A stretch of DNA of 35,171 nt from Bacteroidales bacterium (GTDB lineage: Bacteria; Bacteroidota; Bacteroidia; Bacteroidales; FEN-979). Position 1 is the first letter of the stretch; each line of letters starts with the position of its first letter. A program made the position numbers and the translations under genes. Of this stretch, positions 1-35,171 are shown piece after piece. Location: contig JACZJJ010000068.1 in the NCBI GenBank assembly GCA_014860625.1, forward strand, positions 1-35,171, written 5' to 3'. The notes beneath the pieces were generated by a model, which saw only the letters and a list, made by a program, of their open reading frames with translations, was not told the DNA's origin and did not search any database.

Positions 1-799
1 CCACAATAGAGGGTGATAACCTTTCCAGGAAATGAATGATGAAATCGATATACCCCTGCAGGCTGAACTGATGAAAAGCGGATGGATCCGACAGGTATTC
101 CTGTTCCATTCTTGTCCCTTTAACTACCTGAAGCTGATGAAATTTGACCGTATCGACGGACATCTGTGAAATAATATCAGCCTCTTCCATCATTTCATCC
201 AAACTCTCACCCGGCAAACCGAAAATGAAATGGGCTCCGGTTCGGATTCCAAGGTCATGGGTCCGTAAAATCACTTCTTTGCTCAATTCAAAGCTGTGCC
301 CCCGGTTAATCCTGTCCAGCGTTTTGTTGAAGCATGACTCAATACCATATTCAATCTGAACAAAATAGCTCTTCGATAAGTGAGCGAGGTAGTGGAGCTT
401 TTCTTCATCCACGCAATCTGGTCGGGTTCCTATGACAAGGCCTGCCACTCCTGGATAGGATAATGCCGTTTCATACAAATCCTTCAACAGGGATAATGGG
501 GCGTATGTATTGCTGTAAGGCTGAAAATAGACAAGAAAACGGTGTGCTCTCCTGTAACGAACAGAGTGAAAGTCGATTCCTTTGGCAATTTGTGAATGTA
601 GTGGCTCAACAGGGTTGCAGTAGGATGGATTGAATGCATCATTGTTGCAATAAGTACAACCTCCGGTGCCTTTGCTTCCATCGCGATTGGGACAGGTAAA
701 CCCCGCATCCACCACTACCTTCTGCACCCGCCCGCCAAACGTCTTACGGATATACTCCGTATAGGAATTAAAACGCCGGTTATGACCCCAACTGTACAA
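1..799 (-). CDS. TIGR01212-type radical SAM protein (YhcC/YtqA-like), C-terminus cut by window edge
   Basis: Reading the minus strand from 799 gives an open frame of about 266 codons that runs off the left edge of the window. Near the N-terminus it has the family pattern TCPNRDGSKGTGGCTYC, a three-cysteine [4Fe-4S] binding motif with spacing typical of the YhcC/YtqA group rather than the usual CxxxCxxC. It is followed by FQPYSNTYAP and, later, GIRTGAHFIFGLPGES, both typical of the group. The family acts on SAM by reductive cleavage; its substrate is not well defined and cannot be told from this sequence. An in-frame TAA lies directly upstream (800-802) and no ATG occurs before the conserved YSWGHNRRFNSY segment, so the most plausible start is TTG at 797-799. 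No Shine-Dalgarno sequence is evident. The family is about 300 residues long, so perhaps 40 residues are missing. Confidence 0.88.
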   Translation of the reverse strand, partial: MYSWGHNRRFNSYTEYIRKTFGGRVQKVVVDAGFTCPNRDGSKGTGGCTYCNNDAFNPSYCNPVEPLHSQIAKGIDFHSVRYRRAHRFLVYFQPYSNTYAPLSLLKDLYETALSYPGVAGLVIGTRPDCVDEEKLHYLAHLSKSYFVQIEYGIESCFNKTLDRINRGHSFELSKEVILRTHDLGIRTGAHFIFGLPGESLDEMMEEADIISQMSVDTVKFHQLQVVKGTRMEQEYLSDPSAFHQFSLQGYIDFIIHFLERLSPSIV

Positions 800-827
800 T
801 TACGAATGAAGAATTAAGAATTACAAA

Positions 828-870
828 TTCACTATTTCGCTACCTCACTACCTCGCTACTTCGCCACCTC
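828..870. repeat. Octamer tandem array, unit YTCRCYAY (about 5 copies)
   Basis: Units read TTCACTAT, TTCGCTAC, CTCACTAC, CTCGCTAC, TTCGCCAC. The array fills much of the spacer between the radical SAM start and the POT terminator and belongs to the same sequence family as the arrays at 21049-21080, 21702-21741 and 26607-26657. Next to it (801-825) is an AT-rich stretch with a repeated GAATTAAGAATTAC-like word that runs up to the TTG start. Confidence 0.8.
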
Positions 871-902
871 TTCCTCCCATCCCCACTTCACTCCCTAAAA
901 GT

Positions 903-935
903 AAAAAAAAACGGCACAGGTTCCCCCATGCCGTT
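903..935 (-). terminator. Rho-independent terminator of the POT transporter gene
   Basis: In minus-strand sense, the stem AACGGCA / TGCCGTT (935-929 and 916-910) with a 12-nt loop is followed by eight T residues (910-903). It starts 18 bp after the transporter stop codon, so it should end that transcript before the radical SAM gene. Confidence 0.9.
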
Positions 936-953
936 CTTGTATATACACAACCA

Positions 954-2600
954 TTACTTCGTCGCAGATTCCAACCGCTTCATGATAGAGAAGATAAATG
1001 CGGCGGAAAGCAAACAGCAGATGACAAACACGGACCACACCTGCCACACTTCCAGTCTTACCCAGAGAGAACTACCAACGAATAACAGGGCATTTCCAAG
1101 GGCCGTGGCAGCAAGCCAACCTCCCTGCATAAGTCCCTGAAATCGGGGTGGGGATACTTTCGAAACAAAGGAAAGTCCCATCGGACTGAGGTATAGCTCA
1201 GCCACCGTTAAGATGAAATAGGTTCCCATCAACCAATATGGCGACACGCGGTCGGGTGACGGGTTTCCTCCCAGATCAATCGGTGAAACCAGGCTATAGG
1301 AAGCAAATATCATCAGGATAAAACCAACGGCTGCCAGGATCATACCGGTGCCGATCTTTCTTGGTGTAGAGGGCTCCCGGTTCCGCTTCCGCTGCCAGGC
1401 GAATATGCCAACCACAATCGGTGTAAGGAATACGATCAGAATGGGGTTAAACTGTTGGAATGTTTCAGGTTCAATGGTGTTCTCCGGGCCAAAACCACTG
1501 TAGAAATACCATAAAAGGAAACCGCCGGCTACGATAAGTAACGCTCCGACCACCCGCATGAGTGCTTTCATCTGCTTCCTTACAAGCATCACAATGCCAA
1601 TGATAATTCCTATCAAAGAGAGCAATGCAGGAAGGTAGAAGAAAATAAAGGTGAACGGGCTAACCTCCTTATCAGTATAATCCCTTGCAAACAGTGTCAG
1701 GGTGAGACCGTTTTGATGGAATGACATCCAGAAGAAGATGACAACCAGAAATACCAGTCCCAGAGCAATAAGGCGTTTCTTTTCCTGTGCCCATGGCATC
1801 TGGATGATGGAAGCATCCTGCAGCACCATTTTTCTGCGGTCGGGTAAATGTTTTTTGAATCCAATGTAGATGAGCAGTGAGATTACCATGGCTACGGCTG
1901 CAATACCAAAAGCGTAATTGTAACCGGTGGAGAATACCTGGATGTACTCGTGAGCGAATTGTGTAAGATCTGTTACCGTCTGACCTGAAAGGGTCGCTTT
2001 GTCCGCCAGCGTTTGGAGGGTCTCTGTTTCTGCAAGTTTACCGTCAATTAAACGGTGACAGAGGGAAGGGAGATCCGGGTCGTAACCATAACCGTTGGTC
2101 GTGAGCCACCAGGTACGTATTGCACGGGCTGCACTGGGTGCAAAAAATGCCCCGATGTTAATCCCCATGTAGAATACACTGAAAGCCGAATCCCTTAATT
2201 TGCCATACTTCTCATTGTCGTACATCTGGCCCACCAACGCCTGCAGGTTTCCTTTGAACAAACCGTTACCGAAAGCAATGGTAAACAATCCTACGAGGGT
2301 GAAGACGAGGCCCATTCCGGGAACAAACAGGAGTGCATATCCCAGGAACATCACAATCTGACCAACCATAATGGTCCCCTTGTAGTTCTGCGTTCTGTCT
2401 GCAATGAATCCTCCCAATAGAGCAAGTGCATAAATCGAGAAATAGAAAATAGCGTAGATGATTCCCGCGTCATCAGCAGGGAGTCCAAACTTCGCCTGTA
2501 AAAATAGAACCAGGATCGCCATCATGGTGTAGAAGCCGAAGCGTTCAACCATGTTGGAGAAGAAGTCTACGTAAAGTCCTTTTGGATGTCCTTTAAACAT
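954..2600 (-). CDS. POT/PTR2 family proton-coupled oligopeptide transporter
   Basis: Encodes about 548 residues with roughly 14 hydrophobic segments, the length and topology of bacterial POT (MFS) peptide transporters of the inner membrane. TM1 carries NMVERFGFYTMMAILVLF, a form of the POT signature ExxERFxYY in which the first glutamate is asparagine. Later segments DRTQNYKGTIMVG and FYMGINIGAFFAP match the conserved loop 2-3 and PTR2 signature regions. A longer frame opens at 2678, but the start at 2600 (MFKGHPKGLYVDFFSN) fits the family and lies downstream of a good promoter at 2650-2679, which overlaps the extra codons. The gene is divergent from the sigma factor operon and has its own terminator. 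Substrate is inferred to be di/tripeptides; the altered motif leaves coupling uncertain. Confidence 0.9.
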   Translation of the reverse strand: MFKGHPKGLYVDFFSNMVERFGFYTMMAILVLFLQAKFGLPADDAGIIYAIFYFSIYALALLGGFIADRTQNYKGTIMVGQIVMFLGYALLFVPGMGLVFTLVGLFTIAFGNGLFKGNLQALVGQMYDNEKYGKLRDSAFSVFYMGINIGAFFAPSAARAIRTWWLTTNGYGYDPDLPSLCHRLIDGKLAETETLQTLADKATLSGQTVTDLTQFAHEYIQVFSTGYNYAFGIAAVAMVISLLIYIGFKKHLPDRRKMVLQDASIIQMPWAQEKKRLIALGLVFLVVIFFWMSFHQNGLTLTLFARDYTDKEVSPFTFIFFYLPALLSLIGIIIGIVMLVRKQMKALMRVVGALLIVAGGFLLWYFYSGFGPENTIEPETFQQFNPILIVFLTPIVVGIFAWQRKRNREPSTPRKIGTGMILAAVGFILMIFASYSLVSPIDLGGNPSPDRVSPYWLMGTYFILTVAELYLSPMGLSFVSKVSPPRFQGLMQGGWLAATALGNALLFVGSSLWVRLEVWQVWSVFVICCLLSAAFIFSIMKRLESATK

Positions 2601-2649
2601 AATAATACTGGTGTTTGTGAATACTTTATTAAATTGGAAAAGGGCTTTG

Positions 2650-2679
2650 CAAAAATAATCAAATTTGAATACCGGCAAA
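2650..2679 (-). promoter_or_regulatory. Bacteroidota-type sigma promoter for the POT gene
   Basis: Minus strand TTTG (2679-2676), 18-nt spacer, TATTTTTG (2657-2650). This matches the Bacteroides -33 TTTG / -7 TAnnTTTG consensus. The start codon at 2600 is about 50 nt downstream, which supports the shorter start. Confidence 0.7.
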
Positions 2680-2761
2680 GTTTGACTCCCTCATTGGGTG
2701 ATTTTTAGATAAATTTATCAGCTGGTGTAATAATATTAAACGATCGTCGTCTTCAACTCAC

Positions 2762-3277
2762 ATGAATCCACAGGAATTTACGTCCAAGGTTATTCCCCTG
2801 AAGAACAAGCTCTTCAGATTCGCCAAACGGTACCTTGAACAAACTGAAGAGGCAGAAGATATTGTTCAGGAGGTGTTTATCAAATTGTGGAATCGGAGAG
2901 AAAAACTGGATGAATACAGAAGTGTTGAAGCATTGGCTATGATTACAACCAAAAATATGTGCCTGGATAAAATTAAATCCAGACGGTATCCGGTTGATCC
3001 AATCGATGACCACAGAAAATTTCTTGAGAACCTTCCTGAAGAGGAGAAAAAGGATTACTCTGATGAAATCATGATGGTACGGAAGGCTATGAAATCACTC
3101 CCTCAGCAACAACAGATGATCATCCAGCTAAGAGACATTGAAGGATATGATTTTGAATCCATTGCAGAAATATTGGAAATGAATGAAAATGCGATTCGCG
3201 TGAATCTGTCAAGAGCCCGTAAACGCATTCGTGAACTGATTACAACATCAAAAGTATATGACTACCAAAGAAATTGA
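2762..3277 (+). CDS. ECF-family RNA polymerase sigma factor
   Basis: 171 residues, typical of ECF sigma factors. Region 2 is visible at about residues 30-75 (EEAEDIVQEVFIKLWNRREK, core binding and -10 recognition), and region 4 at about 110-165 (LPQQQQMIIQLRDIEGYDFE, then the helix-turn-helix ending in NLSRARKRIRELI). It begins an apparent three-gene operon: its 3' end overlaps the next gene by 20 bp in another frame, as is common for sigma/anti-sigma pairs. Such factors redirect RNA polymerase after an envelope or environmental signal releases them from the anti-sigma factor. No SusC/FecA-type receptor is adjacent, so it does not look like a polysaccharide- or siderophore-uptake sigma. Confidence 0.93.
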   Translation: MNPQEFTSKVIPLKNKLFRFAKRYLEQTEEAEDIVQEVFIKLWNRREKLDEYRSVEALAMITTKNMCLDKIKSRRYPVDPIDDHRKFLENLPEEEKKDYSDEIMMVRKAMKSLPQQQQMIIQLRDIEGYDFESIAEILEMNENAIRVNLSRARKRIRELITTSKVYDYQRN

Positions 3278-3839
3278 AGCCTTAGTGGCATCGTATTACG
3301 AAGGGGAAACATCTCTGCAGGAAGAGCATCTTCTCAGGGAATATTTCCGGGGAGAGAATATTCCAGCTCATCTTCTTGAGCATAAACCGGTTTTCGGATT
3401 CTTTTCGGTGGATGCAAAAGCAGCTGTATCGCCCGGGTTTGAATCCACTCTAAAGGATAAACTTGATGGAGGTCGTGTTATCTCGTTAAACTCTTCAGGA
3501 AAAAGGTTGGTTCTGACTCTGTCTGTAGCTGCCAGCATCGTTCTGATTGCCGGTTTGGTAACCGTATTTAAACTGGGCATCTTTACTCCATCACAACCCT
3601 ACGGCACCATCACCGATCCTCAACTTGCTTATGTGGAGGCCAGAAATGCTCTCTATCTGGTTAGTTCTTCTTTCAATGATGGACTCAACCATATGCAACA
3701 CCTCGAATCTTTTAACTCTGGCTATAACCAGGCCCGGCAGCTGAAAAGCTTTCAGACTGGCCTCGATCAGGTCAATAAAATGAACCAACTAGATCATTAT
3801 CAACCAATCAATTTAAACCCAGGACGAACCCCAAAATAA
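3258..3839 (+). CDS. Putative membrane-anchored anti-sigma factor
   Basis: 193 residues. The N-terminal part (1-80) is a soluble acidic segment beginning MTTKEIEALVASYYEGETS, which resembles the short sigma-binding region of Bacteroidota anti-sigma proteins (a small helical domain that ends at a transmembrane helix). One transmembrane helix is at about residues 83-105 (RLVLTLSVAASIVLIAGLVT), followed by a polar periplasmic tail of about 85 residues rich in asparagine and glutamine, with a repeated HLESFNSGYN / LKSFQTGLDQ pattern. There is no zinc-binding HxxxCxxC motif. The function is inferred from its 20-bp overlap with the ECF sigma gene and its topology; it could be another sigma-linked membrane protein. 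Confidence 0.65.
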   Translation: MTTKEIEALVASYYEGETSLQEEHLLREYFRGENIPAHLLEHKPVFGFFSVDAKAAVSPGFESTLKDKLDGGRVISLNSSGKRLVLTLSVAASIVLIAGLVTVFKLGIFTPSQPYGTITDPQLAYVEARNALYLVSSSFNDGLNHMQHLESFNSGYNQARQLKSFQTGLDQVNKMNQLDHYQPINLNPGRTPK

Positions 3840-3861
3840 CGTCCATAAAATCGCAAATCCT

Positions 3862-4431
3862 ATGAAAACAAACTCAATTAAAACAGTACTGCTCATTTTT
3901 ATCCTGACGCCTCTGATGAGCATGGCCCAATACCAGAGCCCGGTCGAAAAACTATATACAAAATATGCCGGTGAGGATGGATTCACTTCGGTAAACGTCT
4001 CCAAAGAGCTATTCCAGATGATCATGAAAATGGAAATCGACGGAGAAGGAACAGATAATGTGAAGGATATACAGAATATGATGGAACAGTTGGATGGACT
4101 GAAAGTCATCTCTTATGAGAATAAGGAAAATCCTGCCAAAGCCCAGGCCCTCTACAAGGAATTCAGCGCTCTCTTCCCTTCAGGAACCTTCACCGAACTA
4201 ATGGTGGTCAAAGAGAAAGGGAATAATATCCGATTCCTTACCAAACAGGACGATAAAGGGAAGATCCGGGAGCTCGTGATGCTGGCTGAAGAAGAAGGAG
4301 AAGTAACCGTCTTGAGCCTGGTCGGCAGGATCGATATGTCAACCGTCTCCAAACTCTCCAAAACCATGAAAATCCATGGAATGGATAAACTAAACAAGAT
4401 GGACGAAAAAGAGGAAAAAAAGGATAAGTAA
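3862..4431 (+). CDS. DUF4252 domain-containing secreted protein
   Basis: 189 residues with a signal peptide (MKTNSIKTVLLIFILTPLMSMAQ). The mature part starts with LYTKYAGEDGFTSVNVSKEL, which I recognise as the DUF4252 pattern; these proteins are regularly encoded next to ECF sigma factors in Bacteroidota. The end is highly charged (lysine/glutamate rich). It follows the anti-sigma gene by 22 bp and is closed by the terminator at 4457-4485, so it is the last gene of the operon. Its biochemical role is unknown; a periplasmic or surface part of the signal-response module is a reasonable inference. Confidence 0.82.
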   Translation: MKTNSIKTVLLIFILTPLMSMAQYQSPVEKLYTKYAGEDGFTSVNVSKELFQMIMKMEIDGEGTDNVKDIQNMMEQLDGLKVISYENKENPAKAQALYKEFSALFPSGTFTELMVVKEKGNNIRFLTKQDDKGKIRELVMLAEEEGEVTVLSLVGRIDMSTVSKLSKTMKIHGMDKLNKMDEKEEKKDK

Positions 4432-4456
4432 CAATACCTCAGCACCTAATATCCAA

Positions 4457-4485
4457 GGCCGTCCACAGCGACGGCCTTTTTTTTT
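4457..4485 (+). terminator. Rho-independent terminator of the sigma operon
   Basis: Perfect 7-bp GC stem GGCCGTC / GACGGCC (4457-4463, 4470-4476), loop CACAGC, then nine T residues. It lies 25 bp after the DUF4252 stop. The converging gene ends at 4511; the hairpin may also slow that transcript, but there is no T tract on that strand. Confidence 0.93.
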
Positions 4486-4510
4486 CTATTTCGATTTCGT
4501 ATTTTGTCCT

Positions 4511-6574
4511 CTACAATCTCATTCTCAGCTGCACCTTCACCTCCGACTTCAGACTTCCCCGGATCTCCTCCATACCACTCCCGATGGTAGACCTGTCGAG
4601 GTACTTTATCATCCCAAGATATCCCCAAACATCTAGTTTTCTGGCTACCCCAAGCTGAACCACCAGAACACAACGGATTCCCTTCCCATAACATACCGGT
4701 GCTGAAAAACTATAGAGCAGATCTGGTTCGTAGGAATAGATTCTGGCATTGTAATAGGGCGCATCGAACAGCGTATATTTCAGTCTGACTGATCTGAGGA
4801 TTCCTGCCCTTTTGTACGTAGCTTCCTGACTTGCGAGATACCCGATCTCAAGCGGATTAGCAGCAGTATTATAGCTTCTTAACGACAAACAGGTTCTAAA
4901 GGAAAGGGATGAAACTGGAGAGAACCCGCATTCGGCCTTCAGGTCATTTTTTTTCTCTTCGGCAAGGGAAGTGATCTTGTCGACAGGTGAGGAGGCGTTC
5001 ACAACACCTGCCTTGAAACTGTAGCGCAATGAAAAAGACCAGAAGGAGTTGAACTGATAGTGAGTGAACAAACCAGCCTCGATCCCTTCTGAAGGGCTGT
5101 TTGTCCTATATTGCAACCATGGAAACCGAAAGAGATCGACAAATCCGCTGATTGTCGCTTTGGGGATGAGCTGTGCTTGAAGCCTGAGATAAAACCCCTG
5201 CTCGTTTGAACTCCTGCTGTTCTGTGAAACGGCTGTCGAGAAAGGGTTTTGATACTGAGGTTGGTAACTCCTGCAGATCATCAACAGGTCCATACCGGAA
5301 ACAGGAACCACGCTGGCTCCAACCAACCAGGCTCGTCCACCATTCAAACTGAAGCTTAACTCCCCAAACACCTGGGAAAACCCAATCCTGCAACGACCAT
5401 CAATCCCGATCCCTCCAAATTCATTCCCCTCCAGCATAAATTGCCGGTATGCCTCTTGCCCGGGTAACAGTGACCCACTCCAGGTACCATAGAATCCGGT
5501 TAGACCTACAAGGAAGAATCCTCCACGATAACTTACATGTCCACCGTAAACCTGTTCCCTGATCTGGTTTTTTCGGGCTAATTCTGTCGATGTCCTGTGG
5601 TAACCCGTTTCAGTAAAGGAGGTGAAAAAGAGGTTGTGATTCTCTGTTGTATCTGCCAGGTAAACAGAAGCATCCTTTCGAGTCGTGGATAGAAACCCTG
5701 AGCATTCGAAATTTCCGGATGATAAAGTAACGGCTGCACCCCTCAGGTACCCATATTCACATACCGATTGGGAAGGAGAGAAGCCAGCGCTGTAATGCAT
5801 GGCAGTCCCGATGCTTATTGCCGACCCGAAAGAGCTTCCGCCAAGGGTCAGCCCTTGTCCGAAGGATGCCCTGAAATGCCCAATAATCACCTGCTTAAGC
5901 CACTTGATGTTCCTGATAGCAAGGAAGCCGGAATAGAAATCCATGCCTGCGGGCTGACTTCCGGCAAAAAATTGCTCTCCGGCATCCTTGTCTCCGGAGA
6001 TCCCAATCACAACCTGGTCGAAAAAGGTGTACCTGTATCGAAAATAATATCTCTGTTGGGAACCCAGATAAAAACTTCCCGGATCAGATGCCGTTATGGA
6101 GTCACCCTTCTGATAACCCGATTGTTTCTGCATCACCTGCTCGTAACGGAATGCCACTTCATGTCTTCCCTCTCTAATCAAATTTCGGGGAGTCAGTCGA
6201 ACCCGGGGAGGTGGAAGGCCAATGACAATGTAAGGAGTTAATTTCTGAATAATAGCTGAATCAAACCCCTCCACTGCTTGCAATTCATACAGAGAGAAAA
6301 CCTCCCCGTACTCAGTTAGATATTCGGTCAGGTTTTTAATTTGCGATGAAGTGAGAAATGGAATCCGGGAGAGAACAGTTGGATCCATCAGGTTAATATT
6401 TACCCTTTCCTGTTGGTTTTGATAGGCCGTAACCTCCTCTTCATTGGGCTCAAGGTCAGAAGTTTCAGTGAAGTTCACCATCAACTCTTCCATATATTCA
6501 GGGATGTCTGATTGAGCAATAACATGGAGTGGTATTGTCAGCAATATCCCAAAGAAAGCCAGCACCCATCTCAT
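4511..6574 (-). CDS. Outer-membrane-type protein with N-terminal helix-hairpin-helix domain
   Basis: 687 residues. Signal peptide at 1-21 (ending HVIAQ), an acidic linker, then a ComEA-like tandem helix-hairpin-helix segment at about 58-118 (NINLMDPTVLSRIPFLTSSQ onward, YLTEYGEVFSLYELQAVEGF). The remaining roughly 550 residues alternate polar and aromatic residues in short strands with many tyrosines, consistent with a large beta-barrel or beta-rich outer-membrane protein. The gene overlaps the preceding PorV-like gene by 4 bp (ATGA), so they are co-translated. The helix-hairpin-helix fold usually contacts DNA without sequence preference; whether this one, predicted to be outside the cytoplasm, does so is unknown. 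I recall the architecture from Bacteroidota as an uncharacterised protein. Confidence 0.75.
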   Translation of the reverse strand: MRWVLAFFGILLTIPLHVIAQSDIPEYMEELMVNFTETSDLEPNEEEVTAYQNQQERVNINLMDPTVLSRIPFLTSSQIKNLTEYLTEYGEVFSLYELQAVEGFDSAIIQKLTPYIVIGLPPPRVRLTPRNLIREGRHEVAFRYEQVMQKQSGYQKGDSITASDPGSFYLGSQQRYYFRYRYTFFDQVVIGISGDKDAGEQFFAGSQPAGMDFYSGFLAIRNIKWLKQVIIGHFRASFGQGLTLGGSSFGSAISIGTAMHYSAGFSPSQSVCEYGYLRGAAVTLSSGNFECSGFLSTTRKDASVYLADTTENHNLFFTSFTETGYHRTSTELARKNQIREQVYGGHVSYRGGFFLVGLTGFYGTWSGSLLPGQEAYRQFMLEGNEFGGIGIDGRCRIGFSQVFGELSFSLNGGRAWLVGASVVPVSGMDLLMICRSYQPQYQNPFSTAVSQNSRSSNEQGFYLRLQAQLIPKATISGFVDLFRFPWLQYRTNSPSEGIEAGLFTHYQFNSFWSFSLRYSFKAGVVNASSPVDKITSLAEEKKNDLKAECGFSPVSSLSFRTCLSLRSYNTAANPLEIGYLASQEATYKRAGILRSVRLKYTLFDAPYYNARIYSYEPDLLYSFSAPVCYGKGIRCVLVVQLGVARKLDVWGYLGMIKYLDRSTIGSGMEEIRGSLKSEVKVQLRMRL

Positions 6575-7419
6575 TTCAACCGCTTTTTTGTAGCTTCTCG
6601 TTGTTTCATAATTGAATACTCAATCGAAATCGCTGGAGAGAACCCTAATGTCATATGATATTCTGTTGCGATATTCAATCCCATCCTGCCGAGCGATAAC
6701 CCGATACCTCCGGTTATTGCAAAGGGACCGGTATGCATGCCAATCCGTCCATAAACCGACCTGGCTAACCGAATCTCCACCCCTGTTCGCAGCATCATCG
6801 GATTCAGAAGGTCTTTCTCAGCTTCAAGAAGAATCAGTGCCTTTCCGGATAGAGCGTAACCGGCACCAAACCGGAAACGGATTGGCAATATTTCATCAGG
6901 TTGATCAGTGAGTTTAATCGGAATGGGATTACAGACTTGCATCCCAATTGTCCAATGCTGGTCCGGCCTGTACATGATCCCGGCCTCACAGGAGATCACT
7001 CCGCGCGACCCGTATCCTTCAGCAATTTGTATCCTTAAATAATTGATCTGGACACCCGCACTGAATCGCTTCCCAAATTTTCGGGAATAGCTGATTCCTG
7101 CTTTGAATTCATTGAAGAGGGTGAAGCCATAGTAGGTGAGTGACAGGCCGAAGGCCCCGGGGCGCCCCGACCAGGAGATCCCAAGCCCTTCAAAACAGAT
7201 CTCTTTCATCAGGAATCTGTTCTCAACAAAAATGCCGGTCTGAAATCCTTCTGACCAGGCAACTCCTGCCTGGTTGTTGAATCCCGACCATACATCTGCA
7301 GAAGCAACAGATGCCTTTCCCAATGCTGCCGAACGGCCGCCGACACAAAACCCATCTCCTGAGCAATAAGCACCTGACGTATGCATCAGGGCAATCAATC
7401 CGATACAGAACCACTTCAT
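6571..7419 (-). CDS. PorV/PorQ-like outer-membrane protein
   Basis: 282 residues with a signal peptide (MKWFCIGLIALMHTSGAYCS). The mature N-terminus GGRSAALGKASVASADVWSG followed by FNNQAGVAW is the hallmark of the PorV/PorQ/UPF0164 family of FadL-like barrels, several of which serve type IX secretion. The rest is a series of amphipathic strands with glycine-rich turns. Family members are usually 300-400 residues, so this is a short one. It is the first gene of a two-gene unit with the helix-hairpin-helix barrel protein. A dedicated role in T9SS is not shown; no other T9SS machinery gene is in the window. Confidence 0.68.
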   Translation of the reverse strand: MKWFCIGLIALMHTSGAYCSGDGFCVGGRSAALGKASVASADVWSGFNNQAGVAWSEGFQTGIFVENRFLMKEICFEGLGISWSGRPGAFGLSLTYYGFTLFNEFKAGISYSRKFGKRFSAGVQINYLRIQIAEGYGSRGVISCEAGIMYRPDQHWTIGMQVCNPIPIKLTDQPDEILPIRFRFGAGYALSGKALILLEAEKDLLNPMMLRTGVEIRLARSVYGRIGMHTGPFAITGGIGLSLGRMGLNIATEYHMTLGFSPAISIEYSIMKQREATKKRLK

Positions 7420-7500
7420 GATTTTTCTTTCCCCTTAATCAGGAAAAAGGGTAAAAGGTAATATCCAGTTCGAAAGTTTTTTTCTTTTTTTATTAAAGGC

Positions 7501-7508
7501 TAACTTTG
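7501..7508 (+). promoter_or_regulatory. -7 element (TAACTTTG) upstream of DUF2461 gene
   Basis: Exact TAnnTTTG match 17 bp before the ATG. The expected -33 position holds TTTT instead of TTTG inside a T-rich run, so only half of the promoter is convincing. It implies a very short leader. Confidence 0.45.
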
Positions 7509-7525
7509 TATGAAAGAATTTTCAC

Positions 7526-8185
7526 ATGACAGATATTGTATTAGCGTTCCTAAGGGAATTGGAACAGAATAACAGCCGCGAATGGTTTCATGCCAATAAA
7601 GGGTGGTATGATGAAGCGAAACTGGAAATGGAGAAACTGGTAAATACCCTTATCCCTGGTGTTGCCAGGTTTGATCCCTCCGTGAAATTTGTTGCAGCGA
7701 AAGATTGTATGTTCCGGATATTCAGAGATATTCGTTTTTCAAAAGATAAACGACCTTACAAAACAAATTTCGGGGCCTGGATTAGCAGTTCCGGAAGGAA
7801 AAGCTGTGGCCCCGGATACTATATCCATATCCAGCCGGGTGAGTCATTCCTCGCAGCAGGGGTCTATATGCCGGACCCATTAACGTTGAAAAAGATCCGA
7901 CAGGAAATCTATTACAACATTGGTGAGTTTAAAGCCATTCTGGAAGCCAAGGAGCTGATGAAATATGCGGAGGGCATCGATGAAATGGATAAGCTTATCC
8001 GGCCTCCAAAAGACTTCCCAGCCGATTTTCCGGAAATAGAAATCCTGAAAAACAAGCACTACACGTTATCGTGTCACTTGTCTGACGATCAGCTGACCAA
8101 CGAGGGCTTCCCGGTGTTTGCATTAAGGGTCTTCGACCTTATGCATCCTTTCAACCTCTTCCTTGGAAGGGCAATGGATGGCTGA
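7526..8185 (+). CDS. DUF2461 (TIGR02453) family protein
   Basis: 219 residues. The N-terminal NNSREWFHANKGWYDEAK and the following MFRIFRDIRFSKDKRPYKTN are the diagnostic segments of the DUF2461/TIGR02453 family; GPGYYIHIQPGESFLAAGVY is also typical. The family is cytoplasmic and its function is unknown. The length is normal and the gene is single, running convergently into psd with only 11 bp between the stop codons. Confidence 0.93.
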   Translation: MTDIVLAFLRELEQNNSREWFHANKGWYDEAKLEMEKLVNTLIPGVARFDPSVKFVAAKDCMFRIFRDIRFSKDKRPYKTNFGAWISSSGRKSCGPGYYIHIQPGESFLAAGVYMPDPLTLKKIRQEIYYNIGEFKAILEAKELMKYAEGIDEMDKLIRPPKDFPADFPEIEILKNKHYTLSCHLSDDQLTNEGFPVFALRVFDLMHPFNLFLGRAMDG

Positions 8186-8196
8186 TAACAGAACAA

Positions 8197-8856
8197 TCAG
8201 GAGAAAAATCCGATAACTGTTTGCTTTCCAATCACTTTCTGTCCAATCTCAATATCGACCTTGGTATCGATTGGCAAAAGCAGGTCAACACGTGAACCGA
8301 ATTTGATAAACCCAAGTTCATCTCCCTGAACAACGGGCTCTCCAACAACAGGATAGCATTTTACCCGCCGGGCAACAGCTCCTGCAATCTGGCGGATCAG
8401 AATTTCCCTGCCATCTTCAGTTTTTATCACCGTGGTTGTCCGCTCATTCTCCAGTGATGATTTTGGATTGAAGGCCACCATGTGCTTCCCCGGATGATAA
8501 TGATAATACGTAATGTCTCCAGAGATAGGAAACCAGTTGACATGAACATTGTTGGCTGACATGAATATTGATACCTGGATACGCTCTTCCTTGAAAAACT
8601 CAGGCTCAACTGTCCGTTCGATCACCACAACTTTCCCATCAGCCGGCGAAACAACCAGGCTTCCTCCTCCTTTCAGCTCCCGTTTAGGGGACCGGAAGAA
8701 ACGTACGATCATGATAAAGAACCAAGTACCAAGTACATATAAAAACAGATGAAACCATGTCTGCTCGGGGAAAATATGGTTAAGGCTTAGTAGCACAACA
8801 GCTACAAAAAGGAAAACGATGAAGATGGTTTTATATCCTTCTCGATGTATAGTCAT
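8197..8856 (-). CDS. psd: Phosphatidylserine decarboxylase family protein
   Basis: 219 residues from the ATG at 8854-8856, which lies 4 bp after the cdsA stop; the open frame extends further upstream, but only inside cdsA. Two N-terminal transmembrane helices (about 9-28 and 33-50) precede the catalytic domain: VSPADGKVVVIE, FMSANNVHVNWFPISG, and near the C-terminus KFGSRVDLLLP. The GS within FGS is the self-cleavage site that generates the pyruvoyl cofactor. This is the short, archaeal-like Psd type. It converts phosphatidylserine to phosphatidylethanolamine at the inner membrane. It directly follows cdsA, giving CDP-diacylglycerol synthesis and the last step to PE side by side; the intermediate enzyme PssA is not in the window. 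Confidence 0.93.
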   Translation of the reverse strand: MTIHREGYKTIFIVFLFVAVVLLSLNHIFPEQTWFHLFLYVLGTWFFIMIVRFFRSPKRELKGGGSLVVSPADGKVVVIERTVEPEFFKEERIQVSIFMSANNVHVNWFPISGDITYYHYHPGKHMVAFNPKSSLENERTTTVIKTEDGREILIRQIAGAVARRVKCYPVVGEPVVQGDELGFIKFGSRVDLLLPIDTKVDIEIGQKVIGKQTVIGFFS

Positions 8857-8860
8857 GGGA

Positions 8861-9706
8861 TTAGATGAGATGACGTAAAATGAGGTACAAAAATACAAAA
8901 GGAACTGAAATAAACATGGTGTCAAAACGATCAAGTATTCCTCCATGTCCGGGAAGGATGGTCCCGGAATCTTTGATATTCATGCTGCGCTTGAACAACG
9001 ATTCGGCCAGGTCGCCGAAAGTGCCGAAGAAAATGATGAGAGAAGCGATGGCTATCCAATCGGGAAGAGATATGCCGGGAGCCAGAGAATGCAATCCAAC
9101 AGAGGTTAGCAGAGCGACAATGGAACCTGCAATGGTGCCTTCCCAGGTCTTCTTTGGAGAGATTCGTTCAAAAAATTTATGTATCCCGAACTGCTTCCCG
9201 TAAAGATACGCACCTGTATCGTAAAACCATGTAAGGATAAAGAAACCTGCAAGAATGACAGGAACTCCCCAGAGCCTGACCGCCCCCTCGCCATTCAAGA
9301 GGTTCAGCAGAGCCATCGGAATGGCTATATAGAGGATCCCAGTGATGGTTAATGCAACATTGATGAGAGGCTGCGATCGTTTGCGGTAGATCTCGAAAAC
9401 AAAAGGCAGAAACAGAAGAGGAAGAGCCAGAAGGACCGGAATAAATAGGGGGAGGATTGTGATACCCGTGATGTCGATCTGCGAAACAACGACAATTGAG
9501 AGATAAAGCAATGCGCCGGCAATGGTTCCGTAAATCCGCTGAGGATGAATCGTTTCTGAGGAAAAGATAGAATAGTATTCCCACAATCCGAAGATTGTTA
9601 CAAACAGAAAAAGGGCTGCCAGAATCCAATAATTGAGGATCATAGCTGCAACCAGAAGAAATACCATGGAAAGTCCGGTGATGGTCCGAGCCCAGAAATT
9701 ACTCAT
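8861..9706 (-). CDS. cdsA: Phosphatidate cytidylyltransferase
   Basis: 281 residues with about seven to eight transmembrane segments. The C-terminal signature KRSMNIKDSGTILPGHGGIL followed by DRFDTMF is the CdsA motif containing the conserved metal/CTP-binding aspartates; SPKKTWEGTIAGS precedes it. It forms CDP-diacylglycerol from phosphatidate and CTP, the entry point of phospholipid synthesis. The start overlaps the end of the DUF2007 gene by 8 bp, and psd follows after 4 bp, so the three are translated from one transcript. Confidence 0.96.
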   Translation of the reverse strand: MSNFWARTITGLSMVFLLVAAMILNYWILAALFLFVTIFGLWEYYSIFSSETIHPQRIYGTIAGALLYLSIVVVSQIDITGITILPLFIPVLLALPLLFLPFVFEIYRKRSQPLINVALTITGILYIAIPMALLNLLNGEGAVRLWGVPVILAGFFILTWFYDTGAYLYGKQFGIHKFFERISPKKTWEGTIAGSIVALLTSVGLHSLAPGISLPDWIAIASLIIFFGTFGDLAESLFKRSMNIKDSGTILPGHGGILDRFDTMFISVPFVFLYLILRHLI

Positions 9707-9926
9707 CTTCCGTGAACGATTTAAGAATATGATGCCCTCTCATCATATCATCCAGCTTCACGTATACCTCAATGTCTCCAAAGTGGTAAGCCGAATCTTG
9801 TTTGTTTATAATTACTGACTGAATGTCGTTTTCTTCCAACAATGACTTCAGAATCTCTGCTTTATAGAGAAATTTGGAGCCGTACAGGCACTCCCAACGT
9901 TCTTTGTCATGTTCATCAGATGCCAT
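9699..9926 (-). CDS. DUF2007 domain-containing small protein
   Basis: About 75 residues from the ATG at 9924-9926 (MASDEHDKERWECLYGSKFL); an upstream ATG at 9941 lies deeper inside the LUD gene. The pattern YKAEILKSLLEENDIQSVIIN followed by EVYVKLDDMMRG is the DUF2007 fold (a small ferredoxin-like alpha/beta domain, thought to be a signal-transducing or regulatory module). It overlaps both neighbours (11 bp with the LUD gene, 8 bp with cdsA), showing tight operon packing. Function unknown. Confidence 0.82.
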   Translation of the reverse strand: MASDEHDKERWECLYGSKFLYKAEILKSLLEENDIQSVIINKQDSAYHFGDIEVYVKLDDMMRGHHILKSFTEDE

Positions 9927-10569
9927 CGGCAGTGTCCTCAATCAGAAAAACATACAATTCCCTGGGGCCATGTGCTCCCATGACAAGCGTTTTCTCGATA
10001 TCTGCTGTCCTGCTTGGACCCGTAATAACAGAGACCATTGACGGGAAATCAACGCCATATTTCTTCCGGATTAATCTGTAGGCTTGTTTCAGGTCAGGAA
10101 CAAGTTGAGATGTAAATCCAACCACCACATGAATCTCGGGAGATCCAACGATCTTTCTTCCAGGATTTTGCCGTGAGGATACCATGACACTGCCGAACCT
10201 GGCAATCAGGGCTTCACAGCGCGTAATTCCAATCCGCGCTTCCGTGATTTTCTCAGGGTCTGATTCAAACGGGATGCCGGCATGCCTTAACCGGTTCTGA
10301 AGAAGAGGATCCAGACAAAAGAAGAGTGGCCAGTCTTTCTCCAGGATAAAGGATTTCAATACCCCCAAAAATTCATCTTCACTCTCACTGTAAATAAATC
10401 TGCCTGCCACACTAACCAAAGCCTGGGCAAATGTCACATCCAGCGAGTCAGTCATCACAGGAAAGACATCAGATTCCTGATCAAGGATCGGAAATGGCGG
10501 ATCGTTTTTCTCCACCAACGCATTCCGGATCTTTTTCAGGATTTTTTCCCGTGATGTGCTCTCTTCCAT
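9916..10569 (-). CDS. LUD (LutC/YkgG-type) domain protein
   Basis: 217 residues. The C-terminal VITGPSRTADIEKTLVMGAH followed by GPRELYVFLIED is characteristic of LutC/YkgG proteins; ARIGITRCEALIARFGSVMV also fits. In LutABC systems this protein belongs to a lactate oxidation complex, but LutA and LutB are absent here and the gene sits between ftsH and the lipid genes, as I recall in many Bacteroidota. A role in lactate use should therefore not be assumed. It starts 14 bp after the ftsH stop. Confidence 0.85.
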   Translation of the reverse strand: MEESTSREKILKKIRNALVEKNDPPFPILDQESDVFPVMTDSLDVTFAQALVSVAGRFIYSESEDEFLGVLKSFILEKDWPLFFCLDPLLQNRLRHAGIPFESDPEKITEARIGITRCEALIARFGSVMVSSRQNPGRKIVGSPEIHVVVGFTSQLVPDLKQAYRLIRKKYGVDFPSMVSVITGPSRTADIEKTLVMGAHGPRELYVFLIEDTADGI

Positions 10570-10583
10570 GGCAGGGGATGAAA

Positions 10584-12716
10584 TTATTGCTGAGGGGACT
10601 CGTCGGTCGGTTTGGGATCTGCCGCGGGCTCATCCTTTTTGGATATCCTCGGCTTACGTTTTGGTTTGGACGCTGTTCCAGGAAGGAGAGTTGTAGGCAA
10701 GAGTTTCTCCTCTTCCTTATCAAACGGACGTTTGCCAAATACATGTTCCAGGTCTTCCCTGAATATCACCTCTTTTTCAAGCAGCAGCGTGGCAAGTTGC
10801 TCAAGCTGTTCTTTGTGCTCAAGGATGAGTTTTTTTGCCCTTTCGTAAGCCGTTTCCACAATCTTTCTGATCTCCTGGTCAATCACCTCCGATGTCTTTT
10901 CCGAGTAAGGCTTGTGAAACGAGTATTCCGATTGTCCGGAGGAGTCGTAATAGCTGATATTCCCAATCACCTTGTTCAATCCGAAATAAACCACCATCGA
11001 ATAGGCTTGCTTCGTCACCTTCTCCAGGTCATTCAGAGCGCCGGTGGATACTTTCCCAAAGAAAATCTCTTCGGAGGCCCTTCCACCAACAGCAGCGGTA
11101 ATTTCATCGAACATCTGTTCGAAAGTGGTCAGTTGCCGCTCCTCAGGAAGATACCAGGCGGCTCCCAGCGCTTTCCCGCGGGGGACAATAGTTACCTTAA
11201 CAAGTGGGTGTGCATGTTCAAGCAGCCAGCTGATGGCAGCATGACCTGATTCGTGGTATGCGATGACCTTCTTTTCGTGTGGGGAGATGATCTTGCTGCG
11301 CTTTTCAAGGCCTCCAACAATGCGGTCGATGGCATCCATGAAATCCTGTTTCTGGATGCTTTTCTTCTCTTTACGGGCAGCAATCAGGGCAGATTCGTTG
11401 CACACGTTGGCGATGTCGGCACCGGAAAACCCGGGAGTCTGACGAGCCAGAAAATCAACATCTACTTCGACATCCAGTTTAAGAGGTTTCAGGTGAACTT
11501 TGAAAATAGCCTTCCGTTCATCCAGGTCAGGAAGCTCAATATAAATCTGTCGGTCGAAACGTCCCGCCCGCATGAGTGCACGGTCGAGGACATCGGCCCT
11601 GTTGGTGGCTGCAAGGATGATCACACCTGCATTGGTTGCAAAACCATCCATCTCTGTAAGCAGCTGGTTCAATGTATTTTCCCGTTCATCGTTAGCTCCG
11701 GTCATCTGGTTCCTGCCTCGGGCACGACCCACAGCATCGATCTCATCGATAAAGATGATACAAGGTGCTTTCTCTTTGGCTTGACGGAAGAGATCCCTTA
11801 CGCGGGAAGCACCTACTCCAACGAACATTTCCACGAAGTCTGACCCGGAAATGGAAAAGAACGGGACTTTTGCTTCGCCGGCAACAGCTTTGGCCAGCAG
11901 GGTTTTTCCTGTCCCCGGAGGACCTACAAGGAGAGCTCCTTTGGGAATTTTCCCTCCGAGCTGGGTGTATTTTCCAGGGTTCTTGAGAAAATCAACGATT
12001 TCCATCACCTCTACTTTCGCCTCTTCCAGGCCGGCCACATCGTTGAACGTCACATTGACGCTGGTATCTTTATCAAACAGCTGGGCTTTTGATTTCCCGA
12101 TGTTGAAAATCTGTCCTCCTCCTCCTCCTCCTCCACGACTCATAAAACGCATGATCAGAAACCAGGCGCCAATCAGGATCGCGATAGGAATGATATAGCC
12201 CAGAATGTCTCCGAAGACATCCTTGCGCGTGTCATTGGAAGGTGGATAGGGATATTGCTTGGCAAAGTCCTGAAGTTCATAAGAAGGAGCACCTTCCCTC
12301 GACATCCTGGCTAACAGGGTGTCTCGGGTCTCTTTCAGCAGGGTGGTGAATATTTCTACCGACCCGATCTGATAGTAATATTGCGGGCTCTGGGAAGAAC
12401 TGCCAAATCCTTTCTTGTTAAATTCCTGGTAAGCTGTATCTGTCTCCAGTTTTTCTTTTTTGATAAAAATCTCAGCCTTCTCATTGTTGACAACCACAAT
12501 CTTTTCAATGTCCTGTTGCTCCAGCATCTCTTCCAAACGGGGCCAGGTGGTTTCCTTGACAGGGCTGGTATAATTGAAGTACTGAATGCCGATGAAAACG
12601 AGGGCCAGGATCGCATAAATCCAGTAAAAGTTGAATTTTGGTTTGCCTGTTTTCCCGGGAGTCAGGTTGGGAGGAAATCCCCCCTTATTTTTAGTGTCTT
12701 TTTTTTTGTCTGCCAT
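10584..12716 (-). CDS. ftsH: ATP-dependent zinc metalloprotease FtsH
   Basis: 710 residues. Two transmembrane helices (about 31-49 and 172-189) flank a periplasmic domain, followed by a glycine run and the AAA+ module: Walker A GPPGTGKT at 265-272, Walker B IIFIDEID at 320-327, and the second region of homology ending in AGRFDR at about 384-389. The zinc site HESGH is at 488-492. The C-terminal tail is lysine/proline rich, as often seen in Bacteroidota FtsH. It degrades misfolded membrane proteins and selected regulators, and in other bacteria controls lipid and LPS balance; it lies in one operon with cdsA and psd. The gene follows rsfS after 35 bp. Confidence 0.98.
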
Positions 12717-12751
12717 TCTGTCTTGCTATCAAACGTTGATTAACCTCTTTG

Positions 12752-13132
12752 TCAGGGTGATTCAACCTTCTCAATATTCGCGTCACCCCACAACTGTTCA
12801 AGGTTATAGAAGTTTCTACGGGTATCCTGGAAGATATGCACAACCACGCTAAAATAGTCGATCAAAATCCATTCCGCATTTTCAAATCCCTCTTTGTGCC
12901 ATGGCGAATCGCCGCACTCTTTTTTAACTTCCACAACCACGGCATCAGCAATGGCTTCAATTTGTGTACGTGAAGTACCATGACAAATCACAAAAGCATC
13001 ACAAACAGCGGCGTAATTTTTGGGAAATCTGAGAACAACCGGGTCTTTGGCTTTTTTATCAAGCATCCCGTTGAGGATTGCCTGAATGATTGGTTCTGAG
13101 TTGGGTTTTGGCTCCGTTTTCTTTCTGGGCAT
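12752..13132 (-). CDS. rsfS: Ribosomal silencing factor RsfS
   Basis: 126 residues. The core DAFVICHGTSRTQIEAIADAV, then HKEGFENAEWILIDYFSVVV and HIFQDTRRNFYNLEQLWGDA, is diagnostic of RsfS/DUF143. It binds uL14 on the large ribosomal subunit and blocks subunit joining in stationary phase. The N-terminus has a short basic proline-rich extension. It lies upstream of ftsH in the probable operon, 28 bp after the LOG-family gene. Confidence 0.95.
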   Translation of the reverse strand: MPRKKTEPKPNSEPIIQAILNGMLDKKAKDPVVLRFPKNYAAVCDAFVICHGTSRTQIEAIADAVVVEVKKECGDSPWHKEGFENAEWILIDYFSVVVHIFQDTRRNFYNLEQLWGDANIEKVESP

Positions 13133-13160
13133 GAAGGGGGTTTAGAACCTACAAAGGTAG

Positions 13161-13871
13161 TTAAAAGTTTGGTTTGAGGGCATATTTCTGGTAGAACTCA
13201 TTGATCGCTTTTACCGCCTCCTCGGCTGTGTCCACCAGGATAAACAGATCGAGATCCTCCGGAGAGATGTTCCGGGACTCCAGCAAAACCTTCTTCATCC
13301 AATCCACAAATCCTTGCCAGTAGTCCTTCACCATCAGGATAACGGGGAATGGTGCCAGTTTTTTTGTCTGGATAAGGGTGATGGCTTCCGTCATTTCATC
13401 CAGGGTTCCAAACCCTCCGGGCAAACAGATAAACCCCATCGAATATTTCATGAACATCGTCTTCCTGATGAAGAAATAATCAAAGGTGATGAGTTTGTTG
13501 CTGTCGATGAAAGGATTTGGCTTCTGTTCGAAAGGCAGGGCAATATTCAATCCAACCGACTTCCCTCCTGCAAAATGAGCTCCCTTATTGGCCGCCTCCA
13601 TGATTCCATGACCGCCACCTGTGATGATACCGTAACCATTCTTTGTGAGCAGGTAAGCAACCTCTTCTGTGAGTTTATAATATTTGTGGTTATCGAGTGT
13701 ACGTGCAGAGCCAAAGATGGAGACACAAGGGCCAATCCGGGTCAGCTTCTCAAACCCCTCCACCATTTCAGACATCACCTTCAGAATCTCCCAGGTGTCG
13801 TAGCTGATGGTTTCCGACCAGGTTTTTTCTTCAAACTTACTCTTCAGCATTTCAATATCATCGATGTTCAT
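13161..13871 (-). CDS. TIGR00730-type Rossmann-fold protein (LOG family)
   Basis: 236 residues. It contains SIFGSARTLDNHKYY, GYGIITGGGHGIMEAANKGA and the LOG signature PGGFGTLDEMTEA. LOG enzymes are nucleotide 5'-monophosphate phosphoribohydrolases, first known from cytokinin activation; bacterial members cleave the N-glycosidic bond of nucleotides. This longer form has an N-terminal helical extension of about 45 residues. It is the first gene of the probable operon running to psd, with a TATCTTTG element 23-30 bp upstream of the start, and is divergent from the PQQ-type gene. Confidence 0.9.
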   Translation of the reverse strand: MNIDDIEMLKSKFEEKTWSETISYDTWEILKVMSEMVEGFEKLTRIGPCVSIFGSARTLDNHKYYKLTEEVAYLLTKNGYGIITGGGHGIMEAANKGAHFAGGKSVGLNIALPFEQKPNPFIDSNKLITFDYFFIRKTMFMKYSMGFICLPGGFGTLDEMTEAITLIQTKKLAPFPVILMVKDYWQGFVDWMKKVLLESRNISPEDLDLFILVDTAEEAVKAINEFYQKYALKPNF

Positions 13872-13893
13872 GGCAGTGGTTTATTAGGAAAGA

Positions 13894-13901
13894 CAAAGAT
13901 A
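13894..13901 (-). promoter_or_regulatory. -7 element (TATCTTTG) for the LOG-rsfS-ftsH operon
   Basis: Minus strand TATCTTTG, an exact TAnnTTTG match 22 bp before the start codon. No clear TTTG is seen at the -33 position. It lies almost back to back with the promoter for the divergent gene. Confidence 0.5.
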
Positions 13902-13923
13902 ATAAAATGGTGATTGTTTTACT

Positions 13924-13955
13924 TTTGTCATTTTGATTGTCATTCACTATGTTTG
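13924..13955 (+). promoter_or_regulatory. Bacteroidota-type promoter for the PQQ-type gene
   Basis: TTTG (13924-13927), 20-nt spacer, TATGTTTG (13948-13955), a full match to -33/-7. The predicted transcript starts near 13962, downstream of the ATG-like codon at 13933 and upstream of the ATG at 13981, which decides the start. Confidence 0.72.
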
Positions 13956-13980
13956 TAGATATAAAAACAAATACAAAGAA

Positions 13981-15699
13981 ATGGTACATACAGAACACAA
14001 AGAAACCCTGCAAAAGCCTTTGCGGTTATGGCCCGGCATTATTATCGCAATCCTGATTCTACTCGTCAGGTACATCCTGCCTGCAATTTTACCGGAGGCG
14101 CTTATTCCGGGAATTTTCGGCGGACTTGCCGCCGGTCTTTTAGTCATCGTATGGTGGGCTTTCTTCAGCCGTGCCACCTCGCTGGAGCGCTGGATTGGAC
14201 CGCTGATATTCATTGTTGCTCCCGTTGTCGCTTCCCTCTTTCTCCACGAATCTATTGCCAAAGGCGGACAGGGAATGATGTTCACCATTCTCTGGGTGCC
14301 TGTGATGAGTCTTGTCTTTGTTACCTGCGCAGTGATAACCAGCACCTTGTCACCCAAAACCCGCCTGTGGAGTATCATTGCATCCATCATTCTGGCATCC
14401 GGAGTATGGATCCTCCTCAGGAACGATGGCATCACCGGAGATTTCAGCCCTGATCTTGTGTGGAGATGGTCGCAAACGTCCGAGGAGAGACTCATCAGTC
14501 AGGATGGGAACAGTTTCCAGGGGTTGGAAACAACATCTGTAATCTTTGATTCGGTTTCTGAATGGCCAGGTTTTCGGGGACCAAACCGGGATGGCGTCGT
14601 TCATGGCCTGGCAATCAGCACCGATTGGACCAATTCGCCTCCCGAGGAGTTGTGGCGTCGGGCTGTCGGCCCCGGATGCTCCTCGTTTGCTGTGAACGGA
14701 GATTATTTCTTTACCCAGGAACAGCGGGGAGAGCAGGAGACAGTGACCTGTTACTATCTCAATACAGGTGAACCGGTATGGATTCACAGAGATAGTACCC
14801 GTTTCTGGGATTCCCATGCAGGTGCAGGCCCGAGAGCCACCCCAACACTCCACAACGGAAGGGTTTATACGATGGGAGGTACCGGTATCCTGAATGCCCT
14901 GGATGCTACAGATGGATCACTGATATGGTCCAGGAATGCGGCAGCAGATTGCGAGACCCAGCCTTCGGGGTGGGGATATACGAGTTCCCCGCTGGTAGTG
15001 GACAGCCTTGTAATCGTGGGTATCGTTGGGAAACTGGCTGCCTATGACCTGGAAACCGGTGACCCTATATGGTTTGGACCCGATGGTGGATTTGGCTACA
15101 GTTCACCACAACTGTTCACAATTGAGGGAGCTCCCCAGGTAATTCTGATGAGTCAGTCTGGAGCCATCAGCATCGGGCCGGCATCAGGTAAAATCCTTTG
15201 GGAATACCCCTGGCCGGTTGAAGACCGTATCCTGCAACCAGCGCTGATTGAGGGAGGCGACCTGCTCCTCTGCAAGGAATATAATGAAATACGACGGGTC
15301 TCTGTGTTACTTGATGCAGGCGAATATTCCACCAAAGATCGTTGGACATCATCGGCCATGAAGGTGGATTTCAATGACCAGGTGGTTCACAACGGGTACG
15401 CATACGGTTATGACGGTCCCTATCTCACATGCATTGACCTGAATGACGGAAAACGCATGTGGAGAGGAGATCGGTATCGTGGGTGGAACATCCTTTTGGC
15501 CGGGCAGGACCTGGTTCTGATTCTGACTGAAAAAGGAGATCTCGCATTGGTACAAGCCACTCCGGATAAGTTCACAGAACTGGGAAAGATAAAGGCAATC
15601 GAAGGAAGAACATGGAATCATCCTGCCGTTGCCGGTGATGTGGTGCTGGTAAGAAACAGTGAAGAGATGGCGGCGTTCAAGTTAAAGCCATCAAATTAA
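13981..15699 (+). CDS. Membrane-anchored PQQ-type beta-propeller protein
   Basis: 572 residues from the ATG at 13981 (MVHTEHKETLQ). The N-terminal 160 residues hold four or five transmembrane helices (for example GIIIAILILLVRYILPAIL and the stretch around GLLVIVWWAFF). After a linker the sequence reads WPGFRGPNRDGVVHG, a typical opening of PQQ-binding-like propellers of the quinoprotein dehydrogenase/BamB-like type. Blade repeats follow, such as GGTGILNALDATDGSLIWSR and GKLAAYDLETGDPIWFGPDG. The propeller is predicted outside the cytoplasm. PQQ binding is not shown and catalytic residues cannot be assigned. The next gene starts 11 bp later, so they are probably co-transcribed from the promoter at 13924-13955. 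Confidence 0.82.
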   Translation: MVHTEHKETLQKPLRLWPGIIIAILILLVRYILPAILPEALIPGIFGGLAAGLLVIVWWAFFSRATSLERWIGPLIFIVAPVVASLFLHESIAKGGQGMMFTILWVPVMSLVFVTCAVITSTLSPKTRLWSIIASIILASGVWILLRNDGITGDFSPDLVWRWSQTSEERLISQDGNSFQGLETTSVIFDSVSEWPGFRGPNRDGVVHGLAISTDWTNSPPEELWRRAVGPGCSSFAVNGDYFFTQEQRGEQETVTCYYLNTGEPVWIHRDSTRFWDSHAGAGPRATPTLHNGRVYTMGGTGILNALDATDGSLIWSRNAAADCETQPSGWGYTSSPLVVDSLVIVGIVGKLAAYDLETGDPIWFGPDGGFGYSSPQLFTIEGAPQVILMSQSGAISIGPASGKILWEYPWPVEDRILQPALIEGGDLLLCKEYNEIRRVSVLLDAGEYSTKDRWTSSAMKVDFNDQVVHNGYAYGYDGPYLTCIDLNDGKRMWRGDRYRGWNILLAGQDLVLILTEKGDLALVQATPDKFTELGKIKAIEGRTWNHPAVAGDVVLVRNSEEMAAFKLKPSN

Positions 15700-15710
15700 T
15701 AAAGCGAACA

Positions 15711-17099
15711 ATGAAGAAGATATCAAAGTTATCATCAGTAAGATCAGTAGGTGTAAGCATTTTGATCCTGAGCATTTTTTCTATGATCAGCGGTAATACG
15801 CTTGAGGCCCAGAATTATGTAACGACCTATGCAGGAACCGGGAGTCCGGGCTTTGTCAATGGTGATACAAGTGTTGCCAGTTTCAACAGGCCATTTGGTA
15901 TCTGCATTGACCCGGAGGGGAACATCTACCTGGCCGATGCTTACAACCATGTCATCCGGAAGATTGGGGTCGATGGAATTGTCTCCACCTTTGCAGGATC
16001 AGGAACGGCCGGATACCTCGACGGTCCGGCAGCTGACGCAAAATTCAACCAACCCATCAACATCTGTCTCGATGGAGAGGGGAACATGTACGTTTCCGAT
16101 TTTATCAATCAGCGCATCCGGAAGATCTCATCCGACATGATGGTAACCACTGTTGCCGGAACAGGGATAGCTGGCTTGCAGGATGGGCCTGTTGATCAGG
16201 CTCAGTTCAATTATCCCAGAGGTATCTGCCTGGATGATACGGGGAATATCTATATCGGCGACAGCTGGAACCACCGGATAAGGCGAATTTCTGCAGACAG
16301 CATGGTTACTACCTGGGCGGGAGGAGGAACCTCCATTGGTGTGCAGAGTGTTGGAGCCTTTCTGGATGGAAGCGATACCTCCGCACGGTTTTATACCCCC
16401 TGCGAACTTTCTGTCGACCAAGACAATCATATTTTTGTGGCAGATGCTTACAACCATCGTATCCGTAAGATTGATCCCTCGCGAATGGTCACCACGGTAG
16501 CTGGAAGCGGCGACAGTGGCCCCACTGCCGGAGGGTTTCAGAATGGGCCCGCCCCTGATGCCATGTTTAAAGTGCCAACGGCATGCCACGTTACAACCTC
16601 CGGAGTTATTTTTGTCGGGGACGGTGAAAATCAGAGGGTTCGAAAGATCGGCACCGATGGAATGGTCACAACCTTTGCCGGATCAGGTTACGTCGGATTT
16701 GAAAACGGGCCAGACACACTTGCGATCTTTAATTTCCCGCGAGGATGTGTAATGGATTATGTGTTGAACCGGTTGTACGTAGTCGATTATTACAACCATG
16801 CCGTTCGGATAATCCACATCTCCCCGGCAACCGGAATGGGAGAGTCTCCATCAACTCCGGAGAAGCTGGATATTTTTCCAAATCCTGCCAGAAACCACAT
16901 TGCAATCAGTTGGGAAAAAGTCAATCAGGGAACGAATCTTAAGATATTGACTTCAGCAGGAAAGACAATCCTGCAAAGATCCGATTTGAACCTATCGTGC
17001 ATTCAGATTGATGTTTCAGGATGGGAGCCGGGAATCTATGTGGTGGAAATCCTGCATAAGGAGGGCCTCACTGAAAATAAAAAGCTAATCGTTTTGTAA
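15711..17099 (+). CDS. NHL-repeat protein with type IX secretion sorting domain
   Basis: 462 residues. An N-terminal signal peptide (ending NTLEAQ) is followed by about six NHL-type repeats from residue 35 to 370. Each has the pattern F..P.GIC.D..GNIY.AD..NH.IRKI, then a VTTVAGSG-like turn; examples are IRKIGVDGIVSTFAGSGTAG and VADAYNHRIRKID. The repeats should close into a six-bladed propeller. The last 75 residues begin LDIFPNPARNHIAISW and end with YVVEILHKEGLTENKKLIVL, the type A C-terminal domain that directs export and surface attachment by type IX secretion. Ligand unknown. It is paired with the PQQ-type propeller gene and converges on uvrA. Confidence 0.92.
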   Translation: MKKISKLSSVRSVGVSILILSIFSMISGNTLEAQNYVTTYAGTGSPGFVNGDTSVASFNRPFGICIDPEGNIYLADAYNHVIRKIGVDGIVSTFAGSGTAGYLDGPAADAKFNQPINICLDGEGNMYVSDFINQRIRKISSDMMVTTVAGTGIAGLQDGPVDQAQFNYPRGICLDDTGNIYIGDSWNHRIRRISADSMVTTWAGGGTSIGVQSVGAFLDGSDTSARFYTPCELSVDQDNHIFVADAYNHRIRKIDPSRMVTTVAGSGDSGPTAGGFQNGPAPDAMFKVPTACHVTTSGVIFVGDGENQRVRKIGTDGMVTTFAGSGYVGFENGPDTLAIFNFPRGCVMDYVLNRLYVVDYYNHAVRIIHISPATGMGESPSTPEKLDIFPNPARNHIAISWEKVNQGTNLKILTSAGKTILQRSDLNLSCIQIDVSGWEPGIYVVEILHKEGLTENKKLIVL

Positions 17100-17103
17100 A
17101 AAT

Positions 17104-17154
17104 CCAGTGATCCAGTGATCCAGTGATCCAGTGATCCAGTGATCCAGTGATCTA
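17104..17154. repeat. Octamer array (CCAGTGAT)x6 joined to the uvrA stop codon
   Basis: Six perfect CCAGTGAT units (17104-17151) followed by CTAG. On the uvrA strand the unit is CTGGATCA and the first, altered unit is CTAGATCA, so the uvrA stop TAG sits where later units have TGG. Every unit junction creates a GATC, giving six GATC sites spaced 8 bp apart. The array fills the spacer between the two convergent genes apart from 4 bp. Confidence 0.9.
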
Positions 17155-19974
17155 GTTTTCCGCCAGGTACCCCTTCAAATGCAACACCGTATATCCCTTT
17201 CCGGCTGCTGAAATCTCTTCCGGGGATCCTTCGGCGATGATCTCTCCACCGCGTTCACCCCCTTCCAAACCAAGATCTACAATATGGTCGGAAACCTTGA
17301 TCACCTCCATGTTGTGCTCGATCACCAAAACCGTATTCCCTTTTCCAACTAGTTTGTTAAGCACGCAGAGCAGTACCTTCACATCTTCGAAATGAAGCCC
17401 TGTTGTTGGCTCATCAAGAATATAAAGGGTATTGCCGGTATCGGTTTTGGACAGTTCCGTTGCCAGTTTCACACGCTGAGCTTCTCCTCCCGAGAGAGTG
17501 GTTGACTGTTGTCCAAGTGTGATGTAACCCAACCCAACCTCCTGGAGCGTCTCGATCTTCTTCACGATCATCGGGATCGCTTCAAAAAAAACAACCGCCT
17601 GGTTGATGGTCATGTTGAGGACGTCGTTAATCGACTTGCCCTTGTAGCGTACCTCAAGAGTTTCGCGGTTGTATCGTCTTCCCTGGCACGTCTCGCAGAG
17701 CACATAGACATCCGGGAGGAAATTCATCTCAATCACACGCAAACCGGCCCCCTTGCAGGTTTCACAGCGTCCGCCTTTCACGTTGAAGGAGAACCGGCCT
17801 GGCTTGTACCCGCGAATTTTCGACTCGGGAAGGATGGCATAGAGTTTCCGGATTTCGTCAAACACCTTGGTGTAGGTTGCCGGGTTGGACCTTGGCGTAC
17901 GGCCGATTGGCGACTGGTCGATCTCGATCACTTTGTCGATGTTCTTAATCCCTTCGATCGAGTTGTAGGGTAACGGCTTCTGGTCGGACCGGTAGAAATG
18001 CTGACTGAGAATAGGGTAGAGGGTCTCGTTGATGAGGGAGGACTTTCCGCTGCCGGAGAGTCCGGTTACACAGATCAGTTTCCCCAACGGAAGATGAAGG
18101 TCGACATGTTTAAGGTTATGCCCTGAAGCCCCTTTCAGCGTAAGGTATTTTCCGTTTCCGGCTCTCCTTGAATCCGGAACCTGAATCTTGTATTTTCCGC
18201 TCAGGTATTTCCCGGTGAGGTGGTCGGTTTGCATAATCTCTTCAGGCGTCCCCTGAGCTACAATCTTTCCGCCGTGAATGCCGGCAAATGGCCCGATATC
18301 TACGACATAATCGGCATGCAGGATGGTCTCCTGGTCATGCTCCACAACAACCACTGAATTGCCTGTGTCGCGAAGACTTTTCAACGCATTGATCAGCTTG
18401 AGGTTGTCGTGCTGATGCAGCCCGATGCTGGGCTCGTCGAGAATATAAAGCACCCCTACCAGTTGCGATCCAATCTGGGTTGCCAGCCTGATCCGTTGGC
18501 TTTCGCCTCCCGAAAGGCTTCTGGCGGTTCGGTTCAGCGTAAGGTAACCGATACCGACATCCAGGAGGAATTTGATCCTGTTTTGTATCTCCCGGATGAT
18601 CTCATAGGCGATGATTTTATTTCGTTCGTCCAGCCTCTCATGAAGTGATTCGAACCAGGTGTATAGGTTTACCAGGTCCATCTCCGAGAGTTCGGCAATA
18701 TTTTTTTCTCCGACTTTAAACCAGAGCGACTCTTTCTTTAACCGGGCTCCGTTGCATTCAGGACAAGGTTTTTTATTCATGAAGCTGCTTACCCATTTCC
18801 TGATGCCGGCAGGCGCTGCCTCGGCGTGCTGGGCGTTGATGAAGCTGATGATCCCTTCAAAATTGAGGGAGTAGGTGGATGTCACACCCAGGTAATCGTT
18901 TTTAACTTTAAATACCTCTTCCGACCCGTACAGGATGACGTTGACGGCATGTTCGGGAATTTCCGAGATGGGCGTGTTGATGGTGAAGCCGTATTTTTCA
19001 CCAATGGCCTCAACCTGCTTGAATATCCAGTTGTTCTTGTACTCCCCAATCGGTACAATCCCTCCTTTTTTAATGGTTTTAGTCGGGTCGGGGATGATCT
19101 TCTTCAGGTCTATCTCTGAAACTGTCCCAAGGCCGTTGCAATGTGGACAGGCGCCATACGGCGAATTAAAGGAGAAGGTGTTGGGTTCCGGCTCATCGTA
19201 AGAGATGCCGGTGGCCGGACACATCAGCAGGCGGCTGTAGTGTCTGCTTTCAGTTGACTCAGCCAGGGAGGTCATCAGTTGGTCCTTGCCGTGCTTCATC
19301 GCCAGAGCAACGGATTGGGCCAGCCTCTTTTTAGATTCCTCCCTGATAAGAATCTGATCGATCACAATCTCGATATCATGGATCTTATACCTGTCAAGTT
19401 GAAGTCCGTGGGTGATCTCCCGGATCTCCCCGTCAATCCTCACCTTCAGGAATCCTTGCTTTCTGATTTGTTCAAACAATTCCCTGTAGTGACCTTTTCT
19501 TCCCTTCACTGCCGGAGCCAGAATCAGAAGTTCATCCCCCTTATGATTGGAGAGAATCAACTCCACGATCTGCTGTTCGGTATAGCGGACCATTTTCTCT
19601 CCGGTATTGTAAGAGTAGGCATCGCTGGCACGGGCAAAGAGAAGTCGAAGGAAGTCGTAAATCTCAGTAATGGTACCTACGGTAGAACGGGGATTCCGGG
19701 TGGCGGCTTTCTGTTCGATGGAGATGACCGGGCTTAATCCGTTGATCTTATCCACATCGGGGCGCTCCAGGTTGCCTATGAACTGGCGGGCGTAGGCGGA
19801 GAATGTCTCCATGTAGCGACGCTGGCCTTCGGCATATACCGTGTCAAACGCCAGCGAAGACTTGCCGCTGCCACTTAATCCCGTGATCACCACCAGCTTG
19901 TTCCGTGGGATGGTGACGTCGATGTTCTTCAGGTTGTGAACCCTTGCCCCGTATATTTCAAGATTCTCTTCCAC
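17152..19974 (-). CDS. uvrA: Excinuclease ABC subunit A
   Basis: 940 residues, the usual length. Two ABC ATPase modules are visible: Walker A GLSGSGKSSLAF near residue 33 and GLSGSGKSSLIN in the second half, with signatures LSGGESQRIRLA and LSGGEAQRVKLA. Zinc-finger cysteine pairs CPHCNGLG, CPECNGARL, CETCKGAG and CETCQGRR are present, as is DEPSIGLHQHDN. It recognises bulky DNA lesions together with UvrB in nucleotide excision repair. The gene stands alone; the lytic transglycosylase stop is 80 bp upstream and that spacer has no repeat array. Confidence 0.98.
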   Translation of the reverse strand: MEENLEIYGARVHNLKNIDVTIPRNKLVVITGLSGSGKSSLAFDTVYAEGQRRYMETFSAYARQFIGNLERPDVDKINGLSPVISIEQKAATRNPRSTVGTITEIYDFLRLLFARASDAYSYNTGEKMVRYTEQQIVELILSNHKGDELLILAPAVKGRKGHYRELFEQIRKQGFLKVRIDGEIREITHGLQLDRYKIHDIEIVIDQILIREESKKRLAQSVALAMKHGKDQLMTSLAESTESRHYSRLLMCPATGISYDEPEPNTFSFNSPYGACPHCNGLGTVSEIDLKKIIPDPTKTIKKGGIVPIGEYKNNWIFKQVEAIGEKYGFTINTPISEIPEHAVNVILYGSEEVFKVKNDYLGVTSTYSLNFEGIISFINAQHAEAAPAGIRKWVSSFMNKKPCPECNGARLKKESLWFKVGEKNIAELSEMDLVNLYTWFESLHERLDERNKIIAYEIIREIQNRIKFLLDVGIGYLTLNRTARSLSGGESQRIRLATQIGSQLVGVLYILDEPSIGLHQHDNLKLINALKSLRDTGNSVVVVEHDQETILHADYVVDIGPFAGIHGGKIVAQGTPEEIMQTDHLTGKYLSGKYKIQVPDSRRAGNGKYLTLKGASGHNLKHVDLHLPLGKLICVTGLSGSGKSSLINETLYPILSQHFYRSDQKPLPYNSIEGIKNIDKVIEIDQSPIGRTPRSNPATYTKVFDEIRKLYAILPESKIRGYKPGRFSFNVKGGRCETCKGAGLRVIEMNFLPDVYVLCETCQGRRYNRETLEVRYKGKSINDVLNMTINQAVVFFEAIPMIVKKIETLQEVGLGYITLGQQSTTLSGGEAQRVKLATELSKTDTGNTLYILDEPTTGLHFEDVKVLLCVLNKLVGKGNTVLVIEHNMEVIKVSDHIVDLGLEGGERGGEIIAEGSPEEISAAGKGYTVLHLKGYLAEN

Positions 19975-20054
19975 GGTATCTCCTCTTGTTCCTCGGTATC
20001 TGGCCGGTATAATTAGTCCATGTATCTCACCGCTGACATGCTTCCAGGCACCGC

Positions 20055-21056
20055 CTAACGGATCTCATTAATTTTCAGGGTGTCGTGGAAAAAGGTTTCC
20101 GATGTTTTCCGGCCAGTGTACGATGTAACCGAAAGAGCATCCTTTTCCGGCAACGTGAGGATATAGGTCTTTCTTGATTTGTTTGGCAACGAGTATCCGT
20201 GGATCCAGGGATTGAACTCCCTGATGATGCGGTAAGTGATCCCTCTGCTCTTTGCGAAAGCCGGAAGGTCTGTAATGGTAGTGTCGACCACGATGGTATA
20301 AGTCTTTATCTCAGGATAAAAATCAGACTCCTTCAGGAAAAACCCATACTTCGTAGGATTCTCATAGACCTCCTTGGCGGCCAGGATGCGAAAGATGTAC
20401 CGGGCGGTCTCTTCGTTCAGGTATAGGTCGTAATAGGAATTGACTTTCTGACCCTTCAGTGCCCGATCCAGTCCGTTTATCCCCCGGTTGTAAGAGGCAG
20501 CAGCCAGGGTCCAGTCGCCGAATGAATCGTGCGCTTCCAGCAGGTATTGGCAGGCAGCCACAGTCGCTTTGATGAGATTGTATCGTTCATCGATCTCGTT
20601 GTTTACCTCCAGGCCGTATTTCCGGCCGGTTGAGATCAGGAACTGCCACACACCTTCGGCGCCGGCCGGCGATGTGACATCCCCCAGATTACTCTCGGCA
20701 ATGGCCAGGAACTTGAAGTCATCAGGGACCTTGTACTTTTTCAGGATCGGTTCAATAACAGGGAAATACCGGTGAGCCCTCTTGAACATCTGCTGGGTAG
20801 TGGAGTGCATAAAGGTGAACGCCAGGATCTCCCGGTCAAAACTCTCGCGAACAATCAGGTCGTTCAGTGGCACCTTCTCCCCGGCAAAATCAACTTTCTC
20901 TGGAAGCTCCGGAGTAAAAATCATGTAGTTGCGACGAAATGCTCCCCGGTAATCCCGTTCCGGATCCTGCTTGTCAGCAATGCCAAAAATGAATACTCCC
21001 GCAATACCAACGATCACAATCGCCGCAATAAAATAAACGAACTTTCTTCTCACCAT
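20055..21056 (-). CDS. Membrane-anchored lytic transglycosylase (GH23, MltD-like)
   Basis: 333 residues. An N-terminal transmembrane anchor (residues 6-26, FVYFIAAIVIVGIAGVFIFG) leads to an SLT domain at about 100-225: FLAIAESNLGDVTSPAGAEG with catalytic Glu at about 121, then GVWQFLISTGRKYGL and AAASYNRGINGLDRA. The C-terminal part (YTIVVDTTITDLPAFAKSRG onward) resembles a LysM-like glycan-binding module, as in MltD. It cleaves peptidoglycan with 1,6-anhydro-MurNAc formation. The start codon ATGGTGAG lies in register with an octamer array upstream. Confidence 0.9.
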   Translation of the reverse strand: MVRRKFVYFIAAIVIVGIAGVFIFGIADKQDPERDYRGAFRRNYMIFTPELPEKVDFAGEKVPLNDLIVRESFDREILAFTFMHSTTQQMFKRAHRYFPVIEPILKKYKVPDDFKFLAIAESNLGDVTSPAGAEGVWQFLISTGRKYGLEVNNEIDERYNLIKATVAACQYLLEAHDSFGDWTLAAASYNRGINGLDRALKGQKVNSYYDLYLNEETARYIFRILAAKEVYENPTKYGFFLKESDFYPEIKTYTIVVDTTITDLPAFAKSRGITYRIIREFNPWIHGYSLPNKSRKTYILTLPEKDALSVTSYTGRKTSETFFHDTLKINEIR

Positions 21057-21104
21057 TTCACTATTTCACCATTTCGTTACTCGCTTCTCGCTTTTCGCTT
21101 CTCG
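21049..21104. repeat. Octamer plus heptamer array overlapping the lytic transglycosylase start
   Basis: Octamers CTCACCAT, TTCACTAT, TTCACCAT, TTCGTTAC (21049-21080) are followed by heptamers TCGCTTC, TCGCTTT, TCGCTTC (21081-21101). The first octamer contains the start codon (CAT at 21054-21056), so on the gene strand the array reads ATAGTGAAATGGTGAG into the coding region. Confidence 0.85.
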
Positions 21105-21156
21105 ATCATCTTCATCTCCTCAGGACAGACGTGCTCATTCCTACTCCCCCGAAATC

Positions 21157-21699
21157 TCAGAAATTACTCCTGAAGTCCGCAAACAATGGCGCCACCTCAT
21201 CCTTCGGAGAGATTACCGGGTCGCTGATGCCCCAGTCAACGTTAAGATCCGGATCATTCCACCGGATAGCTCCTTCCGACTCTTTGTTGTAGATGTTCGT
21301 ACACTTGTAGAAGAAAATCGTATCATCTTCAAGAGTCAGGAACCCGTGTGCAAACCCGGCCGGCACCCAATACATCCATTTGTTCTGCCCTGATAGAACG
21401 ATGGAAGACCACTTTCCGTATGTAGGCGATTCCTTTCGAATATCCACCGCCACATCCAGTACCGATCCGCGCATCACCCGCACCAGTTTCCCCTGGGCAA
21501 AAGGAGGGTTCTGGAAATGAAGTCCGCGCAACACCCCTCTTTTCGACTTCGATTCATTGTCTTGCACGAAGGTCACATCAATTCCATGAGAAAGGAATTT
21601 AGCCTGATTAAATGACTCAAAGAAGTAACCCCGCTCATCCTCAAACACATCCGGCTTGATGATCAGCAGACCTTCCAGGGGAGTTTTAATAATTTCCAT
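21157..21699 (-). CDS. rfbC: dTDP-4-dehydrorhamnose 3,5-epimerase
   Basis: 180 residues, the standard length. It has RGVLRGLHFQNPPFAQGKLV with catalytic His at about 61, then YWVPAGFAHGFLTLEDDT and the conserved tyrosine at about 131 (FFYKCTNIYNKESEG). It epimerises dTDP-4-keto-6-deoxyglucose at C3 and C5 on the way to dTDP-L-rhamnose for surface glycans. The partner genes rmlA, rmlB and rmlD are not in the window; the gene lies between lpdA and a lytic transglycosylase, with repeat arrays in both flanking spacers. Confidence 0.96.
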   Translation of the reverse strand: MEIIKTPLEGLLIIKPDVFEDERGYFFESFNQAKFLSHGIDVTFVQDNESKSKRGVLRGLHFQNPPFAQGKLVRVMRGSVLDVAVDIRKESPTYGKWSSIVLSGQNKWMYWVPAGFAHGFLTLEDDTIFFYKCTNIYNKESEGAIRWNDPDLNVDWGISDPVISPKDEVAPLFADFRSNF

Positions 21700-21701
21700 A
21701 T

Positions 21702-21741
21702 CTCGCTATTTCACCATTTCACTATTTCACCATTTCACTAC
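21702..21741. repeat. Octamer array bridging lpdA stop and rfbC start
   Basis: Five units: CTCGCTAT, TTCACCAT, TTCACTAT, TTCACCAT, TTCACTAC. The last contains the lpdA stop codon (CTA at 21738-21740). The array ends 2 bp before the rfbC start codon (CAT at 21697-21699), so the spacer is almost wholly repeat. Confidence 0.9.
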
Positions 21742-23186
21742 AGGTGCACACACTCCCCGTAAGCTTGCGCCACCGCCTCCATGATCGCTTCCGACATGGT
21801 AGGGTGGGGGTGAACAGCTTCGATGATCTCTTTTCCGGTGGTCTCGAGTTTTCGTGCAACGACCACCTCGGCGATCATTTCAGTCACGTTGTCTCCGATC
21901 ATATGAGCACCCAGCCATTCCCCGTATTTGGCATCAAAGATCACCTTCACAAACCCTTCGCGGTTTCCCGATGCTGTTGCCTTCCCGGATGCCGTGAAAG
22001 GAAACTTCCCAACGCGTATCTCGTATCCCGCATCTTTGGCTTGTTGTTCGGTCATGCCAACAGAAGCAATTTCAGGATTGGTATAGGTACATCCCGGAAT
22101 GTTACCATAATCCAGAGGCTCTGCATCTTTGCCGGCAATCTTTTCCACGCAGATAATTCCTTCGTGGGATGCCACATGAGCAAGGGCCTGACCGTGAACG
22201 ATATCGCCGATGGCGTAATAGCCATCAACATTGGTTTTGTAAAAGTCATCAACGACTACTTTGCCTTTCTCGGTGTTGATCCCCGTCTCTTCAAGCCCGA
22301 TACCCTCCAGGTTGGTGGCAATGCCAACAGCACTAAGTACGATCTCGGCTTCGATTACCTCTTCACCCTTTTTGGTCTTCACTGTCACCTTGCAGAGTTT
22401 GCCTTTTGTATCCACGGACTCAACGTTGGCGTCGGTCATTACCTTCATACCTGCCTTCTTGAATTCACGGGCCAGTGTTTTCGACACCTCTTCATCTTCC
22501 AGAGGAACCACATTCGGCATCAGCTCAATGAGTGTAACCTGAGTCCCTATTGAGTTGTAGAAATAAGCGAACTCGGAGCCGATAGCTCCCGACCCGATCA
22601 CAACCATTGATTTCGGCTGCTTTGGTAAATTCATGGCTTCGCGGTAGCCGATGATTTTTTTGCCATCCTGCTTGAAATTCGGAAAATCCCTTGAACGGGC
22701 CCCTGTGGCAATGATGATGTGTTTCGCTGAATATTCAGTTTGCTTCGCTTCGCTCGCAATGACATTACTGCCCACTTCAGACTGCCCACTGCCAACTGAA
22801 GACGAGGCATGCCCCGTCTCTACCTGAACAATTTTCCCCGGCTTCACGCGTCCCGTTCCCTCCAGCACATCCACCTTGTTTTTCTTCAGCAGAAACTGAA
22901 TCCCTTTGCTCATCTGATCGGCAACCCCGCGACTGCGCTTGACAATAGCTTCGAAATCCGGTTCCGCTTCACCGGCAGTAATTCCATAACTGGAAGCGTG
23001 TTTCAGGTAATTAAACACCTGTGCGCTCTTCAGGAGAGCTTTCGTGGGAATGCAACCCCAGTTCAGGCAAATACCGCCCAGTTCGGCACGTTCTACAACG
23101 GCTACTTTGAATCCCAATTGGGCAGCCCTGATGGCAGCCACATATCCACCCGGACCGCTGCCAATGACGATAATATCGTAATTCAT
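21738..23186 (-). CDS. lpdA: Dihydrolipoyl dehydrogenase with repeat-derived insertion
   Basis: 482 residues. FAD motif GSGPGGYVAA near 9-18, redox disulfide GGICLNWGCIPTK (Cys40, Cys45), ATG motif HIIIATGARS at about 156-165, NAD motif VVIGSGAIGSEFAYF, and the C-terminal HPHPTMSEA active-site His-Glu pair are all present. It regenerates lipoamide in 2-oxoacid dehydrogenase complexes or the glycine cleavage system. Most homologues are about 450-470 residues. The excess is a low-complexity segment at about 122-150 (GHASSSVGSGQSEVG, then NVIASEAKQ) placed just before the ATG motif and encoded by dispersed-repeat DNA. The frame is intact, so the protein may still be active. No lipoyl-complex genes are adjacent. 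Confidence 0.95.
   Translation of the reverse strand: MNYDIIVIGSGPGGYVAAIRAAQLGFKVAVVERAELGGICLNWGCIPTKALLKSAQVFNYLKHASSYGITAGEAEPDFEAIVKRSRGVADQMSKGIQFLLKKNKVDVLEGTGRVKPGKIVQVETGHASSSVGSGQSEVGSNVIASEAKQTEYSAKHIIIATGARSRDFPNFKQDGKKIIGYREAMNLPKQPKSMVVIGSGAIGSEFAYFYNSIGTQVTLIELMPNVVPLEDEEVSKTLAREFKKAGMKVMTDANVESVDTKGKLCKVTVKTKKGEEVIEAEIVLSAVGIATNLEGIGLEETGINTEKGKVVVDDFYKTNVDGYYAIGDIVHGQALAHVASHEGIICVEKIAGKDAEPLDYGNIPGCTYTNPEIASVGMTEQQAKDAGYEIRVGKFPFTASGKATASGNREGFVKVIFDAKYGEWLGAHMIGDNVTEMIAEVVVARKLETTGKEIIEAVHPHPTMSEAIMEAVAQAYGECVHL
22738..22823 (-). repeat. Composite dispersed-repeat insertion inside lpdA
   Basis: Three repeat types lie in line on the coding strand: GTAGAGACGGGGCATGCC with TCGTC (GCATGC-centred palindrome, 22823-22801); a TGGCAGTGGGCAGT-like word with a second GTGGGCAGT copy (about 22797-22765); and GTCATTGCGAGCGAAGCGAA followed by GCAAAC (about 22764-22738). 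The first resembles the copies at 26725-26797 and the last the core at 23861-23954. Translation gives ETGHASSS...NVIASEAKQ without a stop. Confidence 0.85.
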
Positions 23187-23238
23187 AAAAATTCTTGTTT
23201 AGCCCGCGAATTTACGAAAAAATGATGAGACTGAAAAC

Positions 23239-23322
23239 TGGATGCTGGATGCTGGATACTGGATACTGGATACTGGATGCTGGATGCTAGATACTGGATA
23301 CTAGATGCTAGATACTGGATGC
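23239..23322. repeat. Heptamer array, unit TRGATRC (12 copies)
   Basis: Twelve 7-bp units of TGGATGC, TGGATAC, TAGATAC or TAGATGC, with a degenerate thirteenth CGGATGA. It lies in the spacer between the small membrane protein gene and lpdA, about 50 bp upstream of the lpdA start. All variation is at two positions, so it looks like a slipped-strand array with point changes. Open frames through it are repeat artefacts. Confidence 0.92.
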
Positions 23323-23355
23323 CGGATGAGGATATCGTATCACCTCATACTCACT

Positions 23356-23390
23356 TCCCTACCTCCCTACCTCCCTACCTCCCTACCTCA
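23356..23390. repeat. Octamer array (TCCCTACC)x4 next to a stop codon
   Basis: Four perfect TCCCTACC units (23356-23387) directly adjoin the TGA stop (TCA at 23388-23390) of the small membrane protein gene. Read on the gene strand it is TGA followed by GGTAGGGA units. Confidence 0.9.
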
Positions 23391-23843
23391 TTCCTTTACC
23401 AATTCACAATACTTCCCCCATGCCCTCAGGAACCTCACCGCCGAAAGCAGCAACGGTGTGGCCATGGTGATAAAAAAGAGGGAGATCCATTTTTGGTCGA
23501 TCAAACCGGTTTTGCGGACAAGAACTCCGGAGGTAATCATGATGGCCATCAACAGGTAACTTTTCCAGTCGAAAAAAGAGAACACACACGGACGCAGGAT
23601 TTCAAGGGAGCGGATCCGGGTGATGTGTTTAAGGGAAACACGAAGAAAAAGAAGATGGAAAAAGATCAGACCAGCGATCACAGCAAGTACAATCTTCAAC
23701 CAGAGCATCGACATTTCAGGTAACATCGTGATGCCCCTGAATAGCAGAAACCCTCCGGCAAAAAGCCACACGGCGGCTGCAACGAGCAGCAGTTGCCGCT
23801 TTGGAATCCCCGGTTTCATCTCAAAAATCACCCGCTTCACCAT
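23388..23843 (-). CDS. Small polytopic membrane protein of unknown function
   Basis: About 151 residues from the ATG at 23841-23843 (MVKRVIFEMKPGIPKRQLLL); a GTG two codons upstream is also possible. Four hydrophobic segments are visible: LLLVAAAVWLFAGGFLLFRG, MLWLKIVLAVIAGLIFFHLL, SYLLMAIMITSGVLVR and ISLFFITMATPLLLSAVRFL. A basic stretch LKHITRIRSLEIL lies between the second and third. I do not recognise a named family. The start codon sits inside a repeat array (ATAGTGAAAATGGTGAAG on the gene strand) and the stop adjoins another, so both gene borders are repeat-marked. It looks like a real gene by its consistent membrane pattern and position between M14 peptidase and lpdA. Confidence 0.68.
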   Translation of the reverse strand: MVKRVIFEMKPGIPKRQLLLVAAAVWLFAGGFLLFRGITMLPEMSMLWLKIVLAVIAGLIFFHLLFLRVSLKHITRIRSLEILRPCVFSFFDWKSYLLMAIMITSGVLVRKTGLIDQKWISLFFITMATPLLLSAVRFLRAWGKYCELVKE

Positions 23844-23860
23844 TTTCACTATTTCGCTTC

Positions 23861-23954
23861 TCGCTTTTCGCTTTGCCGCGTCACTACGTTCCTCGCAATG
23901 ACAAGTTTCGCTTTTCGCTTTGCTGCGTCACTACGTTCCTCGCAATGACAAGTT
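23861..23954. repeat. 47-bp direct repeat, two copies, containing a GTCATTGCGAG element
   Basis: Copies at 23861-23907 and 23908-23954 differ at one base. On the minus strand each reads TTGTCATTGCGAGGAACGTA, then GTGACGC, and ends in GCGAAAAGCGA heptamer-like sequence. The core is a short imperfect palindrome related to the element inside lpdA. The arrays fill the spacer from the M14 TAG stop to the next gene's start. Confidence 0.92.
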
Positions 23955-23964
23955 TCGCTTCTCG

Positions 23965-26568
23965 CTATTTATTTTTCTCCAGCAGTAACCCGTTAAACAG
24001 GAGTTTGTAACTCCCCTGTGTCGAAGCCCGGAATTGAGGGTTAAAGCCATAAAGCACTAGTTGTCCTTTCCCCCTCTGCAACCATACCATCACCGTTTTA
24101 TCTGCAAGCTTCTCCGGCTTTTCACAATAGCCGCTCATCAGGATATTCTCCTCCGGGAACGTGCCGATCACCCGCCTGTCCATGTCGAAATTGGGAATCT
24201 GGGTAGTGAATACAGGTGTACCCCTGAAGAATACACCGGTGCTCTCCGGCATACCCTGGGTGAGCGGGTGATCGTGTTTCAGGTTGATCCTGACAAACGA
24301 ACCGGGACAATACACGCCGGCCTCCCTGATTGATTTGGAAATATCACGTACCGGAAGACGGAAGGCTTCGGTGGTGTCGCCCACTTTCATGGAAAGCAGT
24401 CCCGTAAACAGCTCAGTAGATTGTCCCCATGAGAGTATGATACCTCCTTGTTCCAGGAAATCCATCAGTTGATCCATCCCCTTTTTGCCTATTCCTTTCG
24501 TAAATTCAGGCGGGTAGCTGGTTGGATAGACCTCATTCTCAGAGCGGTATTGTCCCTCCATCAGGATCGATTTATTATTGCTTGGAAAAACCACAACATC
24601 AAAATCGGTAGCAAAGTCTCTCTTGGCAAAATCTCCGGGTTTAACGGTTGTGAAAGGGATTCGGTAGCTGTCAAAGATGAAACGTGTCCAGCCGGCATCC
24701 ATATCGTGCATGTTGGTCTCAACCAGTGCGATCCGGGGGACCGAGAAAGATGTGAATGGCATCCGGGATTTATCTGTGAGAATTTCCGGCATCACGGTGA
24801 GTTTCGAAATCAGTTTGTCGAGTTTGGAATTCTTCCCTCCGTCGCGCATAATGATAAAATCGCCTCCTGGAGTTCTTGAAACCTCCAGCCCCAGCTCACT
24901 TGCCATGAATGCGGCTTTATAACTTTCATTGTTTGTGACACTGAATACAGCTGCCCAGTAACTTTCCGGAAGCGGTTCAAGGAGGGAAAACGGTCCATTG
25001 ATCTCATGCATGTTCAGAAACTGCGCATCCAATGGTTCAGTTACGGCAACTGAAGTCACTCCGCGATGGAGGGGCAACGACCAGGAGGTGATATCATAGG
25101 GCTTGATGAGTTCTCCATTTGGCGTATAATGACGTTCCGGAAAATTTTGTTTCTCCATTACCTCCTTGATAAACGGACGGTAGGGTTGTGCAAGAGGGAT
25201 TACAATCGCTCCGCCAGAAATGACAGTGCCATTGACTGTAAAAGGGTCATCTGTTTTGTAAACATGAACCCCGTGTTCAATCAGCAGGTTGACAATTCCA
25301 ACCATCTCACCGGGATCATGCTGCTGTGGTGGCAGGATATAAAAATAGGGTGCTTCCGTTTTTCCCTTGCTGACTTCGAGCTTGCACAGATCACTCTGAA
25401 AAGCCAGGATTGCTGCCCTGTTGGCAGTTGCAGTCTTGAGAATGGACATCATGGAGGTGATCTCATAATCAACGATATCCCCCAATCTCCACCAGCCACC
25501 CAGCCACGGATCCGGCATGTTGATACTCTTTTTGTAATCGCCCAACCCTTTCCCGATGACACTCAGTTCATTCTCCTCCACATAGACTGGCGTAGCCGTT
25601 TGCACACTTGCACATTCGGTAAGGAACCCGATCACATTTTTCCAGATGCAGGTCTCGGTGGAGCCTGGCCAGTAATCATCGAAGAGATAATGCTGGCTAA
25701 CCCCCTTCTCTCCAGCCTGTGTCATGTCCTTCATCATGTTTGATCCGAATATTCCAATCCAATTCCAGATGCCGGCATCGATGTTCTCGGCAATGGGATC
25801 GTGCGGTGGCGGAACAAAATACCTGACACCGGAGGAGCCCATCTGGTGTTTTTCCACCATCACCTGAGGATACCAGCCGGTATTGTAAACAGCTGCAATT
25901 GCCTTGGTATCCTCCTGTGAGAGGGTAATGAAATCGCGGTTGTTGTCGTGCCCTACATATTTATGGTATACTTCTGGAAGAGATGATCCTTCGTATTTTG
26001 TCCCAAGATACTTTTTGTAATGATTCACCACTTTGTCCATGCCATCCGGATTGTGGCACGGGACCAGCATCAGAACAGTATTGTCGAGCCACCCGGTAGT
26101 ATCGGGATGCAATGCCGTGATCAGTTCGTACGCGATTAATGGCGCGGCTTGCGAAGGGCCAACCTCCGTGGAGTGCATCGAAAGGGTCGCCAGGACGAAA
26201 ACCCGTCCATCTTTTACCATCGTATTCCGCTGTTCATCCGTGAGCTCCGGATTTGTGGCAAGTTGTTCGTTGATATCCCGAAGGTTCTCAAGGTTTTTGA
26301 TATTCTCTTCCGATGAGATAAACGCGATGTACATTGGCCTTCCTTCTGGGGAGTTGCCAATCTCTTTCATCACCAATCGGGGAGAACGTTGATCAAGTAC
26401 CTTAAAATAGTCGATCAGCTTTTCATAGTCGAACAGATTCCGGTCCGATCCCGGCTGGAAGCCAAAGAAATTGTTAGGAGTTTGAACAGCCTGTCCAATT
26501 GCGACATCTGTATAAAAAATCTGAAACGTCAGTGCTGTCAGAATACTGAACAAGGAGAATCTCATCAT
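23965..26568 (-). CDS. Secreted M14-family zinc carboxypeptidase-like protein
   Basis: About 867 residues from the ATG at 26566-26568 (MMRFSLFSILTALTFQIFYT, signal peptide ending in AIGQ); a frame start 8 codons upstream would precede the signal peptide. The M14 domain shows zinc ligands in LSMHSTEVGPSQ (HxxE), LVPCHNPDGMD, KYVGHDNNRDF, the third ligand region VMVEKHQMGSSG, and the region of the catalytic Glu in GFLTECAS. The C-terminal 400 residues form a second region (DVVVFPSNNKS, LEQGGIILSWGQSTE) resembling a class I glutamine amidotransferase-like fold seen in large Bacteroidota M14 proteins. Predicted periplasmic or exported; no type IX sorting domain is seen. Stop is TAG, in register with heptamer repeats. 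Confidence 0.9.
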   Translation of the reverse strand: MMRFSLFSILTALTFQIFYTDVAIGQAVQTPNNFFGFQPGSDRNLFDYEKLIDYFKVLDQRSPRLVMKEIGNSPEGRPMYIAFISSEENIKNLENLRDINEQLATNPELTDEQRNTMVKDGRVFVLATLSMHSTEVGPSQAAPLIAYELITALHPDTTGWLDNTVLMLVPCHNPDGMDKVVNHYKKYLGTKYEGSSLPEVYHKYVGHDNNRDFITLSQEDTKAIAAVYNTGWYPQVMVEKHQMGSSGVRYFVPPPHDPIAENIDAGIWNWIGIFGSNMMKDMTQAGEKGVSQHYLFDDYWPGSTETCIWKNVIGFLTECASVQTATPVYVEENELSVIGKGLGDYKKSINMPDPWLGGWWRLGDIVDYEITSMMSILKTATANRAAILAFQSDLCKLEVSKGKTEAPYFYILPPQQHDPGEMVGIVNLLIEHGVHVYKTDDPFTVNGTVISGGAIVIPLAQPYRPFIKEVMEKQNFPERHYTPNGELIKPYDITSWSLPLHRGVTSVAVTEPLDAQFLNMHEINGPFSLLEPLPESYWAAVFSVTNNESYKAAFMASELGLEVSRTPGGDFIIMRDGGKNSKLDKLISKLTVMPEILTDKSRMPFTSFSVPRIALVETNMHDMDAGWTRFIFDSYRIPFTTVKPGDFAKRDFATDFDVVVFPSNNKSILMEGQYRSENEVYPTSYPPEFTKGIGKKGMDQLMDFLEQGGIILSWGQSTELFTGLLSMKVGDTTEAFRLPVRDISKSIREAGVYCPGSFVRINLKHDHPLTQGMPESTGVFFRGTPVFTTQIPNFDMDRRVIGTFPEENILMSGYCEKPEKLADKTVMVWLQRGKGQLVLYGFNPQFRASTQGSYKLLFNGLLLEKNK

Positions 26569-26606
26569 ATTGGAAGATTTAGATACATGCAATAATACTA
26601 AAAAAT

Positions 26607-26657
26607 TTCACTATTTCACTACCTCACTACCTCACTACCTCACTACTTCGCTACCTC
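26607..26657. repeat. Octamer array YTCRCTAY (6 copies) in a divergent intergenic region
   Basis: Units TTCACTAT, TTCACTAC, CTCACTAC three times, TTCGCTAC. It lies between the divergent M14 peptidase and PLP enzyme genes, so here the array is not at a stop codon. The sequence family is that of 828-870 and 21702-21741. Confidence 0.9.
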
Positions 26658-26672
26658 TTTTCTTGTTACTCC

Positions 26673-26701
26673 TTTCACAATTATTAAAATCATTACCTTT
26701 A
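26673..26701 (+). promoter_or_regulatory. Possible promoter of the PLP enzyme/thrC cluster
   Basis: TTTC (26673-26676), 17-nt spacer, TACCTTTA (26694-26701): a one-mismatch form of each Bacteroidota element and slightly short spacing. If used, the transcript starts near 26708 with a leader of about 90-110 nt that contains both GCATGC hairpins. Confidence 0.4.
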
Positions 26702-26724
26702 TCCCCTGAAAGAAACCAACAAAA

Positions 26725-26797
26725 GTACAGACGAGGCATGCCTCGACCCTGCTAACGAAACAAACCAATGTACAGCCGGCGCATGCCCCGGCTCTAC
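26725..26797. repeat. Two GCATGC-centred palindromic elements in the leader of the PLP enzyme
   Basis: Copy A (26725-26751): GTACAGACGAGGCATGCC then TCGACCCT, with the perfect 12-bp palindrome GAGGCATGCCTC. Copy B (26770-26797): GTACAGCCGGCGCATGCC then CCGGCTCTAC, with arms AGCCGG / CCGGCT. They share the GTACAG start and GCATGCC centre with the lpdA insertion. Each can form an RNA hairpin. Confidence 0.8.
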
Positions 26798-26820
26798 GTA
26801 TGAAAAACAACACGAAACCA

Positions 26821-28296
26821 ATGTCAATAAACCACTACAAAGAGGCGGCCACACGAGCAACGCAATGGCACGCCAACTATCGGGAAGAGATGATGAAATG
26901 CCGGTTCGATACCATTGCAGTCCACGGAATCTACTCCATGCAGGAGGCCCTCGACTTTAACCAGGGATCAACCATTGAACCAATCTATATGTCTGCTTCC
27001 CAGGCCTACCGGGATTCGGATGAGATGGAAGCTGCCCTTGGTTATGAGATTCCTACCTGGTGTTACTCAAGAATTGCCAACCCCACAATGTATTACATGG
27101 AAGGTGTGATGGCGATGCTGGAGGGCTATGGCTCTGGTATTGAGACAAGCTGCATCGCCACTTCATCTGGTATGGCTGCTATCCAGAGTGCGATAGATCA
27201 GTTTCTCGTGGTGGATACGAAGCGACCTTCTGCCCCGATGAACTTTGTTGCTACCACACAGGTTTATGGTGGAACCTACCAGCAGTTTTCCATGCGCAAA
27301 GATGCCGAACGGGCTGTGGAATGGCGTAAAGTGGTGAATTCAAACGATTTGAGTGAATGGGAGTCGTTGATCGATGAAAATACCCGTTTCCTTTATGGTG
27401 AATTGCCGAGCAATCCCGGACTTGCATTCTTCGATCTGAAAGAGGTGTCTGACCTGGCACACAAATACGGGATCCCGATGATTGTGGATGCCACCGTGGC
27501 ATCACCGGCATTAATGAGACCTATCGAATACGGAGCTGATATTGTGATACAGTCTGTGACCAAATCGATGTCATCCGGTGGATCCAGTATCGCCGGAGCG
27601 ATCATCTCCCGAAAAAATATTACCTCCACCATCGATAACCCGGCGATGAAGGCCGACTTTGCCACTTATCTCAAGCTTCTTCCCAACCGGGATAACGGTC
27701 CGAACATCTCTCCGATGAATGCCTTCATGGCTCTGAATGATATCAGAACCCTCCGGATGAGGATGGATGTAATGAGCCGGAATACACAGAAAGTTGCCGA
27801 ATATCTGGAGACAAATAAGCATATCGAGAAGGTTGCCTACCTGGGACTTAAATCTCATCCATTGCATGAGCTGGCCTCAAAATACATGGTCCTGGTTGAT
27901 TCGGAGTACGATGAACTCTATGGCAAAAAAGTCAATAGATATGGTCACCTGATGTCGTTCAATGTGAAAGGCGGGGCCCAGTCAGCTCGTAATGTCTTCG
28001 ATGCATTTTCGCGTATATGGCGTGCTACAGACCTGGGCCGCATCAAATCCGTAGCTACCATTCCGGCGATCTCTACCCATTCCCAGCAAGGAGAGGAGGG
28101 CAGGAAAATGGCGAATATCCCACAAAACCTCATCCGCCTGTGCGTTGGGGCCGAACATCCCGACGATATTATCAAGGACCTGGATCAGGCTCTTGCAATC
28201 CTCGATGGGAAAAAAGTATTTGTAACTTCACCCGAATATTCTGCAGGAGGGGCCTCCTCCGCGACATTGAGGAAAGGCAAATCAGGAAATAATTGA
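26821..28296 (+). CDS. Cys/Met-metabolism PLP-dependent enzyme (divergent paralogue)
   Basis: 491 residues from the ATG at 26821; an ATG at 26800 is also open but sits 3 bp from a palindromic repeat, whereas 26821 has an A-rich context (ACGAAACCA). The fold-type I core is clear: YSRIANPTMYYMEGVMAMLE, ATSSGMAAIQSAI, VYGGTYQQF, IVDATVASPALMRP, and SVTKSMSSGG with the PLP-binding lysine (about residue 248). The C-terminal IPAISTHSQQGEE and NLIRLCVGAEHPDDIIKDLD match cystathionine gamma-synthase/O-acetylhomoserine sulfhydrylase relatives. It is longer than usual (about 400-430) with an N-terminal extension and an insertion (KYMVLVDSEYDELYGKKVNR). Substrate uncertain: O-acetylhomoserine sulfhydrylation, or a gamma- or beta-elimination. 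First gene of the amino-acid cluster. Confidence 0.82.
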   Translation: MSINHYKEAATRATQWHANYREEMMKCRFDTIAVHGIYSMQEALDFNQGSTIEPIYMSASQAYRDSDEMEAALGYEIPTWCYSRIANPTMYYMEGVMAMLEGYGSGIETSCIATSSGMAAIQSAIDQFLVVDTKRPSAPMNFVATTQVYGGTYQQFSMRKDAERAVEWRKVVNSNDLSEWESLIDENTRFLYGELPSNPGLAFFDLKEVSDLAHKYGIPMIVDATVASPALMRPIEYGADIVIQSVTKSMSSGGSSIAGAIISRKNITSTIDNPAMKADFATYLKLLPNRDNGPNISPMNAFMALNDIRTLRMRMDVMSRNTQKVAEYLETNKHIEKVAYLGLKSHPLHELASKYMVLVDSEYDELYGKKVNRYGHLMSFNVKGGAQSARNVFDAFSRIWRATDLGRIKSVATIPAISTHSQQGEEGRKMANIPQNLIRLCVGAEHPDDIIKDLDQALAILDGKKVFVTSPEYSAGGASSATLRKGKSGNN

Positions 28297-28331
28297 ACAT
28301 ACAATACAACAGTCATTAAAACCTAGGACCT

Positions 28332-29567
28332 ATGCCAAAACAAGGATTTACCACCAAAGCAATTCATGCCGGAAAAATCGATTTTCATCCCGATTCCATG
28401 TCTGTACCGATTTACCAATCGGTTGCGTACCCGTACCTGGATGCCCGTGAGGCAGCCGATATCTTTTCCGGCGAAAAGCCCGGATATACCTACGGCAGAT
28501 GGGATAACCCTACGGTTGATGCATTTGAACGTCGCATGGCAGCGCTTGAGAATACCGAATCGGCCATTGCAGCATCTTCTGGCATGTCGGCTATCTTTCT
28601 GCTGGCCCATCACCTGCTCCAACCCGGAGATAATGTAGTCTCCTCCAACCGTGTTTATGGCGGAACATTCGGGTTGTTTGGTACAGGCCTTCCAAAAATG
28701 GGTGCCGAAGTAAAATGGGTGACAAACCCCGAATCGATCGAAGCCTGGGAAGCAGCCATCACTCCCCGCACAAAATTCCTGTTTGTCGAGACTCCCAGCA
28801 ACCCATCACTCTTCATCGCAGACATTCCGGCACTTGCTGCACTGGCAAAAGCCAAAGGGCTTCCGTTGGTAGTCGACAATACAATTGCAACTCCGGCATT
28901 GCAGCAACCCATTCTGCTGGGCGCCAACCTGGTAGTACATTCAACCACGAAGTATATTTGTGGAAATGCGACCAGTTTGGGTGGTATCATCTGTGGTCCA
29001 CGCGACATCATTGAAGGGATTCGCCAGAACGGCATCCGTTACCTGGGTCCGGCCATGGCCCCTCTCAATGCCTGGCTGAACCTGAACGGACTGGAGACTC
29101 TGGAGCTCAGAATGGAGAGGCACTGTCACAACGCAATGGAGATAGCCAAATTTCTCGAGAAGCATCCGAAAGTGAATTATGTCAACTACCCCGGACTGGA
29201 ATCCAATCCTTACAATAAACTGATTAAACCTCAGATGAAAGGAGTCAGTTCCCTGATGTCATTTGAACTAAACGGGACTTATGAGGATGCTACCCGGTTT
29301 ATTGATGCGCTTCAGATCATTACACATGCAACACACCTGGGTACCAATAAATCAATCGTCACTCATCCGGCATCTACCACCCATTCGGCCATGGGTGAGG
29401 TGGAGATGAAAAAAGCAGGGATCTCCCCTTCGTTGATACGCTTCTCCATCGGTATCGAAGATGAGAATGATCTCATCACCGACCTGGCTGAAGCCTTTGA
29501 TTGTGCAGAGAACCCGGCGAAATGTAAAGGTCGGCTTACACAAGACAAATATCCGTTAGCCACATAG
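28332..29567 (+). CDS. O-acyl-homoserine sulfhydrylase-type PLP enzyme (MetY/MetZ-like)
   Basis: 411 residues. The N-terminal GFTTKAIHAGKIDFHPDSMS and PIYQSVAYPYLDA, then GYTYGRWDNPTVDAFERRMA, SSGMSAIFLLAHHL, LVVDNTIATPAL, and STTKYICGN with the PLP lysine (about 207) are standard for the Cys/Met metabolism family. HPASTTHSAM and SLIRFSIGIEDENDLITDL complete it. It probably makes homocysteine from O-acetyl- or O-succinylhomoserine and sulfide. It follows its paralogue by 35 bp and is 1 bp from thrC, so methionine and threonine branches from homoserine are linked. MetY versus MetZ versus cystathionine gamma-lyase cannot be settled by eye. Confidence 0.88.
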   Translation: MPKQGFTTKAIHAGKIDFHPDSMSVPIYQSVAYPYLDAREAADIFSGEKPGYTYGRWDNPTVDAFERRMAALENTESAIAASSGMSAIFLLAHHLLQPGDNVVSSNRVYGGTFGLFGTGLPKMGAEVKWVTNPESIEAWEAAITPRTKFLFVETPSNPSLFIADIPALAALAKAKGLPLVVDNTIATPALQQPILLGANLVVHSTTKYICGNATSLGGIICGPRDIIEGIRQNGIRYLGPAMAPLNAWLNLNGLETLELRMERHCHNAMEIAKFLEKHPKVNYVNYPGLESNPYNKLIKPQMKGVSSLMSFELNGTYEDATRFIDALQIITHATHLGTNKSIVTHPASTTHSAMGEVEMKKAGISPSLIRFSIGIEDENDLITDLAEAFDCAENPAKCKGRLTQDKYPLAT

Positions 29568-29568
29568 C

Positions 29569-30933
29569 ATGAAGTTTTTTTCCACCAATCTGAAAGCAGA
29601 ACCTGTCTCGTTCAGTCAGGCTCTGCTCAAAGGCCAGGCTCCCGATCGCGGACTCTACATGCCTGAAAAAATACCCCTAATCCCTCTGCAAGAGATTTAC
29701 AGATATGCCCGGATGCCTTATTATGAGATTGCCTATAACATAATCAGGCGCTTTCTTGAAGGCGAGATCGGAGATCAGGAGTTGTTCGAACTGGTTAAGG
29801 ATGCATACGATTATGATGTCCCATTGGAGCATGTGTGCGAGCGGAAGTACATCATGCGGCTTGACCAGGGGCCTACAGCTTCCTTCAAGGATTTTGCCGC
29901 CCGGATGATGGGACGACTGATGCAGTATTACCTGAAACGAGAGAACAAGAAACTGTTGATTCTTACCGCCACTTCAGGCGATACGGGAAGTGCGGTTGCC
30001 AACGCTTTTTACGGACTCGACAACATTGAGATTGTGGTTCTCTTCCCACGAGACGAAGTCACCCCCCGGCAAAGAAAACAGATGACCACTCTTGGGAAGA
30101 ATGTCAGAATCCTTGCTCTCGATGCCAAGTTCGACGACTGCCAGGCATTGGTCAAGCAGGCTTTTTCCGATCCCGACCTGACACATCTTCCTCTATCCTC
30201 AGCCAATTCGATCAACATCGGACGCCTGGTTCCCCAAACGGTGTACTACTTCTATGCCTTTGCAAAGTTGCGTGACCCTGGTCTGGTTGACCGGATTGTT
30301 TTCTCGGTACCTTCCGGCAATTTTGGAGATATGATGGGAGGAGTGCTCGCCATGAAGATGGGATTGCCGGTCAGGAAGTTTGTCATTGCAACCAACGCCA
30401 ATGATGAATTCCCCAACTACCTCTGTTCAGGTCATTACAATAAAATAGAACCAAGCCTGAATTGCATCTCCAGTGCCATGAACGTGGGGCATCCCAGCAA
30501 TCTTGCCAGGCTTGTTTCCCTCTATGGAGGCGTGATGGACGAAAAGGGTGTGATTCATAAGCCTGCTGATCTTGAATCAATGAAAAAAGAGATCTGGGCA
30601 GCAAGTATTTCTGATACCCAAACCCGGGAAACAATTGCGGCGGCCTATCTGAAATATGGAACACTGCTGGAACCGCATGGAGCAGTGGGATGGGCAGGGT
30701 TGATGGATTACCTCCAAACTATGCCTGAATCAGAAGCCGAAAACCAGTTATGCATCTCACTGGAAACAGCCCATCCGGCTAAATTCCCGGAAGAGATTGA
30801 GAAGATCCTGAACATTGACCCGGAACTTCCGCCAAGCCTCGAAGGCATCGACCACCTTCAGGAACATATTATCGACATTGATAACAACTACGAAGCGTTC
30901 AAAGAATATTTACTTCTAACCTCTAACTTCTGA
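29569..30933 (+). CDS. thrC: Threonine synthase
   Basis: 454 residues, the long (E. coli-type) form. MKFFSTNLKAEPVSFSQALL and DRGLYMPEKIP open it; the PLP lysine is in GPTASFKDFAARMMG (about residue 107), with TATSGDTGSAVANAF and SVPSGNFGDMMGGVLAMKMG binding phosphate/PLP. It converts O-phosphohomoserine to threonine. Its last six residues (LLTSNF) and stop are encoded by the first copy of a 21-bp direct repeat that continues into the spacer before thrH, so the C-terminal end may be repeat-derived. It starts 1 bp after the sulfhydrylase gene. Confidence 0.96.
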   Translation: MKFFSTNLKAEPVSFSQALLKGQAPDRGLYMPEKIPLIPLQEIYRYARMPYYEIAYNIIRRFLEGEIGDQELFELVKDAYDYDVPLEHVCERKYIMRLDQGPTASFKDFAARMMGRLMQYYLKRENKKLLILTATSGDTGSAVANAFYGLDNIEIVVLFPRDEVTPRQRKQMTTLGKNVRILALDAKFDDCQALVKQAFSDPDLTHLPLSSANSINIGRLVPQTVYYFYAFAKLRDPGLVDRIVFSVPSGNFGDMMGGVLAMKMGLPVRKFVIATNANDEFPNYLCSGHYNKIEPSLNCISSAMNVGHPSNLARLVSLYGGVMDEKGVIHKPADLESMKKEIWAASISDTQTRETIAAAYLKYGTLLEPHGAVGWAGLMDYLQTMPESEAENQLCISLETAHPAKFPEEIEKILNIDPELPPSLEGIDHLQEHIIDIDNNYEAFKEYLLLTSNF

Positions 30934-30954
30934 CTTCTAACCTCTAACTTCTGA
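30913..30954. repeat. 21-bp direct repeat, one copy coding (thrC end), one in the spacer
   Basis: CTTCTAACCTCTAACTTCTGA at 30913-30933 and again, without change, at 30934-30954. The first copy is codons LLTSNF plus the TGA stop. The second lies between thrC and thrH. Each copy is itself made of shorter CTTCTAAC/CTCTAA/CTTCTGA words. Confidence 0.93.
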
Positions 30955-30958
30955 CTTT

Positions 30959-31558
30959 ATGTATATCGTTTGTTCCGATCTCGAAGGCGTTTTTGTTCCG
31001 GAAGTGTGGATCAATGTAGCCGAAAAAACGGGTATCCCTGAACTTCGCCGCACAACCCGTGATGAACCCGATTACGACAAATTGATGCACTACAGGATGG
31101 AGATTCTGGATAAGCATGGGTTGAAACTACATGATATCCAGGAGGTCATCTCACAGATTAAACCGTTGCCCGGAGCCGTTGAATTCATCGCCTGGATGAA
31201 AGAGCGAACCCAGTTGATTGTCGTTTCCGATACCTTTATCCAATTTGCCGATCCGCTCATGAAACAACTGGGCCGGCCAACCCTATTCTGCCATACCCTT
31301 ATCATGGATGAAACCAACCGGATCTCCGGGTACCAGCTTCGCCAGAAGGACCCGAAGCGGAGGACTGTGGAAGCGCTCCAGAGCCTAACTTACCAGGTGA
31401 TCGCCATGGGAGACTCCTACAACGACACCAGTATGCTCCAGCAAGCGGAAGTCGGTATTCTCTTTAATCCTCCACAAAACGTGATCGACGATTTTCCACT
31501 ATTTCCGGTGACCTATGATTACGAGCAGCTGAAGGAGATTATGAAGGAGTATATCTAG
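30959..31558 (+). CDS. thrH: ThrH-type bifunctional phosphoserine phosphatase/homoserine phosphotransferase
   Basis: 199 residues, matching ThrH of Pseudomonas. The HAD motif I is DLEGVFVPEVWI (nucleophile Asp at about 7), the variant that marks ThrH; motif II is VVSDTFIQFADPLMKQLG and motif IV is MGDSYNDTSML. ThrH transfers phosphate from phosphoserine to homoserine and so can replace a classical homoserine kinase (ThrB). It sits directly after thrC, which uses the product, and no thrB is in the window. The ATG is 25 bp after the thrC stop. TAG stop is followed by a short CTGGATGA array. Confidence 0.9.
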   Translation: MYIVCSDLEGVFVPEVWINVAEKTGIPELRRTTRDEPDYDKLMHYRMEILDKHGLKLHDIQEVISQIKPLPGAVEFIAWMKERTQLIVVSDTFIQFADPLMKQLGRPTLFCHTLIMDETNRISGYQLRQKDPKRRTVEALQSLTYQVIAMGDSYNDTSMLQQAEVGILFNPPQNVIDDFPLFPVTYDYEQLKEIMKEYI

Positions 31559-31561
31559 AGG

Positions 31562-31585
31562 CTGGATGACTGGATGACTGGATGC
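31562..31585. repeat. Octamer array (CTGGATGM)x3 after thrH stop
   Basis: CTGGATGA, CTGGATGA, CTGGATGC. Just upstream the stop region reads CTAGAGG, which lines up with CTGGATG, so the TAG stop again falls at the TGG position of the unit. Farther on, TAATGACCT / TAATGACCC is a short duplication. Confidence 0.75.
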
Positions 31586-31638
31586 CAGGTAAAGCATAAA
31601 ATAATTTCCCCTAATGACCTTAATGACCCTGAAAACCA

Positions 31639-32403
31639 ATGAATATCTCATTCGATCATAAAGTAGTTTTGGTTACCGGTGCTTCACGCGGCATCGGGGC
31701 AGTGACAGCACAGTTGTTCGCTGATTCTGGCGCAACCGTCGTCATTCATTACAATAAAAACAACCTGGCAGCTGAATCAACTTTTTCTTCCCTCCCCGGA
31801 ACAGGCCACTCCATTGTCCGGGCCGACATGGCTTCTGTCGATGACCTTAAAACGATGACTGACCACGTGATCTCTAAGTATGGCAGAATCGATATCCTGG
31901 TTAACAATGCCGGCATCTATGAAGAGCATGATATGGTAGAGATGCCTTTTGACGAGTTCCTTCAATACTGGGATGAGACGATCCGTGTGAACCTGACGGG
32001 ACCTGCCATCCTTTCAAACCTTGTTTCGCGCGAAATGATGAAATCCGGAGGAGGAAGAATTGTCAACGTAACTTCGCGGGGAGCTTTTCGCGGGGAGCCT
32101 ACAGCATGGGCATACGGAGCCAGTAAAGCCGGACTCAATTCAGCCGGACAGAGCATGGCCAAATCCCTGGCGAAGGTTGGGATTTATGTGTTTACCCTGG
32201 CTCCAGGTTTCGTGGAGACCGACATGGCCGGGCCTTGCCTCGTTGGTGAAAAACGTAAAGAGATCGAAAGCCAGACTCCACTCAATCGCCTGGCTCAGCC
32301 AGAAGAGATCGGCCGCGCTATTCTCCTTCTTGCCGCTGAAGGCAATGAATACATGACGGGCTGCGTGCTGGATATGAATGGAGCATCTTATCTCCGAACG
32401 TAG
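31639..32403 (+). CDS. Short-chain dehydrogenase/reductase (SDR family)
   Basis: 254 residues. Classical SDR motifs are present: TGASRGIG cofactor site near residue 14, DILVNNAGIYEEHD, serine in VNVTSRGAF, and YGASKAGLNS with the YxxxK catalytic pair; APGFVETDMAGP and the C-terminal LLAAEGNEYMTGCVLDMNGA are FabG-like. It is a NAD(P)H oxidoreductase; the substrate is not clear and fabG identity is not established because no fatty-acid genes are near. It lies 80 bp after thrH and may be the last gene of that unit. The stop TAG lies in the first unit of the long GTAGGAAT array. Confidence 0.9.
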   Translation: MNISFDHKVVLVTGASRGIGAVTAQLFADSGATVVIHYNKNNLAAESTFSSLPGTGHSIVRADMASVDDLKTMTDHVISKYGRIDILVNNAGIYEEHDMVEMPFDEFLQYWDETIRVNLTGPAILSNLVSREMMKSGGGRIVNVTSRGAFRGEPTAWAYGASKAGLNSAGQSMAKSLAKVGIYVFTLAPGFVETDMAGPCLVGEKRKEIESQTPLNRLAQPEEIGRAILLLAAEGNEYMTGCVLDMNGASYLRT

Positions 32404-32527
32404 GGACGTAGGGGGGTAGGAATGTAGGAATGTAGGAATGTAGGAATGTAGGAATGTAGGAATGTAGGAATGTAGGAATGTAGGAATGTAGGAATGTAGG
32501 AATGTAGGAATGTAGGAATGTAGGAAT
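32400..32527. repeat. Octamer array: GTAGGGAC, GTAGGGGG, then (GTAGGAAT)x14
   Basis: Sixteen 8-bp units in perfect phase; the last fourteen are identical. The first unit starts one base before the SDR stop codon, so the stop TAG is positions 2-4 of that unit. Every unit contains TAG, and the 8-bp period puts TAG in all three frames. The reverse strand encodes an HSYIPTFL-type peptide that is an artefact. Highly regular, so length polymorphism is likely. The rest of this gap (to the transposase stop at 32753) holds the pseudogene end and the IS left end. Confidence 0.96.
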
Positions 32528-32547
32528 GTGTTGAATGTTATTGGGAG

Positions 32548-32646
32548 TTAGATCTTTGATTTTGGATTTGGACAAAATGTATGAGCCTTGAGTTCCATGG
32601 TGACTAACTGGGCAATAATTTTGTTGTAATTTTCTGATAATCGTTA
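32548..32646 (-). pseudogene. C-terminal fragment of the four-helix-bundle gene, left of the IS
   Basis: After removing the IS and one target copy, the frame from 34062-34367 continues here: TAA (32644-32646), then 31 codons RLSENYNKIIAQLVTME... ending KSKI and TAA at 32548-32550. The segment LSENYNKIIAQLV is what follows GYLDEANF in S23/IVP-type proteins, so this is the missing end of that gene. Confidence 0.85.
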
Positions 32647-32654
32647 AAAATTTG
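32647..32654. repeat. Target-site duplication, left copy (AAAATTTG)
   Basis: Identical to 34062-34069 at the other end of the element. Eight bases is a normal target duplication for the IS256 family. Confidence 0.93.
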
Positions 32655-32678
32655 GGGAGTATTCAAAAAAGTGTGTCA
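32655..32678. repeat. IS256 left terminal inverted repeat
   Basis: 24 bp ending in TGTGTCA inward; pairs with 34038-34061 with about 6 mismatches. Confidence 0.9.
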
Positions 32679-32692
32679 TTTCACTTTCCCCC

Positions 32693-32733
32693 AAGGAACA
32701 GCCCGGAGGCCGTAGGCCGGAGGGCTGTTCCTT
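32693..32733. other. Long imperfect hairpin downstream of the transposase gene
   Basis: Arms AAGGAACAGCCC (32693-32704) and GGGCTGTTCCTT (32722-32733) are perfectly complementary over 12 bp; the interior GGAGGCCGTAGGCCGGA folds further as GGCC-GTA-GGCC. It lies about 20 bp after the transposase stop and just inside the left inverted repeat. No T tract follows on the minus strand, so it is not a standard terminator. Confidence 0.8.
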
Positions 32734-32752
32734 GCAAAGGTAATTTTTCTTT

Positions 32753-34003
32753 TTAAGTAAATTTTTCATACCGGTCTTTATACTGATCTAATAGCTCACG
32801 TTGTATCGAGATCCAATAGAATGCTTTTCTCTTCCAGCTTTTTTGATTATGCATCAATACAAGGTAGAGTTGTTTTATTAGCCCCTTGTCGCTACTCCAG
32901 GCACCTTTTGATTTGGTCACCTTACGCATCACCCGGTGAAGAGCCTCAACAGGATTGGTTGTGTAAATCATCCTTCGGATATTTTGACTGTAGTCCATGA
33001 AAGCCATGAGTTCTTCCCAGTTTTCTTCCCATTTAGGACGTATTTCCTTGTATCTACTGTCCCATTTGGCTCCAAAGGCTTCAAGGGCTATGGCGGCCTG
33101 ATCCCTGTTGGCTGAAGTGTAGATTTTCTTCAAATCAGCACATACTTCTTTGATATCTTTGTAACTGACAAATCGGGTTGATGTACGTACCATATGCACA
33201 ATACAACGCTGTATGATGCTCAATGGGTAAATCTCCTGTATGACTTGCTTAAAGCCTCTCAGACCGTCAACACAGAAGAAGAATACATCCTCTACACCAC
33301 GCCGCTTAAGATCTTCTAAAATTAGCCCCCAATGCCGTGCGCCTTCCGATTCACTGAGATACAAACCCAGAACGTCACGTTCTCCATCAATGTTTACACC
33401 ATATACCGAATAAACTGCTTTGCTCTTCACACTGCCATCTTCTCTTACTTTGTAATGGATGGCATCTAAATAAACAATTGGGTAACAGGGGGCCAAATCT
33501 CTTTGCTGCCATGTGGTTATCTCCTCCCAAACACGGTCTGTTATAGCGCTGATGGTCCCGGCACTGATGTCCACACCATAGAGTTCGCGGAGTTGATGGC
33601 GAACATCTTCTATCGACTGCCCCCTGGCATAAAGACTTAAAATGACATCATCCATGCCGGTACTTAACTCGCGTTCCCATTTGCCAATGAGCTTTGGCTC
33701 ATGTGACCCGGCACGATCACGTGGAGTGCCAATCTCAAGAGGACCTACGCGGCTCCTAACCCTTTTTGAATTGACTCCATTGCGGCGATTGGATAATCCT
33801 GTGCGTTTACTCTCGTCAAGATGATAATCCATCTCTCCCTCAAGGGCTGCATTCACAATCGCCTGGAGAAGGTCGGTAAATATACCGTCTTCGCCAACGA
33901 CAGGATCGCCCTGATACATGCGCCTGACTACTTCTTCCCGGCGCTCTTTGTCCGGGATTAAGTCTTCTAATTTTGGTCGTTTAATTCGTTTTTTCTTTTC
34001 CAT
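32753..34003 (-). CDS. IS256-family (mutator-type) transposase
   Basis: 416 residues, full length. The DDE triad is visible: Asp180 in YLDAIHYKVR, Asp246 in FCVDGLRGF, Glu353 in TNPVEALHRVMRK. RCIVHMVRTSTRFVSYKD contains the conserved C/H region, and KLIGKWERELSTGMDD is typical of the family's N-terminal part. No frameshift or stop, so the enzyme should be active. The start codon lies immediately downstream of a perfect inverted repeat that could hide it in read-through transcripts. Confidence 0.97.
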   Translation of the reverse strand: MEKKKRIKRPKLEDLIPDKERREEVVRRMYQGDPVVGEDGIFTDLLQAIVNAALEGEMDYHLDESKRTGLSNRRNGVNSKRVRSRVGPLEIGTPRDRAGSHEPKLIGKWERELSTGMDDVILSLYARGQSIEDVRHQLRELYGVDISAGTISAITDRVWEEITTWQQRDLAPCYPIVYLDAIHYKVREDGSVKSKAVYSVYGVNIDGERDVLGLYLSESEGARHWGLILEDLKRRGVEDVFFFCVDGLRGFKQVIQEIYPLSIIQRCIVHMVRTSTRFVSYKDIKEVCADLKKIYTSANRDQAAIALEAFGAKWDSRYKEIRPKWEENWEELMAFMDYSQNIRRMIYTTNPVEALHRVMRKVTKSKGAWSSDKGLIKQLYLVLMHNQKSWKRKAFYWISIQRELLDQYKDRYEKFT

Positions 34004-34004
34004 T

Positions 34005-34042
34005 TGTCAAAGATATTAATGTTGAACCTTTTATCTTTGACA
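34005..34042. promoter_or_regulatory. Perfect 11-bp inverted repeat just upstream of the transposase start
   Basis: TGTCAAAGATA (34005-34015) and TATCTTTGACA (34032-34042), 16 bp apart. On the transposase strand the 3' arm ends 1 base before the ATG at 34001-34003, and the 5' arm overlaps the inner end of the right inverted repeat. A TATCTTTG word (34015-34008) within the arm matches a -7 element but is too close to the ATG for a normal leader. Confidence 0.75.
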
Positions 34043-34061
34043 CAGTTTTCTGAACACCCTC
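34038..34061. repeat. IS256 right terminal inverted repeat
   Basis: Minus strand GAGGGTGTTCAGAAAACTGT followed by GTCA; the partner is 32655-32678. Confidence 0.9.
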
Positions 34062-34069
34062 AAAATTTG
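34062..34069. repeat. Target-site duplication, right copy (AAAATTTG)
   Basis: Identical to 32647-32654; on the gene strand it supplies the bases of GC-CAAATTTT-type codons for A-N-F at residues 100-102 of the interrupted protein. Confidence 0.93.
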
Positions 34070-34367
34070 CCTCATCCAGATAACCACAGGCTTTCGAAAA
34101 CTTCAACCATGTCTGGGTTTCAGCAGTCTCTTGTACACAATCTGTGAGTTTGTTGGTGAATGCGGCCAGATATCTTCTTTTATACCAGCCTTCTGCTAGA
34201 TTACTACATACAGACCTTGAGGATCTCCTGATCTGATCAGTAAGTGAATATTTCTCTTCGTTGGGAAAGTTTTTTGTAAGGTGGAATATCTCCATGGCTG
34301 AACTAAAAGCCAATTTGTATACTGATAAGTCTTCCACTTGCTTGACGAATTGATTTCGTTTTTCCAT
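34062..34367 (-). pseudogene. Four-helix-bundle (S23/IVP, TIGR02436-type) gene, N-terminal part, broken by IS256
   Basis: 102 codons from ATG at 34365-34367: DLSVYKLAFSSAMEIFHLTK, FPNEEKYSLTDQIRRSSRSV, CSNLAEGWYKRR and ETQTWLKFSKACGYLDEANF. This is the four-helix-bundle family first seen as the protein of 23S rRNA intervening sequences and later in many standalone loci (avd-like). Usual length is about 115-130; the reading frame now runs into the IS and stops at 33981, giving a false 128-residue protein with an IS-encoded tail. With the fragment at 32548-32646 the rebuilt gene is about 134 codons, with one in-frame TAA at the junction. No rRNA gene is near. Confidence 0.88.
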
Positions 34368-34462
34368 GTCTCAAGGGTTAGGTTTACCATTAATCCGGAA
34401 AAACCTAAAAAGGTTATACTTCTCGACCTCAAAAATGTTGAAAAACATCCCAGCTTACCCAC

Positions 34463-34494
34463 ATTCCTACCCTCCTACCTTCCTACCCTCCTAC
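34463..34494. repeat. Octamer array (4 units) containing the lrp stop codon
   Basis: ATTCCTAC, CCTCCTAC, CTTCCTAC, CCTCCTAC; on the lrp strand the units are GTAGGAGG, GTAGGAAG, GTAGGAGG, GTAGGAAT. The lrp stop TAG (CTA at 34491-34493) is positions 2-4 of the first unit, the same phase as at the SDR gene on the other side of the IS. Confidence 0.92.
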
Positions 34495-34958
34495 GATTCA
34501 ACCGGCAACTGCCGCTGAAACCCCACCTCCAGTGAAATAAAGGTCTCTGTGTTGGTGATCTCCGGGATCGCCTGGATTTTGTCGGTAATCAGTTTCCTGA
34601 GATGTTCGTTGCTCTTTGCATAGATTTTGACAAACAGGGAGTATTTACCGGTCACATGATGACACTCGGTGATTTCCGGGACTTCTGAGATTTTTTTGAA
34701 CACCTCGTTGTGCGTATATACGGATTTTAGGTTGATCACCAATCCAACAAAAGCACAGGTGCCGTAGCCTAATCCGATTGGGTCAACGTTAAACTGTGAC
34801 CCACTCACAACCTTATTGCTGAGCATCTGGTTCACCCGTTGGTGGATTGCTGCTCCCGATACATTGCACTTACGCGCAATCTCCAGGAATGGAACCCTGG
34901 CATCACGCGTGAGGATGGAAAGAATTCGTTTGTCCAGACTATCAATTTTTAATCCCAT
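34491..34958 (-). CDS. Lrp/AsnC-family transcriptional regulator
   Basis: 155 residues. Winged helix-turn-helix at about 7-55 (LDKRILSILTRDARVPFLEI, NVSGAAIHQRVNQML) and an AsnC/RAM ligand-binding domain from about 65 to 145 (CAFVGLVINLKSVYTHNEVF, HHVTGKYSLFVKIYAKSNEH). It binds DNA as a dimer or octamer and responds to an amino acid or other small metabolite; its effector cannot be read from the sequence. It is divergent from the gene starting at 35128, with an AT-rich 169-bp region between, and could regulate that gene and itself. Confidence 0.94.
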   Translation of the reverse strand: MGLKIDSLDKRILSILTRDARVPFLEIARKCNVSGAAIHQRVNQMLSNKVVSGSQFNVDPIGLGYGTCAFVGLVINLKSVYTHNEVFKKISEVPEITECHHVTGKYSLFVKIYAKSNEHLRKLITDKIQAIPEITNTETFISLEVGFQRQLPVES

Positions 34959-35014
34959 AACTCTCTTTTTAGTATTTCTGTTAGTGTTGTCTGCAATTCT
35001 TATTACCTTACTTA

Positions 35015-35022
35015 CAAAATTA
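35015..35022 (-). promoter_or_regulatory. -7 element (TAATTTTG) for the Lrp-family gene
   Basis: Exact TAnnTTTG on the minus strand, 56 bp before the start codon. No TTTG is seen at the usual -33 distance; one occurs at a 12-nt spacing. The region is very AT-rich, so chance matches are likely. Confidence 0.35.
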
Positions 35023-35084
35023 AAAAATAATGATCAAATATCTTATGAATTGTTATAAAATAAAATTATATCGTGTTGAATTAT

Positions 35085-35092
35085 TATTTTTG
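35085..35092 (+). promoter_or_regulatory. -7 element (TATTTTTG) for the gene at the window's right end
   Basis: Exact TAnnTTTG 35 bp before the ATG at 35128; no -33 TTTG at a suitable distance. Confidence 0.4.
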
Positions 35093-35127
35093 TACCTCTA
35101 TATGAGATATAGAAAAACAAATTGAAT

Positions 35128-35171
35128 ATGAACTCAGATCCATCCGGCCGCATCTTTGATCTTCTCCAGTT
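35128..35171 (+). CDS. Start of an unidentified gene, cut by window edge
   Basis: Fourteen codons are visible (MNSDPSGRIFDLLQ) after an AT-rich leader ending AACAAATTGAAT. The position divergent from an Lrp-type regulator and the TATTTTTG element upstream support a real start. The fragment is too short to assign; a similar opening (RIFDLL) occurs in some AMP-forming acyl-CoA ligases, but that is a guess. Confidence 0.5.
   Translation, partial: MNSDPSGRIFDLLQ

Follow-up and report, generated by a model that had tools for sequence, protein, structure and literature searches.

Two related palindromes lie just upstream of the first gene of an amino-acid cluster in a 35,171-nucleotide contig of an uncultured Bacteroidales bacterium (genome G000; the whole contig, as analysed here, is called the window). 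The cluster encodes a sulfhydrylase-like PLP enzyme, a second PLP enzyme of the same Cys/Met metabolism family and threonine synthase (Table 1). Palindromes at such a place may form a dedicated regulatory leader, or they may have come there as copies of something that is spread over the genome, and the question raised by this locus is which of the two holds.

Table 1. Coordinates of the features discussed, in window positions.
Feature	Position	Strand	Description
REP copy inside lpdA	22796..22823	-	core 22800-22819; read in frame (VETGHASS...), part of a 20-residue insertion
Probable promoter	26673..26701	+	presumed Bacteroidota type (TTTC ... TACCTTTA); TAnnTTTA followed by a GAAAG block, in 5/5 genus leaders
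REP copy 1	26725..26752	+	leader; GTAC foot, 20-bp palindrome core with 2 mispairs, CTGC end
Direct repeat AAACCAATGT, left copy	26762..26771	+	its end overlaps the start of REP copy 2 by two bases
REP copy 2	26770..26797	+	GTAC foot, core AGCCGGCGCATGCCCCGGCT, CTAC end (GTAG on the other strand)
First PLP enzyme	26800..28296	+	Cys/Met metabolism family, O-acetylhomoserine sulfhydrylase-like; PF01053 above cut-off, NCBIfam models below
ACG at the congeners' start-codon place	26812..26814	+	G038 ATGAAACCA, here ACGAAACCA
Direct repeat AAACCAATGT, right copy	26815..26824	+	contains ATG 26821
Second Cys/Met PLP enzyme	28332..29567	+	between the first PLP gene and thrC
thrC, threonine synthase	29569..30933	+	TIGR00260 above cut-off

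Two palindromes downstream of a conserved promoter-like block

Both palindromes start with GTACAG and are centred on GCATGCC, as the preliminary description had it and as can be read directly in the sequence. The first reads GTAC-AGACGAGGCATGCCTCGACC-CTGC and the second GTAC-AGCCGGCGCATGCCCCGGCT-CTAC, with two and three mismatches, respectively, to the family pattern given below; both are thus diverged copies, with GTAC in place of GTAG, and the second does end 2 bp ahead of an alternative start codon, ATG 26800. At up to three mismatches the pattern has three matches in the window and none in 100 shuffles of it, which, together with the lack of any genome-wide match to the reversed pattern, rules out a chance origin of the palindromes. 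The likeness to a palindrome in lpdA, pointed out earlier, is explained by membership of the same family. The suggested ability to form hairpins also held for both leader copies, which are predicted to fold better than shuffled sequences (copy 1, -9.3 kcal/mol, z -2.77; copy 2, -14.6 kcal/mol, z -2.57); the lpdA copy is not clearly better than shuffles (z -1.22).

Judging from the alignment, the lpdA copy is an in-frame insertion. LpdA (window 21738-23186, minus strand) is 482 residues long here, 462 in 26 and 469 in three of the 29 aligned homologues. The 20-residue in-frame insertion, at residues about 121-151, combines the REP (VETGHASS) with two other repeats, one of the CAGTGGGCAG type and one of the GCGAAGCGAAGC type read VIASEAK. 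At this place G037, G038 and G039 have seven extra residues and the 26 other aligned homologues none, and lpdA of G041 carries a REP-containing insertion at the same place.

A promoter had been proposed upstream of the palindromes, at a block that we take to be of the Bacteroidota type. Its terminal TAnnTTTA and the GAAAG block after it recur in each of the five genus leaders that were read (G000, G041, G039, G038 and G037), so that the promoter is probably real; a sigma-70 scan marks 26663-26690, not this block. Since the palindromes lie downstream of the conserved block, they are probably transcribed as part of the 5' leader of the first PLP gene. Tandem repeats of 8 bp, of the CACTACCT / GTAGGAAT type, occur at 815-888, 21689-21754, 23342-23407, 26594-26675 and 32372-32547 in the window, the block at 26594-26675 being directly upstream of the leader. 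A Mutator-family transposase gene lies beside a gene for a 23S rRNA intervening-sequence protein at 32753-34367 (minus strand), their frames slightly overlapping.

The repeat family and its probable RAYT gene

A search of the genome (3.77 Mb, 171 contigs) with the pattern AGACGNGGCATGCCNCGTCT, allowing up to three mismatches, found the further copies that the preliminary description had proposed to look for: there are 44 in all, 22 of them exact, and none for the control, the same pattern read backwards. The leader palindromes are two copies of a repetitive extragenic palindrome (REP) family. The consensus unit, GTAN-AGACGNGGCATGCCNCGTCT-NTAC, is 28 bp long, within the 20-40 bp of a REP, and its copies are numerous and dispersed; 34 of the 44 are located outside ORFs of at least 100 aa in a rough ORF call, that is, in mostly noncoding places as is characteristic of REPs. 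The same call, by which some of the ORFs holding a copy are doubtful, places 20 copies in tandem spacers, five in convergent and seven in divergent ones (including the two leader copies), ten inside ORFs and two at contig edges. Doublets are common: for 17 of the 44 copies the next one is at most 150 bp away. A regular tandem array of five copies with a period of 33-34 bp and T-rich spacers was observed at L033:2173-2327.

Taken over these 44 copies and 47 in G041, the unit is laid out as a GTA foot with one free base, a 20-bp palindrome and the mirrored foot. The free stem position is paired in 82 of the 91 copies (mostly A-T 36, G-C 32 and C-G 13), compared with a mean of 33.5 in shuffles, and the fourth foot base is paired in 27, compared with 34.7, which shows a stem maintained in pairing and a GTA foot that is a tag. 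The foot at the 5' end is GTAG in 36, GTAA in 16 and GTAC in 10 of the 91 copies, and CTAC is found at the 3' end in 35, the orientation of a palindrome being arbitrary.

The Y1 transposase model PF01797 has one match in the genome, a 162-aa protein encoded on contig C15 (25.1, cut-off 23). Its best NCBIfam model is NF047646, REP-associated tyrosine transposase (RAYT), at 67.2 below the cut-off of 80. The translation contains the HUH pair DHVH and the catalytic Tyr in YILENP, the HUH pair and YI..NP motif of RAYTs, as compared by eye with the table in the available part of PMC6006769. A phmmer search of the PDB returned only palmitoyltransferase chains (E about 0.005), which were taken as chance matches. 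The TAA stop codon of the C15 gene lies within the foot of a perfect copy of the repeat (GGTAAAGACGGGGC...), and a second perfect copy follows 97 nt on. Lower-scoring matches to NF047646 exist on two other contigs of the genome, C11 (46.8 bits) and C170 (20.4 bits). The one on C170 is a 90-aa RAYT-like frame (L120:1462-1703) that aligns with the C15 protein over residues 98-158 at 62% identity, has a REP-like palindrome with four mismatches just before it and is probably a remnant.

Among the 43 genomes of the family, the best matches to the C15 protein are in G000 itself, G041 (75%), G022 (51%) and G023 (53%; identities of the best matched stretch). The same four genomes rank highest by palindromes with at most one mismatch, numbering 29 in G000, 25 in G041, 26 in G022 and 19 in G023, with six in the next genome. 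Each of the four has perfect copies next to or within its best-matching RAYT gene, the arrangement of a REPtron; the G022 and G023 genes contain an in-frame internal REP, read ETGHAPS, and the G000 gene has none. RAYT-model matches occur in 42 of the 43 family genomes, so the presence of a RAYT alone says little. Of the best 30 RAYT-model loci only the one of G000 has a copy at up to two mismatches. A double-foot palindrome was found at only 13 of 29 RAYT loci in the family, a count in which several genes are entered twice. Among the other RAYTs of these genomes, some have different palindromes and for others the script found none; at L106, L110, L118 and L213-L235 many other RAYT genes were observed with their own palindromes beside or inside them.

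Across the order (295 genomes), the exact palindrome is present in 20 genomes and a RAYT at E <= 1e-25 in 22. The two coincide in four, including the window's genome, where about 1.5 would be expected; the three others carry one palindrome copy each, and the genomes with 14, 11 and 9 copies have no RAYT at this threshold. The order-wide co-occurrence of the exact palindrome with distant RAYTs is therefore weak. At the level of loci, a double-foot palindrome is present at 14 of 23 order-wide RAYT-homologue loci, found by protein alone, versus one of 49 control loci. The controls were drawn mainly from the window's family, are unmatched to the order-wide genomes and include the sulfhydrylase matches L098-L101. 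Nine of the 14 have GTAGAGAC feet with different inner stems.

From these comparisons, the leader doublet is very probably a pair of double-foot REP copies that are cognate to the C15 enzyme, a single-domain HUH/Y1 transposase of the RAYT/TnpAREP type, and were probably spread by it. Counting against this are the NF047646 score below its cut-off, the weak order-wide coincidence and the divergence of both leader copies from the pattern. The RAYT would nick the hairpin foot in single-stranded DNA and move or amplify the copies. The palindromes being dispersed family copies linked to a matching enzyme gene, they probably reached the leader by chance insertion rather than as a purpose-built switch.

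Probable insertion history and the start of the sulfhydrylase gene

In the leaders of G039, G038 and G037, the stretch from the promoter-like block to the start codon contains neither palindrome, whereas G041 has both at homologous places. No sulfhydrylase orthologue was found in G040 at E <= 1e-100 (assembly 69% complete). As far as the presence of the palindromes goes, the proposed comparison of orthologous leaders did not support an element proper to the leader of this cluster: three of the four congeneric orthologues lack both, and the family occurs in other spacers and inside genes. The copies of G000 and G041 have oddities in common, namely CCCTG after the first and AGCCG...CGGCT in the second, and are therefore probably the same insertions. 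Ahead of the leader, G041 has a different gene. Sharing of this kind is unexceptional and gives no sign of selection in the leader, since 18 of the 44 copies are in neighbourhoods with a G041 copy; a 19th with only a 43-bp match was not counted, and exact positional sharing refers to the leader and lpdA, for which alone it was checked.

The phylogeny of the two species is seen differently by different genes. In the LpdA tree, whose alignment includes the shared insertion and represents G041 by the N-terminal part only, G000 joins G041 (100/98). In the sulfhydrylase tree, where G037 is represented by the C-terminal part only, G041 falls outside the other four congeners (99/97), which conflicts with a single vertical gain. 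G030, for which no frame was found, was left out of the tree analysis. The second Cys/Met PLP gene precedes thrC in G000 and G041 and is absent there in G039 and G037 (the interval was not seen in G038 and G040), and its presence in both supports their kinship. Its product is 94% identical in G041, with neighbours on that contig at 80-89%, and the gene is possibly a recent acquisition. A scan of assembled contigs with the sulfhydrylase yielded five loci, with identities of 73-75% for four of them and 84% for the fifth, labelled mostly as Bacteroidetes or Bacteroidales metagenome assemblies, with one labelled otherwise. The doublet would have entered the leader in an ancestor common to the window species and G041.

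An alteration of the start region had also been suspected, and the window indeed differs from its relatives. In G038 (ATGAAACCA), G039 (ATGGAACCC) and G037 (ATGATACCG), an ATG stands three codons upstream of the residue that aligns with M8 in the window ORF. This codon corresponds to ACG in the window, so that initiation has probably moved to one of the two options of the window frame, ATG 26800, two bases after the second REP, or ATG 26821. According to the predicted fold, the latter is the more open start, with unpaired probabilities of 0.98, 0.77 and 0.69 for its bases as against 0.99, 0.44 and 0.39 for ATG 26800. The first in-frame ATG of G041 precedes the second REP and the next one is 24 codons on, inside conserved sequence; the REP would then be read as the N-terminus MNQTNSKAEACLGS, which, from the reading frame, is probably the case in G041. 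In the window gene, where the doublet would be transcribed, the insertion and later mutation likely shifted translation initiation.

The word AACCAATG had been noted before each candidate start and is present at 26763-26770 and 26816-26823. It is part of an exact 10-nt direct repeat, AAACCAATGT, whose length was attained in 0.5% of cases when the letters of both stretches were shuffled 5000 times, as tested post hoc. The right copy is in the old start region, and a local duplication therefore likely made the repeat around the second REP.

Alternative readings

Repeats flanking a palindrome may also be the target duplication of a MITE or an insertion sequence. The two AAACCAATGT copies, 43 nt apart and expected in shuffles at a frequency of 0.005, enclose most of the second REP and 17 nt beyond it. 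Yet the left copy overlaps the first two bases of this REP and the right one stands 17 nt past its end, so the repeats do not mark REP borders, and by eye no such repeat is apparent around the first REP or in G041. Because the right copy resembles the start region of the congeners (G038 ATGAAACCA), local slippage or recombination explains the repeat equally. Target duplications are not known for IS200/IS605-type enzymes, and a MITE or IS insertion appears very unlikely. Less credible still, to the point of being nearly dismissed, is a leader built for the amino-acid cluster, be it a riboswitch, T-box, attenuator or protein-binding operator. Two hairpins located between a promoter-like block and the first gene would suit it, but the same sequence occurs at many other places and is missing in three of four congeneric leaders. 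A riboswitch or T-box was rejected because Rfam gave no hit up to E 5 between 26500 and 27000, and an intrinsic terminator or attenuator because no GC hairpin with a T-run was found on the coding strand in 26550-26900; the terminator scan gave only a minus-strand candidate, 26745-26732, no more than shuffles give.

The REP pair might instead have been exapted, its hairpins setting translation or mRNA decay of the sulfhydrylase/thrC transcript here and in G041. Both copies are retained at homologous places in the two genomes, the more stable hairpin (-14.6 kcal/mol) stops 2 nt ahead of ATG 26800, and the available part of PMC12306157, which deals with REPs near stop codons in translation, cites earlier work in which such REPs of E. 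coli reduce translation. Against this, 18 of the 44 copies have neighbourhoods in common with G041 anyway, the first REP is mispaired in both species (by eye), the second sits within the reading frame of G041, and the predicted folds are unlike, with two local hairpins in the window and one long pairing between the two REPs in G041. Exaptation therefore seems improbable and regulation by the hairpins is not favoured; an effect on initiation or decay is possible, and any effect of the doublet on mRNA stability or initiation would be incidental unless shown otherwise. A bolder proposal, only slightly less doubtful than exaptation, is that the mobile doublet rewired the 5' end of the gene, displacing the start region, providing a REP-encoded N-terminus in one species and a start abutting a REP hairpin in the other, with the pair tuning expression. 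More broadly, and with the same reserve, a clade of RAYTs in the order would retain one GTAGAGAC foot and outer stem throughout, the REPs of many of its genes each having an inner stem of their own, as if enzyme and repeat co-diversified by an inner-stem code.

On the preferred reading, the palindromes being probably mobile copies of the RAYT-linked family, the locus advises caution in taking hairpins in the leader of a single genome for regulators. It adds an uncultured Bacteroidota genome in which REP and RAYT clearly pair and in which a leader, a start region and an enzyme (LpdA) contain copies, and the RAYT genes with different matched palindromes make a set usable for testing recognition by the enzyme.

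Comparison with known REP systems

A literature search by the letters of the repeat found no published name for it among the matches, viewed in part. In the available passages of Di Nocera et al. 2013 (PMC3733652), which cover REPs of the GTAG and CGTC types, among them ones that overlap RAYT genes or lie within genes, the GTAG-tagged REPs and their RAYTs resemble the present system in the short palindromes, the GTAG-type tag, the doublets and clusters, the in-gene copies and the overlap with RAYT ends. They differ from it in that the tag here is GTA with a variable base and stands at both ends, and the phyla given there for GTAG repeats are Proteobacteria, Cyanobacteria, Chloroflexi and PVC, Bacteroidetes being listed for CGTC repeats. 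The CGTC-tagged type, described in those passages with an unpaired CGTC and no transposase, came into question because the stem here ends in CGTC; it was rejected, as these bases are paired within the stem and the family comes with a RAYT. Rickettsia palindromic elements are likewise read in frame in proteins, as here in lpdA and probably in the N-terminus of the G041 sulfhydrylase, but they have a different sequence and in the same passages are counted with the CGTC repeats, with no dedicated transposase reported. REPINs and BIMEs, as presented in the available parts of PMC3116915 and PMC6006769, also consist of two REPs with a short spacer; since each unit here is self-complementary, their opposite orientation cannot be assessed.

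A further description, in the available part of PMC6006769, is that of "double foot" REPs, which go with TnpAREP subclass 2.4 and are abundant in Bacteroidetes and Cyanobacteria. Their GT[AG]G 5' and C[TC]AC 3' ends are found in part of the copies here, and so is the in-frame REP within the transposase gene, in G022 and G023. That REP is said there to be frequent but not universal in the subclass, and the G000 RAYT lacks it; its motifs DHVH and YILENP also differ from the NH[IFV]H and YIxNNP given for subclass 2.4, of which it is a candidate member. REPs and RAYTs being known already, the present family is a further example, and the double-foot description, as far as the available text goes, fits it, the G000 RAYT without an internal copy notwithstanding.
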